From: Commensalibacter intestini A911
GTDB lineage: Bacteria; Pseudomonadota; Alphaproteobacteria; Acetobacterales; Acetobacteraceae
Length of the DNA: 64,000 nucleotides
Direction of reading: 5' to 3'
Assembly (NCBI RefSeq): GCF_000231445.1
Contig: NZ_AGFR01000009.1
Location: 248,001-312,000 of the forward strand
Shown here: piece after piece, positions 1 through 64,000 of the stretch
How the letters are laid out: each line of letters starts with the position of its first letter
Position numbering within the stretch: the first letter of the stretch is position 1
Notes under the pieces: model-generated
Seen by the model: the letters and a program-made list of their open reading frames with translations, nothing else
Told to the model about the DNA's origin: nothing
The model's database searches: none
Program-made: the position numbers and the translations under genes

Positions 1-1
1 T

Positions 2-1309
2 TTGATGGCGATCTCTGCTGTTGGTCGTGTGCCACATCCTATGAATGTTTCAACAGGCACCTCAAATATTTTAAATATTTGTCAGACTATTCAAGTTAAA
101 ACCGTTATTTCTAGCCGTCTTTTTATTAATAAAGCCAATTTACAAGATCTTGAAAAGGCACTGCAAGAAACTGTTAAAATTATTTATTTAGAAGATATCG
201 TCAGTAGTCTGACTTTAGCAGATAAAGTCAAAGCAAAATTAGACTTACTATCTCCTGATCGTTTGCCTGGCATGAATGCTTCTTATCAATCTCCAGCAGT
301 TGTTTTATCAACCTCAGGATCAGAAGGACATCCAAAAGCAGTTGTCCTAAGTCATCATAATATTTTAACCAACTGTCAACAAGTTGCTTCTGTTATTGAT
401 TTTAGCTGTGCCGATCATGTTTTTAACGCGATGCCTATTTTCCACTCTCTTGGATTAACGGGGGCAACATTACTTCCTTTATTTTTTGGGGTAAGAACGT
501 TTCATTACCCTAATCCTTTACATTATAAAAATGTGCCGTCTTTAATTTATGATGTTGACGCGACCATTTGCTTTGGCACAGATACATTCCTAAATGGTTG
601 GGCAAAATATGCAGATCCTTATGACTTCTACGCAATGCGTTACATCGTAACAGGTGGTGAAAAAGTTAAAGAAGAGACCCATAGACTTTATGCAAATAAA
701 TTTGGCGTGCGTATTTTTGAAGGATATGGTGCAACAGAAAGTTCTCCTGTCATTGCGCTGAATACACCTAAAAATAACCGTTCAGGGACGGTGGGGCAAT
801 TCTTACCTGGTATTCAACATCAAATTACTCCTGTGCCTGGAATAAATAGTGGCGGCAAATTGTTCATAAAAGGCCATAATATTATGATGGGTTATATGTT
901 ACATACTAATCCTGGTGTAATCCAACCTGTTCCAGAGCAATGGTATGATACAGGGGATATTGTCAATATTGATAAAGATGGCTTCGTGACAATTTCAGGT
1001 CGTGTCAAACGTTTTGCTAAAATTGCAGGTGAAATGGTTTCCATGACTGCGGTTGAAACCATTGCTGATAAAATATGGCCAGAAGCAATCAATGCTGTGA
1101 TTAATTTAACAGATGACAAAAAAGGGGAGCAACTCTTACTTGTCACAACACAAGCAGATGCCACGCTTGATCCATTATTATCTTATAGCAAAGAACATGA
1201 TATCGCAAAAATCATGCTTCCTAAAAATTTAAAAATTATGAAAGATCTTCCTTTGTTTGCAACAGGGAAAATTAACTATCCAGAGCTACAAAAGCAATTA
1301 CAATTGTAA
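2..1309 (+). CDS. aas: Acyl-[ACP] synthetase / 2-acylglycerophosphoethanolamine acyltransferase (Aas), 3' part only
   Basis: The gene enters from the left edge, so only its last 435 codons are visible and the true start is outside the window. The visible part is the AMP-binding adenylation domain: the P-loop TSGSEGHPK lies about 104 residues in, followed by EGYGATESSP, the YDTGDIV core and GRVKRFAKIAGE, and it ends with a TGK-type catalytic lysine (FATGKINYP). The sequence closely follows the C-terminal half of E. coli Aas, including PLHY and FGTDTFL stretches. In that family the adenylation domain activates fatty acids on acyl carrier protein for re-acylation of lysophospholipids at the inner membrane. 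Whether the upstream part carries a PlsC acyltransferase or an MFS (LplT-like) domain cannot be seen. It is followed 24 bases later by the NDH-2 gene on the same strand. Confidence 0.85.
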   Translation: MMAISAVGRVPHPMNVSTGTSNILNICQTIQVKTVISSRLFINKANLQDLEKALQETVKIIYLEDIVSSLTLADKVKAKLDLLSPDRLPGMNASYQSPAVVLSTSGSEGHPKAVVLSHHNILTNCQQVASVIDFSCADHVFNAMPIFHSLGLTGATLLPLFFGVRTFHYPNPLHYKNVPSLIYDVDATICFGTDTFLNGWAKYADPYDFYAMRYIVTGGEKVKEETHRLYANKFGVRIFEGYGATESSPVIALNTPKNNRSGTVGQFLPGIQHQITPVPGINSGGKLFIKGHNIMMGYMLHTNPGVIQPVPEQWYDTGDIVNIDKDGFVTISGRVKRFAKIAGEMVSMTAVETIADKIWPEAINAVINLTDDKKGEQLLLVTTQADATLDPLLSYSKEHDIAKIMLPKNLKIMKDLPLFATGKINYPELQKQLQL

Positions 1310-1333
1310 AAAGAATATGGAGAGATTGATATA

Positions 1334-2578
1334 ATGAAAAAAAAACAAATCGTTGTTTTAGGAGGAGGGATTGCAGGAATTGAATTCCTAGTCAGAATTA
1401 CCAAGAGGATTGATCATTCTAAGTATGAATTATGCCTGGTTGATAAAAATGAGTTCCATACTTGGAAACCAATGCTCCATACATTTGCAGCGGGAAGCGC
1501 ATCTTTGCAAGAACAAGGTATGTCTTTTTTAATTCAAGCAAAACGGCATAATTTTACTTTTCAACCTGGTGAAGTTTCTGAAATTAATACAGAGAAAAAA
1601 GAAATTATTCTGGCTCCTTATATTGATCAACATGACGATGAAATTTTACCACAAAGATCTGTAAAATATGATTATCTCGTGATGGCTTTAGGCAGCAAAG
1701 CCAATGATTTTAATACTAAAGGTGTCGATGAATTTGCCTATACAATTGATGATGTTGGCTATGCGCTTGAATTTTACGAAGATTTAAAGAAATATATTAT
1801 GCAATCCACGATTTTGCATACTAAACATCACGTTGTGATTGTTGGGGCAGGGGCTACGGGTGTTGAACTTGCAGGAGAGATTGCCCAAACCTTACAGCAA
1901 GCCTCACAATATACAGATCATGACTTTGATAAACATATTGATTTAACGATTATTCAATCTGGAGATAGAGTGCTTCCTGGATTTAAAAGAAAAATAAGCA
2001 AATCTGTTCAACAGACAATGGATAATATTGGGGTTAATACGTTGCTTTCTACCCGTGTTGTAGAAGTTACAAAAGATCATGTTGTGTTAGATTCTGGTAA
2101 AACTTTACCTGCAGATCAAGTTGTATGGACAACAGGAATTAAAGCAACAGACGTGACAGGGGATATTGCAAAGACTGAGCGCTCTAAAAATGCACAATTT
2201 ATCACAAATGAACAATTTAGATTACTGAATCATGAAGATATTTTCGTTATTGGTGATTGTTCTTCTAGGCAAAATGCGCCTTTAGCACCTACCGCACAAG
2301 TTGCTCGTCAACAAGCAATCTACCTCAGTGCTAACTTTATGAATCTCATTAACAAAGTGCCTCATATCCCTCCATTTGTTTATAAAGATTATGGTTCTTT
2401 AGTTAGTGTTGGACGATATGGATCTTTTGGTAGCTTTGGTGCAAATGCACATATCAAAGGTGTGCTGGCTCATTTGGCACATGTATTCTTATATCGTAGC
2501 CATCAAATCAATATCTTAGGTGCCTTTAAAGGGATCTGTGCAATTTGTGCAGATTTCTTACGCTCTTTCTCAAGATAG
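1334..2578 (+). CDS. ndh: Type II NADH dehydrogenase (NDH-2), FAD-dependent
   Basis: A 414-residue flavoprotein with two Rossmann folds: an FAD-binding GGGIAG near residue 10 and an NADH-binding VGAGATGVELAGE near 170-182, then a second FAD contact IFVIGDCS near residue 303. Length and arrangement match NDH-2, the single-subunit enzyme that oxidises NADH and passes electrons to quinone without pumping protons. The C-terminal stretch rich in hydrophobic and basic residues (HLAHVFLYRSHQI) fits the amphipathic membrane anchor of the family. A GGAGA ribosome site precedes the ATG. It sits directly after aas and may be cotranscribed; a bidirectional terminator follows. NDH-2 would feed NADH electrons into the quinone pool used by oxidases and by the nitrate reductase further along. 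Confidence 0.85.
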   Translation: MKKKQIVVLGGGIAGIEFLVRITKRIDHSKYELCLVDKNEFHTWKPMLHTFAAGSASLQEQGMSFLIQAKRHNFTFQPGEVSEINTEKKEIILAPYIDQHDDEILPQRSVKYDYLVMALGSKANDFNTKGVDEFAYTIDDVGYALEFYEDLKKYIMQSTILHTKHHVVIVGAGATGVELAGEIAQTLQQASQYTDHDFDKHIDLTIIQSGDRVLPGFKRKISKSVQQTMDNIGVNTLLSTRVVEVTKDHVVLDSGKTLPADQVVWTTGIKATDVTGDIAKTERSKNAQFITNEQFRLLNHEDIFVIGDCSSRQNAPLAPTAQVARQQAIYLSANFMNLINKVPHIPPFVYKDYGSLVSVGRYGSFGSFGANAHIKGVLAHLAHVFLYRSHQINILGAFKGICAICADFLRSFSR

Positions 2579-2594
2579 AAATACTCAATATAAA

Positions 2595-2634
2595 AAAAAG
2601 ATAGAGTTAATTAATGACTCTATCTTTCTTTTTG
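2595..2634. terminator. Bidirectional rho-independent terminator between ndh and the dehydratase gene
   Basis: An inverted repeat with arms 2598-2607 (AAGATAGAGT) and 2617-2626 (ACTCTATCTT) is flanked by an A-run on the left and a T-run on the right. It can therefore end transcription of ndh from the left and of the leftward dehydratase operon from the right. Confidence 0.8.
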
Positions 2635-2658
2635 GGCATTAATATCAATGGAACATTC

Positions 2659-4260
2659 TTATAAATCGACAGAACGTTTCCAGAAAATAAAATCAAATTG
2701 TTCTAAACGATCTGCTTTGACTTGATAAGAACCACTAGCTGTTTCAACAACGCGTTTTAATAGACCTTTACTAACTTCAGGCAAAGGTTTTCCCTCAATA
2801 ATTTCCCCACAATCAAAATCAATCATATCATTTAAACGATTGGAAATTTCGCTATTTGTTGCAATTTTAATTACAGGTACAATTGGATTTCCCGTTGGTG
2901 TTCCTAAACCTGTAGAAAATATAACAACATTACATCCAGCAGCAACGAGACCAGTCACCGCCTCAACATCATTCCCTGGTGTACATACTAATGATAACCC
3001 TTGGTTAGCCATAGGTTCACTATAATCACAAACTTCTACAACAGGAGATCTACCACCTTTTCTAGCCGCACCAGTTGATTTAATCGCATCCGTTATTAAG
3101 CCATTCGCAATATTGCCAGGGCTTGGATTATCGGAAATGCTGGTGCCAAAAAAATTTGCTGATTTTTCATAAGTTTTCATTAAATCAAGAAATTTTTGTT
3201 TATTTTGAACTGTTATACACCTATGAACAATATCACCTTCGGCACCACATAACTCTGGAAATTCTGATAAAGCAGATGATCCACCCAATGCAACAACCCA
3301 ATCTGAGACCAGACCCATCGCAGGGTTAGCAGAAATTCCTGAAAAACCATCAGATCCACCACATTTTACGCCAATTTTCAAATGAGATAATGGTACATTA
3401 ACACGTGTTGTATGGGGAACTTTTTTCATAGCATTAAATGTTTCTTTTAATGCGGCTTGCATCATAGATTCTTCACTCTCCCACTCTTGTTGCCTATAAT
3501 ATAATGTCGGTTTATTAAAGTTTGGATTTCGTTTATCTAAAGCTTCCTGAAAAAATTCGCGTTGTGCTTTTTCACATCCTAAAATAAAGACTGTAATCCC
3601 TACAACATTGGGATGATCCGCATAAGCAGCCAAAATATCGCACATCGCTAAACTATCTGATGCTGTCCCACCACAACCACTGGTGACGGTAATACATCTT
3701 ACGCCTTCAATATGAGGAAAAGGTTTTTTAATTTTAGGAGTAGATGGAATCTTATTATTCGTCAGCTCTAATGCAAACTCTTTTAACGTATTTTGTTTTG
3801 AATATCCCAAAACCTCATTTAATGTATCTGTTAGCTTTGTCACATTACGATTTTGACAAAAAACAAGTGGAAAAACTAACCAATAATTTGCGGTTCCAAT
3901 GCGACCATCTTCCCGCTTATAACCTAAAAAATGATCATTTTTGTGTGCAGTAACATCAGGTTTATTCCATTGATAAGGCGTTTCATTTTCAAGAGACACA
4001 GGAGCCGCATAATGACGCAAATTTTCTGTTGTAACCGCTTCACCTTTAGCAATAGGTTTTGTTGCTTTACCAACAGCTGTTCCATATAAGCTTACCACAC
4101 CATCAACAGCAATTGCTTCTGTTGTAAATTTATGTTTTGCTTTAACATCTGTTGTTAGAACAACTTCTTTGTTATCAATGATAAAAGATTCACCTTTTTT
4201 TAAATCTTTTAAAGCAACAATTAAATTATCAGTGTCCTCAATTTGCAAAATTTTTTGCAT
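2659..4260 (-). CDS. UxaA/GarD-family dehydratase (altronate or galactarate dehydratase)
   Basis: This 533-residue protein has an N-terminal SAF-like domain (about residues 1-90) fused to a D-galactarate dehydratase/altronate hydrolase core. The core contains TSGCGGTASDS near residue 194 and VKCGGSDGFSG near 299, conserved cysteine/glycine motifs of the family. Length matches E. coli GarD (523) and UxaA (495), so it is full length. Family members dehydrate sugar acids such as altronate or galactarate to a 2-keto-3-deoxy acid. A strong AAGGAG lies 10 bases before the ATG. It is the last gene of a leftward operon with an MFS carrier and a DapA-family lyase, which would use the keto-deoxy product. 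The exact substrate cannot be decided; galactarate/glucarate is favoured by the DapA-type partner, altronate by resemblance to UxaA. Confidence 0.8.
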   Translation of the reverse strand: MQKILQIEDTDNLIVALKDLKKGESFIIDNKEVVLTTDVKAKHKFTTEAIAVDGVVSLYGTAVGKATKPIAKGEAVTTENLRHYAAPVSLENETPYQWNKPDVTAHKNDHFLGYKREDGRIGTANYWLVFPLVFCQNRNVTKLTDTLNEVLGYSKQNTLKEFALELTNNKIPSTPKIKKPFPHIEGVRCITVTSGCGGTASDSLAMCDILAAYADHPNVVGITVFILGCEKAQREFFQEALDKRNPNFNKPTLYYRQQEWESEESMMQAALKETFNAMKKVPHTTRVNVPLSHLKIGVKCGGSDGFSGISANPAMGLVSDWVVALGGSSALSEFPELCGAEGDIVHRCITVQNKQKFLDLMKTYEKSANFFGTSISDNPSPGNIANGLITDAIKSTGAARKGGRSPVVEVCDYSEPMANQGLSLVCTPGNDVEAVTGLVAAGCNVVIFSTGLGTPTGNPIVPVIKIATNSEISNRLNDMIDFDCGEIIEGKPLPEVSKGLLKRVVETASGSYQVKADRLEQFDFIFWKRSVDL

Positions 4261-4286
4261 TGATCAATTACTCCTTAAAATATTTT

Positions 4287-5597
4287 TCATGCTTCAATCG
4301 TTTTATAATTATGCTTTGAAGCATAAGATAACATTAGAATTAAAAAAGTGCAGAAAAACGCAATTATTGATAGTGTATATAACCCTGCGTAATTATTATG
4401 CATGAGTAAATCTATTTGAACACGCAAATTAGGTGCTATAAAAGATCCAACACCTCCAATTGTTGTGCAAAAGCCAATACCAGCAGCCAAAGCAGGACCA
4501 GATAGAATTTGTGAGGGTAATATCCAAAAAATAGGTTGAACAGATAAAAAGCCTATTGCACTGCAACTTAATGCAATGATTGCAATCAGAGGATTAGATA
4601 TCGTAGAAAAGAACAATCCAAAACCAGCTAACACCATACATAAAGCAGCAATAGTAATACGATGATTTGTATAATGATCAGCTATACGTGGAATATAATA
4701 AACACCGAAACCTGAACAAATCCACGGAATAGCGGCAATTAAAGAGGCTTCAAATCCCGTTTGAGAACCGATTAAAGATGCAACTTGAGAAGGAAGAAAA
4801 AACATTAATCCATAAACAGCTACTTGTATAAATCCATAAATAATTGCAAGACACCAAATGTTTAAATTTTTAAAAGCAAGAAATATCGATGAAGTTTGTG
4901 TAACTTGTTCTTCTTGTTGTAATTTTTTATTTAAAATATCTTTTTCTTTTTGCGTTAAAAAACGAGCTGAAGACGGAGAATCATCCAAATAATATAATGC
5001 AAATGCTCCTAAAATAGCCCCTATACCGCCTTCAACAATAAACATCCAACTCCATCCTTGAAGACCTAAAAGATGCATTTGTATCAATGCACCAGATAAA
5101 GGTGAACCAATACTAAGCGCTAACGGAACACATAGTATAAAGGTAGCAATCACAGATCCTTTCACTTTGTTGGGAAAATAGATTGAGGCCAGTAATAAAA
5201 TGCCTGGGTAAAATCCTGCTTCAGTCATCCCTAAGAGAAAGCGCAAAATAATAAACTCAATATTATTCTGTACAAAAGCTGTTGCAACAGCCACGCCACC
5301 CCATAAGATACTTGTAATTCCTAACCATTTGCGTGCACCAAATTTATTTAATAATAAATTAGAAGGCACACCAAAGATAGCATAAGCTACAAAAAAGATA
5401 CTTGCTCCAAATGCATACGCACCATCAGATAATCCGATATTTGCTTGCATTACATCTTGAGCAAAACCAATATTAACACGGTTAATAAAAGCAAAAAAAT
5501 ACAATACAAACATCAAAGGAACTAAACGTTTCCAAATTTTATCAATGGCAACATTTAAGGTTGGGTTTGTGTATGATGCACGTTTAATCATCATCAT
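4287..5597 (-). CDS. MFS transporter, anion:cation symporter (ACS) type, probably for a sugar acid
   Basis: A 436-residue membrane protein with about twelve hydrophobic segments. It has the features of the ACS family (hexuronate, galactonate or galactarate carriers): an early FINRVNIGFAQ segment, a GMTEAGFYPGILL motif and a long hydrophilic central loop around residues 205-235. It lies between the sugar-acid dehydratase and the lyase in one operon (26- and 35-base gaps), so uptake of the substrate of that pathway is the natural role. Three ATG codons in a row (5597, 5594, 5591) follow AAGGGG; the third has the best spacing from the ribosome site. The substrate is inferred from neighbours only. 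Confidence 0.75.
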   Translation of the reverse strand: MMMIKRASYTNPTLNVAIDKIWKRLVPLMFVLYFFAFINRVNIGFAQDVMQANIGLSDGAYAFGASIFFVAYAIFGVPSNLLLNKFGARKWLGITSILWGGVAVATAFVQNNIEFIILRFLLGMTEAGFYPGILLLASIYFPNKVKGSVIATFILCVPLALSIGSPLSGALIQMHLLGLQGWSWMFIVEGGIGAILGAFALYYLDDSPSSARFLTQKEKDILNKKLQQEEQVTQTSSIFLAFKNLNIWCLAIIYGFIQVAVYGLMFFLPSQVASLIGSQTGFEASLIAAIPWICSGFGVYYIPRIADHYTNHRITIAALCMVLAGFGLFFSTISNPLIAIIALSCSAIGFLSVQPIFWILPSQILSGPALAAGIGFCTTIGGVGSFIAPNLRVQIDLLMHNNYAGLYTLSIIAFFCTFLILMLSYASKHNYKTIEA

Positions 5598-5632
5598 TCC
5601 CCTTTATAGATGTAATAAACTACATAATAATT

Positions 5633-6526
5633 TTAAATTGGAAAATTAACCTTACTCAAAATTTTCTTAATTTCTTTAACTTGATCATCATTAATACAAT
5701 TAAAAGGAGGATATGAATCATCATATTTAATAATATTTTTTAATTGCAATATTTTCTTAAACACAGAGATAAAAGGATTATTAATATTATTAAGTGCTAT
5801 TAATTGATCAACAATCTTTTGATGATTAGCAATGGCTATTAAATCTTCATCTGCAAAAGCTTTCATCCAAGATTGAACAAATTCTGGGAACATATTGGAT
5901 AATCCACCAATACATCCATCACCACCAGATAAAATATTATGAGCAAAGTTATTATCAAAACCAGAAAATACTTTAAAATGAGGTATTTCTTTTTTTACAA
6001 TTTTAATAACTTCGCAAGTATGATTCATATCGCTAATTGTATCTTTCATTCCCACAATATTTTGATGTTTATCAGCAAGCTTTAAACATGTTTGTGGAGA
6101 AATAGAATATCCTGTGCGATCAGGAAAATTGTAAAGAAAAATATTAGCACTGGTTTGACTGGAAATAGCGCTGTAATAGTCATATATTTCATTTTCAGTT
6201 AATGAAAAATAATAAGGGCTAATAATCATCACTCCATCTAAACCAACTTCATGTGCATAATTAGCCAATTCTATTGATTCTTGAAAATCCATACGACTAG
6301 TGCCTGCATACACTTTCATATTTTCTTTTGGAAAAGATGCCGCTAATTTAATAAGTTGTTTTGATTTTTCTACATTTAGAGAAAAAAATTCTCCAGTACT
6401 CCCCATAACAACAAATCCAGAAGTTTTATTTTTTAAAAAATTATAAACTTTTAAATTCTCTTCATTATCAATCCGTTTTTGAGGATCAAAAATAGTAACA
6501 ACAGGGGTAATATATTGACTTTTCAT
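5633..6526 (-). CDS. DapA-family lyase/aldolase (dihydrodipicolinate synthase superfamily)
   Basis: A 297-residue TIM-barrel enzyme of the DapA/N-acetylneuraminate lyase superfamily. Visible markers are GSTGEFFSL (residues 42-50), the tyrosine of LYNFPDRTG (Tyr132) and the Schiff-base lysine in GMKDT (Lys161). Real DapA is usually encoded elsewhere; here the gene starts an operon with a sugar-acid carrier and a UxaA/GarD-type dehydratase. A 2-keto-3-deoxy-sugar-acid aldolase or a 5-dehydro-4-deoxyglucarate dehydratase is therefore more likely than lysine synthesis. An AAGGA site stands 11 bases before the ATG. No semialdehyde dehydrogenase is encoded nearby, so the end of the pathway is not visible in this window. 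Confidence 0.72.
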   Translation of the reverse strand: MKSQYITPVVTIFDPQKRIDNEENLKVYNFLKNKTSGFVVMGSTGEFFSLNVEKSKQLIKLAASFPKENMKVYAGTSRMDFQESIELANYAHEVGLDGVMIISPYYFSLTENEIYDYYSAISSQTSANIFLYNFPDRTGYSISPQTCLKLADKHQNIVGMKDTISDMNHTCEVIKIVKKEIPHFKVFSGFDNNFAHNILSGGDGCIGGLSNMFPEFVQSWMKAFADEDLIAIANHQKIVDQLIALNNINNPFISVFKKILQLKNIIKYDDSYPPFNCINDDQVKEIKKILSKVNFPI

Positions 6527-6924
6527 CTTAAATTAATCCTTAAAATAACAACTGATATTGCTAATCTTTTTATAAAAATGTCCAAAATGAACATTGTTGT
6601 CTCATAGAAAGAATCTATTTATTATTTTGGATAATCTATAAAAGTATTCATTTAATGAGTGTAACATAACAAAAGTAATGATAAAGTAACGAATATGCGA
6701 TTGATAGTAATCGGATAGTTTGAAGTAGATTGTTTATAATTTAATAATCATCCAAGATTATTCTTTGATACAAAATTTAAGTAAACTTAACGTTATTAAA
6801 GTAATCGTTATTTCTGAATTTGTCTAAGACCAGATACTCTGCATCTTAAGGCACAATCCATTATAAAATAATATTTTTAATGGACTGCTGGTATTTGAAA
6901 CAAATTAAGATCAAGAGTGATTTA
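6527..6924. promoter_or_regulatory. Divergent promoter region of the two sugar operons, with an operator-like inverted repeat
   Basis: About 400 AT-rich bases separate the leftward lyase operon from the rightward aldolase-kinase operon, so both promoters must lie here. An imperfect inverted repeat, AATGTCC-AAAAT-GAACATT (6577-6595), is 50-70 bases upstream of the lyase start and is a plausible regulator site. A looser palindrome with TAACG/CGTTA ends is seen near 6789-6811. No regulator gene is adjacent. The assignment is inference from position. Confidence 0.4.
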
Positions 6925-7581
6925 ATGTCTCATAATTTTTCTCCCGCTGAACTCGAAAAACGTTGTGCTATTATCGAAGCATGTCTTGAAATGAACCATC
7001 TTGGGATTAATCAAGGGACTTCTGGCAATATCAGCGTTCGTCATGAAAATTATTTATTAATTACCCCCACCAGTATTCCTTATAAACAATTAAAACCAGA
7101 GAGCATTGTAAGAATGGAAATGGATGGTTCTGTTCATGGTCCATTAAAACCATCGAGCGAATGGCGTTTTCATTTAGATATTTTGAATGCACGACCAGAG
7201 ATTAATGCAGTTGTGCATGCACACCCTACATACTCAACCATTATCTCTATTATGGGTATGGAAATCCCAGCCATTCATTATATGATTGCTGTTGCTGGAG
7301 GAGAGAATATCCGTTGTGCCCCTTATGCTACTTTTGGCACAGAAGAACTCTCTCAGCATGCGTTAAAGGCACTCGAGGGACGCAAAGCCTGTTTACTGGA
7401 GCATCATGGAATTATTGCCGTTGGAGCAAACTTATCCAAAGCATTATGGTTAGCAGTAGAAGTTGAGACCCTTGCCAAGCAATATCATGGTGTTTTGCAA
7501 CTTGGAAAACCTAGAATTTTATCTCACGATCAAATGGCTGGCATCATTGAAAAAATCAGTAATTATGGCCATGTCGACTAA
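6925..7581 (+). CDS. Class II aldolase/adducin-family protein (fuculose-phosphate aldolase-like)
   Basis: The enzyme has the class II aldolase fold: GTSGNISVR near the N-terminus, the zinc-binding HAHP motif near residue 90 of the chosen start, and a second zinc-ligand region LLEHHGI near 155. Relatives cleave or decarboxylate phosphorylated sugars or sugar acids (FucA, AraD, OtnC/YgbL). I chose the ATG at 6925 (218 codons) because AAGAG lies upstream at a proper distance and the family fold begins there. The upstream in-frame ATG at 6880 has no ribosome site and would add 15 unlike residues. A PfkB kinase follows after 40 bases, so a kinase-then-aldolase route for one sugar is likely. The sugar cannot be read from sequence. 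Confidence 0.75.
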   Translation: MSHNFSPAELEKRCAIIEACLEMNHLGINQGTSGNISVRHENYLLITPTSIPYKQLKPESIVRMEMDGSVHGPLKPSSEWRFHLDILNARPEINAVVHAHPTYSTIISIMGMEIPAIHYMIAVAGGENIRCAPYATFGTEELSQHALKALEGRKACLLEHHGIIAVGANLSKALWLAVEVETLAKQYHGVLQLGKPRILSHDQMAGIIEKISNYGHVD

Positions 7582-7621
7582 CTAAATTACCCAATATCAC
7601 TTATAAAGAAAGGAATAGAAT

Positions 7622-8566
7622 ATGCCTCGTTTTGATGTAAGCTCAATTGGATTATGTGATGTTGATTTATTAGGTCGCCCCATTACGCATATTCCTCCCG
7701 AAGGCAAATTAGAACTCATTAATCAGATCCGAATGACCGTTTCTGGCACTGCGGGTGCAACAGCGATGGATTGCGGTATTTTAGGTGTTTCTGTACAAGG
7801 TGTTTTTACCGTCGGTAAAGATGATCTTGGCGATTATATTTGTTCTAAACTCACAGGATTTGGCGTGGATTGCTCCCTTATTAAAAGAACAGATAAAGCA
7901 CAAACATCTGCATCTATTTTACCTATCCCAAAAAGTGGTGGACGTCCTGCTTTACATGTCACTGGGGCTTCGGCAATCTTTAATGTTGATGAATCTGAAT
8001 ATGATGCTGTTTTGGATGCTAAAATTATTCACGTCGGTGGAACTGGTCTTTTACAATCTTTTGATGGAGAACCAACCGTTCGCCTGCTGAAAAAAGCCAA
8101 AGAATTAGGAAGAACCACAACATTTGATTTAATTGGTGCAAGTGCAAAAACATTTGCACTTGTTGAGCCTTGCCTACCTTATATTGACTATTTTATTCCT
8201 AGTATAGAAGAAGCTGGCGAAATGTCTGGCTTAACAGATCCAAAAGCGATTGCACAATTTTATAAAGATCGTGGCGTTAAGAATGCTGTACTCACAATGG
8301 GTGGAGATGGTGTTTATGTTTCTCCAGAAACAGGTGAAGACTTTACTTTACCAGCTTATGATATCGAAGTTATCGATACGACAGGATGTGGAGACAGTTT
8401 TAGTGCAGGCATTATTGTTGGATTAATCAAGGGATGGGATTTATATCAATCTGCACGCTTTGCTTCTGCTGTTGCCGCAAAAGTCGCAATGGGACTTGGA
8501 TCTGATGGCAAACTTGTTTCTTTTGAAGATACCATTCACACAATGAACACTCTAAAAACGAAATAA
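7622..8566 (+). CDS. PfkB-family carbohydrate kinase
   Basis: A 314-residue ribokinase-family protein. The C-terminal signature DTTGCGDSFSAG near residue 255 carries the catalytic aspartate and the anion hole, and the N-terminal region has the GTAGATA substrate-binding glycine cluster. PfkB enzymes phosphorylate sugars, sugar acids or nucleosides with ATP. It follows a class II aldolase gene with a good AAGAAAGGAATAG ribosome site, and the two probably act in succession on one substrate. Candidates are fructose-like ketoses or 2-keto-3-deoxy acids; nothing in the sequence decides. A hairpin terminator lies downstream. Confidence 0.78.
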   Translation: MPRFDVSSIGLCDVDLLGRPITHIPPEGKLELINQIRMTVSGTAGATAMDCGILGVSVQGVFTVGKDDLGDYICSKLTGFGVDCSLIKRTDKAQTSASILPIPKSGGRPALHVTGASAIFNVDESEYDAVLDAKIIHVGGTGLLQSFDGEPTVRLLKKAKELGRTTTFDLIGASAKTFALVEPCLPYIDYFIPSIEEAGEMSGLTDPKAIAQFYKDRGVKNAVLTMGGDGVYVSPETGEDFTLPAYDIEVIDTTGCGDSFSAGIIVGLIKGWDLYQSARFASAVAAKVAMGLGSDGKLVSFEDTIHTMNTLKTK

Positions 8567-8631
8567 AATTATTCAAAAAAACGCCATTATTTTTAATAAA
8601 ACTTATAGATTAAATGGACAAATTGAGTATT

Positions 8632-8668
8632 CTAAAAAGAGGAGTATTTTTAAATCTCTTCTTTTTAG
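8632..8668 (+). terminator. Rho-independent terminator after the kinase gene
   Basis: Arms 8632-8644 and 8656-8668 (CTAAAAAGAGGAG / CTCTTCTTTTTAG) pair over 13 bases with one G-U. The right arm contains a T-run, so the inner GAGGAG/CTCTTC stem followed by TTTTT behaves like a terminator for the aldolase-kinase operon. Confidence 0.6.
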
Positions 8669-8699
8669 GTTATATCATCCATCTTAGGGATTGTTTAAA

Positions 8700-9293
8700 A
8701 TGCGAATAAATCATCTTCAGTTTATTAAAAAATATGGATGGATCATTCCGTTTGTAGGGTTAGCGTTTACCTTTCATCATCCTGCCTACGCACAAGCAAC
8801 ACCAACAGAAACAATCCAAAAGATTTATTCGTTTTATCAGCCTCAATCAGATAACGATGCAAATGATATCGGTTTTGATCGAACCAGTTCTCAAAGTAGT
8901 CAGTTTTTCTCTCCAGATTTTTTAAGAGTTATTAAAGAAGATGATAAACTTACATCTGCTCAAGGTGATGCTAGTATCATAGATTATGACTTTCTTTGTA
9001 ATTGCCAAGATACAATGGATGGGATTATTGTTCGAAATATTCAAGTCCTACAACAAACGCAACACACTGCAAAGGTCGAAGTCTCTTTTGATTTTATTAT
9101 CAATGGCAGTGATAGTTTTCAAAAAGATGATCCTTTTTCAACCGATCATCCTGGGCAACAACATATTTATTTCAATTTAATTAACTTACATCATCATTGG
9201 TTAATTGATGATGTAACAGATGCTAATAATGTAGGAATAAAAAAAGATTGGAAAGAAGAGCTTCATAAATTTTACAATAGCTCTATTCAATAG
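8700..9293 (+). CDS. Secreted hypothetical protein, possibly DUF3828-like
   Basis: A 197-residue protein with a clear signal peptide: basic start, hydrophobic core IIPFVGLAFTF, and an AYAQA cleavage region near residue 30. The mature part is acidic, with an FFSPDFLRVI segment, DYDFLCNCQD in the middle and HHHWLIDDV near the C-terminus. The pattern of an aspartate-rich DxDxLxxxQD block followed by beta strands is reminiscent of DUF3828 periplasmic proteins, but that match is from memory and weak. The ATG at 8700 is chosen because TTAGGGA lies 9 bases before it; a TTG three codons upstream is less likely. It stands alone between two operons. Function is unknown. Confidence 0.6.
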   Translation: MRINHLQFIKKYGWIIPFVGLAFTFHHPAYAQATPTETIQKIYSFYQPQSDNDANDIGFDRTSSQSSQFFSPDFLRVIKEDDKLTSAQGDASIIDYDFLCNCQDTMDGIIVRNIQVLQQTQHTAKVEVSFDFIINGSDSFQKDDPFSTDHPGQQHIYFNLINLHHHWLIDDVTDANNVGIKKDWKEELHKFYNSSIQ

Positions 9294-9453
9294 TTGTTTA
9301 GCTTATTAAGTAAAAAAATAACTTTTTATAATAACAGTAAATCAAAACAATTATTCATACTCAATTTCTTTTAAATGAGTTAGATGGCCATAGCTTACAA
9401 CATAACTTTTATTCGTTTTTATTTATCTAAATTCAAAATAAATAATATTAACT

Positions 9454-9507
9454 AAACAACTTCATAAAATTAGTCTTAATATTGATATTAAGACTATAAA
9501 GTTGTTT
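9454..9507. repeat. Nested palindrome (operator-like or terminator-like)
   Basis: A perfect 12-base inverted repeat (TAGTCTTAATAT, TG, ATATTAAGACTA; 9471-9496) is enclosed by a second pair of arms, AAACAACTT (9454-9462) and AAGTTGTTT (9499-9507). There is no long T-run after it, and it lies about 75-100 bases upstream of the promoter at 9570. A regulator-binding site is therefore at least as likely as a terminator for the preceding gene. Confidence 0.5.
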
Positions 9508-9569
9508 CTTATCAGCGTTTACCGATCATTTGAATATAAAATAAATAACAATATTTCTAATAAAATGAA

Positions 9570-9598
9570 TTGAAATTTAAAGGTAATGAACGGATAAT
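9570..9598 (+). promoter_or_regulatory. Sigma-70-like promoter for the pyruvate:ferredoxin oxidoreductase operon
   Basis: A -35-like TTGAAA (9570-9575) and a -10-like GATAAT (9593-9598) are separated by exactly 17 bases, about 50 bases before the ATG at 9650. The match is good, but it is prediction only. Confidence 0.5.
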
Positions 9599-9649
9599 AA
9601 TTTACGTGATGAAATGTTTATTCACCACATATCTATAATGGAGTTGAAT

Positions 9650-11275
9650 ATGATTAAACGTCCGCATGATATGAGTGGAGTTGTGGATTTAATGCGTCCA
9701 CAAACAACTGGTTCTGAACGTAAAAGCCATCCGATTTATGTAGATTTATTGCCCCCATGCAATGAGGCTTGTCCAGCCGGTGAAAATATACAGGCTTGGT
9801 TAGCCTATGCACAATCTGGTGATTACTATGAGGCTTGGCTTGAATTAACTAAAAATAATCCTTTTCCTGCTATTCATGGACGGGTTTGTTATCACCCTTG
9901 TGAAACCGCTTGTAACAGAGCAGAACTCAATAGTTCAGTTAGTATACATGCTGTTGAACGCTTTCTTGGTGATAAAGCATTAGATGAAAACTGGCAGTTT
10001 AAAAAAACAGTTGAAGCATCAGGTAAACGCATCATGATTATTGGTGCTGGGCCTAGTGGACTTTCAGCAGCTTATCATTTAGCTATGGCAGGGCACGAAG
10101 TCGAAATTTTTGAGGCTGGTCCAGTGTCTGGAGGAATGCTTCATTTTGGTATTCCTGCTTATCGTTTGCCTCGTGATATTTTACAAAAAGAAGTTGATCG
10201 ATTAATTAACATTGGTGTGAAGATACATCTTAATCATAAAGTAAGTGATGTCTTAACAGAGAAAAAAAATGGCAAATTTGATGCTGTTTATTTAGCAATT
10301 GGCGCTCAAGCAGGTAGTCACGTAGATATTCCTGCACGTGATTCTGCTAAGATATTAAATGCTGTTGATTTATTAAAGAAAACAGGTGTTGGTGAAAAAC
10401 CATTATTAGGCCGTAAAGTCGTGATTTATGGTGGTGGTAATACGGCAATGGACTCTGCTAGAACAGCAAAAAGATTAGGTGCTGATGATGCAATTATTGT
10501 GTATCGCCGTGATCAAAGCCATATGCCTGCACACCAATTTGAAGTTGAAGAAGCTTTAGAAGAAGGTGTTAAAATTAAGTGGTTATCTACCATTAAAAAT
10601 ATGGATGGTACGAATATCACGATTGAAAAAGTCACTTTAAATGATGAAGGCAGACCTGTTCCAACAGGTGAATTTGAAACGTTATCTGCTGATTCTCTTG
10701 TTCTTGCAGTTGGACAAACAACAGAAACAGATTTTTTACATGGCATAGACGGTATTGAGTTTAAAAAAGATGGTACTGTTATTGTAGATGCGCATATGCA
10801 AACAGGATGTGCTGGCATTTTCGCAGGTGGTGATATGGTGCCTGCAGATAGAACCGTCACCACTGCGGTGGGACATGGTAAGAAAGCTGCACATTATATT
10901 AATGCATGGCTAAGAAATACGTTATATCAAGCTCCTGAAAAACATAGAGTTGTTAATTATGGAGATATGAATTTACCGATTTATTCTGATGCTATCAAAT
11001 CTAAGCAAGCAGGCCTTCCGCTGTCTGCCAGAGAAGATTTTAATGAGATTATTGAAGGCCTAACCGAGCAAAAAGCTCAATATGAAGCAAAACGCTGTTT
11101 ATCTTGTGGTAACTGTTATGAGTGCGATAACTGTTATGCAGCGTGTCCTGAAGGTGCCATTTCAAAAGTAGGCATTGGTTTGGGTTATGATGTCGATTTA
11201 AATAAATGTACTGGTTGTGCCGCTTGTTATGAGCAATGTCCATGTCATGCCATTGATATGCAAGGTGAGGTTTAG
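9650..11275 (+). CDS. FAD/NAD(P)-binding iron-sulfur oxidoreductase (GltD-like, with C-terminal ferredoxin domain)
   Basis: Domains in order: an N-terminal four-cysteine 4Fe-4S region (CNEACPAGENI and RVCYHPCETACNR) as in the glutamate synthase small subunit; an FAD Rossmann fold (IIGAGPSGLSAAYHLA); a nucleotide fold (VVIYGGGNTAMDSARTAKR) with NADPH-type YRRDQSHMPA; and a C-terminal ferredoxin domain with CGNCYECDNCYAACP and CTGCAACYEQCP. Glutamate synthase small subunits lack this last domain and no large subunit is nearby. Its gene leads directly into pyruvate:ferredoxin oxidoreductase, so it probably moves electrons between ferredoxin and NAD(P). The start at 9650 is favoured by GGAG 7 bases upstream; earlier in-frame ATGs (9614, 9638) lack a site. 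That gives 541 residues. Confidence 0.8.
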   Translation: MIKRPHDMSGVVDLMRPQTTGSERKSHPIYVDLLPPCNEACPAGENIQAWLAYAQSGDYYEAWLELTKNNPFPAIHGRVCYHPCETACNRAELNSSVSIHAVERFLGDKALDENWQFKKTVEASGKRIMIIGAGPSGLSAAYHLAMAGHEVEIFEAGPVSGGMLHFGIPAYRLPRDILQKEVDRLINIGVKIHLNHKVSDVLTEKKNGKFDAVYLAIGAQAGSHVDIPARDSAKILNAVDLLKKTGVGEKPLLGRKVVIYGGGNTAMDSARTAKRLGADDAIIVYRRDQSHMPAHQFEVEEALEEGVKIKWLSTIKNMDGTNITIEKVTLNDEGRPVPTGEFETLSADSLVLAVGQTTETDFLHGIDGIEFKKDGTVIVDAHMQTGCAGIFAGGDMVPADRTVTTAVGHGKKAAHYINAWLRNTLYQAPEKHRVVNYGDMNLPIYSDAIKSKQAGLPLSAREDFNEIIEGLTEQKAQYEAKRCLSCGNCYECDNCYAACPEGAISKVGIGLGYDVDLNKCTGCAACYEQCPCHAIDMQGEV

Positions 11276-11277
11276 TG

Positions 11278-14200
11278 ATGAGTAAAAGAACAATAATCGA
11301 TGGAAATACAGCAGCAGCGGACGTTGCCTATCGTTTAAATGAAGTCTGTGCGATCTTTCCTATTACGCCTTCCTCAACGATGGCAGAATTGGTTGACGAA
11401 TGGGCAGCACAAGCTAAAACAAATATTTGGGGAAATATTCCTCACGTTCAAGAAATGCAAAGTGAAGGTGGTGCTGCTGGGGCAGTGCACGGTGCTTTAC
11501 AATCTGGATCATTAACAACGACATTTACCGCTTCTCAAGGGTTAATGTTGATGTTACCAAATATGTATAAAATCGCAGGTGAGTTAACATCAACCGTTTT
11601 CCATGTTGCTGCACGTGCGTTGGCAACCTCTGCTTTATCTATTTTTGGTGACCATTCTGACGTGATGGCAGCCAGAACAACAGGCTTTGCATTGTTCAGT
11701 TCTGGTAATGTACAAGAGGCTCACGATGCTGCATTACTTTCACAAGTTGCAACCTTAAAATCACGTGTACCTTTTTTACATTTCTTTGATGGGTTTAGAA
11801 CGTCTCATGAGTTAAATACCCTTGAGATTTTGGATGACTCTGTATTAAGAACAATGATTGATGATGATCTTGTTTATGCGCATCGTGCTCGTGCTTTAAA
11901 TCCTGAAAATCCATTTATTCGTGGAACTGCACATAACCCCGATACATTCTTCCAAGCTCGTGAAGCGGTTAATCCTTACTATGAAAAAGTGCCTGATATT
12001 TTACAAGAGGCAATGAATGAGTTCGCACGTTTAACAGGCCGTCAGTATAAAATTTTTGACTATTATGGTGCAAAAGACCCTGAAAAAGTTCTAATTCTAA
12101 TGGGTGCGGGTGCAAAAACCGCTATTCAAGCTGCTAAATTATTAGAAGCAAAAGGCGAGAAAGTAGGGGTTATTCAAGTTCGATTGTTCCGTCCTTTTTC
12201 TGTCGACTATTTATTAGATATTTTACCAAAAACTGTTAAAAAAATTGCTGTTCTAGAACAACATAAAGAAGTTGGTTCTAGTGGTGAGCCTCTTTATCAA
12301 GATATTATTGTGGCAATGGCGCAAGCGATTACGAGTAAAAAAATATCAGAAATGCCAGTGATTATTGGTGGTCGATATGGTCTATCCAATAAAGATTTTA
12401 CACCAGCAATGGCAATGGCTGTCTATGCTGAACTTGATAAAGAACATCCTCGTAATAGCTTTACTGTAGGGATTAATGACGATGTTAGCCATACAAGTTT
12501 AACATTTGATCGCACATTAAATCCTGAATCCAGCAAAGTTACAAAAGCAGTTTTCTTTGGATTGGGTGCTGATGGAACAGTTGGTGCGAACAAAAATAGT
12601 GTGAAAATCATTGGTGAAGATGCAGGGCTATATGCTCAAGGCTTCTTCGTTTATGATTCACATAAATCAGGTGCTCAAACGATCTCTCATCTACGCTTTG
12701 GGCCAGATCCTATTGATGCTCCGTATTTAATTGAACATGCAGATTTTGTTGCTTGTCATAAATTCGAATTCTTAGAACGGCAAGATATTTTAAAACTTGC
12801 TTCTCATGATTCTGTCTTTTTGCTAAATGCACCTTATGATGCCAGCGAAGTATGGGATAAATTATCCAAAGAAGCACAAGAACAGATCATTGAAAAACGA
12901 ATTAAGTTTTATGTTATCAATGCAACGGCAGTAGCAAAAGAACTTGGTTTAGGATTTAGGGTTAATACCATTTTACAAACCTGTTTTTTCTCTATTTCTG
13001 GTGTATTGGATAAAGACCAAGCAATTAAAAGTATTAAAGCACATATTCAAAAAAGTTATGGCCGTAAAGGTGAACATGTTGTTCAACAAAACTATGCCGC
13101 TGTTGATGGTGCGTTGAAATATTTACAACAAGTTGCAGTTCCTGCAAAAGCAACCAGTGTCATTGAAAAAATGCCATTAGTGCCAGCAAATTCTCCTGAA
13201 TTTATCCAAAAAGTAACGGCAAAAATGTTTGCTGCTGAAGGTGATAGTATTCCAGTCAGTGAAGTCCCTGCGGATGGAACATTCCCGAGTGGTACTTGTG
13301 CTTTAGAAAAACGTAATGTGTCTGATGTTATTCCTGAATGGCGTTCTGACCTTTGTATTCAATGTGGACAATGTAGCTTTGTTTGCCCTCATGCTGTTAT
13401 TCGCTCTCGTTACTACAATGAAAAAGACGCTGAAAATGCGCCTGAAGGTTTCCAATCCGTTCCTGTAAATGCTAGAGGCTATCCTGAAAGTAAATTTACT
13501 CTACAGATTTATATCGAAGATTGCACAGGATGTAATCTTTGTGTTGAGGCTTGCCCAGCATATAGTCCAATTGAATCAGAAACAAAAGCACTGAATATGA
13601 TCGATAAAGCCGATATTTTTGAACGGGAAAAAGAGAATATTAAATTCTTTGAAACACTTCCTGTCAATAATCGTGCTTATATTGACTTTTCTAACGTTCG
13701 TGGCGTGCAATTTTTACAACCTTTATTCGAATTCCCAGGCGCTTGTGCAGGGTGTGGTGAAACACCTTATTTAAGACTATTAAGTCAACTATTTGGTGAT
13801 CGTATGCAGGTTGCGAATGCCACAGGGTGTTCATCCATTTATGGTGGTAATTTACCGGTTACTCCATGGGCAAAAAATCATGAAGGACGCGGACCTGCAT
13901 GGTCTAACTCATTATTCGAAGATAATGCTGAATTTGGTTTGGGTTATCGATTGGCTGCAGATAATCAATTAGAATTAGCTGTTAAACAACTTGATGCCTT
14001 AAAAGATGTTGCAGATGCTGCATTAATTGATGAAATCATTCATGCACCTCAAGAGCAAGAATCAGAAATTCGTGAGCAAAGAGAACGTATTGCTGCACTA
14101 AAAGTCAAACTGCTTCCTTTAAAAGATAAAGATATCCGTGTTCAAAATATGTTATCTTTGATTGATCATCTGGTTCGTCGTAGTATTTGGATTATTGGCG

Positions 14201-14886
14201 GTGATGGTTGGGCTTATGATATTGGTTATGGTGGTTTAGACCATGTATTAGCAACTGGCAAAAATGTTAATATTTTAGTCTTGGATACAGAGGTTTATTC
14301 AAACACAGGTGGACAAGCTTCCAAAGCAACACCAATGGCAGCAATTGCTAAATTTGCGACGGGTGGTAAACATACACCTCGTAAAGATTTGGCATTACAA
14401 GCCATTGCTTACGGTAATGTTTATGTTGCACAAGTTGCAATGGGTGCAAACCCACAACAAACGTTGCAAGCTTTTAGAGAAGCAGAAAACTATGATGGTC
14501 CTTCGATTATCCTAGCTTATAGTCATTGTATTGCTCATGGTATTGATATGACCAAAGGAATGCAACAACAGCACTTTGCTACAGAAACAGGATATTGGCC
14601 TCTTTTTAGATTTGATCCAAGAATGCGGACTTATGGAAAAAATCCTTTCCGTCTAGATTCAAATAAACCAAGTATGCCTCTTTCAAAATATGCGTATAAC
14701 GAAATTCGATATAAAGCATTATTAAAAAGTAATCCAAAAGAAGCAGAACATTTAATGCATATGGCTCAAAATTGGGTCAATGAACGTTATAGAGCTTATG
14801 AAGATCTAGCAGCAAGAGATGGTAGTCGTTTTCAACCAGATCCATTTGAGTCTGGTATTGCGAATAAAGAAAGTATTGGAGGATAG
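11278..14886 (+). CDS. nifJ: Pyruvate:ferredoxin (flavodoxin) oxidoreductase, single-chain form
   Basis: This 1202-residue enzyme has all domains of the one-chain form: pyrimidine-binding domain (PITPSSTMAE near the start), the transketolase-C-like domain, the gamma domain, two 4Fe-4S clusters (CIQCGQCSFVCP near residue 695 and CTGCNLCVEACP near 750), and the thiamine-diphosphate domain (GGDGWAYDIGYGGLDH, then TEVYSNTGGQASKATP). It converts pyruvate and CoA to acetyl-CoA and CO2, reducing ferredoxin or flavodoxin, normally under low oxygen. The ATG at 11278 follows GGTGAGG and begins right after the previous gene's stop. With the preceding flavoprotein and following dihydroorotate dehydrogenase-like gene it forms a tight three-gene operon. 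The length matches the family, so it appears intact. Confidence 0.92.
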   Translation: MSKRTIIDGNTAAADVAYRLNEVCAIFPITPSSTMAELVDEWAAQAKTNIWGNIPHVQEMQSEGGAAGAVHGALQSGSLTTTFTASQGLMLMLPNMYKIAGELTSTVFHVAARALATSALSIFGDHSDVMAARTTGFALFSSGNVQEAHDAALLSQVATLKSRVPFLHFFDGFRTSHELNTLEILDDSVLRTMIDDDLVYAHRARALNPENPFIRGTAHNPDTFFQAREAVNPYYEKVPDILQEAMNEFARLTGRQYKIFDYYGAKDPEKVLILMGAGAKTAIQAAKLLEAKGEKVGVIQVRLFRPFSVDYLLDILPKTVKKIAVLEQHKEVGSSGEPLYQDIIVAMAQAITSKKISEMPVIIGGRYGLSNKDFTPAMAMAVYAELDKEHPRNSFTVGINDDVSHTSLTFDRTLNPESSKVTKAVFFGLGADGTVGANKNSVKIIGEDAGLYAQGFFVYDSHKSGAQTISHLRFGPDPIDAPYLIEHADFVACHKFEFLERQDILKLASHDSVFLLNAPYDASEVWDKLSKEAQEQIIEKRIKFYVINATAVAKELGLGFRVNTILQTCFFSISGVLDKDQAIKSIKAHIQKSYGRKGEHVVQQNYAAVDGALKYLQQVAVPAKATSVIEKMPLVPANSPEFIQKVTAKMFAAEGDSIPVSEVPADGTFPSGTCALEKRNVSDVIPEWRSDLCIQCGQCSFVCPHAVIRSRYYNEKDAENAPEGFQSVPVNARGYPESKFTLQIYIEDCTGCNLCVEACPAYSPIESETKALNMIDKADIFEREKENIKFFETLPVNNRAYIDFSNVRGVQFLQPLFEFPGACAGCGETPYLRLLSQLFGDRMQVANATGCSSIYGGNLPVTPWAKNHEGRGPAWSNSLFEDNAEFGLGYRLAADNQLELAVKQLDALKDVADAALIDEIIHAPQEQESEIREQRERIAALKVKLLPLKDKDIRVQNMLSLIDHLVRRSIWIIGGDGWAYDIGYGGLDHVLATGKNVNILVLDTEVYSNTGGQASKATPMAAIAKFATGGKHTPRKDLALQAIAYGNVYVAQVAMGANPQQTLQAFREAENYDGPSIILAYSHCIAHGIDMTKGMQQQHFATETGYWPLFRFDPRMRTYGKNPFRLDSNKPSMPLSKYAYNEIRYKALLKSNPKEAEHLMHMAQNWVNERYRAYEDLAARDGSRFQPDPFESGIANKESIGG

Positions 14887-14889
14887 ATA

Positions 14890-15900
14890 ATGAGTCATAA
14901 AATAGACTTAACCAGTCAATATTTGGGGTTGACCTTAAGAAGTCCTATCATTGCTTCAGCATCTCCTATGAATACAGATTTGGATTATTTAAAAGCGCTT
15001 GATAAAGCTGGTATAGGAGCTATAGTGTTACCTTCGCTTTTTCAAGAGCAGATAGATCATGCTTTTGAAGAAATAGATTCACTTCAACAGTATAACTCTC
15101 CAGAAGCAAGCCAATATCTTCCAGTTAATAATATGGTTTCTGGTCCTTATGGAGTGGGACCGGATGCTTATCTTGAACTGATATCACAAGCAAAAAAAAC
15201 TGTTTCTGTACCTGTTATTGCAAGTTTAAATGGATATACGAATACAGCTTGGATAGAGTATGCAAAACTTATGCAAGAAGCTGGTGCTGATGCGTTAGAA
15301 CTAAATATTTTTTCTGTGCCTACAGATATTAATATTTCTGGCCAACAAGTTGAAGATAATTATATTAATATCGTAACAAATATTCGAAAATATGTAGATA
15401 TTCCTTTAGCTGTAAAGTTATGTCCATATTTTTCAGCCATTGGATCTCTTGCACAACGTTTCATTGACGCTGGTGCAAATGGATTGGTTTTATTTAATCG
15501 AATAATGTCACCAGATATTGATATTCATAATCTTGATATTACCTCTCGTTATAGTCTGAGTACGGCAAGCGAAGGGTTAATTGCACTACAATGGATTGGA
15601 TTACTCGCACGTCGTGTGAATGCCTCTCTAGCAGCATCAACTGGGGTGGATGATTATCAGCAAGTGATTAAATACTTACTTGCAGGGGCTGATACAGTGA
15701 TGACAACTAGTGCTTTATTACGAAATGGTCCAGGATATGTAGAAACATTACGTGAAGGTGTTTGTGATTGGTTGAAAGCACGCCAACAAAAAGATCTAAA
15801 ATTAATGCGTGGCCAAATGAGCTGGCAAAAATTAAAAAATAACCAAGCTTATGAACGTAGTCATTACATTAAACTCGTAGGATCTTTTCTTTCTAAATAA
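14890..15900 (+). CDS. Dihydroorotate dehydrogenase-like FMN protein
   Basis: A 336-residue TIM-barrel protein of the dihydroorotate dehydrogenase superfamily. It has the N-terminal strand NPI-type motif (LRSPIIASASPM), a central ADALELNIF region in place of the usual ELNxSCP, and the C-terminal FMN-phosphate region (LLAGADTVMTTSALL). True PyrD enzymes carry an active-site cysteine or serine in a conserved loop; that motif is changed here, so pyrimidine synthesis is unlikely. From memory, proteins of this subgroup are found next to nifJ in other bacteria, but their reaction is not established. It starts 3 bases after nifJ with GGAGGATAG as ribosome site, so it is in the same operon. Confidence 0.75.
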   Translation: MSHKIDLTSQYLGLTLRSPIIASASPMNTDLDYLKALDKAGIGAIVLPSLFQEQIDHAFEEIDSLQQYNSPEASQYLPVNNMVSGPYGVGPDAYLELISQAKKTVSVPVIASLNGYTNTAWIEYAKLMQEAGADALELNIFSVPTDINISGQQVEDNYINIVTNIRKYVDIPLAVKLCPYFSAIGSLAQRFIDAGANGLVLFNRIMSPDIDIHNLDITSRYSLSTASEGLIALQWIGLLARRVNASLAASTGVDDYQQVIKYLLAGADTVMTTSALLRNGPGYVETLREGVCDWLKARQQKDLKLMRGQMSWQKLKNNQAYERSHYIKLVGSFLSK

Positions 15901-15935
15901 ATCAATATTTAATCATTAGATATTGATTTTAAATA
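15899..15935 (+). terminator. Hairpin terminator after the nifJ operon
   Basis: Arms AAATCAATAT (15899-15908) and ATATTGATTT (15920-15929) overlap the stop codon of the dihydroorotate dehydrogenase-like gene and are followed by a short T-run. The stem is AT-rich and therefore weak. Confidence 0.5.
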
Positions 15936-16227
15936 TTAATATAAGAACATAAGGTATATTATTAACGAATATCTTGTGTTCTTATAAGATTAACCTGTGA
16001 TGGTATTTCTTATTCTTTGTTTTTTATAATGAGGCATATAGGTATGAATATGGAAGATGTTATTACAAATACTGTTGATGGTAAGTAACAGTTATTCATA
16101 TTTTAAGTGTGTTTTTTGAAATTAAAAGAGATTGCTTGAGTATATTAATATATTAAAGAAATTTTTTGATGGCGAGGCTTATTAGAAGATTTATTTAATA
16201 CTCAAGCATACGTTATGTTATTATTGT
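15936..16227. other. Intergenic stretch with a long-loop inverted repeat
   Basis: No convincing gene is visible. It contains an 11-base inverted repeat, TGCTTGAGTAT (16133-16143) and ATACTCAAGCA (16198-16208), with a 54-base loop. It also holds a 14-codon reading frame at 16044-16088 preceded by GAGG, which I do not consider a proven gene. The repeat sits just downstream of the leftward ogt gene. Confidence 0.35.
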
Positions 16228-16674
16228 TTATCTAAATAATTTTTCCATATTTAGTAGATATTCTTTTGTTTCAATACCTTCTCCACCAGAGTAGCCTCCT
16301 AAATCACTTTTTCCAATCACTCGATGGCAAGGAATAATAAGTGGAATTGGGTTTGCTCCATTCGCTCCACCAATAGATCTGGGGCTTCCTCCCACAATTT
16401 GTGCAAGCTCTTGATAGGATCGTGTTTCTCCAAAAGGAATAGTTTGCAATGCTTTCCAGACCTTTAATTGGTATGCAGTGCCAAAGGGACGAATAGGGAG
16501 GTTAAATTGTTTTAATTGGCCATCAAAATAAGCATCAAATTGTTTTTTTGCTTCTTGTAATAGAGGTGTTTCTTCTTGGATACTGCCCCAACCCCAATCT
16601 ACAGAAACGATAAAGCCTTCATCTTCGGCGATACTGAGCTCACCAACGGGGGAGTGGAAAGATATTTGTGACAT
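16228..16674 (-). CDS. ogt: Methylated-DNA-[protein]-cysteine S-methyltransferase
   Basis: A 148-residue repair protein with the invariant acceptor motif PCHRV (Cys116), preceded by GGANGANPIPLIIP and followed by GKSDLGGYSGG, which form the O6-alkylguanine pocket. The helix-turn-helix region around FGETRSYQELAQIVG fits DNA binding. It removes methyl groups from O6-methylguanine in DNA by a suicidal transfer to the cysteine. The length is that of the short Ogt type without the Ada regulatory domain. It stands alone, leftward, with no operon partner; the upstream gene also reads leftward but has its own terminator between. Confidence 0.9.
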   Translation of the reverse strand: MSQISFHSPVGELSIAEDEGFIVSVDWGWGSIQEETPLLQEAKKQFDAYFDGQLKQFNLPIRPFGTAYQLKVWKALQTIPFGETRSYQELAQIVGGSPRSIGGANGANPIPLIIPCHRVIGKSDLGGYSGGEGIETKEYLLNMEKLFR

Positions 16675-16775
16675 AAGAATAACTTTGTTTAGGATAAAAA
16701 GGTTAGAGTCCTTATAATATATAAATAATGAAAATAAAGAATGTTTTTATGTTGATAAAATGAATTTTAGATAAA

Positions 16776-16851
16776 AATAAAGACTATATCTATAGTTTAG
16801 ATATAGTCTTTATTGAAATTATGCGTAATTAGTAGTGAGAACTACTAATTA
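16776..16851 (-). terminator. Tandem hairpins ending the small peptide gene
   Basis: Two perfect hairpins follow each other: TAATTAGTAGT/ACTACTAATTA (16826-16836 and 16841-16851), beginning at the stop codon of the peptide gene, and a 16-base stem at 16776-16791 and 16799-16814. Read leftward, the second is followed by a T-run (TTTTTAT), a classical terminator for the leftward peptide gene. Confidence 0.8.
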
Positions 16852-17151
16852 TTTTGAAGCAACAAGTGCACTGTTAGCTTTAGATACACCAACAATATCA
16901 GAAATACCTTGGATCATATCGTTAACAGCCGTTGGGATAAGTTTAGGGTTGGTGATAGAATCAATAATAGTACCGATTCCTGTACCTAACTCTGTTGCAG
17001 GTCCAACAGCTGATTGTGCAGGAGCATAGCCATAAGTTCTTTGAAAAGATTGGTTAACTACGTTACCAATTGTAGCCCCTAAGTTCCCAAAAACTGTTGC
17101 TGCTGAACCGCCAGATATTTCTTCTACTTCATTTTGTAATAAGTTACGCAT
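16849..17151 (-). CDS. Small peptide with double-glycine leader, bacteriocin/microcin-like
   Basis: A 100-residue product. It starts with MRNLLQNEVEEISGG, which fits the double-glycine leader pattern (hydrophobic residues, acidic EVEEI, then GG at 14-15) recognised by C39-peptidase ABC exporters. The predicted mature part of 85 residues is rich in Gly, Ala, Ser, Asn and Val, with GNLGATIGNVV and GTGIGTIIDSI stretches typical of small membrane-active class II bacteriocins; it has no cysteine. A TATAAGG ribosome site precedes the ATG by 9 bases, and tandem terminators follow, which supports a real gene. No exporter, immunity or modification gene is adjacent in this window. Alternatives are a signalling peptide or another secreted small protein. 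The leader is seen; the activity is inference. Confidence 0.6.
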   Translation of the reverse strand: MRNLLQNEVEEISGGSAATVFGNLGATIGNVVNQSFQRTYGYAPAQSAVGPATELGTGIGTIIDSITNPKLIPTAVNDMIQGISDIVGVSKANSALVASK

Positions 17152-17856
17152 ATTATTTTTCCTTATAATGATTTAATTTAATTATTTTTGTTTTTTTATT
17201 AAATTAAATATCTTGTTCTAATTTTAATTAAATCTAATGTATATTTTGATTTTATATGTTTTGATTTGTATTAAATCTTAATATTAGGCATTCTATTTTC
17301 TAGAAGCTAGATACAACCTAAGCTCGATATTGCAATGAGTCAAACCTTATATTGCCAGTACACGTTTTGTTTAACAAATAATTTGCAGTTGTTAATAAAT
17401 TTTGTTTTTTCTTCCGTGTAGGTTTTTCTAAAAGAGTCTATGCTACAATTATTTAGACTATCTCTATCCTTTAGATATGTATAGTAAGTGGAAAATAGAC
17501 TAATAATTTGGATTGTTTTGTGATTTTAATATTAAGTTATTGAATATATTTATTTCTTAAAATTGTTTTGTTGTTCATAGATTGTTATTTTAATATATCA
17601 AGAATGTTTGTTTGTTGTAAGCAAAATGATACAAGGGGGATAGTTCGATAATTAAATTAAGTGCTGTGTGAATTAGAAATTATGTTGTAAAGATAAAATC
17701 GTATATCGTTTTTTCTCTAAATTTAAATAAATTCTTGTTAAATGAATAAAAATACATAAATACTCTGGATAAGCACTTTCTTTTTGGTTAAAGAAAGATC
17801 TATGATGTAATAAAGAATTACAGTTGTTAAACTAGTTTATCGTTAAGCGATCTTCC
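17152..17856. other. Long AT-rich intergenic region between the peptide gene and mnmE
   Basis: About 700 bases without a supported gene. The left end must hold the promoter of the leftward peptide gene and the right end that of the mnmE operon. I see no strong hairpin, RNA gene or repeat in it. Confidence 0.4.
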
Positions 17857-19185
17857 ATGAATATATTATCTTCTTCTACCTCAACAATTTTTGCATTGGC
17901 TACGGCGGCAGGTCGTGGAGCTGTTGCTATTATGCGCATCAGTGGTCCATTGACGTTGCAGATTTTAGAGCAGCTTTGTAATACGGTGCCTAAGGCAAGG
18001 CAGGCCTCTGTTCGACAATTATGGAGAAGAGGTGAGCAAGATGAGTTGTTAGATCAAGCGCTTGTTATTTGGTTTCCTGGACCTAAGAGTTATACAGGTG
18101 AAGATAGTGCAGAATTACATTTGCATGCTGGCCCAGCGGTTATTGATGCTGTTGCAGATGTATTGGCTTTTTATGGGGCTCGTCCTGCTCAGGCTGGTGA
18201 GTTTACCAAACGTGCTTTTGTAAATGGTCAGGTTGATTTGTTGCAAGCAGAAGGAATTTCTGACCTTGTTGAAGCTGAAACACAGGCTCAAAGACGGCAG
18301 GCGCTTGAACAGACAGAGGGTGGTTTAAGTGTTGTTTATCAAGGATGGGCACAAAAATTACGCGAAGTATTAGCCTTTCAAGAAGCATTAATTGATTTTC
18401 CAGATGAAGATTTGCCTGAAGAGGTTGAGGAGAATTTAAAAAATACAATTCAAACGTTACATCAAGAAATGAAAGAGCATTTGAATGATGCTGGTCGTGG
18501 TGAGCGTTTGCGTCGAGGGTTAGTCTTTGCCATTTTAGGAGCTCCAAATGCAGGGAAGTCTAGTCTCTTAAATTTATTGGCGGATCGTGACGCTGCGATT
18601 GTAACAGAGCAAGCAGGAACAACACGTGATGCAATTGAAGTCAGAGTGGTATTAGGGGACGTTCCTGTAACTTTGGTTGATACGGCAGGGTTGCGTGAAA
18701 CAGAAGATTTGATTGAAGCTGAAGGTATTCGTCGTGCTCAAAAAATAGGGCGCGAGGCAGATTGTGTATTATGTTTAACGGATGCTTCTGTTGATGTTTG
18801 GGAACCAGAAGTTGAATGTGATTTTTGGATTAGAACGAAAAAAGATTTAAATGTTTCACGTGAAACATTGGATCGAAAAAGTAACGAAACACTGTTTGTT
18901 AGTGTTAAAACCGGTGATGGGATTGACCATTTAAAACAAGTGTTGGCTGAGAAAGCAAGTTTTTTAACAACTCGACAAGGCCCGCCTCCGTTAACTCGGG
19001 TACGTCATCGTTTGGGGATAGAAGAATGTGTTCAACATTTGGAAGAGGCACAGCGATTGGACTGGCCAGAGTTAAGAGGTGAAGAGTTGCGTCTTGCGAT
19101 GCAAAGTTTGGGTAGATTAACTGGCACGATTGGTGTAGAGGATTTGTTGGATACAATTTTTAGTCAATTCTGTATTGGGAAATAA
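17857..19185 (+). CDS. mnmE: tRNA uridine-5-carboxymethylaminomethyl modification GTPase MnmE
   Basis: A 442-residue protein with the three-part MnmE layout. The N-terminal folate-binding domain starts at GRGAVAIMRISGP; a helical domain is interrupted by the GTPase domain with G1 GAPNAGKSS (residues 228-236) and G3 DTAGLRE; and the C-terminal CIGK motif (439-442) carries the cysteine conserved in MnmE. With MnmG it places a carboxymethylaminomethyl (or aminomethyl) group on the wobble uridine of several tRNAs. The gene contains a perfect parS site that encodes the residues NVSRET around 332-337 inside the GTPase domain. It opens the cluster mnmE-mnmG-rsmG-parA-parB. Confidence 0.95.
   Translation: MNILSSSTSTIFALATAAGRGAVAIMRISGPLTLQILEQLCNTVPKARQASVRQLWRRGEQDELLDQALVIWFPGPKSYTGEDSAELHLHAGPAVIDAVADVLAFYGARPAQAGEFTKRAFVNGQVDLLQAEGISDLVEAETQAQRRQALEQTEGGLSVVYQGWAQKLREVLAFQEALIDFPDEDLPEEVEENLKNTIQTLHQEMKEHLNDAGRGERLRRGLVFAILGAPNAGKSSLLNLLADRDAAIVTEQAGTTRDAIEVRVVLGDVPVTLVDTAGLRETEDLIEAEGIRRAQKIGREADCVLCLTDASVDVWEPEVECDFWIRTKKDLNVSRETLDRKSNETLFVSVKTGDGIDHLKQVLAEKASFLTTRQGPPPLTRVRHRLGIEECVQHLEEAQRLDWPELRGEELRLAMQSLGRLTGTIGVEDLLDTIFSQFCIGK
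18852..18867. promoter_or_regulatory. parS: parS centromere site inside mnmE
   Basis: The 16-base palindrome TGTTTCACGTGAAACA is the exact consensus ParB-binding parS site. It lies in frame within mnmE, where it encodes VSRET-type residues. ParB encoded about 3.7 kb away would load here. Confidence 0.93.
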
Positions 19186-19223
19186 GGGTTGATTAATAAA
19201 ATGATAAGAATGAGAAAAAGATA

Positions 19224-21116
19224 ATGGTTAATGAAAAATATGATGTCATTGTTGTTGGTGGAGGGCATGCAGGCAGTGAAGCTGCTGCGGCTTCTGCACG
19301 TATGGGGGCAAAAACATTATTGTTAACGCATTATCAGCATACGGTTGGTACAATGTCTTGCAATCCAGCAATTGGTGGTATTGGTAAAGGGCATTTGGTG
19401 CGTGAAATTGATGCAATGGATGGCATCATGGCGCAAGCAGCTGATCGGGCAGGAATTCATTTTAAATTATTAAATCGCTCTAAAGGGCCGGCTGTACATG
19501 GACCTCGTGCGCAAGCGGATCGTATTTTGTATCGTCAAGCAATACAGGATCTATTGGCAGCTACTCCTAATTTAACAATTATTGAGGGGGCTGTTGCTGA
19601 TCTTCGCGTTGGGCCTGGAAATTGTATCGAAGGAGTTGTCTGTGAAGACGGTCGTGAATTCGCCTCTGGTGCCGTTGTCTTAACAACAGGAACCTTTTTG
19701 CGCGGTGTTATTCATATTGGTGAGAAGAGTAGTCCAGCAGGGCGTGTGGGTGAGGCACCAGCAACGTTACTGGGTGCTCGTTTAGAAGCGTTAGGACTGA
19801 GAATGGGGCGCTTAAAAACAGGGACGCCGCCTCGTTTATTAAGAACCAGTATTGATATGGAAAGTCTTGCTGAAGATAAAGGGGATGAAGAACCTGAATT
19901 TTTTAGTCGGTTTACTTCCAAAGCATATAATCCAATGGTCTCTTGTCGTATTACAGCGACAACGCCAGAAACACATCAAATTATCCAAGATAATATTCAT
20001 CGCTCAGCAATGTATGGTGGGTCAATTACAGGCAAAGGCCCGCGTTATTGTCCATCCATTGAAGATAAAATTGTGCGTTTTGCTGGACGTGATCGTCATC
20101 AACTATTCTTGGAACCCGAAGCGCTTCCGAACCATGAGGGTGGAGATCTCATTTATCCAAATGGAATCTCTACAAGTTTAGCTGAAGAGATTCAAGAAAG
20201 AATGGTTCATTCTATTCCTGGATTAGAAAAAGCAGTGATCGTTCGTCCTGGATATGCGGTTGAGTATGATTTTATTGATCCACGTTCTTTAAATCCTACA
20301 TTAGAACTTCCAGTCTTTCCAGGGTTGTTTCTGGCGGGACAGATTAATGGAACTACAGGATATGAGGAAGCAGCCGCACAAGGGTTGCTGGCTGGATTAA
20401 ATGCAGCGTTGCATGTAGGTGGATCAGATAAGATTACTATTGATCGTAGCCAAGGATATATTGGGGTAATGATTGATGATTTGACCACTCAAGGGGTGAC
20501 AGAGCCTTATCGTATGTTTACGTCTCGTGCAGAGTATCGTTTAACGTTGCGTGCGGATAATGCCGATGTACGTTTGACACCTTTAGGTGAAAAATTGGGT
20601 TGTGTGGGTAAGGAACGTTTGGCACTCTACCGTCAAGATCAAGCATATATTCAAAATGCTGTTGAACGTGCGAAAGAAGAGAAGTTCTTACCTAAAACTT
20701 TATTACAACAAGGGTTGAATATCTCATCTGATGGACGTTGGCGTTCTTTCTTTGAAGTCCTTTCCTTGATGCCATCACAAGAATCTGTATCTCAATTAGC
20801 ACCTTGGTTTGTAGAGCTTCCTAAAAATATTCAAGAGTATGTGCGTACCGAAGCGCGTTATGATGGGTATTTGGTTAGACAGGCCAGAGAAATTCGTCAG
20901 TTAGATCAGGAGGCAAAAATTACATTTCCTGCTGATTTGGATTATAAACAAATTGGTGGGTTAAGTCGTGAAATGCAAGAACGTTTGGAAGCAGTAAGAC
21001 CTGTTAGTTTTAGCGCTGCACAGCGTATTCCTGGAGTAACGCCTTCTGCATTAATGGCGATTTTAGCACATATTCGCAGCTTGGATGGGGTGTCAAAGCA
21101 TGCCGTTAAAGAGTGA
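19224..21116 (+). CDS. mnmG: tRNA uridine-5-carboxymethylaminomethyl modification enzyme MnmG (GidA)
   Basis: A 630-residue FAD protein with the N-terminal dinucleotide fold [11 protein letters not shown] (about residues 11-21), the family signature [22 protein letters not shown], and a second signature [11 protein letters not shown]. It is the partner of MnmE: it uses FAD, NADH and methylene-tetrahydrofolate to add the carboxymethylaminomethyl group to tRNA wobble uridines. The C-terminal helical domain that contacts MnmE is present ([13 protein letters not shown] and [13 protein letters not shown]). It starts 38 bases after mnmE and overlaps the start of rsmG, as in many alphaproteobacteria. 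Full length. Confidence 0.96.
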
Positions 21117-21714
21117 AGAAACTAATTTGTTAGAGAATGTTTCACGTGAAACAAAAGAGAAGTTAGATATCTATGTTTCTCTGTTACAGCAATGGAATGC
21201 AAAGATTAATCTTGTTTCAAAGCAAACGATAGATCAAATTTGGGAACGTCATATTCTGGATAGCTTACAGCTTGCAAGTCTGATTAATCCATCTGTCAAC
21301 TCTATTGCAGACTTTGGGTCTGGTGGAGGATTTCCTGGTTTGGTATTGGCTATTGTTACGGGATTACCAATAACGCTTATTGAATCTGATTTGCGTAAAA
21401 CTGTATTTTTGCGAGAAGTTGCACGACAAACGCAATCGAACGTTAATATTTTATGTAAACGTATTGAACAGGTAGATATTCCTCCTGTGGATTTGATTAC
21501 AGCAAGAGCTTTGGCTTCTTTAGAAATATTATTTTCTTTTTCTGAAAATAGGTTAAAAGAGACAGGATATTGTTTGTTCTTAAAAGGACGACAGGTCGAT
21601 GATGAGATTGCAGAAGCACAGCAAAATTGGGAATTTGACTATCAGAAAATTCCTAGCAAGACGAGCCCTGATGGGGTGATTATAAAAATCAATCAATTTA
21701 GACATATTGTATAA
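21100..21714 (+). CDS. rsmG: 16S rRNA (guanine-N7)-methyltransferase RsmG (GidB)
   Basis: A 204-residue SAM-dependent methyltransferase with the binding loop [14 protein letters not shown] at about residues 70-83 and [10 protein letters not shown] for the ribose-binding acidic residue. RsmG methylates N7 of G527 (E. coli numbering) in 16S rRNA. The ATG at 21100 is chosen because GGGGTG stands before it; the frame continues up to an ATG at 21085. It overlaps mnmG by 17 bases. The second parS site lies in its first twenty codons and is translated as NVSRET. Confidence 0.93.
21138..21153. promoter_or_regulatory. parS: parS centromere site inside rsmG
   Basis: A second exact copy of TGTTTCACGTGAAACA, within the 5' end of rsmG and about 1.4 kb before parB. 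Both copies are read in the same codon phase, encoding V-S-R-E-T. Confidence 0.93.
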
Positions 21715-21718
21715 GAGC

Positions 21719-22507
21719 ATGACCGAGAAAAATGTAAAACAAAAGACACCTCGTATCTTGGCGATTGCCAATCAAAAAGGTGGGGTTGGTAAAACTACAA
21801 CGGCGATTAATCTAGCCACAGCATTGGCAGAAAAGAAAAAGGTCTTGTTGATTGATTTAGACTCTCAAGGGAATAGTTCAACAGCATTAGGTGTGGATTA
21901 TAATGACCGTGCTGTGGGGACGTATAATCTGTTAATTGATGGTGCAGTGAGTGAAGGGATGATCAAAGATGGGATTGTTCCAAATCTTTCTTTAATTACC
22001 GCTGATGGTAATCTGGCTGGTGCAGAGCTAGAGTTGATTGATGTTGAGGAGCGTGAATTTCGCTTAAAGAATGCGTTGGGAACGCTGCCTCAACACTATG
22101 ATTATATCTTAATTGATTGTCCACCTAGTTTAGGCATGTTAACGTTGAATGCATTAGTAGCAGCAACAGGCGTGATTGTTCCTTTACAATGTGAATTTTT
22201 AGCATTGGAAGGGATCAGTCATTTGGTAAAAACAGTAACCAGAATACAGAAATCTTTAAATCCAGCGTTGGATATTAGAGCGATTGTTTTAACCATGTAT
22301 GATAAACGAAATAAACTTTCTGAGTTGGTTGCTGAAGATACCAAAGCATTTTTTGGTGATAAAGTTTGTAAAACGGTTATTCCTAGAAATATTCGTATTT
22401 CAGAGGCTCAGAGTTATGGTAAGCCTATTATGCTATATGATCGTAAGTCTGCAGGGGCAGTGGCTTATATGAATCTTGCAAAAGAATTAACACGTCGTTT
22501 CCAGTAG
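21719..22507 (+). CDS. parA: Chromosome-partitioning ATPase ParA (Soj)
   Basis: A 262-residue P-loop ATPase. The deviant Walker A motif KGGVGKTT (residues 20-27) has the signature first lysine of ParA/MinD proteins, followed by Walker A' (LLIDLDSQGNSSTALG) and Walker B (YDYILIDCPPSLGMLTLNAL). ParA binds DNA non-specifically and pulls ParB-parS complexes during chromosome segregation. It begins 4 bases after rsmG ends, with AAGAG just upstream of the ATG; the TTG further up (21707) would overlap rsmG and is not needed. It is chromosomal in context because of the mnmG/rsmG neighbours. Confidence 0.95.
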   Translation: MTEKNVKQKTPRILAIANQKGGVGKTTTAINLATALAEKKKVLLIDLDSQGNSSTALGVDYNDRAVGTYNLLIDGAVSEGMIKDGIVPNLSLITADGNLAGAELELIDVEEREFRLKNALGTLPQHYDYILIDCPPSLGMLTLNALVAATGVIVPLQCEFLALEGISHLVKTVTRIQKSLNPALDIRAIVLTMYDKRNKLSELVAEDTKAFFGDKVCKTVIPRNIRISEAQSYGKPIMLYDRKSAGAVAYMNLAKELTRRFQ

Positions 22508-22529
22508 TAGGGTAAAGGTAATCGTCATT

Positions 22530-23426
22530 ATGGCTATCAAAAAAGGACAAGAAAAAGCACGTTTAGGAAGAGGCTTGGCTGCTTTATTGGGGAATGCTGT
22601 TGAAGATGATGTGAAGCCTTCTAATCATTCTAATCAGACGAATTCATCAATGTCTTTACTGAACTTGCCGATAGAGTTTGTAGAGCCAGGTCCTTTCCAG
22701 CCACGTCAAGTCATGATGCCAGAAGCTTTGCAAGAGTTAGCAGATTCTATTAAGCATCATGGTATTTTGCAGCCATTATTGGTTCGTGAGAAGCCTGGGC
22801 ATCAAGGTTACTATCAAATTATTGCTGGTGAACGTCGTTGGCGTGCTGCGCAATTAGCAACTGTTCATGAAGTGCCTGTTCGTGTTTGTCAGCTTAGTGA
22901 TAGTGACGCAATGGCTGCGGCGTTGGTTGAGAACTTACAACGTGCAGATTTAAATATTGTTGAAGAGGCAGAGGGTTTTTCTCGTCTATTAGAAGAGTTT
23001 GAATTAACACAAGATGAACTTGCTTCAGCAGTAGGAAAGTCTCGTCCTCATATTGCGAATACTATTCGTTTATTACAATTGCCCGAAGAGGTGCGTCTTT
23101 ACTTGAAAGAGGGGAAGATAACGGCAGGTCATGCACGGGCATTGTTAATGCATCCAGATCCAGTTGCTGGGGCAAAAGAAGTGATTCAAAAGGGGTTAAC
23201 AGTTCGTCAAACCGAAGAGTTAGTAAAAAGAGATCAAGAAAAAAAGCCAAAGCAGCCAGCTGAGGCTGAACCCTTAGAGGCAGAAATTAAATTATTAGAA
23301 AAAGATTTGCGTGGGAAATTAGGGTTGAATGTTCAAATTCAATTTGATGGAAAAGGTGGATCTGTTCGAATTTTTTATAAATCTTTAGAGCAATTTGATG
23401 AGATTTTAGGGGTTCTTAAAAAATAG
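22530..23426 (+). CDS. parB: Chromosome-partitioning protein ParB (Spo0J), parS-binding CTPase
   Basis: A 298-residue protein with the N-terminal RLGRGLAALL ParA-contact motif (residues 11-20), the CTP-binding motif GERRWRAAQLA (100-110), a central helix-turn-helix (TQDELASAVGKSRPHIANTIRLL, about 155-177) and a short C-terminal dimerisation domain. ParB binds parS, spreads as a CTP-dependent clamp and recruits SMC. Two parS sites are present just upstream within mnmE and rsmG. A GGGTAAAGG ribosome site precedes the ATG, 22 bases after parA. A bidirectional terminator follows. Confidence 0.95.
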   Translation: MAIKKGQEKARLGRGLAALLGNAVEDDVKPSNHSNQTNSSMSLLNLPIEFVEPGPFQPRQVMMPEALQELADSIKHHGILQPLLVREKPGHQGYYQIIAGERRWRAAQLATVHEVPVRVCQLSDSDAMAAALVENLQRADLNIVEEAEGFSRLLEEFELTQDELASAVGKSRPHIANTIRLLQLPEEVRLYLKEGKITAGHARALLMHPDPVAGAKEVIQKGLTVRQTEELVKRDQEKKPKQPAEAEPLEAEIKLLEKDLRGKLGLNVQIQFDGKGGSVRIFYKSLEQFDEILGVLKK

Positions 23427-23431
23427 CACCA

Positions 23432-23467
23432 AAAAAAGTCAGTATCGTTTTATATACTGACTTTTTT
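23432..23467. terminator. Bidirectional terminator between parB and the first porin gene
   Basis: Arms AAAAAAGTCAGTAT (23432-23445) and ATACTGACTTTTTT (23454-23467) with an 8-base loop. The T-run on either strand lets it serve both the parAB operon and the leftward porin gene. Confidence 0.88.
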
Positions 23468-23487
23468 ATTAAAGTTGCATTAGATAT

Positions 23488-25161
23488 TTAAAATCTAAAA
23501 GTGAGTCTTTCCAAAACAAACGCACTATCTTTTGCTCCAGCGTTTTTGATAGAGCTGGATCCAATAAATCCTGCAACGCTGGTAGATATTACAAGGTGAG
23601 GGATGATTTCATAGCCCAGAGAGAATTGAGGAAGTGATCCGATATAACCACCTGAATAATTGTCTCTTAGAGGATATGTTAGTCCTACACCATAAACGGT
23701 ATCATTTGTATTTGCGCGCCAAATAAAAGGCGCATGTAAAACCATCAATATATCTGGTCTGGGAATATAAGTAATTAAAGGACCTGTGCTAACACTATTG
23801 GAAGTCGTTAAGTACAAGGTCATATCTAGATCAGTAGTTGGGAAATACGGGACAGCAAAGTTTCTGACCGCACCTGTTGTTTTTTTATAATTGCCTCCAG
23901 AAGAGTAATCACTTTTTAAACCAACAGTAAGGCTTCCACCGACATTTTTGAAGGTATGAGAGATGAGAGAGCTAAAAAGGAAAGCTCTGACTGGGCGTGT
24001 ATTTCCGTTATTTGCAGGTCTAAACACACCACCTTGATAGACCCCAGTAAAGTCAATATTAATGGTGCCGACATTCCCACTGATACGCCCACCAATATTA
24101 TCCCTTCTAGTAGATCCTTTTTGCATGGCAGCAATTTGTCTGGTTGGAATAGAAGCGGTTGTGCCGTTAAATAAATAGCCAATGAAAAAAGCATCTAGAA
24201 AGAGTTGGCTTTTTTTACCTAAGGCATAAAAACTTGGTAGAGCTAAACTGGAATAGGCCCCGTAAAGACGCGCATTATAATTGGGGCCATAAGTAAAGAC
24301 TTTTTGGTCATTGTGTTCATCTGTTTGCCAAAGATCAAATAGATCTATCCTAAAGCGTTTCCAGATTGAATATCCTCTAAAGCCATCCCAGCTTTGACGT
24401 ATGTTGGCCAGTTCACGAGGCGATTGCATTGCTGCAGGTGCATCAACAAAGAATTGTCTGCCGCCAATAACCCCCATTTTCGCACCAAGCATTTCGTTTT
24501 TAAGCTCTAAAAATCCTTGTTGTAGATTTAATCGACTTCTTTGAGTCCCTGTCTGATATCCAAATTGACGAATGCCACCAGCAACAGCATTAATTAATTC
24601 AACATAGGCACGAACATGGCTTCCAACATGAAGATCTGCCCCATAGATACTACGCAGAAGAAAACGGTGACTATTTTTTTTGTTTTGATAACCCATATAG
24701 GCATGGCTATCAAAGATATATTGAAAGCGTTCAGCTCCATTAAGGCTAAGCCAAATATTTCCAGAATCATTTAAAGGGATGTATTTGAGGCGATTAAACC
24801 AATCTTTATTTTTGTCTGGGTCATTGCATAGCCCACTCCAGTCTTCTGCCCAACGTGCTTGAGCATAAGGAGCATTTGGACCAAAAGCAAACCATGAATA
24901 ATTTCCTACGGGTCCAAAGCCACTATTATTTGTAAAAACGCCATAGTTTGTTTGACGGCTTCGTCCATATTTTCCAGCAGCTGTGACAATGCCTTTACAT
25001 TTCTTATCAAGTGCTATTTGTGTTGGTGTCGTTGTATCAGAGGTTGATAATTTCTGTTGTGTATCTGCATATGAAATTGTTGATGAAAGAGCTAAAAAAA
25101 CAAAAGAAAAAGAACTTAATTGGCATAATTTTTTATAAGAATTTTGTTTCGTTTTATGCAT
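23488..25161 (-). CDS. Alginate-export-family outer-membrane beta-barrel protein (copy 1)
   Basis: A 557-residue outer-membrane protein with a signal peptide (hydrophobic FSFVFLALSSTISYA, about residues 18-32) and a C-terminal phenylalanine (LERLTFRF) typical of barrels recognised by the BAM complex. The body has alternating strand patterns and motifs of the alginate-export family (GFRGYSIWKRFRIDLFDLW; TRRDNIGGRISGN). In acetic acid bacteria such proteins are generally taken as porins or exporters of uncertain substrate; alginate itself is not implied. Immediately upstream on the same strand lies a closely similar copy. Each copy has its own terminator. No alginate synthesis genes occur in the window. 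Confidence 0.75.
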   Translation of the reverse strand: MHKTKQNSYKKLCQLSSFSFVFLALSSTISYADTQQKLSTSDTTTPTQIALDKKCKGIVTAAGKYGRSRQTNYGVFTNNSGFGPVGNYSWFAFGPNAPYAQARWAEDWSGLCNDPDKNKDWFNRLKYIPLNDSGNIWLSLNGAERFQYIFDSHAYMGYQNKKNSHRFLLRSIYGADLHVGSHVRAYVELINAVAGGIRQFGYQTGTQRSRLNLQQGFLELKNEMLGAKMGVIGGRQFFVDAPAAMQSPRELANIRQSWDGFRGYSIWKRFRIDLFDLWQTDEHNDQKVFTYGPNYNARLYGAYSSLALPSFYALGKKSQLFLDAFFIGYLFNGTTASIPTRQIAAMQKGSTRRDNIGGRISGNVGTINIDFTGVYQGGVFRPANNGNTRPVRAFLFSSLISHTFKNVGGSLTVGLKSDYSSGGNYKKTTGAVRNFAVPYFPTTDLDMTLYLTTSNSVSTGPLITYIPRPDILMVLHAPFIWRANTNDTVYGVGLTYPLRDNYSGGYIGSLPQFSLGYEIIPHLVISTSVAGFIGSSSIKNAGAKDSAFVLERLTFRF

Positions 25162-25334
25162 AGCAGATGATTACCTTTAATTCACAATAGGGTGACCCAA
25201 TAAAGGTATTTTATCTGCCTTTTGTATGGTTAAATATCAAAAAACGTTTCTTTTTAGACATTATTAATGGATTGGATAATAAAGTCACAGTTTTATGAGT
25301 GATGATTTAGATTATTCATGTTGGATATAAAAAA

Positions 25335-25360
25335 GGTCAGTATTTTCTAAAATACTGACC
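25335..25360 (-). terminator. Rho-independent terminator of porin copy 2
   Basis: Arms GGTCAGTATTTT (25335-25346) and AAAATACTGACC (25349-25360); read leftward the stem is followed by TTTTTT. The core GTCAGTAT/ATACTGAC is the same as in the terminator of copy 1 at 23432-23467. Confidence 0.85.
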
Positions 25361-25390
25361 CGATGAGGTTAGAATGAAACTAATAATATT

Positions 25391-27073
25391 TTAAAATCTG
25401 AAATCCAGACTTTCCATGACAAATGCACTATTTTGTGCGCCAGCTCTTTTTAAGGAGTTCGAGGCAATGAACCCAGCGATATCATTGGTTAGAACAAGAT
25501 GCGGTGCGATTTCATAAGCAAATGTAAATTGTGGAACACTTCCGATAAAGCCACCAGAATAGTTGTCTCTTAAAGGATAAGTAAACCCAGTTCCATAAAT
25601 GGTATCATTTGTGCTGGCACGCCATAAAAATGGAGCATGTAGTTTAAGAAGTGATTTTTTTGTAGGATTATAGGTAATTAAAGGGCCAGTACTGACACTG
25701 TTGGAAGTGGTGAGATATAAAGTCATATCTAAATAATTTGCTTGAGGGAAGTAAGGTACAGCAAAATTTCTGACGGCGCCTTTAGTTTTGTTATAATTTC
25801 CACCTGATGCATAATCACTTTGTAGGCCGACCACGAGTTTCCCGGGAACATTTGGAACAGCATAAGAGATTATACTATTAAATGCATAGGCTCTGACTGG
25901 ACGAGAATCACCATTATTGGCAGGACGGAACTGACCGCCTTGATAAATTCCTGTTAGGTCAAAATTGATAACTCCAAGATTCCCGCTGACACGTCCACCA
26001 ATATTATCTCTTCTGGTAGAGCCTTTTTCCCAGCCACCAATTTTGGCTGTTGGAATAGCGGATGGGCCACCACGGCTGTTATATAAATATCCAAGAAAGA
26101 AAGCATCAACAAAGATTTGGCTTTTTTTACCAAGGGCATAGAAACTTGGAAGGGCTAAGCTAGAATATGCACCATAAAGACGTGCGTTATAATTAGGACC
26201 ATAGGTAAAAGCAGTTCTATCATTATGTAGATCTGTTTGCCAAAGATCAAACAGATCTACACGGAAGCGTTTCCAAAATGCATATCCTCTGAACCCATCC
26301 CAGCTTTGACGAACGTTGGTTAATTCACGCGGGGATATCATGGATGGTGGGCCATCGATAAAGAATTGACGCCCTCCCATAACACCCATCTTAGCACCAA
26401 GCATATTGGCTTTAAGTTCTAAGAAACCTTGTTGTAGGTTTATTCTGCTGCGTTGGTAACCTGTTTGATATCCAAACTGTCGAACACCGCCAGCGGCACC
26501 ATTGATAAGCTCTACATAAGCTCTGACATGGCTGCCAGCATGTAAATCTGCACCATATTGGCTACGTAGTAAGAAACGGCTAGAATCTTTTTTATTCGCG
26601 AATCCCATATAGGGACGACTATCAAAGACATAGCGTAAGCGTTCGTTACCATTTAGGCTGAGCCAGATAGAGCCAGAGTCATTGAGTTTTATATATTTAA
26701 GCTTGTTAAACCAATCTTTATTTTTATCAGGATCATTACATAATCCACTCCAATCTTCTACCCAACGTGCTTGTGCATATGGAGCTCCCTGACCAAAAGC
26801 GAACCATGAATAATTACCTACAGGGCCAAAACCATTGTTGGTATTAAAAACTCCATAATTTGTAGAGCGACTGCGTCCATATTTCCCATTTGCTGTAACA
26901 ATATTTTTACAGCTATCATTAATAGTTTTGCTATCATCAGAAGTAGTCGTTTCTGATACACTTGTAGAGGTTGCAGCATAAGTAAGGGTAGGCAAAAAGC
27001 TAATAAATGTAAAAGATAGTAATAAATTGGTTGTTTTTAATGTCTTTGAAAGAAATATTTGGTGATGATTCAT
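25391..27073 (-). CDS. Alginate-export-family outer-membrane beta-barrel protein (copy 2)
   Basis: A 560-residue paralogue of the preceding protein. The two agree over most of their length, including CNDPDKNKDWFN, IWLSLNGxER, GADLHxGSHVRAYVEL and the final AGAxxSAFVxExLxFRF. It has its own signal peptide (LLLSFTFISFLPTLTYA) and ends in phenylalanine. The N-terminal 50 residues and the signal peptides differ most, as expected for diverged duplicates. It begins 211 bases before moeB, on the opposite strand. It probably forms a pore for small solutes or polysaccharide in the outer membrane; substrate unknown. Separate promoters are likely because a strong terminator lies between the copies. Confidence 0.75.
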   Translation of the reverse strand: MNHHQIFLSKTLKTTNLLLSFTFISFLPTLTYAATSTSVSETTTSDDSKTINDSCKNIVTANGKYGRSRSTNYGVFNTNNGFGPVGNYSWFAFGQGAPYAQARWVEDWSGLCNDPDKNKDWFNKLKYIKLNDSGSIWLSLNGNERLRYVFDSRPYMGFANKKDSSRFLLRSQYGADLHAGSHVRAYVELINGAAGGVRQFGYQTGYQRSRINLQQGFLELKANMLGAKMGVMGGRQFFIDGPPSMISPRELTNVRQSWDGFRGYAFWKRFRVDLFDLWQTDLHNDRTAFTYGPNYNARLYGAYSSLALPSFYALGKKSQIFVDAFFLGYLYNSRGGPSAIPTAKIGGWEKGSTRRDNIGGRVSGNLGVINFDLTGIYQGGQFRPANNGDSRPVRAYAFNSIISYAVPNVPGKLVVGLQSDYASGGNYNKTKGAVRNFAVPYFPQANYLDMTLYLTTSNSVSTGPLITYNPTKKSLLKLHAPFLWRASTNDTIYGTGFTYPLRDNYSGGFIGSVPQFTFAYEIAPHLVLTNDIAGFIASNSLKRAGAQNSAFVMESLDFRF

Positions 27074-27284
27074 GATATAACATCGCTTTTTAAAATATAT
27101 TTAACGCGTCCTATCATATATTTCTTTATTTATATTTCTATTGGTAAGAAGTGCAGAAATGCTGGTTCTGGTGGATAGAGAAGAAGTATACTTTTGAATA
27201 ATACTTACTACCCATTTTGATAGTAGATTATAGAGTAGAAAGAGATTATAGTTATCGTTTACTCTTTAATTCTATAGAATAGAT

Positions 27285-28031
27285 ATGGATGATTCTCAGT
27301 TAATACGATATAGTCGACATATATTGCTGCCTCAGATTGATTTGCTGGGGCAAGAGAAAATTTTGAAGAGTAAAATGCTCATTATTGGTTGTGGAGGGCT
27401 AGGGTGTGCAGTCGCGCCTTTATTAGCTGCCGCTGGTGTTGGACAGTTGACTTGCGTTGATGATGATAAGGTTGATTTATCTAATCTACAAAGGCAAACA
27501 CATTATGTGCATAGTGATATTGGCTTATTTAAAGCTCAAGCAATGCAAGATTTTATACACAAACAAAATCCAGAAGTGCAAGTTCGTGCGATTACAGAGC
27601 GTTTAGGATTGCAAGCACTGATTTTATTATGCAAAGAGCATGATGTGGTGATAGATTGCAGTGATAATTTATTGACTCGACAACAAGTTAATCAGGCGGC
27701 TTTTATAAGTAAAACACCATTGGTTTTTGGTTCTGCACTTCGTTTTGAAGGGCAGCTAAGTGTTTTTGACGCACGAGATCCTATTGCACCATGCTATGCT
27801 TGTTTGTTTGATGGCGATGATAATGGGCAGGATAGTTGTTCTTTTTTAGGTGTCTTTGCACCTTTAGTTAGTATTATTGGCTCCATGCAGGCAGCAGAGG
27901 CACTAAAAATCATTTTGAATATTGGGGCTTTACTCAAAGGAAAATTATTACATTATAATGCCTTGAATACACAGTTTTACACTGTTGAATTCGACCGTAA
28001 CCCTCATTGTAAGATATGTGGACAGCATTAG
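27285..28031 (+). CDS. moeB: Molybdopterin-synthase adenylyltransferase MoeB (HesA/MoeB/ThiF family)
   Basis: A 248-residue E1-like enzyme with the ATP-binding GCGGLGC (about residues 35-41), the DDDKVDLSNLQRQ motif, and the two zinc-binding cysteine pairs CYAC and CKIC near residues 170 and 240. MoeB adenylates the C-terminal glycine of MoaD so that it can be thiocarboxylated for molybdopterin synthase. ThiF (thiamine) is the main alternative; the surrounding nitrate reductase and Moco genes favour MoeB. It may well serve both. The gene ends flush against the narL gene, which reads the opposite way. Confidence 0.82.
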   Translation: MDDSQLIRYSRHILLPQIDLLGQEKILKSKMLIIGCGGLGCAVAPLLAAAGVGQLTCVDDDKVDLSNLQRQTHYVHSDIGLFKAQAMQDFIHKQNPEVQVRAITERLGLQALILLCKEHDVVIDCSDNLLTRQQVNQAAFISKTPLVFGSALRFEGQLSVFDARDPIAPCYACLFDGDDNGQDSCSFLGVFAPLVSIIGSMQAAEALKIILNIGALLKGKLLHYNALNTQFYTVEFDRNPHCKICGQH

Positions 28032-28694
28032 TTATATTTTATTAAATCCATGCTCAAGAGCAAAAACAGCAGCTTGGACACGGCTATGAATATTTAATTT
28101 TCTTAAAATATTTTGTACATGTAATTTAATAGTGCTTTCGGATAAATTAAAGAAACGTGCGATTTCCTTATTACTTACCCCTTTAGTCAACCATGCTAGA
28201 ATTTCTTTTTCTCTAGGCGTCAGTGTTTCATAAAGTTTATAAGGTTCATCATCCTGATGCTTCGCGGATTTAAACTGACCAATGAGCTTTGTTGTCATTT
28301 CTGGTGATAAAACATTATCTCCCTCGAGGGTTTTGCGAATACTATTAAGCAGAAAGTCTGTATCAATATTTTTTAATAGATACCCTTTTGCTCCAATTTT
28401 CATACACTCTAATAAATCATCGTCATCTTCGGAAACGGTTAAGATCAGAACATTTAATTTAGGGTCAGCATTAAGTAGTTGCTGTAATGTTTCTTTGCCT
28501 GCCATTACAGGCATGTCTAAATCTAACAAAATAACATCTGGATGTAATGCATTCGCTAGCTTTACCCCTTGCAAACCGTCTTGTGCTTCCCCAATGATTT
28601 CAAAATCCTTTTCAGTTTCTAATAAAAATTTGAGTCCAGAACGAAATAAGGCATGATCATCAATTAATAAAATCTTAATAGTAGAATTTGTCAT
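28032..28694 (-). CDS. narL: Nitrate/nitrite response regulator NarL (LuxR/FixJ family)
   Basis: A 220-residue two-component response regulator. The receiver domain has the acidic pair in LLIDDHALFRSG, the phospho-acceptor aspartate in DVILLDLDMP (about residue 58) and the lysine in GYLLKN. The C-terminal LuxR-type helix-turn-helix is LTPREKEILAWLTKGVSNKEIA, then ESTIKLHVQNILRKL. The overall length and sequence resemble NarL/NarP. Phosphorylated by the NarX-like kinase encoded just upstream (11-base gap), it would control the nar genes. The start codon is chosen by domain beginning; no obvious ribosome site is seen. It converges with moeB with no gap between the stop codons. Confidence 0.85.
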   Translation of the reverse strand: MTNSTIKILLIDDHALFRSGLKFLLETEKDFEIIGEAQDGLQGVKLANALHPDVILLDLDMPVMAGKETLQQLLNADPKLNVLILTVSEDDDDLLECMKIGAKGYLLKNIDTDFLLNSIRKTLEGDNVLSPEMTTKLIGQFKSAKHQDDEPYKLYETLTPREKEILAWLTKGVSNKEIARFFNLSESTIKLHVQNILRKLNIHSRVQAAVFALEHGFNKI

Positions 28695-28705
28695 AAATAA
28701 TCCAG

Positions 28706-30622
28706 TTATGATTGAGGAATAATTAACTCAATAGTGGTGCCATGTTGTAAAACAGATTGAATATTAATGATTCCAGAAATTTTGTCAGTTCTTTCTTTCA
28801 TAATAGACAAACCAACATGGCTTAATTTTTTTTCTTTAATAATGTTAATATCGAAACCTACACCATTATCTTCAATACGCATCGTAAAGTTTTTATCACT
28901 TGTAAAGGTGACTTTGGCATGGGTGCATAATGAGTGTTTACGAATATTGGATAAGGTTTCTTGTAAAATAAAGACAACTTGTAATTGTTGCTGTTGAGTT
29001 AAGAAAAATTGTTGATTGAAATTTTCTGCTTCAATAGCAATTTTTGTTTGCGATTTGAAGCGCTTTAAGACTTTTTGGATAACCTCTTCAAAATTTTCTG
29101 TATGATTAATTTTAGTTCTAAAGTTTAAAAGAAGTTCTCGAACATCTTCATAGGATTCTTGAATACCTTTTTGGATGAAACTGAGATTTTGTTTAATGCG
29201 ATTATAATCTTTATGATCGATTGCTTTTTCTAGCATCTGAGCTTGCAGATTTAAGAAAGAAAGGGATTGAGCAATACTGTCATGTAATCCTTGTGCGATC
29301 ATATTCCTTTCTTCAAGGATAGCAAGCTGTTTTTCTTTTAAGGTTAGATGTTGGTTTTCGACAGAAATAGCCAGTTGTTGAACTAATGTTTTGATTAAAT
29401 AATGGGTTTGCTTTTCGTGCTCTGAAGAGGTTCTTGGGTTAGTAAAATATAAAACAACCATCCCGATTTCATTATTATTATGCCAAATAGGAAAAATAAC
29501 AAAATGGTCGTAAGCAACTTTAATACAGTTCGGAATAGAAAGCTGTAAGTTGTTATTTTGTTTTGTTTGAATATAAATAGGGTTTGGATTTTTTGGTAAA
29601 ACAGAAACGTCAAAGAAACAATGTGCAGAGAAATAGCATTTTTTTACGATTTCTGATTGTTTTGGTAAGCCTTGACTATATAAAAAATCTAAAGCTGTTT
29701 TCTCTTTATTTAATAGCCCGATAAAGCCACCATCTGCGTCTCCTAGCTTAATAACTTTATCTAAGAAGCTTTCTAACACCGTATCTTGCATATGACACTC
29801 ATGTAAAAATGTCGTCATATCATAGAGGATGGCAAGTTCATGATTTTTTTCTTCAAGTGCAATGGTTTTTAAAGAAACTTTTTGTTCAAGATTGTTATAT
29901 AGGTCTTGTAAATTGTCGGCCATTTTATTAAAGCCTTCTGATACAACGCTAAATTCATCTTTGTTGATAATGGTAATACGTTCGGATAAATTTCCTAAGC
30001 TTAATTGTTGAATCGCGGCTTGTAAGCGAGTTAATGGGCTAATGATAAAACGATATAAAAGATAAATTGCGGAAAAGGCTGTAAATATAACCATAATAAT
30101 CAGAATGGTTTGTATAAATCGAAGCCAAACGATGTTTTGTGTATTTTGGTTTTCTATTAATTTAACCAGACAATTAATATTTTCCACAAATTCATCGATT
30201 GTATTTAGTTGTGTTTGGGTCAGAATCCGGCTGGATGGGTTGGATGGGTTGGATGGGCTGATAATGGGGATGAGTTTATGTTGATAATATTGTTTAATAA
30301 TCTGTATTTGATCATCAATTTTAACGTTATTAGGAAAAATAAAATTATTTCTATCTGATTTTAATAGATTGTTTAGTGTTAAAACAAATTTATCTTGTTG
30401 TTCTTGTAATGGCTTTTGATGATTAGGTTGCGTAGTTAAGGTAACCATATGATAAATGGTCATACGTAAGCTACCTGCATAATTGATATCTTTTCCAGCG
30501 TTCTCTAGCTGCCAGAGCAATGCAAGTGCATATCCTGTAAAGACAATTGCACCTGTAACCCATACAATAACTGAAATGAGTAGTTTAAGGGAAAGACTAT
30601 GTCGGCGTGATATTTTTTTCAT
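28706..30622 (-). CDS. narX: Nitrate/nitrite sensor histidine kinase (NarX-like)
   Basis: A 638-residue membrane kinase: an N-terminal membrane helix (residues 12-34), a periplasmic sensor with the P-box-like INYAGSLRMTIYHMV (nitrate-binding in NarX/NarQ), a second helix (about 165-190), a HAMP linker, a GAF-like central part, the HisKA_3 helix with NMIAQGLHDSIAQSL carrying the phospho-histidine, and an ATPase domain with EDNGVGFD. The periplasmic part contains a short Asn-Pro-Ser repeat encoded by three 9-base tandem repeats. With NarL it forms the usual NarX-NarL pair. It reads away from the narKGHJI operon; about 550 bases lie between. Confidence 0.87.
   Translation of the reverse strand: MKKISRRHSLSLKLLISVIVWVTGAIVFTGYALALLWQLENAGKDINYAGSLRMTIYHMVTLTTQPNHQKPLQEQQDKFVLTLNNLLKSDRNNFIFPNNVKIDDQIQIIKQYYQHKLIPIISPSNPSNPSSRILTQTQLNTIDEFVENINCLVKLIENQNTQNIVWLRFIQTILIIMVIFTAFSAIYLLYRFIISPLTRLQAAIQQLSLGNLSERITIINKDEFSVVSEGFNKMADNLQDLYNNLEQKVSLKTIALEEKNHELAILYDMTTFLHECHMQDTVLESFLDKVIKLGDADGGFIGLLNKEKTALDFLYSQGLPKQSEIVKKCYFSAHCFFDVSVLPKNPNPIYIQTKQNNNLQLSIPNCIKVAYDHFVIFPIWHNNNEIGMVVLYFTNPRTSSEHEKQTHYLIKTLVQQLAISVENQHLTLKEKQLAILEERNMIAQGLHDSIAQSLSFLNLQAQMLEKAIDHKDYNRIKQNLSFIQKGIQESYEDVRELLLNFRTKINHTENFEEVIQKVLKRFKSQTKIAIEAENFNQQFFLTQQQQLQVVFILQETLSNIRKHSLCTHAKVTFTSDKNFTMRIEDNGVGFDINIIKEKKLSHVGLSIMKERTDKISGIINIQSVLQHGTTIELIIPQS
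30232..30258. repeat. Three 9-base tandem repeats inside narX
   Basis: TGGATGGGT, TGGATGGGT and TGGATGGGC follow one another directly. On the coding (minus) strand they encode SNPSNPS-type residues in the periplasmic sensor region. In-frame gain or loss of units would keep the gene intact. Confidence 0.85.
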
Positions 30623-31172
30623 TTCGTTATTTAAAATATTTGATTAGACGGTTAACATTCGTGATTAGAGATCATCATATTTAGTTTGATGGAAGAGATA
30701 GTCAACATATTTTAATGTTGTTACGAGATCAATAAAGATGGTAGCTGACCCGTTTACACGGTATTCCCTAGTTACAGATAATATTTATTTAGTTTTAAGT
30801 TCTGTTGGATTATATTTATTATTTGTCAAATAAAACATATAAAATAGATCAGCCCTTCAGATCTATGGTAATTAAGGGTAAAGAAAAAAAGAGATTATAG
30901 GTAAAAAAGCAATATCGATTAATCACTTGAAATATATATAGATATTGTATTTGTATCATAAAACGTAACAAAGAAAACTAATCCAAAAGTATTATATAAT
31001 ACCTAGTCGAGTATATAGTGCTTGTTGCTCCTTAAGAGGAATAGGTTAACTTATTTAAATGCATTAGAGTGATATACAATTTTAGAGGCAAAATACGTCG
31101 TTTACTGAAGAGTCATTTGATCTTTTGCCTAGTAAATTACAGAAGTAATTATCTTGTAATAGGAACCTATGC
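30623..31172. promoter_or_regulatory. Divergent regulatory region between narX and narK
   Basis: This 550-base gap must carry the narXL promoter and the narKGHJI promoter. A small hairpin, ATAGATC/GATCTAT (30844-30850 and 30860-30866), has a loop CCCTT (30853-30857) that can pair with AAGGG at 30874-30878, which gives a pseudoknot-like element. I could not find a convincing FNR box (TTGAT-N4-ATCAA) or a clear pair of NarL heptamers; degenerate half sites such as TTTGATC near 31119 exist. Confidence 0.45.
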
Positions 31173-32552
31173 ATGTCCAATTTATTAACAAACTGGGAGC
31201 CAGAAAATAAAGAGTTTTGGCAAAAGGAAGGAAAAAGAGTAGCAACACGGAATCTATGGATTTCTGTTCCAGCTCTTTTACTGGCTTTTGTTGTTTGGTC
31301 TTTATGGAGCGTGGTGGTTATTTATTTACCTAAATTAGGTTTTAATTATACCCCTAACCAATTAATGCTATTGACTGCTTTACCAGCATTATCAGGTGCT
31401 ACGTTACGTATATTTTATGCTTTCATGGTACCAATTTTTGGTGGCCGTAAATGGACGTTTGTTTCAACAGCTGCTTTATTAATTCCTTTGGTATGGTTTG
31501 GAATAAGTGTTCAAAACCCAGAAACCAGTTTTACAACAATGGCAATTATTGCTTTATTATGTGGTTTTGGTGGTGGTAACTTTAGTTCTTCTATGGCGAA
31601 TATTGGTTACTTTTTTCCTAAATCTGAAAAAGGATATGCAACTGGCGTGAATGCTGGTTTAGGTAATATCGGCGTTTCAGTTCTTCAATTTGCCGCTCCT
31701 TTAGTCATTGGTATGGGTATTTTTGGTGCTTTTGGTGGTGATGCTAAAACCGTTGTGCAAAATGGTCATGATGTTTCTGTTTGGATTCAAAATGTGGGTT
31801 TTGTGTGGGTTCCCTTGATTGTGATTGTTTTATTTTTCATTTTCTTTGGAATGAATGATATTGCTTCTGCAAAGGCATCTTTTTCGGATCAATCTGTAAT
31901 TTTTGGACGTAAAGATAACTGGATTTTATGTTGGTTATATTTAGGGATGTTTGGGTCTTTTATTGGTTACTCAGCTGTATTTCCTATGCTTGTGAAACAT
32001 GAATTCGCAGATATTGATCCATTAAAATTTGCATTTTTAGGCCCATTATTAGGCTCTATTTTCCGAGTGGTTGGCGGAATGATTTCTGATAAAATCCGTC
32101 CTACAATTGTTACTCAAATTGCTTTTATTGGCGTTGTTATTTTTACACTAGCGGTATTATACTTCTTACCTGAAGCAGGACATGCTGGAAACTTTATGGG
32201 TTTCTTTATTAGCTTTATGCTTGTTTTCGTTTTCGTGGGATTAGGAAATGGATCCGTTTTTGCACAAACCCCTGTTGTGTTTGGTATCTTCCATCGCAGA
32301 CTTGCTGCATTAACAAATATCAAACCTGAAGATTCTGCAAAGAATTCTATTAAAGAAACAGGTGCTGTTCTTGGGTTTATGGGTGCGATTGGTGCTTATG
32401 GTGGATTTATTATTCCAAAACTTTGCGGAACAGCAGTGGCCTATACAGGATCATTCTATTTAGCGTTCTGTTGTTTTGTTGCTTATTACTGTTCTTGCTT
32501 GTTGGTGAACTGGTGGTTCTATCTTCGTAAAAGCGCAAAAAGTGCATGTTAA
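31173..32552 (+). CDS. narK: Nitrate/nitrite transporter NarK (MFS)
   Basis: A 459-residue MFS protein with about twelve membrane helices and the two nitrate signature motifs of the nitrate-nitrite porter family: GGGNFSSSMANIGYFFP near residue 130 and VGLGNGSVFAQTPVVF near residue 356. These glycine-rich motifs line the anion path. It probably brings nitrate in and lets nitrite out. An AGGA site precedes the ATG; the gene leads the narGHJI operon with a 33-base gap. It is the single-domain, NarK1/NarK2-type length and not a fused NarK1-NarK2. Confidence 0.92.
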   Translation: MSNLLTNWEPENKEFWQKEGKRVATRNLWISVPALLLAFVVWSLWSVVVIYLPKLGFNYTPNQLMLLTALPALSGATLRIFYAFMVPIFGGRKWTFVSTAALLIPLVWFGISVQNPETSFTTMAIIALLCGFGGGNFSSSMANIGYFFPKSEKGYATGVNAGLGNIGVSVLQFAAPLVIGMGIFGAFGGDAKTVVQNGHDVSVWIQNVGFVWVPLIVIVLFFIFFGMNDIASAKASFSDQSVIFGRKDNWILCWLYLGMFGSFIGYSAVFPMLVKHEFADIDPLKFAFLGPLLGSIFRVVGGMISDKIRPTIVTQIAFIGVVIFTLAVLYFLPEAGHAGNFMGFFISFMLVFVFVGLGNGSVFAQTPVVFGIFHRRLAALTNIKPEDSAKNSIKETGAVLGFMGAIGAYGGFIIPKLCGTAVAYTGSFYLAFCCFVAYYCSCLLVNWWFYLRKSAKSAC

Positions 32553-32585
32553 ATTCGTATTATATCTTAAGAGTTGGTGGAAATT

Positions 32586-35500
32586 ATGAGTCACTTATTA
32601 GATCGTTTATCATTCTTTAAAAGAACTAAAAGCACTTTTGCAAATGGCCATGGCGCTGTTGTTCAAGAAGATAGAAAGTGGGAAAACGCTTATCGTCAAC
32701 GTTGGCAGCATGATAAAATTGTACGTTCTACTCATGGGGTGAACTGTACTGGGTCTTGTAGTTGGCAGATTTATGTCAAAAGTGGGTTGATTACGTGGGA
32801 AACACAACAGGTTAACTATCCTCGTACACGTCCAGATTTGCCTAATCATGAACCAAGAGGCTGTCCTCGTGGAGCTTCTTATAGTTGGTATGTTTATTCT
32901 GCTCAACGGGTGAAATATCCAATGTTGAGAGGAAAGCTCGCGCAATTATGGCGTGAAGCGCGTAAGAGTAAAGATCCTATTTCTGCTTGGGAATATATTA
33001 GCCAAACTCCAGAAATAGCTAAATCTTATAAATCTCGTCGTGGGTTGGGTGGATTTGTTCGCTCTACTTGGGATGAAGTGAATGAGGTTATTGCTGCAGC
33101 AAATAACTATACGGTTAAGAATTTTGGCCCAGACCGTGTGATTGGCTTCTCTCCAATTCCTGCGATGTCTATGGTTAGTTATGCTTCTGGTTCAAGATAT
33201 TTATCTTTGATCGGTGGGGTGCCTTTATCTTTCTATGATTGGTATTGCGATTTACCTCCTGCCAGCCCTCAAGTATGGGGTGAGCAAACAGACGTTCCAG
33301 AATCTGCAGATTGGTATAATTCGACTTACTTAATGGTTTGGGGCTCAAACGTTCCGATGACCAGAACGCCAGATGCTCATTTCTATACAGAAGTAAGATA
33401 TAAAGGAACCAAAACGGTTGCTGTTTCATCTGATTATGGTGAAATGGTTAAATTTGGTGATATTTGGCTTGCTCCTAAACAAGGAACAGATGCTGCGCTT
33501 GCGATGGCAATGGGGCATGTAATTTTTAAAGAGTTCCATTTAGATAATCCTTCTGATTATTTTACCAGTTACTGCCGTCAATATACAGATATGCCAATGT
33601 TGGTTATGCTTGAACCACAAGGCGATCATTATTTACCAAATTATTTCCTAAGAGCTAGTCATTTAGCTGATAATCTTAATGAAGAAACCAATCCAGAGTG
33701 GAAAACATTAGTTCTTGATGAAACCACAGGAAAAATTGTTACACCTAAAGGTTCTATCGGGTTTAGATGGGGCGATAATGGGCGTTGGAATCTTCAAGAG
33801 CAAGATAGCCAAGGGCAAGCGATTAAAGCTCAGTTATCTATCTTAGATTCTCATGACCAAGTGCTAGATGTTGGATTTGATTATTTTGCAGGTGAAGGGG
33901 AGAATGAACAATTTACCCGTAAAGTGCCTGTGAAGAAAATTACACTTGCTGATGGATCAGAAAAATATGTAACGACAGTCTTTGATTTAATGGCTGCGAA
34001 TTACAGTATTGATCGCGGATTAGGGGATGGAGCAAAAGATTATTTTGATGACGTTCCTTATACTCCAGGCTGGCAGCAAGCTCATACAGGTGTAAAACCT
34101 GAATTAGTGATACAAGTTGCGCGTGAATTTGCTCAAAATGCTGACAAAACCAATGGTAAGAGTATGGTTATTGTCGGTGCTGCATTGAATCATTGGTATC
34201 ATATGGATATGACCTATCGTGGGATTATCAATATGCTGATGATGTGTGGGTGTATTGGGCAAAGTGGTGGCGGTTGGTGCCATTATGTTGGACAAGAAAA
34301 ATTAAGACCTCAGACTGGTTGGGCACCGCTTGCTTTTGGATTGGATTGGTATCGCCCAGTACGTCAAATGAATGGAACGTCATTCTTCTATAATCACACT
34401 AGTCAGTGGCGTCACGAAAAATTAGGTCTTAATGAAATTACATCATCTACGGCGCTAAACCAGTTTGCAGATATGTCGTTAATTGATTGTAATGCTAAAG
34501 CTGAACGTCTAGGATGGTTACCTTCCGCCCCACAATTAACAACCAACCCATTGGATATCACAAAACAAGCTGCTGCAGCGTCTAAAGATCCTGTTGCTTT
34601 TGCTGTTGAAGGCTTAAAAGATGGGTCTTTGGATATGTCTTGTAATGATCCTGACAATCCAAAGAATTTCCCAAGAAATATGTTTGTCTGGCGTTCTAAT
34701 ATTTTAGGATCTTCCGGTAAAGGGCATGAATATTTCCTTAAATATTTATTGGGAACTCAAAATGCACTGTTAAGTGAGGAAGAAGATTGTATTAAACCAC
34801 AAGAAATTACGGTAAGACCTGCTGCAGAAGGCAAGTTAGATTTGATGGTGGTACTTGATTTCCGTATGTCTACAACTTGTTTATATGCAGATGTTATTCT
34901 ACCAACGGCAACATGGTATGAAAAAGACGATCTGAATACTTCAGATATGCATCCTTTCATTCATCCTTTAAGTGAAGCGATTCAGCCTCTATGGCAAAGT
35001 AAGAGTGATTGGGAAATCTTTAAAGGGATTGCACATAAATTTAGTGATCTTGCTGGGGATTATTTGGGTGTTCAAAAAGATTTAGTCTTAACGCCATTAA
35101 TGCATGATACGCCACAAGAGCTTGGTCAACCTTTCGATGTGAAAGATTGGAAAAAAGGCGAATGTGATCCTATTCCTGGTAAAACAATGCCTGCAATGAC
35201 TGTGGTTGAAAGAAACTACGGTGAAACCTATCAGAAATATACTTCTGTAGGCCCATTACTTGAAAAAGTAGGGAATGGCGGTAAAGGGATCAGCTGGGAT
35301 ACTAAACATGAAGTTGATGTCCTTCGTGGTTTGAACAAAGTGGTTCAAGATGGTGTCGCAAAAGGTCAACCTAAACTGGATACTGCGGTTGATGCTGCTG
35401 AAATGATTTTGACATTAGCACCAGAAACCAATGGTCATATTGCGGTTAAAGCTTGGGGCGCATTATCTAAAATAACAGGGTTAGATCACACACCTTTGGC

Positions 35501-36284
35501 ATTGCCTCGTGAACATGACACTATTCGTTTTAGAGACGTTCAAGCACAACCTCGTAAGATTATTTCTTCACCAACTTGGTCTGGTTTGGAAAGTGAAACT
35601 GTTAGTTATAACGCAGGTTATACCAACGTTCATGAGTTAATTCCTTGGAGAACAATCACAGGAAGACAACAATTCTATCAAGATCATCAATGGATGCGTG
35701 CATTTGGTGAAAGTCTGTGTGTTTACAAACCTTTTGTTGATTTAAAAACAACGAAAAAGGTTTTGGGGCAGCATGGTAATGGAAATCCAGAAATAGTTCT
35801 GAATTTCTTAACACCTCACCAAAAATGGGGAATTCATAGTACGTATTCCGATAACCTTAGAATGTTAACGCTTTCTCGTGGTGGTCCACATGTTTGGGTT
35901 TCTGAGATTGATGCGCAGAAAGCTGGCATTGTTGATAATGATTGGATCGAAGTCTTTAACTTAAATGGTACGTTAACCGCAAGAGCAGTGGTCAGTCAGC
36001 GTATTCCAGAAGGAATGACTTTGATGTATCACGCTCAAGAAAAAATTATCAATGTACCGGGTGCCGAAGTTTCTAAAAAACGCGGTGGTATTCATAACTC
36101 TGTGACGCGTGCTGTTTTAAAACCAACGCATATGATTGGTGGCTATGCTCAACTTTCTTATGGGTTTAACTACTATGGAACAGTGGGCTCTAATCGTGAT
36201 GAGTTTGTTGTGGTTCGTAAAATGAAAAAAGTTGATTGGTTACAAGAAACCGACAATTTAGCTCAATCAAATGTGAAAGCATAG
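32586..36284 (+). CDS. narG: Respiratory nitrate reductase alpha subunit NarG
   Basis: A 1232-residue molybdoenzyme, the expected length for NarG. It carries the N-terminal FS0 4Fe-4S ligands, with histidine in STHGVNCTGSC followed by RGCPRGASYSW, and the bis-molybdopterin domain, including the WGSNVPMTRTPDAHF segment. It reduces nitrate to nitrite in the cytoplasm using electrons from NarH. No Tat signal with two arginines in the bacterial pattern is obvious; like E. coli NarG, it would face the cytoplasm. The ATG at 32586 is preferred over the GTG four codons upstream, as GGTGG stands before it. It belongs to the narKGHJI operon. Confidence 0.95.
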   Translation: MSHLLDRLSFFKRTKSTFANGHGAVVQEDRKWENAYRQRWQHDKIVRSTHGVNCTGSCSWQIYVKSGLITWETQQVNYPRTRPDLPNHEPRGCPRGASYSWYVYSAQRVKYPMLRGKLAQLWREARKSKDPISAWEYISQTPEIAKSYKSRRGLGGFVRSTWDEVNEVIAAANNYTVKNFGPDRVIGFSPIPAMSMVSYASGSRYLSLIGGVPLSFYDWYCDLPPASPQVWGEQTDVPESADWYNSTYLMVWGSNVPMTRTPDAHFYTEVRYKGTKTVAVSSDYGEMVKFGDIWLAPKQGTDAALAMAMGHVIFKEFHLDNPSDYFTSYCRQYTDMPMLVMLEPQGDHYLPNYFLRASHLADNLNEETNPEWKTLVLDETTGKIVTPKGSIGFRWGDNGRWNLQEQDSQGQAIKAQLSILDSHDQVLDVGFDYFAGEGENEQFTRKVPVKKITLADGSEKYVTTVFDLMAANYSIDRGLGDGAKDYFDDVPYTPGWQQAHTGVKPELVIQVAREFAQNADKTNGKSMVIVGAALNHWYHMDMTYRGIINMLMMCGCIGQSGGGWCHYVGQEKLRPQTGWAPLAFGLDWYRPVRQMNGTSFFYNHTSQWRHEKLGLNEITSSTALNQFADMSLIDCNAKAERLGWLPSAPQLTTNPLDITKQAAAASKDPVAFAVEGLKDGSLDMSCNDPDNPKNFPRNMFVWRSNILGSSGKGHEYFLKYLLGTQNALLSEEEDCIKPQEITVRPAAEGKLDLMVVLDFRMSTTCLYADVILPTATWYEKDDLNTSDMHPFIHPLSEAIQPLWQSKSDWEIFKGIAHKFSDLAGDYLGVQKDLVLTPLMHDTPQELGQPFDVKDWKKGECDPIPGKTMPAMTVVERNYGETYQKYTSVGPLLEKVGNGGKGISWDTKHEVDVLRGLNKVVQDGVAKGQPKLDTAVDAAEMILTLAPETNGHIAVKAWGALSKITGLDHTPLALPREHDTIRFRDVQAQPRKIISSPTWSGLESETVSYNAGYTNVHELIPWRTITGRQQFYQDHQWMRAFGESLCVYKPFVDLKTTKKVLGQHGNGNPEIVLNFLTPHQKWGIHSTYSDNLRMLTLSRGGPHVWVSEIDAQKAGIVDNDWIEVFNLNGTLTARAVVSQRIPEGMTLMYHAQEKIINVPGAEVSKKRGGIHNSVTRAVLKPTHMIGGYAQLSYGFNYYGTVGSNRDEFVVVRKMKKVDWLQETDNLAQSNVKA

Positions 36285-36299
36285 GCGAGGGTTAGAAGA

Positions 36300-37856
36300 A
36301 TGAAAATTAGAGCACAAATTGGCATGGTATTGAATCTGGACAAATGTATTGGATGTCATACATGTTCAGTGACTTGTAAAAATGTTTGGACCAGTCGTGA
36401 TGGTGTTGAATATGCTTGGTTTAACAACGTAGAAACCAAACCTGGTGTTGGTTTTCCAAAAGAATGGGAAAACCAAGATAAGTATAAAGGCGGATGGATT
36501 GTTAAAAATGGTAAGTTACAACCTCGCCAAGGTGGTAAATTAAAGATTATGGCAAATATTTTTGCCAATCCTGATTTGCCACAAATAGATGATTATTACG
36601 AACCTTTTACGTATGATTATGAGCATTTACAAAATGCTCCTGATATGAAAACTCCGCCAACTGCACGCCCAGTTTCCGTATTAACGGGTAAAAAAATGGA
36701 CAAGATTGAATGGGGTCCAAACTGGGAAGATGATCTTGGTGGTGAGTTTGCTAAAAGAGCCAAGGACGCGTTGTTCGATGGTATCCAAAAGGAAATGATG
36801 TCTACTTTTGAAAATACATTCATGATGTATTTACCAAGATTATGTGAACATTGTTTAAATCCAGCTTGTATTGCAAGTTGTCCTTCTGGATCGATTTATA
36901 AACGTGAAGATGACGGGATTGTCTTGATTGACCAAGATAAATGTCGTGGTTGGCGTATGTGTGTGTCTGGATGTCCTTATAAGAAGATTTATTATAACTG
37001 GGTTTCTGGAAAATCTGAAAAATGTATTTTCTGTTACCCAAGAATTGAGGGCGGACAGCCAACAGTTTGTTCAGAAACATGCGTTGGACGTATTCGTTAT
37101 TTAGGCGTCTTGTTATATGATGCCGATAAGATTGAACAAGCTGCTTCTACTGAAAATCCTCAGGATTTATATCAATCTCAATTGGACATGTTCTTAGATC
37201 CAAATGATCCAGAAGTGATTGCAGAAGCAATTAAGCAAGGGATTCCTCAAAGTTGGTTAGATGCAGCGAAGAAATCACCTGTTTATAAAATGGCAGTGGA
37301 TTGGAAAGTGGCATTCCCACTTCATCCTGAATATCGTACATTACCGATGGTTTGGTATATTCCTCCTTTGTCTCCGATTCAATCTGCTGTTGAACAAGGG
37401 ATGATTGGTGAAGAAGGTATTATTCCTGGAATTAAAGATTTGCGTATTCCTGTGCGTTATCTTGCGAACCTTTTAACCGCTGGTAAAGAAGAGCCAATCG
37501 TTGAAGCATTAGAAACCATGATTGCAATGCGTCGTTATATGCGCAGCAAATCTGTGGATCAACAACCAGATCTAAGCATTATTGAAAAAATGCATTTGAC
37601 AGAAGAACAAGTTAACGAAATGTATCAAGTCATGGCGATTGCCAATTACGAAGATCGTTTTGTTATTCCATCTTCTCATAAAGAAATGGTTGAGAATGCT
37701 TTTGAAGATAAAGCGTCTTGTGGTTTCTCTTTTGGGAATGGTTGTTCTGACGGTGTCAGCAAAGCGAGCTTGTTTGGTAAGAAATCTGCACCTATCGTTT
37801 TCCATGATAATATTCTTGATAGAGAGCGAAATAAAGATAAGGAAAGTAATAGCTAA
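36300..37856 (+). CDS. narH: Respiratory nitrate reductase beta subunit NarH
   Basis: A 518-residue iron-sulfur subunit. Its cysteine clusters are CIGCHTCSVTCKN near residue 19, CEHCLNPACIASCP near 184, and CRGWRMCVSGCP near 217, where tryptophan takes the place of one cysteine, as in NarH proteins that hold a 3Fe-4S centre; a further group is CIFCYPRIEGGQPTVC. It passes electrons from the NarI haems to NarG. It follows narG by 15 bases with a GGCGAGGGTTAG ribosome site, and its stop codon overlaps the ATG of narJ by one base. Confidence 0.95.
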   Translation: MKIRAQIGMVLNLDKCIGCHTCSVTCKNVWTSRDGVEYAWFNNVETKPGVGFPKEWENQDKYKGGWIVKNGKLQPRQGGKLKIMANIFANPDLPQIDDYYEPFTYDYEHLQNAPDMKTPPTARPVSVLTGKKMDKIEWGPNWEDDLGGEFAKRAKDALFDGIQKEMMSTFENTFMMYLPRLCEHCLNPACIASCPSGSIYKREDDGIVLIDQDKCRGWRMCVSGCPYKKIYYNWVSGKSEKCIFCYPRIEGGQPTVCSETCVGRIRYLGVLLYDADKIEQAASTENPQDLYQSQLDMFLDPNDPEVIAEAIKQGIPQSWLDAAKKSPVYKMAVDWKVAFPLHPEYRTLPMVWYIPPLSPIQSAVEQGMIGEEGIIPGIKDLRIPVRYLANLLTAGKEEPIVEALETMIAMRRYMRSKSVDQQPDLSIIEKMHLTEEQVNEMYQVMAIANYEDRFVIPSSHKEMVENAFEDKASCGFSFGNGCSDGVSKASLFGKKSAPIVFHDNILDRERNKDKESNS

Positions 37857-38503
37857 TGGAAATCTACAAAATACTCTCCATTCTTCTTTGCTATCCGGAT
37901 CAAGAAATTCTTGATGCTGTTCCAGAGATTACAGATCGGTTAACAGGTTTGGGTGTTGATGCTGCTTGTGTATCTCCTTTATTGCAGGAGTTTGCACAAA
38001 AGGATTTGATTACCTTACAAGAAGACTATGTAAATACGTTTGATAGAGGTAGAAATTATTCATTGCATATGTTTGAACATATTCACGGTGAAGATCGTGT
38101 GCGTGGTCAAGCATTGGTTGATTTGATGCATGAATATCAAGATAATGGTTATGAAATTACGGTAATGGATGAATTGCCAGATTACTTGCCATTATTTTTA
38201 GAATTTTTATCAGTTTGTCAGCCAGATCAAGCCAAAGAGTTATTGGGTGCAGCCATTGATGTGATTGGTCATATTGGGAAGAAACTAAGGGACGCGAATT
38301 CTGTTTATACAGGTATTTTTGATCTTTTAGAAACATACTCACCTGTAAAACCACAGCCTCTTGTGACTCCTCCTATACGAGATATGGATGAGGCTATGGA
38401 AAAGTTCGGCCCTAATATGGAAGGTGTTGAACCTTTGTTACAACCCAATGCATGTAAACTGTGTTCAACGCAAAATAAAGAGGCAAATCATGTTGTATCT
38501 TGA
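37856..38503 (+). CDS. narJ: Nitrate reductase assembly chaperone NarJ
   Basis: A 215-residue all-helical protein of the NarJ/TorD chaperone family, with the conserved segment LPDYLPLFLEFLS near residue 103 and the early YKILSILLCYPDQEIL helix. NarJ holds NarG and helps insert the molybdenum cofactor and the FS0 cluster before membrane attachment; it is not part of the final enzyme. Its start overlaps the end of narH (TAATG), and narI begins inside its 3' end, so all four genes are translationally linked. Confidence 0.92.
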   Translation: MEIYKILSILLCYPDQEILDAVPEITDRLTGLGVDAACVSPLLQEFAQKDLITLQEDYVNTFDRGRNYSLHMFEHIHGEDRVRGQALVDLMHEYQDNGYEITVMDELPDYLPLFLEFLSVCQPDQAKELLGAAIDVIGHIGKKLRDANSVYTGIFDLLETYSPVKPQPLVTPPIRDMDEAMEKFGPNMEGVEPLLQPNACKLCSTQNKEANHVVS

Positions 38504-39176
38504 TCAATTTATTTTTGGAATTTATCCATATATTGTTCTGGTCATTTTTATTGTAGGATGTCTAATCCGATTTGAACGTGAACAATATTCTTGGAAAAGC
38601 GATTCTAGTCAGCTTTTATATCGTGGCCAATTACGCGTTGGTAGCATTTTGTTCCATGTTGGTATATTGGGACTATTCTTTGGTCACCTTGTTGGACTGT
38701 TAACACCTGTGATCGTATGGGATACATTAGGGGTCAGCCATTCTTTAAAACAAATGGTGGCTATGAGTGCTGGTGGTGTTATGGGGAGCATGTGTTTTAT
38801 TGGACTTGTTATCTTAATTCACAGACGCTTTTCAGTAGATCGTTTAACGAAGAACAGCACATGGCGTGATAAATTATTACTTTTGTGGTTGTTTGTTACA
38901 TTATGTCTTGGATTGTCTACTATTGGGGTTTCCGCACAGCACTTAGATGGTCATGAAATGGTTCGTTTAATGACATGGGCACAACATGTGGTAACCGTTC
39001 GTGGCGATGCTGCAAGCTATGTCGAGAATGCTTCGATTATTTTCAAAATTCATTTGTTTATGGGCATGAGTTTATTTGCTATCTTCCCATTTACGCGTTT
39101 AGTACATATTTTCAGCGGTTTTGGAATGGTAACTTATGTAACGCGTAAATGGCAGTTGGTTAGACCTCGTTCATAA
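38490..39176 (+). CDS. narI: Respiratory nitrate reductase gamma subunit NarI (cytochrome b)
   Basis: A 228-residue integral membrane protein with five hydrophobic segments. Histidines in VGSILFHVGILGLFFGH (two) and in the C-terminal QHVVTVRGD and IFKIHLFMG segments match the haem b ligands of NarI. It takes electrons from quinol on the outer side and passes them to NarH. The ATG at 38490 has AGAGG 7 bases upstream and starts with the typical NarI N-terminus (YLDQFIFGIYPYI); upstream in-frame codons encode unrelated residues. It overlaps narJ by 14 bases. The operon probably continues into modABC after 16 bases. Confidence 0.94.
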   Translation: MLYLDQFIFGIYPYIVLVIFIVGCLIRFEREQYSWKSDSSQLLYRGQLRVGSILFHVGILGLFFGHLVGLLTPVIVWDTLGVSHSLKQMVAMSAGGVMGSMCFIGLVILIHRRFSVDRLTKNSTWRDKLLLLWLFVTLCLGLSTIGVSAQHLDGHEMVRLMTWAQHVVTVRGDAASYVENASIIFKIHLFMGMSLFAIFPFTRLVHIFSGFGMVTYVTRKWQLVRPRS

Positions 39177-39192
39177 GACAAAGATTGAAGTG

Positions 39193-39975
39193 ATGAAAGA
39201 ATATTATTTTATTCGTAAAAATGTTTTACGTTTCTTAGTTGCAGTCGTAATTCTCTTTAGTGGATTACAATATGCAAAAGCGAATGACATTGTTGTTTCG
39301 GCAGCAGTGAGCTTAAGCAATGCTTTTAAAGAAATGGCCAAAATTTATGAAGCGAAACATCCTACGGATAAAATTTTATTCAATTTTGGTGCATCTGGCA
39401 GTTTATTACAACAAATAGATCAAGGTGCACCTGCTGATATTTTTGCTTCTGCTGACGAAGAGACAATGGATCAGGCTGTTAAAAAAGGTTTGATTGTAGA
39501 GCAATCTAGAAAAGATTTTACGTATAATAGTCTCGTGTTAATCGCACCTGTTCAGAGCGTTTTACACGTACAAAATTTAAATGATTTATTACAGTCTGAT
39601 ATTCAAAAGATTGCGGTAGGACAGCCTAAAATTGTTCCAGCTGGTCGGTATACGCAAAAGCTTTTAGAGCAAAATCAACTTTGGAATAAACTTCAAGCCA
39701 AGTTAATTATTGGACAAAATGTTCGGCAAGTGCTGGACTATGTTGCTCGTGATGAAGTAAATGTTGGATTTGTTTATCATAGTGACGCTGCTATTTTGTC
39801 TGATAAAGTGAAAATTTTACAAGATTTCTCTTTGAATCATTCGATTTGTTATCCCATAGCATTGGTTAAACAAAAAATAGACAATAAAAATGCCCAAGAG
39901 TTTATTGATTTTGTTTTATCTCCTACAGGGCAAAATATTTTAGAAAAATATGGCTTTATTAGTGTTTCTCATTAA
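39193..39975 (+). CDS. modA: Molybdate ABC transporter substrate-binding protein ModA
   Basis: A 260-residue periplasmic protein. The signal peptide (FLVAVVILFSGLQYAKA) ends near residue 30, and the mature protein starts DIVVSAAVSLSNAF, the canonical ModA N-terminus. It carries the molybdate-contacting features GASGSLLQQIDQGAPADIFASAD and ends with DFVLSPTGQNILEKYGF. It binds molybdate (or tungstate) for the ModBC permease and ATPase. It starts 16 bases after narI, so molybdate import is coupled to nitrate reductase expression; ATG at 39193 follows AAGATTGAAGTG. Confidence 0.93.
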   Translation: MKEYYFIRKNVLRFLVAVVILFSGLQYAKANDIVVSAAVSLSNAFKEMAKIYEAKHPTDKILFNFGASGSLLQQIDQGAPADIFASADEETMDQAVKKGLIVEQSRKDFTYNSLVLIAPVQSVLHVQNLNDLLQSDIQKIAVGQPKIVPAGRYTQKLLEQNQLWNKLQAKLIIGQNVRQVLDYVARDEVNVGFVYHSDAAILSDKVKILQDFSLNHSICYPIALVKQKIDNKNAQEFIDFVLSPTGQNILEKYGFISVSH

Positions 39976-39990
39976 GCATTAGAAACGCAG

Positions 39991-40662
39991 ATGATGAATT
40001 TTTCTTGGGATGCTTTATTTTTATCTTTAAAAGTTGCAGGGTGTTCGGTTTTTCTTAATCTATTCATTGCTGTCCCGATTGGCTTTTTGCTTGCACGTAA
40101 AAAATTTATTGGTAGAGAATTCCTAGATACGATTTTGACGTTGCCTATGGTGATGCCTCCAACTGTTTTGGGATATTATTTGTTGGTTCTATTAGGCCGA
40201 CATGGTTGGGTTGGACAGGTTTTACAGAAATATTTCGATATTAATTTAATCTTTACCTGGCAAGGGGCTGTGATTGCCGCAACAATTGTAACTTTTCCGT
40301 TGGTTTTTAAACCAACCAGAACTGCTTTTGAAACTGTTAATCCTTGTTATGAACAAGCTGCAAGTGTTTTAGGTATTTCTGATCTTTCTATTTTCTTTCG
40401 GATTATTTTACCATTGGCCTGGAGAGGGATTTTTGCAGGTCTATTATTGTCTTTTGCTAGAGCATTGGGAGAGTTTGGTGCAACCTTAATGGTCGCAGGC
40501 AGTATTCCAGGAAAAACGGAAACTTTGTCGATTGCCATTTATGAAGCTGTGCAAGAGGGAAATGACCATGCTGCGAATATAGCAGTCATTATTTTATCGA
40601 TTGTTTGTATTTTTGTTTTAGTTATTGCTAAAAAACTAACCGGTCATAAAATTTTTTATTAA
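39991..40662 (+). CDS. modB: Molybdate ABC transporter permease ModB
   Basis: A 223-residue permease with about five to six membrane helices and the typical LPMVMPPTVLGYYLL segment. The cytoplasmic EAA-type loop, YEQAASVLGISDLSIFFRIILPLAWRGIFAG, contacts the ATPase. Together with ModA and ModC it imports molybdate. It begins 15 bases after modA and stops just before modC. Confidence 0.93.
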   Translation: MMNFSWDALFLSLKVAGCSVFLNLFIAVPIGFLLARKKFIGREFLDTILTLPMVMPPTVLGYYLLVLLGRHGWVGQVLQKYFDINLIFTWQGAVIAATIVTFPLVFKPTRTAFETVNPCYEQAASVLGISDLSIFFRIILPLAWRGIFAGLLLSFARALGEFGATLMVAGSIPGKTETLSIAIYEAVQEGNDHAANIAVIILSIVCIFVLVIAKKLTGHKIFY

Positions 40663-40668
40663 TGGTTG

Positions 40669-41337
40669 ATGATGAATTTTAATTGGAATATTCAAAAAAC
40701 ATTATTAACGCCTCAACGTTCTTTTCAATTAACGTTGGAATATGCATCTTCATGCCAGTCTGTTGCTATTTTTGGCCCTTCTGGTGCTGGAAAAACAACG
40801 TTAATTAAAATGATCGCTGGATTAGTTACGCCTGATACGGGATTTATTAACATTGGGGATCGTATTTTTTTTGATGAAATACAACAGATTAATTTAAAAC
40901 CGCAACAAAGAAATTTAGCTTATTTTTTTCAAGCTTATAGTTTATTTCCACATTTGACGGTGCAACAAAATATTTTTTTTTCTTTGAGAAGAGGGATTTT
41001 TAATCCAACGAAACATCAGTTTAGCAAAGAGGTGGAGGGATTATTAGAGCGTTTTGAACTATCTAATTTAGCGCATCAATATCCTCATGAATTATCTGGT
41101 GGACAACAGCAAAGAGTAGCATTGGCAAGAGCCCTAATAACCAAGCCAAAACTCTTATTGCTTGATGAACCTTTTTCAATGTTGGATTATCAGTTACGCC
41201 AGCGTTTACGGGACGAGATTAAAAATATTCAACAACAAATAAACTGTTTATTACTAATTATTTCCCATGATCCAGAAGATATCGATTTTTTTGCTGATGA
41301 TGTTTTGTTCTTAGAGGATGGAAAGTTAAAAAATTAG
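40669..41337 (+). CDS. modC: Molybdate ABC transporter ATP-binding protein ModC (short form)
   Basis: An ABC ATPase with Walker A GPSGAGKTT (about residues 39-47), Q-loop in FFQAYSLFPHLTV, signature LSGGQQQR, Walker B LLLLDEPFSMLD and the H-loop histidine in ISHD. At 222 residues it ends right after the ATPase core and lacks the C-terminal molybdate-binding TOBE domain of E. coli ModC (352 residues). Feedback regulation by molybdate through that domain is therefore absent. Consecutive ATG codons at 40669 and 40672 are both possible starts. It is the last gene of the likely narK-modC transcript. Confidence 0.9.
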   Translation: MMNFNWNIQKTLLTPQRSFQLTLEYASSCQSVAIFGPSGAGKTTLIKMIAGLVTPDTGFINIGDRIFFDEIQQINLKPQQRNLAYFFQAYSLFPHLTVQQNIFFSLRRGIFNPTKHQFSKEVEGLLERFELSNLAHQYPHELSGGQQQRVALARALITKPKLLLLDEPFSMLDYQLRQRLRDEIKNIQQQINCLLLIISHDPEDIDFFADDVLFLEDGKLKN

Positions 41338-41451
41338 AGGCTTGTTATTGATATAAAAAAGATAAAATTTATATGTAATGTAGGAAAAATACACGTATAG
41401 ATTAGAGTATAGTTTTTAAAAACGGTTATTATTGTTAGAACGGTCTGTATA

Positions 41452-42426
41452 ATGCTTATCGATGATTTTGGTAGAACGATAGATTACTTAAGAATATCTG
41501 TTACAGACCGCTGTAATTTAAGATGTAATTACTGTATTCCGAAGGGCTTTAAAGGGTTTGAGGCTTCTGATCATTGGATATCTACCGAAGAAATTTTGCG
41601 TGTAGTTTATAATTTTTCAGTCTTAGGCACTCATCACTTTCGTTTAACAGGCGGAGAGCCTTTACTTCGTAAAAATATTGTTGAGTTGGTTCGTGATATG
41701 AAGGCGATGGAGCAAGTAAAAGACTTGTCCATGACAACCAATGCGACTTTACTTGCTGATAAAGCAGAGGCTTTATTCGAAGCAGGTTTAGATCGATTAA
41801 ATATTAGTTTAGATACGCTTAATTCTAAACAGATGGAAGAAATAACAGGTAGTAATTGTTTAGATAATATTTTGGCTGGATTGTCGGCAGCAAAAAAAGC
41901 AGGTTTTGAAAGAGTTCGGATTAATATGGTGGTGATGCCAGACCGTAACTTTGACGAAGTCGAAGAGATGTTGCGTTTCTGTATTCAGCAACAATATATT
42001 TTATGTTTGATAGAAGTGATGCCGATGGGTGAAAGTGGGCGCAGCACTGCTTCTGTCTATTTACAAGAAACCGTTCAAAAATTAGAGAAGAAGTTTAATT
42101 TACACCCAACTAGTAAGAAAATTGGAAATGGCCCAGCCAGATATTGGGAAACCGAAAATGGGTTTGTTAATCTTGGGTTAATTACGCCTTTATCTCAGCA
42201 TTTTTGTGAGACGTGCAATCGTGTTCGTTTAACCGTTGATGGCACTTTATTAATGTGCCTAGGGCAGGATAGTAGTTTTCAATTGAAGCCTTTGCTAAGA
42301 AATCAATGTAGTGATGAAGAATTACAAAATGCGATTATGCAAGCTGTTAAATTAAAACCTCAAGCTCATGATTTCTTAGAAAAGCCAAAGAAAATTAACC
42401 GTATTATGTCAATGACAGGTGGCTAA
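41452..42426 (+). CDS. moaA: GTP 3',8-cyclase MoaA (radical SAM)
   Basis: A 324-residue radical SAM protein with the N-terminal cluster CNLRCNYC (residues 21-28), the SAM-contact GGEPLLR near 67 and the second C-terminal cluster CETCNRVRL followed by LLMC. It ends with the two-glycine tail (SMTGG) essential for MoaA activity. It turns GTP into 3',8-cyclo-7,8-dihydro-GTP, the first step of molybdenum cofactor synthesis, and works with MoaC, encoded at the far end of this cluster. Its gene is 114 bases after modC and may have its own promoter. It converges with mogA without a spacer. Confidence 0.94.
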   Translation: MLIDDFGRTIDYLRISVTDRCNLRCNYCIPKGFKGFEASDHWISTEEILRVVYNFSVLGTHHFRLTGGEPLLRKNIVELVRDMKAMEQVKDLSMTTNATLLADKAEALFEAGLDRLNISLDTLNSKQMEEITGSNCLDNILAGLSAAKKAGFERVRINMVVMPDRNFDEVEEMLRFCIQQQYILCLIEVMPMGESGRSTASVYLQETVQKLEKKFNLHPTSKKIGNGPARYWETENGFVNLGLITPLSQHFCETCNRVRLTVDGTLLMCLGQDSSFQLKPLLRNQCSDEELQNAIMQAVKLKPQAHDFLEKPKKINRIMSMTGG

Positions 42427-42993
42427 TTATATTTTAGGTAAGAATGCTTTGACGATTTTTTCGTCTGTTTCCATTCTTGGGCCGCCGATGACTTCGATAC
42501 ACATTGGAACGGAGGCAAAAACACCATGAATTTTAACTTTGCCGTTTTCATCTTTAACACCTTCCAAAGTTTCTTTAATCGCATTTGGACGGCCAGGAAG
42601 GTTTAAGATCAGGCTATTTTTACGAATTACACCGACTTGTCTGGATAAAATCGCTGTTGGCACATAATACAGACTGACTTGACGCATTTGTTCCCCAAAG
42701 CCAGGCATGACTTTATCTGCAACAGCAAGGGTTGCATCTGGCGTAACGTCACGAATATAAGGGCCTGTTCCGCCTGTCGTTAAAACAAGAGGGCATTTTT
42801 CTTTATCGACTAATTCAATAAGTGTCTTTTCAATCAGATCTTGTTCATCTGGGATTAAATGTTCGATATATTCTTTGTCATTTAAAACTGCGAGGTTTAA
42901 CCAGTCTTTAAGGGCAGGGAGGCCTTTATCTTCATAGATGCCTTTGCTGGCTCTGTCGCTGATAGAAATAAGACCAATTTTAATTTTTTCCAT
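42427..42993 (-). CDS. mogA: Molybdopterin adenylyltransferase MogA
   Basis: A 188-residue protein of the MogA/MoaB/Cnx1-G fold with the motifs TTGGTGPYIRDVTPDAT (about residues 72-88) and LPGRPNAIKETLEG. MogA adenylates molybdopterin before metal insertion by MoeA. The N-terminal KIGLISISDRASKG and the long C-terminal part favour MogA over the short MoaB. It is the last gene of the leftward operon moaD-moaE-mobA-moeA-mogA, starting 19 bases after moeA. Its stop abuts the moaA stop. Confidence 0.9.
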   Translation of the reverse strand: MEKIKIGLISISDRASKGIYEDKGLPALKDWLNLAVLNDKEYIEHLIPDEQDLIEKTLIELVDKEKCPLVLTTGGTGPYIRDVTPDATLAVADKVMPGFGEQMRQVSLYYVPTAILSRQVGVIRKNSLILNLPGRPNAIKETLEGVKDENGKVKIHGVFASVPMCIEVIGGPRMETDEKIVKAFLPKI

Positions 42994-43012
42994 AATAAAT
43001 ACTCAAATGATT

Positions 43013-44224
43013 TTATGCGTTGAAATTGTAAGAAAGAGGGTAGACTTTGATATAGTCATTTTCATGAACCAGAGTATTTTCTGGTATTTCAGCCAATGCA
43101 TCTGCTTGTGTGAATGCAGAGAGCATTGCAGATCCTTGATGTGCAAGAAGTTTGACATAAAGTCCAGTAGCACTGGGTTGCAGTTGAACTCTTAAGAACT
43201 CTTTGCGACTTTGTGTCTTTTTTGTTGAGAACGTTGTTTTGGCCATGACTGCTTTTGGCATACAATGTTCTAATGCAATGCCTGATAATCTTTTCAGGGC
43301 AGGGACAACCAATTGTTGGAATGTTACAAAGGTGCTGACAGGATTGCCTGGGAGCATAAAGACAGTTGCTTTATCAATTTCGCCCCATGCAAATGGTTTC
43401 CCTGGTTTGATAGCAAGCTTCCACAAAGTTAATTTGCCTAGCTTTGTAATCGCAGCATGAACATGGTCTTCTTCACCAACAGAAACGCCACCAGATGTAA
43501 TAATAATATCAGCTTTTTGACTGGCATTGCTGAGTGCTTGCTCGGTTGCTTCTTTGTTATCGGGTAAGGTTCCTGCATCAATAATCTGATGAGGGGTTTG
43601 TTTTAACCATGAGAGAAGCAAATAACGATTAGCATCATAGATTTGACCAGCACTTAACGTTTCACCTGGATTAATTAGTTCATTTCCTGTTGAAAACACA
43701 TAAATGGTTAATGGTTTAAAAACTGGGATTTGTGCATATCCTTGGCTAGCCAGTAAAGCAATAACCGCAGGGGTAATATATTGACCAGAAGAAAGGAAAA
43801 CATCTCCTTTTTTTAACTCTTCGGCTTGATAGCGAATATTCTGACCTTTTTTTACAGGAGACGTAAGCGTTAAAATAGAGTCGTTTACTTCCGTGTTTTC
43901 TTGCTGAATAACCGCAGTCGTGCCTTCTGGGATAGGGGCGCCAGTAAAGATTCGAGCAGCTTCGCCAGTTTTTAAAGTCATGGATTGTGCGGTATCACCA
44001 GCGGCAATACGATGAATAATTTTCCATTCTTGGCATGTATCAATATCACCACCCAAAGCATAGCCATCCATTGCGCTATTGCTAAAGAACGGTGTGTCAT
44101 ATTGCACAGTCAGGTTTTCAGCGAGAATAAGACAATCAGCTTCTTGTAATGAAACGGTTTGTTTTTTTAAAGAGGGGATATTTTGAGTTAATAAATCATG
44201 GAGTGCTTGATAATAATCGAGCAT
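43013..44224 (-). CDS. moeA: Molybdopterin molybdenumtransferase MoeA
   Basis: A 403-residue enzyme with the MoeA domain order: SAMDGYAL near residue 49, RIFTGAPIPEGTTAVIQQE near 89, the MogA-like core with ITSGGVSVGEEDHV near 239, FMLPGNPVSTFVTF near 288, and a C-terminal beta domain. MoeA inserts molybdate into adenylated molybdopterin. It is full length for the family (E. coli MoeA 411). It lies between mobA (11-base gap) and mogA (19-base gap) in the same operon. Confidence 0.94.
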   Translation of the reverse strand: MLDYYQALHDLLTQNIPSLKKQTVSLQEADCLILAENLTVQYDTPFFSNSAMDGYALGGDIDTCQEWKIIHRIAAGDTAQSMTLKTGEAARIFTGAPIPEGTTAVIQQENTEVNDSILTLTSPVKKGQNIRYQAEELKKGDVFLSSGQYITPAVIALLASQGYAQIPVFKPLTIYVFSTGNELINPGETLSAGQIYDANRYLLLSWLKQTPHQIIDAGTLPDNKEATEQALSNASQKADIIITSGGVSVGEEDHVHAAITKLGKLTLWKLAIKPGKPFAWGEIDKATVFMLPGNPVSTFVTFQQLVVPALKRLSGIALEHCMPKAVMAKTTFSTKKTQSRKEFLRVQLQPSATGLYVKLLAHQGSAMLSAFTQADALAEIPENTLVHENDYIKVYPLSYNFNA

Positions 44225-44235
44225 GATAGAGTTTC

Positions 44236-44826
44236 CTATTGGTTTTGATGAAGGGTTTGCATATCGTTCATATTGGTAAATGCATGTTCATCTTCAAAAA
44301 TAGTTTTAATAGAATTATGCTTAAAAATCCAAGATTTTAAACTATATTGTTCTTGGCTTAAATGATCAGACAATGTGCTATTAATATGGGGTTTATATAA
44401 AAAGATACTGGGATGAATTCTGTCGGCTGTTGCAGCGTAGGCAATTTCATATTTTGGTTGACTATATAAAGCGTTTGCTAAAGTAGAAATGAGATTGTCA
44501 GGAAGAAAAGGGGTATCGCAAGGGGTAACAAGAACAGCATCAGTCTCTTTTGGGATCAACGCAGAGGTGCTGAGAATGCCTGACAGTGGCCCTTTACCTT
44601 GCCATTCTGTTTGATCAGAAACAACAGGAAATCCAAAGCCTTGATAGGTTAAAATATCCTCATTCGCGCTAATGATGATGTGATCTAGTTGAGGGCGTAA
44701 TTGTTGAAGGACGTAATGAATTAAAGGAAGGTTATTAAAAGGAATAAGCCCTTTATTTTTCCTTCCCATACGTCGACCCTCGCCACCTGCTAGGATTACA
44801 CCTGTTATAATACGCTTAGACTTCAT
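44236..44826 (-). CDS. mobA: Molybdenum cofactor guanylyltransferase MobA
   Basis: A 196-residue nucleotidyltransferase with the N-terminal GTP-binding LAGGEGRRMGRKNKGL (about residues 13-28) and a VLVTPCDTPFLP motif for metal binding near 99. It attaches GMP to molybdopterin to form the bis-MGD cofactor used by NarG, so its presence is what a DMSO-reductase-family enzyme needs. The gene starts inside the stop of moaE (4-base overlap) in the leftward Moco operon. Confidence 0.92.
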   Translation of the reverse strand: MKSKRIITGVILAGGEGRRMGRKNKGLIPFNNLPLIHYVLQQLRPQLDHIIISANEDILTYQGFGFPVVSDQTEWQGKGPLSGILSTSALIPKETDAVLVTPCDTPFLPDNLISTLANALYSQPKYEIAYAATADRIHPSIFLYKPHINSTLSDHLSQEQYSLKSWIFKHNSIKTIFEDEHAFTNMNDMQTLHQNQ

Positions 44827-45284
44827 GAAATTTGCCAGCGTTTCTTTTGTTCAAGATCTGTTGTTTTTGCTTCAACCCAACGAGAGGTGCCATTTTGAAA
44901 AAATTCTTTTTTCCAGAATGGTGCTTCAGTTTTTAAATAATCCATGATGAACTCAGATGCTTCAAAAGCAGCTTTGCGGTGAGAGGCCGAAACCATAACC
45001 AGCACAATACTTTCCCCGACATTAAGTCTGCCTACACGGTGGATAACAAAAGCACTCTTAATTTCCCAATATTCTTTGGCAAGTTGAAGAATGCGTTCAA
45101 TTTCTTGCTCTGTGACTTTAGGGAAATGCTCAAGATAAAGATAGCTTAGTGGTTCTTGTTCATCATATCCACGCACAACGCCTTTAAAGCTGACCAGCGC
45201 GCCGCAATTATTCGTTTGGATTTGTTGATCCAGATTTGGAATCTCTGAATCAAAGGGTGTTTCTTGGATTTTTGCCCAAAACAT
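44823..45284 (-). CDS. moaE: Molybdopterin synthase catalytic subunit MoaE
   Basis: A 153-residue protein with the MoaE landmarks FKGVVRGYDE near residue 33, HRVGRLNVGE near 81, ASHRKAAFEASEF near 99, and the catalytic-lysine region EAPFWKKE. Two copies pair with two MoaD to convert cyclic pyranopterin monophosphate to molybdopterin. It overlaps mobA by 4 bases and starts 2 bases after moaD, so the two synthase subunits are made together. Confidence 0.94.
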   Translation of the reverse strand: MFWAKIQETPFDSEIPNLDQQIQTNNCGALVSFKGVVRGYDEQEPLSYLYLEHFPKVTEQEIERILQLAKEYWEIKSAFVIHRVGRLNVGESIVLVMVSASHRKAAFEASEFIMDYLKTEAPFWKKEFFQNGTSRWVEAKTTDLEQKKRWQIS

Positions 45285-45286
45285 GT

Positions 45287-45535
45287 TTATCCTCCTGTAA
45301 CTGGGGGAAGAATAGCGACTTCATCTCCTGGGGAAATGGAGGTGGTTTGATAAATAATTTTCTTGTTAATCGCAATACGAAAAATATTTTGATCAGAAAG
45401 ATTTTCAGCCCAGAAAGCGCTGCGTGATCTCAAAAATGTTAATAACTCTTGAGAATCACCTTCAGACCATTCTATTTGTTCTTCTTCAAGATTAAGAATT
45501 TCTTTTAAAAAACCGAAATAACAGATTTTAATCAT
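45287..45535 (-). CDS. moaD: Molybdopterin synthase sulfur-carrier subunit MoaD
   Basis: An 82-residue ubiquitin-like protein that ends in the diagnostic LPPVTGG. The terminal glycine is adenylated by MoeB and becomes a thiocarboxylate, the sulfur donor for molybdopterin. It is the first gene of the leftward operon. The 58-base gap to moaC, which reads the other way, must hold the promoters for both. Confidence 0.92.
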   Translation of the reverse strand: MIKICYFGFLKEILNLEEEQIEWSEGDSQELLTFLRSRSAFWAENLSDQNIFRIAINKKIIYQTTSISPGDEVAILPPVTGG

Positions 45536-45593
45536 GGTTTCCTTTGGATCATATGTTTATGATGGTTAAGGTAAATTATAATAGGAAAAACAT

Positions 45594-46073
45594 ATGACTA
45601 AGTTATCTCATTTTGATGCATCAGGGCAAGCGCATATGGTCGATATTGCACATAAAGAAGAAACAAAACGTACTGCAATTGCGATTGGATCAATTTCAAT
45701 GTCTGCGGAAGCATTTAAATTGTTGGAATTCAATGCTAGTCGCAAAGGGGATGTGCTGGGGATTGCGCGTATTGCAGCAATTCAAGGAACAAAGATGACA
45801 GCAACTATGATTCCTTTATGCCACCCTTTATCTTTAAGTCATGTTCATGTTGAGTTTTATAAAGATGAATCTGCTTTAAGTGTTCAAATTGAGGTCACAG
45901 CAGAAACCGTTGGTAAAACGGGTGTTGAGATGGAAGCTTTGACTGGCGCGTCAGCTGGACTTTTGACCATATATGATATGTTAAAAGCAGTGGATAAAAG
46001 AATGGTGATTCAAGATATTCATCTTGTTAAAAAACAAGGTGGGAAAAGTGGAGAATTTACTTTTTCTGAATAA
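45594..46073 (+). CDS. moaC: Cyclic pyranopterin monophosphate synthase MoaC
   Basis: A 159-residue protein with the MoaC motifs MIPLCHPLSLSHV (about residues 65-77) and GVEMEALTGASAGLLTIYDMLKAVDK (about 107-132). It rearranges the MoaA product to cyclic pyranopterin monophosphate. With this gene the set moaA, moaC, moaD, moaE, moeB, mogA, moeA and mobA is complete within 19 kb. A TAGGAAAAAC ribosome site precedes the ATG. It is divergent from moaD. Confidence 0.95.
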   Translation: MTKLSHFDASGQAHMVDIAHKEETKRTAIAIGSISMSAEAFKLLEFNASRKGDVLGIARIAAIQGTKMTATMIPLCHPLSLSHVHVEFYKDESALSVQIEVTAETVGKTGVEMEALTGASAGLLTIYDMLKAVDKRMVIQDIHLVKKQGGKSGEFTFSE

Positions 46074-46135
46074 AGAATGATTTTACTTGTATTCTATAGG
46101 ATCTCTTGATAGAAAATTGGGATAGTTTTTGGTGA

Positions 46136-46211
<76 letters not shown>

Positions 46212-46223
46212 TATTTCCCAATT

Positions 46224-47567
46224 TCAAGATGATAGTTTTTGTGAACGCGTTCTTTGCTTTCGTCCGTAAAGAATAAAGAACGCTTGTAAAAAGATGAGTA
46301 GAAACGCTGCAATAACGGTTGCAGGACCTACGCCATCCATTCCCCACCATTTAATAAAGATAAATAGCATCGGGAGGAAGAAAAGAACATCCATACCTCT
46401 GGCATAAATAGCGCCTGCAGTATTGTCTGTAGTAATTAAAATGGGTTCAAGGGACATCCCCCAAATAAGCACAAGTTCTCCGCCTGCTAACCAATAAAGT
46501 AATATGAGTGTTTCAGGGGGTGGATCTTTATGGAGTAACAAGTGCATAATTGGCACAGCAATATAAGGCAGAATTAATAACACAACGGTTGTTATGCCAC
46601 CTGTTAATGCAGTAATTTGCAAGGCCATTTTATATAAGTGGGAAGGCTTACTGCCTTGCCAAGAGCGCACCATTTCTGGATATAAAGTGGATTGTAATAA
46701 AACAATGGGTTTAGCCATGGCTTCTGCAATTTTATTTGCAATATTATAATATCCAGCAGCAATTGGCCCCAAAGTTCCACCGATAACCAGTGTGGTAATT
46801 TGTTTGTAAGCCAACGAAAATGTCATATTTAGATTGGTATTCCATGCAAATTTCCAGATGCCAGGCAGGTCTTTTGTTAGGCCTTCATTGATTCCAGTAA
46901 AAAAACCTTTAAGTAACTGATGGCGGTGAAGTTGATATAAAGAAAAAATAAGGAATGAACAAAAACTAACAATAACGGCCAGCATCCACACACCAACTGC
47001 ACCGGCTAATCCGCCTCCGATCAGCATTAGGAAAATAATTCCTAATAGACGGATAGAGGTACTAATTAGTCCTTGGATTGCGATAAGATCATATCGATTG
47101 AGTAATCTTAAAATACCATTGAAAGTCGCACTGGTCATAAAAAAAGCACTAAAGCTATAGAAAACGCCTAGATAATGCCATTCTGCAGGCCATCCAAGAA
47201 GTCTGCTGAAGTAAACTGCACATAAGAAACTAATGACGAGTGAAGCGATACTACTACAAAAATCTAGCAAAAATGTAAAACGCAGAACGCGTTGAAGCAA
47301 AGGAATATTTCTATCTTCATAAGGCTTTATGCCATAATGTAAAACGGTTTGCCAAGATTGAAACTCGGCGATGTCTCCGATGGTCTGATAGAAAGAGTGT
47401 AAAAGAATCAAAAAACCATACCCTTTATCCCCTAAAAGGTGGATGGTTAAAGAAATTTGTAAAAGTCCGATGGGAACGTTAATGACCTTCCCACCTAATA
47501 ATTTCAGTAGATTACGCCCAGAACGCCTTAAACTACCTCTGTTTGAGGGGATAGTTGTATGAGACAC
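46224..47567 (-). CDS. Polysaccharide/lipid-linked oligosaccharide flippase (MATE/Wzx-like)
   Basis: A membrane protein of about 447 residues with some twelve hydrophobic segments, in the pattern of oligosaccharide flippases (Wzx/RfbX, MOP superfamily): GRNLLKLLGGKVINVPIGLLQISLTIHLLG near the start, and GPIAAGYYNIANKIAEAMAKP in the middle. It would turn lipid-linked sugar units across the inner membrane for O-antigen or exopolysaccharide. No ATG starts the frame; a GTG at 47567 with GGA just upstream is preferred over a TTG at 47579. The nearby rml genes support a polysaccharide role, but glycosyltransferases and a polymerase are not in this window. Confidence 0.72.
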   Translation of the reverse strand: MSHTTIPSNRGSLRRSGRNLLKLLGGKVINVPIGLLQISLTIHLLGDKGYGFLILLHSFYQTIGDIAEFQSWQTVLHYGIKPYEDRNIPLLQRVLRFTFLLDFCSSIASLVISFLCAVYFSRLLGWPAEWHYLGVFYSFSAFFMTSATFNGILRLLNRYDLIAIQGLISTSIRLLGIIFLMLIGGGLAGAVGVWMLAVIVSFCSFLIFSLYQLHRHQLLKGFFTGINEGLTKDLPGIWKFAWNTNLNMTFSLAYKQITTLVIGGTLGPIAAGYYNIANKIAEAMAKPIVLLQSTLYPEMVRSWQGSKPSHLYKMALQITALTGGITTVVLLILPYIAVPIMHLLLHKDPPPETLILLYWLAGGELVLIWGMSLEPILITTDNTAGAIYARGMDVLFFLPMLFIFIKWWGMDGVGPATVIAAFLLIFLQAFFILYGRKQRTRSQKLSS

Positions 47568-47679
47568 TATATATTCCAAAAAACGCTAATAATATTTGTT
47601 TAGTATAAAAACTTTGAGATAAAGTTACTTTGTTTGTATGTGGTTTACCAATGTAATTTACTAGGGGCAAGGTAAATAT

Positions 47680-48348
47680 TTATAAGGTTGTTGGATATTC
47701 GTTTATGGTTAAGGCGCGCCAATGATCTTGTTTTTTCTCTAGCACGGTTAAAGACAGATTTAAAATAGATAGAGATAATGCAGAATCCAAAGGTATTTTT
47801 AAACTATGGGCAATGGCTGCTCGTATAGTTCCTCCGTGGGATACGATAATGATGTCCTGACCAGTTTTTGTTTGGGCTAAAGATTCTAGCTCTTTACCAA
47901 CACGATTAATGACATCGTACATATTTTCTCCTTGAGGAGGACGTTCTTTGGCATAAAAAGGCCAGAACGGATGCGCATCATATTGACAGTGTTGCATGAC
48001 AGCATCATGTGGTTGGCCTTGCCACTTTCCCAAATCTTGTTCTAGGAAAGCATCATTAGTGGTTAAAGGAACATGGCCATAACCAGCGTTCTGAATCAAA
48101 TTAGCGGTATCTTTCGCGCGTGATAAAGAGGACGTAATCCATGATGTTGTGGATGGTAATCTTTTCGCTAAATAGCGATAAATAGCTTGCTGTTGTTGAA
48201 TATGTTCATGACAAAGAGAAACATTCATTGTTCCATAAAGATAATTTCTATCTTTTTGGTTAACAATTGCATGGCGAATAAGCCAAAAGCGTGTTGTATT
48301 TTCTGTTAAAGTAGGATTATCGAGGAATTGATATGTATTTTGTGTCAT
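47680..48348 (-). CDS. Histidine phosphatase (phosphoglycerate mutase-like) family protein
   Basis: A protein of about 222 residues with the catalytic RHAI (an RHG-type motif with Ala in place of Gly) near residue 24, the SRAKDTA arginine motif, the FLEQDLGKWQG acid motif and the second catalytic histidine in IIVSHGGTIRAAIA. This is the branch of the superfamily that includes CobC-like alpha-ribazole phosphatases and assorted phosphatases. Specificity cannot be assigned. The ATG at 48348 is preferred, as upstream residues look untranslated; no clear ribosome site is seen. It is divergent from the rml operon. Confidence 0.7.
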   Translation of the reverse strand: MTQNTYQFLDNPTLTENTTRFWLIRHAIVNQKDRNYLYGTMNVSLCHEHIQQQQAIYRYLAKRLPSTTSWITSSLSRAKDTANLIQNAGYGHVPLTTNDAFLEQDLGKWQGQPHDAVMQHCQYDAHPFWPFYAKERPPQGENMYDVINRVGKELESLAQTKTGQDIIIVSHGGTIRAAIAHSLKIPLDSALSLSILNLSLTVLEKKQDHWRALTINEYPTTL

Positions 48349-48513
48349 TTGTATTTTTGAATAAGATAAATTTGGAATATAGTAACATAGAGTTGTTAAA
48401 TATATCAAAGTTGTTTTTTTATTCTAGAAAGTAAACTACTTGATATTATATATAGAGATGGTTACAAAAGAAGAAAGTTTTAACTTTAAAGTTTTTTAAA
48501 GGTGTGTCTTACT

Positions 48514-49566
48514 ATGCAAATTCTTGTTACGGGTGGATGTGGTTTTATTGGTTCTGCAGTTGTCCGTCATTTAATTCATCATACCAAACATTCGGTGGTT
48601 AATGTTGATGTGTTAACCTATTCTGCTTCTCCTGAAACAGTAGCAGAAGTTGAAAAGAATGATAGATATAATTTTCGTCAGGTCAATATTACTGATGCGG
48701 CGGCATTAAAAAAGGTTTTTGAGGAATTTAAACCTGATGCAGTGATGCACTTGGCTGCAGAATCTCATGTAGATCGTTCTATTGATGGTCCAGGAATTTT
48801 TGTAGAAACCAATGTTGTTGGGACATATACATTATTAAATGTTGCTTATGAGTATTGGAAAGCGTTAACGGAAGATAAAAAACAGAAATTCCGTTTCCAT
48901 CATATCTCAACAGATGAAGTGTTTGGTCACCTTGAGTTAAATGACCCTCCGTTTACCGAAACAACTCCTTATGATCCTCGTAGCCCATATTCTGCATCAA
49001 AAGCAGCATCAGATCATCTCGTTCGTGCTTGGTTCCATACCTATGGATTACCTACGTTTGTGACAAATACGACGAATAACTATGGTATTTGGCATTTCCC
49101 AGAAAAACTTGTTCCTTTGATTATTATTAATGCATTAGAAGGCAAAGATTTACCTGTTTATGGTAAAGGCGATAATATTCGTGACTGGTTATTTGTTGAA
49201 GATCACGCCGAAGCGTTAGTAAAAGCAGTTGAAATTGGTGAACCTGGTGAAACATACGCGATTGGTGCTAGACAACCTAGAACTAATTTAGAAGTGGTTA
49301 AAGCCATTTGTGCTATTTTGGACGAACTAAGACCAGATTCAAAAGGGAAATATGAACGCTTAATTAAGTTTGTTGGCGATCGTCCTGGTCATGACTTTAG
49401 ATATGAAATTGATCCTTCTCATGCGGAAAAATCTTTGGATTGGAAAGCTAAAAATAATTTTGAGACAGGAATTCGTAAAACAGTTCAGTGGTATTTAGAT
49501 AACCAAAGCTGGTGGCAAGCTATTCGCGATAAGCGTTATAGCGGTCAACGTCTTGGGACGAAATAA
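48514..49566 (+). CDS. rfbB: dTDP-glucose 4,6-dehydratase RmlB
   Basis: A 350-residue short-chain dehydrogenase-type enzyme: NAD-binding TGGCGFIGS near residue 7, the STDEVFG motif holding the catalytic Thr-Asp-Glu, and the [10 protein letters not shown] Tyr-Lys pair. It converts dTDP-glucose to dTDP-4-keto-6-deoxyglucose, the second step of dTDP-L-rhamnose synthesis. AAAGGTG precedes the ATG at 48514. It opens the operon rmlB-rmlA-rmlC-rmlD, with a possible promoter in the preceding 100 bases. Confidence 0.94.
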
Positions 49567-49576
49567 GGAAAACAAG

Positions 49577-50470
49577 ATGCAAGAAAAACCTATGAAAGGG
49601 ATTGTATTAGCGGGTGGTTCTGGCACACGTTTACATCCATTGACTTTGGCATCTAGTAAGCAGTTGTTGCCCGTTTATGATAAACCGATGATTTATTATT
49701 CGCTATCTACGTTGATGCTAGCGGGTATTCGGGATATTATGATTATTTCCACGCCACAAGATACGCCTCAATTTAAAAGATTGTTAGGGGATGGATCTGA
49801 TTGGGGGGTGAGATTTGAGTATTGTGTACAACCAAAACCAGAAGGTTTGGCACAAGCTTTTATTTTGTCTGAAGAATGGTTGGATGGTGCTCCTTGTGCT
49901 TTAGTGCTTGGAGATAACTTGATTTTTGCTGATCATCTTAGCGTTTTGTTACAACAGGCAGCACAACGTGTTTCTGGGGCTACTGTATTTGCATATCAAG
50001 TACGTGACCCAGAGCGTTATGGTGTGGTTTCTTTTGATGAAGAAGGAAAAGCTCAGCAAATTATTGAAAAGCCGATGGATCCACCATCGAATTGGGCGGT
50101 GACAGGATTATATTTTTACGATTCTAAAGTCACTCAATATGCTAAAGAGGTAAAGCTTTCTCCTCGTGGTGAGTATGAAATTACCGATTTAAATAAAATG
50201 TACCTTGATAATCAAGAATTGCGTGTTGAACGTCTTGGACGTGGATGTGCTTGGTTAGATGCTGGGATGCCAGATAGTTTAATGCAAGCAGGTACTTTTG
50301 TGCAAACGATTCAGTCACGTCAAGGAATGTTGGTTGGATCTCCGGAAGAAGTGGCTTATCGTCGTGGGTTTATTGATGCAGATCAGTTACGTGTTTTAGC
50401 AAAAAGAGTCCATAAAACTGAATTAGGTCGTATGTTATTTGAGCTTTCTAACGAACCTCAAGAACATTAA
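49577..50470 (+). CDS. rfbA: Glucose-1-phosphate thymidylyltransferase RmlA
   Basis: A 298-residue nucleotidyltransferase with the signature LAGGSGTRLHPLT (about residues 10-22), the PMIYYSLSTLMLAGI segment, LGDN for metal binding and EKP in IIEKPMDPPSNWAVTGLYFYD. It joins dTTP and glucose-1-phosphate to dTDP-glucose, the first step of the rhamnose pathway, and is normally feedback-inhibited by dTDP-rhamnose. The ATG at 49577 follows TAAGGAAAAC, 10 bases after rmlB ends. Confidence 0.94.
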   Translation: MQEKPMKGIVLAGGSGTRLHPLTLASSKQLLPVYDKPMIYYSLSTLMLAGIRDIMIISTPQDTPQFKRLLGDGSDWGVRFEYCVQPKPEGLAQAFILSEEWLDGAPCALVLGDNLIFADHLSVLLQQAAQRVSGATVFAYQVRDPERYGVVSFDEEGKAQQIIEKPMDPPSNWAVTGLYFYDSKVTQYAKEVKLSPRGEYEITDLNKMYLDNQELRVERLGRGCAWLDAGMPDSLMQAGTFVQTIQSRQGMLVGSPEEVAYRRGFIDADQLRVLAKRVHKTELGRMLFELSNEPQEH

Positions 50471-50482
50471 AGGAATTTATGA

Positions 50483-51043
50483 ATGAAAATCGAATTTTTG
50501 GCAATTCCTGAAGTTGCTTTAATTACTCCTCCTCGCTTTCAAGATAATCGTGGTTTCTTCTCCGAGACCTATAATGCAGAGCGTTTAAAAGATGCTGGTA
50601 TTCATTTACCTTTTGTGCAGGATAATCAAAGCCTATCCACTCAAAGAGGTGTGGTTCGTGGATTGCATTGCCAATTAGCTCCACATGCACAAGGCAAGCT
50701 TGTCCGTTGTACACAAGGTTCCATTTGGGATGTTGCGATTGATGCACGCACAGGCTCACCGACTTATGGTCAATGGGTTGGTGCTGAGCTTTCTGAAGAT
50801 AATTGGTCACAGCTTTGGGTACCACCAGGGTTTTTACATGGTTTTTGTACGTTAACAGATAATGTTATGGTGCAATATAAGTGCACAGGATTATATGACA
50901 AAGCCAGCGAACGTGCTGTGCGTTGGGATTGTAAAGATTTGGCAATTGACTGGCCGATTAAACCAGAAGAAGCAATTTTATCTGAAAAAGATTCTCAAAA
51001 TCCTGGTTTTTCTGAAGCAAAAGGCTGGTTTTCATACCCATAA
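50483..51043 (+). CDS. rfbC: dTDP-4-dehydrorhamnose 3,5-epimerase RmlC
   Basis: A 186-residue cupin with the hallmark RGLHCQ (catalytic His62) and the FQDNRGFFSETY and VWVPPGFLHGF-type segments of the family (here LWVPPGFLHGF). It epimerises dTDP-4-keto-6-deoxyglucose at C3 and C5. AAAGGAA lies before the ATG, 12 bases after rmlA. Confidence 0.94.
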   Translation: MKIEFLAIPEVALITPPRFQDNRGFFSETYNAERLKDAGIHLPFVQDNQSLSTQRGVVRGLHCQLAPHAQGKLVRCTQGSIWDVAIDARTGSPTYGQWVGAELSEDNWSQLWVPPGFLHGFCTLTDNVMVQYKCTGLYDKASERAVRWDCKDLAIDWPIKPEEAILSEKDSQNPGFSEAKGWFSYP

Positions 51044-51056
51044 GAGGAAAATATAA

Positions 51057-51935
51057 ATGTCAATTCTTATTATTGGCGGAAAAGACGGTCAATTAGCGAC
51101 ATCTTTTGTGAATTTAAAAGATAATCGTTTAAAGTTTCTTGGACGCCCAGAGTTGGATTTTACCAATGCAGATACATTAAAATCTGCTTTTGAAGGTGAA
51201 AAGCCAGAGCTGATTATCAATACAGCTGCTTGGACTGCTGTTGATGCTGCGGAAACTCAACAAGAAGATGCTTATTTGGTTAATCGTGATGGGCCTGCAC
51301 AACTAGCGAAATTATGTGCAGTTCATGATGTGCCTTTTATTCATGTATCTACAGATTATGTGTTTTCAGGGGATAAAGGTTCTCCTTATTTTGAAACAGA
51401 TCCTGTTTCTCCAAATACAGTGTATGGTGCAAGTAAAGCTGAAGGCGAAGAAGCTATTTTGGCAGCACAACCAAACTCTGTAATTTTAAGAACGGCTTGG
51501 GTTTATTCTGCACATGGTAAAAACTTTGTTCGTACTATGATTAATGCAGGCGCTAAAAATCCAGCATTAAAAGTGGTTGGCGATCAACATGGTAATCCAA
51601 CATGTTCTGATGATCTCGCATGGGCAATTATGCAAATTGCAGATCGCTACTTAAAAGAAGGTTTGAATCCAGAGTGGAACGGTATTTATCATGCTGTTGG
51701 TACTGGGGATGCAACTTGGTATGGTTTGGCAGTGGAAGCTTTACAACAAGCTGCTTTATATGGTCAAAAAATGCCAGAAGTAACAGCGATTAAAACAGAA
51801 GATTGGCCAACGCCTGCAAAACGTCCACAGGATTCTCGTTTAAACACAGATAAATTACATAAAGTGTTTAATATACGTTTACCTAAATGGCAGGATAGTG
51901 TTGCAAAAGTTGTGAAAACACTTTTTCAAGCTTAA
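51057..51935 (+). CDS. rfbD: dTDP-4-dehydrorhamnose reductase RmlD
   Basis: A 292-residue reductase with the N-terminal GGKDGQLA nucleotide-binding loop, HVSTDYVFSG motif and the catalytic YGASKAEGE Tyr-Lys pair. It reduces the keto group to give dTDP-L-rhamnose and finishes the four-gene pathway. Ribosome site AGAGGAAAAT; it starts 13 bases after rmlC. A terminator follows. Confidence 0.94.
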   Translation: MSILIIGGKDGQLATSFVNLKDNRLKFLGRPELDFTNADTLKSAFEGEKPELIINTAAWTAVDAAETQQEDAYLVNRDGPAQLAKLCAVHDVPFIHVSTDYVFSGDKGSPYFETDPVSPNTVYGASKAEGEEAILAAQPNSVILRTAWVYSAHGKNFVRTMINAGAKNPALKVVGDQHGNPTCSDDLAWAIMQIADRYLKEGLNPEWNGIYHAVGTGDATWYGLAVEALQQAALYGQKMPEVTAIKTEDWPTPAKRPQDSRLNTDKLHKVFNIRLPKWQDSVAKVVKTLFQA

Positions 51936-51961
51936 TCTATTTTAAGCGATAGCTAGATTGT

Positions 51962-51990
51962 AAAGGCCCTGATTAGTTCGGGGCTTTTTT
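51962..51990 (+). terminator. Rho-independent terminator after the rml operon
   Basis: An imperfect hairpin (AAAGGCCC with GGGGCTTT, one internal mismatch; 51962-51969 and 51980-51987) followed by TTTTTT lies 26 bases after the rmlD stop. Confidence 0.78.
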
Positions 51991-52762
51991 ATTTTGTTCT
52001 AACTTGCTAAGCGATAAGTTTCTGATTTGTAGGCTGTGATTGTAACGTTGTATTGGTTGTAGAATTTGCAACATCAGTTGCCGTATTTTCACTGTTAGAC
52101 GTAATTTATTTCCTATTAATCAGAATTATGTCACAAGATGAATCATCTTATTCGGATAATTATCAAATAGTGCCTTTGTTGAATGTGTAAGATGAGTTGT
52201 TTTTATCGTAGCATAATCAGAGAAAATAATTTTATAATTATTTAGACTGCCTGGCGCGATACAAACTTTTTGTTCGATTTTGATTGCTTTAACACATAAA
52301 AAGATTTTTTTCTTATGGACGAACTTATTTTACTTTGTAGCAATAGGTGTTATGGGTAATTGTTATCCTTTGTTTTTCGTCCCATATCGTTTTTATAAAA
52401 ATGGAGGCACCCTATATATATTTCTATTGTTAGCTTAATCGTCGAAATATAAAATAATGTTTGTTATATCTGTTTTAAATCAAAAGAATACTTCTGGGAA
52501 AATAGTTATTACTACATATTTGAAAAAAATTTATAATCAAAACAATAGCAGGACGAACACACTAAACTAACATAATTTTATATTAGAAGATGTTTCACAA
52601 AAGGGTAAAGTTAGAGTATTTTTTTTATTGATAAATCTGATTATAAAAAATAAAAATATATATCGTACAACAAAGAGAAATGTCGCAGAAATATTAGAGG
52701 ATTTAGTTGAGCGTATTGGAGGCATTGAGTTTTTACTCAAATAAGTAAAAACTCAATTTTAT
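51991..52762. other. Intergenic region with short protein-like remnants, no intact gene
   Basis: About 770 bases of AT-rich sequence without an intact gene. Two stretches read like C-terminal fragments lacking starts: a leftward frame at 52007-52105 with a hydrophilic Asn/Thr/Ser-rich tail ending in QKLIA, and the rightward frame at 52571-52744 (separate entry). The rest shows nothing I can name. Such debris fits an area that has been rearranged. Confidence 0.35.
52571..52744 (+). pseudogene. Possible 3' gene fragment of unknown family
   Basis: An open stretch of 57 codons after a stop, with no usable start, reads as protein-like sequence ending NVAEILEDLVERIGGIEFLLK. Its last codons lie in the left arm of a good rightward terminator, which is what a true gene end would look like. 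I do not recognise the family, and a chance open frame cannot be excluded. Confidence 0.25.
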
Positions 52763-52764
52763 TT
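52724..52764 (+). terminator. Rightward rho-independent terminator next to tpsB
   Basis: A perfect 14-base stem (ATTGAGTTTTTACT, 52724-52737, with AGTAAAAACTCAAT, 52744-52757; loop CAAATA) is followed by TTTTATTT on the + strand. There is no T-run on the minus strand, so it fits an old rightward transcript better than the leftward tpsB that ends here. Confidence 0.7.
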
Positions 52765-54517
52765 ATAACCTGACACCTACACTGAACATGGCGATCCATC
52801 CTTCTGGAGGAAGACCTGCTGTTGTAAGAGCGTGAGTTGCAGAAGCATTCCAGAAGATGGTTCCTGCTGTTTTACGAATACCCAATCCTGCACCGACGAG
52901 GTTCCCACCTTTTTCGGTCTTAGGCATATCAGCATAGGTAAAAACACCTCTAGTCATACCGACATCAAAGATTCCGTAAAGTTCAGTGCCTTTAACTAAG
53001 CTATTACAAAAAATTTGATAGGCATCACAATGCATTTCATTTGTTGGTAAAGACCATGAAAGATCATTACGCATATAAATCCCAGCATTTCCCATCATGG
53101 TTTGTTTTAAGAACCCTCTGACGGTATAAGGCCCCCCAATTTGCATTTGTTCATTACCATATTGGTTCTTGCTCGCATATTCCCCATGAATAGATGTGTG
53201 CCACATAAAATCTTGAGCAATAGGTTGGTAGCCATCGATATCCAAAGAGGGCTTAACATATTGAGTATGGGGATTATAGGTTCCTTGATTGGACGTCCAT
53301 GTCTCGGTGCCCATAGCCCCACCAAGTCCTATCTTCATACCAAGACTTGCATACCATGCGCCTCCCCAAATGCGCATCGATTCACTGGCATTTAGGTTTA
53401 ATGAAGAAAGTCTAGCGCTTTGTGTTCCAATACGTGAATGCTCAATATAGCTATCAAAGGATTTTAATTCATAGGTTGCTTGTAAGGTTGTCACCCCAAT
53501 TGAGTTTCGTGCAACAACACGTGAAGCGCCGATATGAAAATCTTTATTGGTTGAATCAAAACGTCCACGTCCTTGCCAAGCATAATCAACATGATAAAAA
53601 TCGTCATATCGATACCATCCACCAAAAAATGTCCATGGCCCAAGCGGAATAGACCCTTCGGCGGTAAAGAAAGAGTTGTGTCGGTCGCTTTGACGATTAT
53701 TTAAAGAATGGTCATATTCAACAGACCACATATCTAACAATCCAAATAAATCTTCAGCAGTTAAAATAGTTCTGCCGATGGTTCTTCCAGAATAACTTTG
53801 ACCATTATTATCTGTTGACACTTGTCCGTGTAAGATCCCTGGATTATTGGCATTAATATTAACGATAGAGGTTCCTGGCTCATCCCCTGGAGCAATCTTC
53901 ATCGATGCACTCCAATCAGGAAGGCGGTTCATCTGATCAATCCCTTGCTCTAAATCTCTCAGATTGAGTATTCCTCCTTTAACCCACGGAAAGGCCATAG
54001 TTTCATGGTTGCTTTGCGATATTCCATGAAATTGAAAGCCTTGGACTTTGCCTCCAATGACAACAATATGTAACGTACCTTGTTTTAGATCTTGTTGAGG
54101 CAGGTAGGCTCTTGTTGTGACAAAACCTTTGTCGATATAAGCTTTATTGATTTTATTTAAGATAGAATTCATATCCCCAAGGCTCATACATTTATTTTGC
54201 CAAGGTTTGGTAATATTTTGGACTGTTGACGGAGATATGTTATTTGCATTCACCACTTCAATGGATTGAATGGTCACACAATGTTCAGTTTGAGCATCAT
54301 TATGCTTATTTTGATTGATCTGAACATTACTGGATGGAGGGGGAAGTCCCTCCATAAGTTGTTGCCGTTCTTTATGCTGTAAATATTGCTGATATTGATT
54401 AAAGCTTTGAGGGGAAACAGGTGGAGGTGTCGTTTGCGCTTCTGCATGTTCTCCCATAAAAGGTAAACATACAGTCGCAGCAAGAATAGACCGAAAAAAA
54501 GATACTTTTAAATTCAT
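52763..54517 (-). CDS. Two-partner secretion transporter TpsB (ShlB/FhaC/HecB family)
   Basis: A 584-residue outer-membrane transporter. It has a signal peptide (ILAATVCLPFMGEHAEA), a proline/glutamine-rich linker, a POTRA region from about residue 80 (CVTIQSIEVVNANNISPSTV, then a GFVTTRAYLPQQDLKQGTLHIVV core), and a 16-strand beta-barrel part with the conserved YTVRGFLKQ (the VRGF loop-6 motif) near residue 470. It ends in SVGVRL. FhaC-like proteins export a large TpsA partner through recognition of its N-terminal TPS domain. The TpsA-like gene next to it is divergent and lacks that domain, so the true partner may be encoded elsewhere. Length and motifs look intact. The start has no strong ribosome site. 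Confidence 0.88.
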   Translation of the reverse strand: MNLKVSFFRSILAATVCLPFMGEHAEAQTTPPPVSPQSFNQYQQYLQHKERQQLMEGLPPPSSNVQINQNKHNDAQTEHCVTIQSIEVVNANNISPSTVQNITKPWQNKCMSLGDMNSILNKINKAYIDKGFVTTRAYLPQQDLKQGTLHIVVIGGKVQGFQFHGISQSNHETMAFPWVKGGILNLRDLEQGIDQMNRLPDWSASMKIAPGDEPGTSIVNINANNPGILHGQVSTDNNGQSYSGRTIGRTILTAEDLFGLLDMWSVEYDHSLNNRQSDRHNSFFTAEGSIPLGPWTFFGGWYRYDDFYHVDYAWQGRGRFDSTNKDFHIGASRVVARNSIGVTTLQATYELKSFDSYIEHSRIGTQSARLSSLNLNASESMRIWGGAWYASLGMKIGLGGAMGTETWTSNQGTYNPHTQYVKPSLDIDGYQPIAQDFMWHTSIHGEYASKNQYGNEQMQIGGPYTVRGFLKQTMMGNAGIYMRNDLSWSLPTNEMHCDAYQIFCNSLVKGTELYGIFDVGMTRGVFTYADMPKTEKGGNLVGAGLGIRKTAGTIFWNASATHALTTAGLPPEGWIAMFSVGVRL

Positions 54518-54545
54518 TGTCGTTATCTAAATCAATAACAAAATT

Positions 54546-54595
54546 AAGGAGCTTTTTTATTAATGAGGTCATTCATAGCGGTAAATACATTATGA
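54546..54595 (+). promoter_or_regulatory. Strong ribosome site and 10-codon mini-ORF coupled to the giant ORF
   Basis: AAGGAG (54546-54551) stands 11 bases before ATG 54563, which opens a 10-codon frame (M-R-S-F-I-A-V-N-T-L) ending with TGA at 54593-54595. That stop overlaps the ATG (54592) of the giant ORF as ATGA. The giant ORF has no ribosome site of its own. This could be a coupling leader, or the surviving first codons of a gene whose N-terminal part was lost. Confidence 0.5.
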
Positions 54596-57500
54596 AGATC
54601 TTCAATATTAAAGTTAATCGTTACGGTTGTTTTGTTAACGCTCAAAATAATTTAACGTTAGATGGACAAAATCTTACCAATAATGGAGAGATTTCCTCCG
54701 CAACAGGAACAATAAAAGCTACAATTAACGGTGATATTTCTAATAATAATGGAAAAATTGCAGCTAATAATAGTATCGATCTTGATGCAACAGGAAATAT
54801 GAGCAATCAATCGGGTCAGATCGTTGGTAATCAAGCAGCTTCTATTCATATCAAAGCAAATAATTTAAACAATCAAAATGGGTTAATTCAGACCAATACA
54901 GGTATTATTAATTTAGAGCCTAATAGCTTGAATAATGATGCAGGATCAATTGTTACTACTAATGCTAATATTACGATTAATGCTTCAGAATATATTTTAA
55001 ATAATAACAACGCTCAGATAGGTTCTGAAGGGTCTGGGGATATTGATCTTATTACCCAAAATACTTTGCAAAATAATAATAGTAAGATTTTAACAAATTC
55101 TGGCAATATTTCGATTAACTCTAATAAGTTATTGAATAATTCTGGTGTTATTATTGCTGGAATGGTTAATAATGCGGGTGATTTAGTCTTACATAGTGGG
55201 GATGTTGATAATAGTAACGGAACGCTTCAAGCAACGAATGGTTCTGTTGACGCCCATATTGGGAATTATACTGATACAGGTAATGGTGTATTTTATGCAG
55301 GTAACAATCTAACCATTAATGCATCTGGTGATATGTCTGTTGGAGGAGCCATCCAAAGTCAAAATCAATTTACGCTTAATGCAAATAATTTGAATCTAAC
55401 CAATAAAAATGCGGCTGTTAGTAGTTTAAATGGTAATGGATCTCTTACGATTGTGAATGATCTTATTAATAATGGTAATATTTCTTTTTCTAAAGGCAGT
55501 TTAGCTTTAGACACGGGGTCTTTCGGAAATTATGGATCCATTGATATTGGTGTAGGTGGATTTAACTTTAATGTTAAAGGTAATTTTTCCAATAGAAATG
55601 GTTCATTAGTTACTGATGCAAGTGATGTTACAATTACTGCTTTAGATGGAACTGTTGATAATACAAATGGCCAAATTGGTGTAAAAACCAATGGTAATGT
55701 AACGATTAACAGTCAAGATCTTTGGAATGAAGGTGGATTAATTCGCACGACTACAGGGGCGATTACTTTAAATGTAAATACACTCGATAACCAAAATGGA
55801 TCAATTTTAATTACTACAGGCAAGTTTGCTAATGATGCAGATGAGAAGCGTGCTCAAGGTGCTCATTTGCAAATTAATGCTTCTCAAAATATTAATAATA
55901 CAGCTGGTAAGATTGCTATACAGGAGAGTGGTAATATCGGAATTACCGCTAATAATGGTAATATTTATAACGAAGCAATTGGAGATAGTTCTGGACATAT
56001 TGTAACCGCAGATAGCGCAATAGATCTTAATGCATCTGGTAATATTGATAATAGTAATGCGGGTCAGATTGGTTCTCAAGAAAGCAATAGTGTTACGCTT
56101 AGTGGTCAAGCTTTAAATAATCAGAATGGTTTAATTAGAACCAATGATGGCGATCTTACTTTAACTATTGGATCATTAGATAATAGTAATTCAGGGGCCA
56201 TTCTAACCACAACAGGAAATATTCTGGTCGATGCATCACAGGGAATTCTTAATACTTTAGGTAAAATTGGTGTAGAACAACAGGGGAATGTTACTGTTAA
56301 TGCAAAAACAGGTGATCTGAATAATACTCAAGGAAAAATTTTAACAACTTCTGGGTTGTTAGATGTTGATGTGTATAATTTATATAATAATTCTTCTGGT
56401 CAAATTGGCTCTAAGAATGGTGCTATTGATATTACCTTTAAACATTTAGTTAATAATTCAGGTGTGATTTTAGCTGAAAATAATAGCACTTTGGTTGACA
56501 GTACTGCTAGTGAAGGTAATTGGGGTAGTGTAGCACTTCATGGTGGAGATGTTGATAATAGTAATGGAACTATTCAAGCAACAAGAGACTTGGTGCTGGC
56601 GAATATTTCGAGTTATACAGATACAAGCAGTGGTGTGTTATATGCGGGTAAAAAATTAACACTGAGTGCTTCTGGAAATGTGTCTATTGCAAACGTTATT
56701 CAAAGTCAGGGTGATACCGTTTTATCTGCTAACCAGTTAACCCTTACCAATAAAGAAGCTTCTGTTAGTAGTTTACAGGGAAATGTTAGTCTTAATAATA
56801 TCAATGAGATTATTAATAATGGTAGTATTTACGCATCGCGTGGCAGTTTAAATATTCAACAAGGTGGCATTTTAGAAAATTCAGGAGCTGTATATGGAAA
56901 ACAGCTTGTTAAACTTGATTTAACTCAGTCTATAAAAAATAACGGTGTTATTGTTGATAGTAAGTTAGATAATGGATTAATTCAATCAGATGGAAATGTG
57001 CTGTTAACAGCTTCATCTCTAGAGAATACAGGTTTTATTCAGAGCATAGAAGGGTATATTACATTAGCAATTTCTGGAGATATTTATAATCAATCATTAG
57101 CTGACTCTACTGACTCTTCTGGTGTAATTAAATCTGGAGGAACAGATAAAGATGGATATGGACAATATATCACGATTACAGCTGATAATTTGCAAAATAC
57201 GAATGGCCGAATTTTAAGTGATACTGATTTAACACTTAATATACAAAATACATTGACAAATGGTGGGTATTTACAGGCGAATAAGGCGACAACTTTAGTA
57301 ACACCTAACTTAAAAAATAACGGCGGAGCCATTTTAGCTTTGGGCGGTAATTTATCTATTGGATCTTCAGAAACACAGACAGTTACAGCTGCGATTGATA
57401 ATAGTAATGGTAAGATTCAAGCCAATGGAAATATTGTTATTAATGGTTCTTCTTATCAAAGTTCAGATAAATCTTTTTTAACTGCACAACAACAGTTACA

Positions 57501-60500
57501 GGCTAATTTTACAGGTGATGCTGTTAATAATGGTCAAATGGTTGCGGGTTCAGATTTAACATTTACAGCAAATTCATTATCAAATGGTAAGTTAGGACTG
57601 ATATATAGTGAAATAGGAAATGTTAGTTTAACCGTTTTAGGCCAGGGTGGTATTTCTAATTTTGGAAATATTCGATCTATTGGAACGAATACTCAATTAT
57701 TAATGAATACGTCTACTTTGGCAAACCAAGGTACGATTTTATCTGCAAATAGTGCTGCGTTAACTATCAGCCAACAATTGAATAATCAGCGTGATCAAAG
57801 TGATCCAAAAGTGTTTGGTAAAATTATTACTCAAGGTGGGGATTTAACGATTAATGCTCCTACAGTTGTGAATGCTGGGTTGATCATTACTCCCAATAAT
57901 TTAACAATCACAACCCAGACGATGAATAATACAGGATATGTATCTGCGGATAGTTCCTTAACAGTTAATGCTAGTCATTCGATTGTTGCTCAAGCCGCGT
58001 CTTCTGGTCTTAGTTATGATAGTAATGGTCTTGGTAATGATATACAGACACTTGTTTCGGGCTCCTTTGTTGGTGGAACTGTAAACTTGTCTTCTCAAGA
58101 TATTACAAGTCAAAATGGGTGGATACAAGGTAAGAATTCAGTAACGTTAACGGCAAATACGATTGAGAATACTCAACAAAGTGTTCTTTTAAGTACTAAT
58201 GGAGATGTTACCTTACAGGGGATCGGTTCGACTACAGATAATATTCTTCCAGTTTCTTCTGTGAAGAATACAGGCAGTAATATTCAGGCTTATAATCGTA
58301 TTTGGATTGCGACCCAAAATCTGGATAATACCAATGGTGTGTTAACCAGTGAAAGTGGTAATATTCGTTTAGATCAAGGCTCTTCGGGTTCTGCTCTACA
58401 ATCTTTTAATAATGCAGGTGGCACGCTTCAGTCTTCCCAAGATTTAACATTAAACTTTAGTCAGTTAGATAGTGCTGAAGGAAGTAAAATCTTAGCTGGA
58501 GGACTATTATCTTTAACGATTGGTTCTGATTTTACCAATAATGGTACGTTATGGGGAGGGAAAGGACTATCGTTAACTGTCTCTTCCTTAACGAATAGTG
58601 CAAATAATGTTATTGGTGCTGATAGTGGTAATGTAACGATTAATGCTAAAAATGGCGATGTTACAAATTATGGCGTGATTAAGAATCTAGATTCAAATGC
58701 AGGAAGCCTTCTCATTCAAGCCCAAAATCTTATGAATGATAATGGATCTATTCTTTCGAATTCTAATATTAATTTGCAAATTTCTCAAAATCTAACCAAT
58801 CAAAATAATGGTGAGATTACTGCTTATAACCAAGGAAATATCGTTTTTACAGGAAGTAGCTTTAATAATGCGTATTTAATGCTTGCAGGTGGAACGATTA
58901 CAGGAAGTGTCTCTGGAGATATCAATAATAATGCCAATGGATATATTTATGGAGAAAGTGGGTTAACACTTACTTCAAATGGACAAATTACCAATAGCAC
59001 AAACGGACAAATTGGGACAGGAACTGGGGATTTATCCTTAACGGCATCAACATTGTCTTTTGCTCAAAATGGACAGATTATTTCTAGTGGTGGCAAAATA
59101 TCTTTAAATGCTTCTTCTGGTATGAGCAATAATGGTTGGTTACAAGGGATGGGAGATATTCAAATAACGACCCCAACTCTTGATAACTCCAATGGTACGA
59201 TTGTGAGTATGCAGGGTGGCATGACCATTCAAAAAGATCAAAATGGGAATGGATTAACATCATTAAATAACAATAATGGAACACTTCAATCTACGAAAAA
59301 TTTAACAATTTATACGGATAAATTACAAAGTCAGAATGGTAAGATCTTAACCTATGATGCACTAGGGAAAGGAAATGTTGGAGATGTTGCTTTATTTGCG
59401 AATGCACAAAATGGCGTATTAACAACGCTTGATTTATCAAATGATGGGATTATTCAATCTTCAAAAGATATTGATTTGGCTGCACAAAGTTCAGCTTTAT
59501 CTGCTACAGGAACAATTATTGCAAACCAAACATTAAATGCTGTTCTTGAAGGGGATTTTAGTGATCAAAATATGCTCTTTTCTTCTTTGGGAGTTAATCA
59601 AGATGCTGGTGTTAATTTTACAGTTCATGGAAATTATACGACTAATGAAAACGGAGGACTTACTTCTCGTGGTAATTTAGTTGTTAATGCTGATACGATT
59701 ACCAATAATGGTGTTTTGCTTGCATTGAACACGATGACTGTGAATACAGGTAGTTTGACTAATAATAAAACAGGGGTGTTATCAAGCACTAATGATATGA
59801 CGATTACTACCAGTGGAGATATTAATAATAATCAAGGTGTTATCCAATCTGATCAAGGCTCAATGACCATTGATGCTAAAACTGGTGATGTTAACAATAT
59901 AGGAGGGCTAATTCGCACTCAAGGTGCTTATGGAGATATTACCCTGACCGCAAGGAGCTTTACCAATAAATATTTTGGCAATTTAGAAACAACCACTTTT
60001 ACTGACAAATTAATTGCTAAATATGATACTGCGATTAACGCAGCAGGGCAAGCTTATGCTGGGATGACCAATAAAGAAGTAACTAATACTTATACGATAA
60101 CAACTGGTGTTGTTGGATTGGGGCAATATTATTATAGTAGCGATGTGAAAATCTTAAAGGTTGCTGCGCCAGAGGGTTTATATACAACAGATGGCAAACC
60201 TGCATCGGGTTATGTTTATTATTTTCTTTCTGGGGGAGCGGGTAATCCGAATACCCGTGTTGAGATTACAGCAACAGGAACACAAACAACATTAAACGGC
60301 ACTTCAGCGATTATTTCTGCTGGTAGAGATCTAACCATTGTCACAACAGGAGCCATTAAAAATGATGTAAGTCATATGGAAGCTGGTGGGAATATGCAAC
60401 TTACCGGTGCTTCTTTAGATAATGTCGGGTATCAAAATGATGTTGTATTTAAAGTTGCTTGTTATAATAAAGACTATTGTAGAACATTAAATCCAAAAGA

Positions 60501-63500
60501 CTCTTCAGAACTAACCGATCCATTATTTGGGGATTTTGGTGGTCATGATATGAAGGATCCTCCTAAACGCGTTTGGGGTGCGAATACGGTCAATACTGGG
60601 CTTAGTGGAACAATTGTTGCTGGTGGTGACTTAAAAGGTCAATTTGAAGGGCAGGTTAATAATACAACGATTATTGATGGTGTTTTAAATTATAAACCTA
60701 CAGATCCTGATCGGTCTCCTTCATCAGGTAATTTTGCTCAAACAACTGAAGGCTCTGAAGGAAAAGATGGCTTAAAAGGTCCTGGAAATAGTAATTTAAG
60801 TAGCAGCAGTTCTGATTTAACAACAGTTGATGGTAAAAATAATAATTTAGCCTATAGCGGAGTTACTAATCCACAAGGTGTTGATCCTGGTTTACATGTT
60901 ACTTTACCTGGGTTTAGTGGATCAGGTTCTACAAGTATTAATGATATTTTATCCTCTTTAACGGGTGGGCAAGCACTTTTTAGACCTAATCCTAATGTGA
61001 CAAATGGTAGCTCTAGTGTAAACAATGTATCTGGTGGCAATATTGGTAATACGACAGGAAATGGAGGCACATCAACGGGTAATACTGTCAATAACAGTCC
61101 AACGAATACAGTAACAGGTACAGATGTTACTATTCAAAATCCGGTTCAATCAGGAAATGTTAATACTTCATCAGTCAGTTCAAATTCTAATTATTTAATT
61201 GAAACGCGTCCTCAATATACCTCTGTGAATGAGTTTTATGGCTCACAATATCTATTAAATCACTTAGATATCAATGGATCTTATATGTTCCTTGGGGATG
61301 CTGGGTTTGATACGCAATATATTCAACAGCAATATATTCAAGCCACAGGGCAAAGTTATCCAGGTGGTACGTATATGACCGCCTCTGATGCGATGAAGAC
61401 GTTATTGGATAATGCAAGCACTGAATCTGGTAAACTTGGGTTACAGTTTGGCACGGCGTTAACGGCAGAACAACAAGCTGCATTAAATGAAGATATTGTA
61501 TGGTATGTTCCTCAAGTTGTTGATGGGCAAACTGTTTTGGTTCCTCAACTATATTTATCTCCTAAAACAGATGTGTTGGCGGGTGCTGCAATTAAAGGTA
61601 AAAACGTTAATATTACAGCGGGTTCCATTACAAATTCTGGATTAGTGGAAGGCATGAATTCGATTGCATTAACCGCGACGAATGGGGATATCAGTAATAT
61701 TGGGGGCACGATTAAAGGGGGAAATATTTCTTTAAATGCTCAAAATGGATCTGTGATTAATTCAGATACCGTCAATAATTACTTAGTTAATGGTGGCACA
61801 GGATCTTATTTGGGTTCTCAGGGACAAATTCTTGCTTCTGGCACACTTGGTATTCAAGCGAGTGATAGTATTACGACCCATGGTGGTACAATTCAGTCAG
61901 GCTCTGATTTGGCGATGAAAGCTGGGACGATTAACATTGGATCAGTAGAGTTAAATGCAGCAGCATCCAGTGTAACCCATGCGTCTGATGGCACCTTATC
62001 TTTTGTTGGAAATCAAACCAAGAATTATGGAACGACGATTACAGCGGGTGGAAGTGCATCTTTACAGTCTACGGCTGGGGATTTAACATTATCTGGCAGC
62101 ACCTTGAATGCCACAGGAAATGTCTCTTTATCCTCTGCTGGCAGTATCGGTCTTGATGCCGTTACAGATAGTGGCCTTTCAGACGTCAAAGGACACAAAT
62201 CTAGCGCTTTTAACTCCAGTTCTTTTTCTGATCATAATGAATATACCACAGCGCTCAGTAGTAATGTTATTTCGAATGGCAATATTACGATGGGTGCTAA
62301 GAACGATATTAATCTTGCCGGTTCTGTAGTGTTAGCTGATGGTAATACGTCATTATATGCTGGACATGATGTAAATCTTGGCTCTGTTACGAATACATCA
62401 TCTACATCATCCTCTCATAAGAGTTCTGGTTTATTACAAAAAGAGAAAGAAGCAGGGAACTCGACGAAGACTGAGGAAATTGGATCTCTAGTCGGTGCAG
62501 GGAAAGATGTGACAATTGGCGCTGGCCATGATTTGAATATTGCTGGTACGGTAACGGGTCAAAATGACGTGACTTTGATTGCTGGTAATAATCTTTCAAC
62601 GATGGCAACCAAAGACACAACGGATGATTATTACCATAAGAGCACATCTGGACTTGGTGCCAGTTTTAGTGGTGGGTTGGCGTCTGTTGGTTATCAATCG
62701 AATAAGAGGACGGATACGAGCAAGACGACGACATGGACGTCCAGTGAGATCAGTGCTGGTCATAATCTGACGAGTGTTTCTGGAGGTTCGTCGACCTTTA
62801 CAGGCACGACGCTGAGTGCGGGCAATGATTTAAGTATTAGTGGATCTTCTGTTAATTTTGACACGGTTCATAATACGGTAGATCAAACCCATAAAGAATC
62901 CTCTGTATTTGGCGGGTTGAAGGTTGGTTTAGCCTCTGATTCTGCTGCGGGTCAAGCTGCGCAATATGGTCAAGCTGCTGTTGATATGAATGGCAAAGGC
63001 AGCGCTGCGGGCAAGACCTTGAATGCGATGCAGGGTGGATATGCGGTTGGGAATGCCCTTGCGAATGATGGTGGTGGTTATGGTGGAGGTATTATCTCTG
63101 GCACGGCTCAACTGGGATTTGGTTCTAGTAAGTATAAAAGTGACTATTCGCAAAGCACCGTTGTTGGTTCTTCTGCAACGGCTGGGAATAATTTGAGTGT
63201 TGTTGCGCGTGGTGATAATGCGAATGATGTTCATAATGGGGACTTAACGGCGACTGGGGCTGATCTTTCGGGTAAGAATGTGACGTTATCTGGGAATAAT
63301 GTGACGTTACAGTCTGATTGGGATACGACGCATTCGTCCAGAAAAGGCAGTAGCTTTGGTGGAGCGATAGGGGTTGAAGTTAATACCAAAGGTGATCTTG
63401 GGCTGGCTGCGAATGGCAGTGGATCGCAACAACATGCGAATGGTGACAGTTCTAGTGCGGTGAATACGACGGTCTCTGCGACGGACAAAGTGACGATAAC

Positions 63501-64000
63501 AGCCCCTGGTAAGACGACGATTAATGGTGGGATTGTTTCTGGTAATCAAATTAGTGTTGATACGGGTAATTTAGATATTATCAGCCCACAAGATACTTCT
63601 CATTATAACAGTAGTAGTAGCCAAGTTGGAGGCGGCCTTAAAGTTGGTATTCCTGGAGCTGGTTGGGGTGCTAATGGCAATTATTCAAACCAGACTATCA
63701 AGGATGATTATCAAAGCACAGGAAAGCAGCAGTCTGGTCTTTACGCGGGTGATGGTGGTGTTCAGGTTCATGTTGATGATACGACACATTTAAAGGGTGG
63801 TGTAATCAGCAGCACTGGGGGGAATAGTTATCTAGATACGGGTAAATTGATTTCTGAAAATCAAGAGAACCATTCGAAATGGGATGCGACGTCTACGGGT
63901 GGTGGATTGAACCTTGGCACGGATGCATTGGGTGGATCGTTGGGTCCTCTTGGGGTGATTGCTGGCAATATGGCTGCGAACTCTGGTTTGATTACTGGGG
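54592..64000 (+). CDS. Giant haemagglutinin-repeat exoprotein (TpsA/CdiA-like), N-terminal secretion domain missing, 3' end beyond window
   Basis: One frame stays open from ATG 54592 to the last base, over 3,136 codons, with no stop met when translated line by line. From about residue 14 it consists of FHA-type repeats rich in Asn, Gly, Thr and Ser (blocks such as LDNSNGTI, NNQNGLI, NGDISNNNGKI). A non-repeat segment follows around residues 1800-2030, then a low-complexity linker (about 2044-2197), a CdiA-like NYLIETRPQYTSVNEFYGSQYLL segment (about 2199-2221) and a second repeat zone of the FHA-2 type from about 2324. There is no signal peptide and no TPS domain with NPNL/NPNGI motifs before the repeats; only 74 bases separate it from divergent tpsB. 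In CDI systems a toxin domain follows such a zone; that end is outside the window. It may be a silent cassette, a rearranged gene or an assembly product. Confidence 0.8.
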   Translation, partial: MKIFNIKVNRYGCFVNAQNNLTLDGQNLTNNGEISSATGTIKATINGDISNNNGKIAANNSIDLDATGNMSNQSGQIVGNQAASIHIKANNLNNQNGLIQTNTGIINLEPNSLNNDAGSIVTTNANITINASEYILNNNNAQIGSEGSGDIDLITQNTLQNNNSKILTNSGNISINSNKLLNNSGVIIAGMVNNAGDLVLHSGDVDNSNGTLQATNGSVDAHIGNYTDTGNGVFYAGNNLTINASGDMSVGGAIQSQNQFTLNANNLNLTNKNAAVSSLNGNGSLTIVNDLINNGNISFSKGSLALDTGSFGNYGSIDIGVGGFNFNVKGNFSNRNGSLVTDASDVTITALDGTVDNTNGQIGVKTNGNVTINSQDLWNEGGLIRTTTGAITLNVNTLDNQNGSILITTGKFANDADEKRAQGAHLQINASQNINNTAGKIAIQESGNIGITANNGNIYNEAIGDSSGHIVTADSAIDLNASGNIDNSNAGQIGSQESNSVTLSGQALNNQNGLIRTNDGDLTLTIGSLDNSNSGAILTTTGNILVDASQGILNTLGKIGVEQQGNVTVNAKTGDLNNTQGKILTTSGLLDVDVYNLYNNSSGQIGSKNGAIDITFKHLVNNSGVILAENNSTLVDSTASEGNWGSVALHGGDVDNSNGTIQATRDLVLANISSYTDTSSGVLYAGKKLTLSASGNVSIANVIQSQGDTVLSANQLTLTNKEASVSSLQGNVSLNNINEIINNGSIYASRGSLNIQQGGILENSGAVYGKQLVKLDLTQSIKNNGVIVDSKLDNGLIQSDGNVLLTASSLENTGFIQSIEGYITLAISGDIYNQSLADSTDSSGVIKSGGTDKDGYGQYITITADNLQNTNGRILSDTDLTLNIQNTLTNGGYLQANKATTLVTPNLKNNGGAILALGGNLSIGSSETQTVTAAIDNSNGKIQANGNIVINGSSYQSSDKSFLTAQQQLQANFTGDAVNNGQMVAGSDLTFTANSLSNGKLGLIYSEIGNVSLTVLGQGGISNFGNIRSIGTNTQLLMNTSTLANQGTILSANSAALTISQQLNNQRDQSDPKVFGKIITQGGDLTINAPTVVNAGLIITPNNLTITTQTMNNTGYVSADSSLTVNASHSIVAQAASSGLSYDSNGLGNDIQTLVSGSFVGGTVNLSSQDITSQNGWIQGKNSVTLTANTIENTQQSVLLSTNGDVTLQGIGSTTDNILPVSSVKNTGSNIQAYNRIWIATQNLDNTNGVLTSESGNIRLDQGSSGSALQSFNNAGGTLQSSQDLTLNFSQLDSAEGSKILAGGLLSLTIGSDFTNNGTLWGGKGLSLTVSSLTNSANNVIGADSGNVTINAKNGDVTNYGVIKNLDSNAGSLLIQAQNLMNDNGSILSNSNINLQISQNLTNQNNGEITAYNQGNIVFTGSSFNNAYLMLAGGTITGSVSGDINNNANGYIYGESGLTLTSNGQITNSTNGQIGTGTGDLSLTASTLSFAQNGQIISSGGKISLNASSGMSNNGWLQGMGDIQITTPTLDNSNGTIVSMQGGMTIQKDQNGNGLTSLNNNNGTLQSTKNLTIYTDKLQSQNGKILTYDALGKGNVGDVALFANAQNGVLTTLDLSNDGIIQSSKDIDLAAQSSALSATGTIIANQTLNAVLEGDFSDQNMLFSSLGVNQDAGVNFTVHGNYTTNENGGLTSRGNLVVNADTITNNGVLLALNTMTVNTGSLTNNKTGVLSSTNDMTITTSGDINNNQGVIQSDQGSMTIDAKTGDVNNIGGLIRTQGAYGDITLTARSFTNKYFGNLETTTFTDKLIAKYDTAINAAGQAYAGMTNKEVTNTYTITTGVVGLGQYYYSSDVKILKVAAPEGLYTTDGKPASGYVYYFLSGGAGNPNTRVEITATGTQTTLNGTSAIISAGRDLTIVTTGAIKNDVSHMEAGGNMQLTGASLDNVGYQNDVVFKVACYNKDYCRTLNPKDSSELTDPLFGDFGGHDMKDPPKRVWGANTVNTGLSGTIVAGGDLKGQFEGQVNNTTIIDGVLNYKPTDPDRSPSSGNFAQTTEGSEGKDGLKGPGNSNLSSSSSDLTTVDGKNNNLAYSGVTNPQGVDPGLHVTLPGFSGSGSTSINDILSSLTGGQALFRPNPNVTNGSSSVNNVSGGNIGNTTGNGGTSTGNTVNNSPTNTVTGTDVTIQNPVQSGNVNTSSVSSNSNYLIETRPQYTSVNEFYGSQYLLNHLDINGSYMFLGDAGFDTQYIQQQYIQATGQSYPGGTYMTASDAMKTLLDNASTESGKLGLQFGTALTAEQQAALNEDIVWYVPQVVDGQTVLVPQLYLSPKTDVLAGAAIKGKNVNITAGSITNSGLVEGMNSIALTATNGDISNIGGTIKGGNISLNAQNGSVINSDTVNNYLVNGGTGSYLGSQGQILASGTLGIQASDSITTHGGTIQSGSDLAMKAGTINIGSVELNAAASSVTHASDGTLSFVGNQTKNYGTTITAGGSASLQSTAGDLTLSGSTLNATGNVSLSSAGSIGLDAVTDSGLSDVKGHKSSAFNSSSFSDHNEYTTALSSNVISNGNITMGAKNDINLAGSVVLADGNTSLYAGHDVNLGSVTNTSSTSSSHKSSGLLQKEKEAGNSTKTEEIGSLVGAGKDVTIGAGHDLNIAGTVTGQNDVTLIAGNNLSTMATKDTTDDYYHKSTSGLGASFSGGLASVGYQSNKRTDTSKTTTWTSSEISAGHNLTSVSGGSSTFTGTTLSAGNDLSISGSSVNFDTVHNTVDQTHKESSVFGGLKVGLASDSAAGQAAQYGQAAVDMNGKGSAAGKTLNAMQGGYAVGNALANDGGGYGGGIISGTAQLGFGSSKYKSDYSQSTVVGSSATAGNNLSVVARGDNANDVHNGDLTATGADLSGKNVTLSGNNVTLQSDWDTTHSSRKGSSFGGAIGVEVNTKGDLGLAANGSGSQQHANGDSSSAVNTTVSATDKVTITAPGKTTINGGIVSGNQISVDTGNLDIISPQDTSHYNSSSSQVGGGLKVGIPGAGWGANGNYSNQTIKDDYQSTGKQQSGLYAGDGGVQVHVDDTTHLKGGVISSTGGNSYLDTGKLISENQENHSKWDATSTGGGLNLGTDALGGSLGPLGVIAGNMAANSGLITG

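Follow-up and report, generated by a model that had tools for sequence, protein, structure and literature searches.

The closest described relatives of the locus reported here are the contact-dependent inhibition (CDI) systems, cdiBAI. They share with our locus a TpsB transporter, haemagglutinin repeats, a C-terminal domain of the tRNA nuclease type, and a downstream orphan open reading frame (ORF) with an EndoU domain, and orphan cdiA-CT/cdiI cassettes are known from such systems (review PMC5422565). Our locus differs in that the signal peptide and the TPS domain are absent, cdiA diverges from cdiB, and the remnant of an IalB-family gene lies upstream of cdiB. Recognition of the TPS domain by TpsB is described in PMC10449530. 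The locus lies in a 64,000-nucleotide stretch of Commensalibacter intestini A911, which we call the window; our best reading is a recently disabled CDI island, built on CdiB/CdiA two-partner secretion, in a Commensalibacter species. Since we looked for the export head and did not find it, we do not file the locus as a working CDI system; it is the remnant of one.

The transporter gene is intact. tpsB (cdiB) occupies positions 52763 to 54517 on the minus strand and encodes a 584-amino-acid protein of the TpsB type with POTRA domains, with Pfam matches above cut-off to ShlB (4.9e-55), POTRA_2 (6.4e-22), and POTRA_3 (9.7e-15). It is present in a single copy in this genome. On the plus strand, divergent from tpsB and separated from it by 74 bp, as the preliminary description had stated, a giant ORF begins at ATG 54592. 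This headless cdiA (tpsA) stays open for 3,136 codons to the window edge at 64000, and beyond it the frame runs on within the contig until it meets a stop at 65304 (window numbering). The product would have 3,570 amino acids from ATG 54592, or 3,595 from a TTG at 54517, within a stop-free run of 3,604 codons. Pfam recognizes haemagglutinin repeats in five stretches (Fil_haemagg_2, E 2.1e-44), along with a sub-threshold match to Fil_haemagg, and finds no TPS domain (PF05860) in the ORF. We then examined the first 70 residues by hydropathy and found no signal-peptide-like stretch: the maximum over 12 residues is 0.76, where five congeners reach 1.36 to 1.92 by the same measure. For 70-mers drawn at random from inside the giant ORF the average is 1.01, and the lowest congener value (1.36) is close to this background. 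Both searches thus agree with the earlier statement that signal peptide and TPS domain are missing. The frame was also said to start directly in haemagglutinin repeats, and this proved incorrect, as the opening ~15 codons run antisense to what is left of the 3′ end of the mostly deleted ialB, and tpsA-homologous sequence starts only at about 54635. A native extended signal peptide in these opening residues was considered and rejected, since the alignment shows that they are antisense to ialB.

Comparison with Commensalibacter papalotli MX01 shows what an untruncated version of this locus looks like. The MX01 locus has the same orientation, a TpsB that is 98% identical at the amino acid level, and a tpsA whose main aligned pieces are 81 to 89% identical in DNA; the C-terminal end of this tpsA differs from that of the giant ORF. 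Unlike the truncated locus here, MX01 keeps ialB (L053:14871-15521, whose product is PF06776 at E 4e-17), a divergent region of 267 bp, and the first ~400 codons of tpsA (4,383 amino acids). Coming from the tpsB side, our sequence follows MX01 at 93% identity until ~31 codons into the 3′ end of ialB; the alignment then resumes ~400 codons into tpsA at 81% identity. The 1,986 bp missing in between correspond to ~173 of the 205 ialB codons, the 267-bp divergent region, and ~400 codons of tpsA. What is left of ialB is a 3′ remnant on the minus strand (54544 to 54641), consisting of the last ~31 of 205 codons and the stop, which tblastn matches to residues 175 to 205 of the MX01 protein at 100% identity. 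Alignments to both sides in MX01 place the junction at 54635 to 54641, an imperfect 7-bp microhomology. The missing stretch is flanked by imperfect 7-bp repeats, and the seven shared bases with at most one mismatch are equalled by 0.8% of 20,000 random junction pairs. Five congeners keep the stretch, which suggests that the direction of change is loss here. In this comparison, which takes one genome per species, we consider it highly probable that the headless cdiA arose in one recent event, the deletion of ~2 kb flanked by short imperfect repeats.

Such a deletion would have taken most of ialB and the divergent intergenic region. It would also have removed ~400 codons from the start of cdiA, a part that would comprise the signal peptide, the TPS domain, and the first repeats. 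The lost divergent region would have held promoters, and both the remnant and tpsB are probably poorly transcribed. Predicted promoter-like sites decide nothing in this respect, with one found in 54300-54900 (3.1 expected) and one in the MX01 region (3.2 expected); a terminator-like site lies on the minus strand at 54699-54685, where 0.2 would be expected by chance. Because it has neither a Sec signal nor a TPS domain, the remnant would not be exported. The strain would no longer deliver the toxin, and it may still be immune by virtue of the downstream gene.

We searched for the lost parts in the rest of the assembly, which comprises 2.45 Mb in 26 contigs at an estimated completeness of 100%, with the window at bases 248001-312000 of a contig of 460 kb. 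The TPS family model had no match at E 10, and the TPS-bearing tpsA 5′ end that the preliminary description proposed looking for in the rest of the genome was thus not found. The same model matched in 46 of the 100 genomes searched and in none of 14 control genomes. The head protein of MX01 gave one weak match only (27%, E 0.012), on contig C15; as a candidate TPS head it was discarded, since by eye it reads as an unrelated glycosidase-like gene. With the 1,986-bp missing stretch as query, we obtained ten chance-like matches of ≤39 bp (best E 0.004; 40 of 55 candidates scored). The IalB model found no match at E 10 in the assembly, in a search that had no positive genome from this genus, and matched in one of the 14 controls, below cut-off.

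These results bear on two other explanations of the headless frame. The strain might have an intact ialB-tpsB/cdiA locus that lost ~2 kb between repeats during assembly, and cdiA is indeed repeat-rich in a genome divided into 26 contigs. However, the two sides of the junction have 7 bp in common, one of them mismatched, which is much shorter than the overlaps usual in assembly; the dropped DNA was found on no other contig, and the junction lies inside the 460-kb contig. We therefore regard an assembly artefact as very improbable, and the same points speak against the misassembly between repeated tpsA copies that had been proposed. The other explanation, also raised earlier, is a silent cassette exchanging sequence by recombination with an expressed tpsA at another site. 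Headless haemagglutinin frames do occur in congeners, one of which (G002) has eight Fil_haemagg_2 frames and a single TPS match. In our genome, however, no TPS domain was found and thus no expressed tpsA partner was seen; all four Fil_haemagg_2 matches of the genome fall within this one frame; and the ORF occupies the main cdiA position and carries the ialB remnant at its 5′ end. The chance that this is a silent cassette is slighter still than that of an assembly artefact, and the deletion remains our preferred reading.

To place the deletion in the genus, we used nine genomes, this one (G000) and eight congeners (G001 to G008), among them C. papalotli MX01 (G007), C. melissae AMU001 (G005), and an uncultured Commensalibacter metagenome assembly (G001). 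The TPS model matched strongly in five (G001, G002, G005, G007, and G008), in broken pieces in G006, and not at all in G003 and G004. The same five have a close TpsB (75 to 98% identity; in G001, split in part over two frames); G003 has a distant copy only (50%), and no TpsB match was found in G004 or G006. In these five of the eight congeners, ialB encodes ~205 amino acids and ends 21 to 27 bp before tpsB, tpsA diverges from ialB-tpsB, and the distance between the starts of ialB and tpsA is 264 to 314 bp. Four of them (G002, G005, G007, and G008) have TPS-bearing frames of 4,386 to 5,131 codons, and in the metagenome assembly both tpsB and tpsA are spread over several frames, for which sequencing error is a possible cause. 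G006 keeps ialB, with tpsA broken by frame changes, and even in this decayed locus the pieces of tpsA diverge from ialB. This pattern fits a recurrent loss of the locus in the genus, with decay in G006 and perhaps in G001.

Several further observations were made in the congeners. A second TpsB, 50 to 52% identical, is present in G002, G003, G005, G007, and G008; in the stretches from G007 (L100:5982-7718), G003 (L101:8518-10284), and G002 (L103:7728-9458), no TPS match lies near it, and it is possibly an orphan transporter. The main contig of MX01 carries another, broken tpsB fragment (L084:10001-10996), which covers residues 255 to 584 in pieces at 73 to 88% identity. In G002, where one of the eight open frames with Fil_haemagg_2 has the TPS domain, the other seven are headless frames of 359 to 1,905 codons located elsewhere. 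We also compared the flanks of our locus (the window from 40000 and its 39-kb continuation) with 16 congener stretches, considering only matches outside 54600-63900. This recovered tpsB, a toxin-antitoxin pair, cassette pieces, and scattered matches of up to ~750 bp at 66 to 81%, and no common insertion site was identified among these stretches. Among the papers listed by our literature searches, none contained Commensalibacter, which proves no absence.

The opposite orientation of tpsB and tpsA had been presented as unusual, partner genes being normally co-directional, and a past inversion had been offered as the event that cut the gene. Scanning genome contigs with this TpsB as the seed returned 17 loci: three congener main loci, one tpsB fragment of MX01, and 13 from outside the genus (L071 to L083). 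In all 13 of the latter, tpsB is followed by the TPS domain on the same strand, so the first observation stands for these loci outside the genus; within Commensalibacter, divergence is the rule. The contrast between the divergent genes here and the co-directional ones outside the genus would be expected from a local inversion. However, the divergent order is found in the intact congeners and in all five that keep tpsB and the TPS domain, and both sides of our junction retain congener orientation and order. As the cause of the truncation, a local inversion is the least probable of the explanations we considered. Since tpsB and tpsA are co-directional outside the genus, an older, genus-level rearrangement is likely; it would have inverted or relocated tpsA with respect to ialB-tpsB in the ancestry of Commensalibacter, earlier than the deletion described here, and it is not what cut this gene.

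Following the frame to the right, as had been recommended, leads to a toxin-like end, the stop at 65304, and a candidate immunity gene and cassettes behind it. Judging by sequence similarity, the giant ORF ends in a CdiA-type tRNA nuclease domain: 116 amino acids that end 4 residues before the C terminus match the tRNA nuclease CdiA 7vmc_B (E 5.1e-19). This structure is that of CdiA-CT from Escherichia coli EC869; of the residues named in PMC9071432, with residue numbers mapped by us, His216, Tyr220, Arg271, and His281 are identical at the aligned positions here, while Arg263 is replaced by Gly. The sequence that precedes the toxin does not match. NCBIfam returned nothing for the C-terminal ORFs, and the last 150 amino acids, searched against 200 genomes of the family, were found in this genome only. 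A VENN motif before the toxin is typical of enterobacterial CdiA. Neither VENN nor the variants VDNN and VENS occur in the 3,570-amino-acid ORF. Eight base pairs past the stop begins an ORF of 130 amino acids, which is a candidate immunity gene. It has no family match in Pfam or NCBIfam, shows no convincing match otherwise (best E 0.27), and occurs in one of the nine genus genomes, this one. Orphan CT cassettes lie downstream of the giant ORF, in the form of an ORF with an EndoU domain (E 2e-20) after the 130-amino-acid ORF and a 117-bp stretch that matches, at 92% identity, a part of the main gene preceding the toxin domain. Also behind the candidate immunity gene are a resolvase and a toxin-antitoxin pair of the YafQ type. 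The YafQ-type pair is at 68526-69080 (window numbering), behind the cassettes, whereas in MX01 (L053:17402-17955, 91% identical) it lies beyond the end of tpsB; since the pair is on different sides in the two genomes, the edges of the island have been shuffled.

The long open frame had been taken as an argument against old decay, and our counts bear this out, with no stop and no significant relaxation. For tpsB, dN/dS against MX01 is 0.039; in well-aligned windows of tpsA, it ranges from 0.04 to 0.83. We assigned changes to branches using G002 as the outgroup, which is saturated at synonymous sites, over 2,031 tpsA codons in windows of >80% identity (of 3,391 aligned), leaving out 289 that differ in all three genomes. 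The nonsynonymous share of tpsA was somewhat, though not significantly, higher on this branch than on the MX01 branch (39/76 nonsynonymous/synonymous changes vs 28/81; Fisher p 0.19), amino acid changes numbered 67 and 55, respectively (p 0.32), and the corresponding nonsynonymous/synonymous counts for tpsB were 3/34 and 2/22. By these counts, relaxation on this lineage is not significant, and the loss accordingly looks recent. Given that 3.8% of single substitutions make a stop, two stops would be expected at ~0.5% neutral divergence and four at ~1%, and none was seen. It follows that either the loss is recent or the remainder is still under selection, two cases that the data do not separate; we propose that the recency of the loss explains why the frame has stayed open. 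Columns 1800-2400 of the tpsA alignment with MX01 have a synonymous divergence of 0.08 to 0.10, compared with 0.27 to 0.37 in neighbouring windows and 0.31 in tpsB, and look as if they had been recently exchanged.

A further explanation is that the headless protein has a function in the cytoplasm, where it is made, and is retained for it; its toxin end and the next gene might, for instance, serve as an internal toxin-antitoxin pair. The toxin domain does keep the residues aligned with His216, Arg271, and His281 of CdiA-CT EC869, the 130-amino-acid ORF follows the stop after only 8 bp, and relaxation is not significant. But recency accounts for the open frame equally well, and the start of the ORF is antisense ialB; of three ORF starts compared by eye, the internal ATG at 54799 is the one preceded by the best ribosome-binding-like sequence. 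Moreover, the locus is broken in G006 and appears broken in the metagenome assembly G001, which fits recurrent loss. We give a retained cytoplasmic role little credence, about as little as an assembly artefact, and prefer a recent deletion that left the frame open.

The gene that was largely removed together with the export head may itself belong to the secretion system. Of the 13 loci outside the genus, 12 (L071 to L081 and L083) have an IalB match directly upstream of tpsB; in the remaining one, L082, the match to tpsB begins at residue 166. The same arrangement is seen in all five congeners that have tpsB and TPS. Several of the 13 loci come from close relatives (Bombella, Asaia) and are not independent, and the counts leave out the more distant TpsB loci L031 to L052. 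Five of the 12 IalB matches were run through Pfam, and all five were PF06776. Our searches of open-access PMC found no paper that links IalB-family proteins to two-partner secretion. Tentatively, two-partner secretion in acetic acid bacteria could have a third, dedicated component in the IalB-family protein, for instance a periplasmic chaperone for the giant TpsA, which was kept with tpsB through the genus-level flip of tpsA. The deletion here would then have taken ialB and the export head and left the toxin end and a possible immunity gene, turning a former attacker into an immune bystander. We rate this reading lower because one genome outside the genus, G021, has tpsB and TPS on one strand with no IalB match in the ~1.5 kb examined upstream of tpsB (L030).

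For Commensalibacter, which are insect gut symbionts, the odd giant ORF is best accounted for as ordinary recent gene loss through one deletion, in a locus that has decayed in one other genome of the genus (G006) and perhaps in a second (G001). Beyond the genus, the comparison points to an association between an IalB-family protein and the TpsB transporter in acetic acid bacteria.
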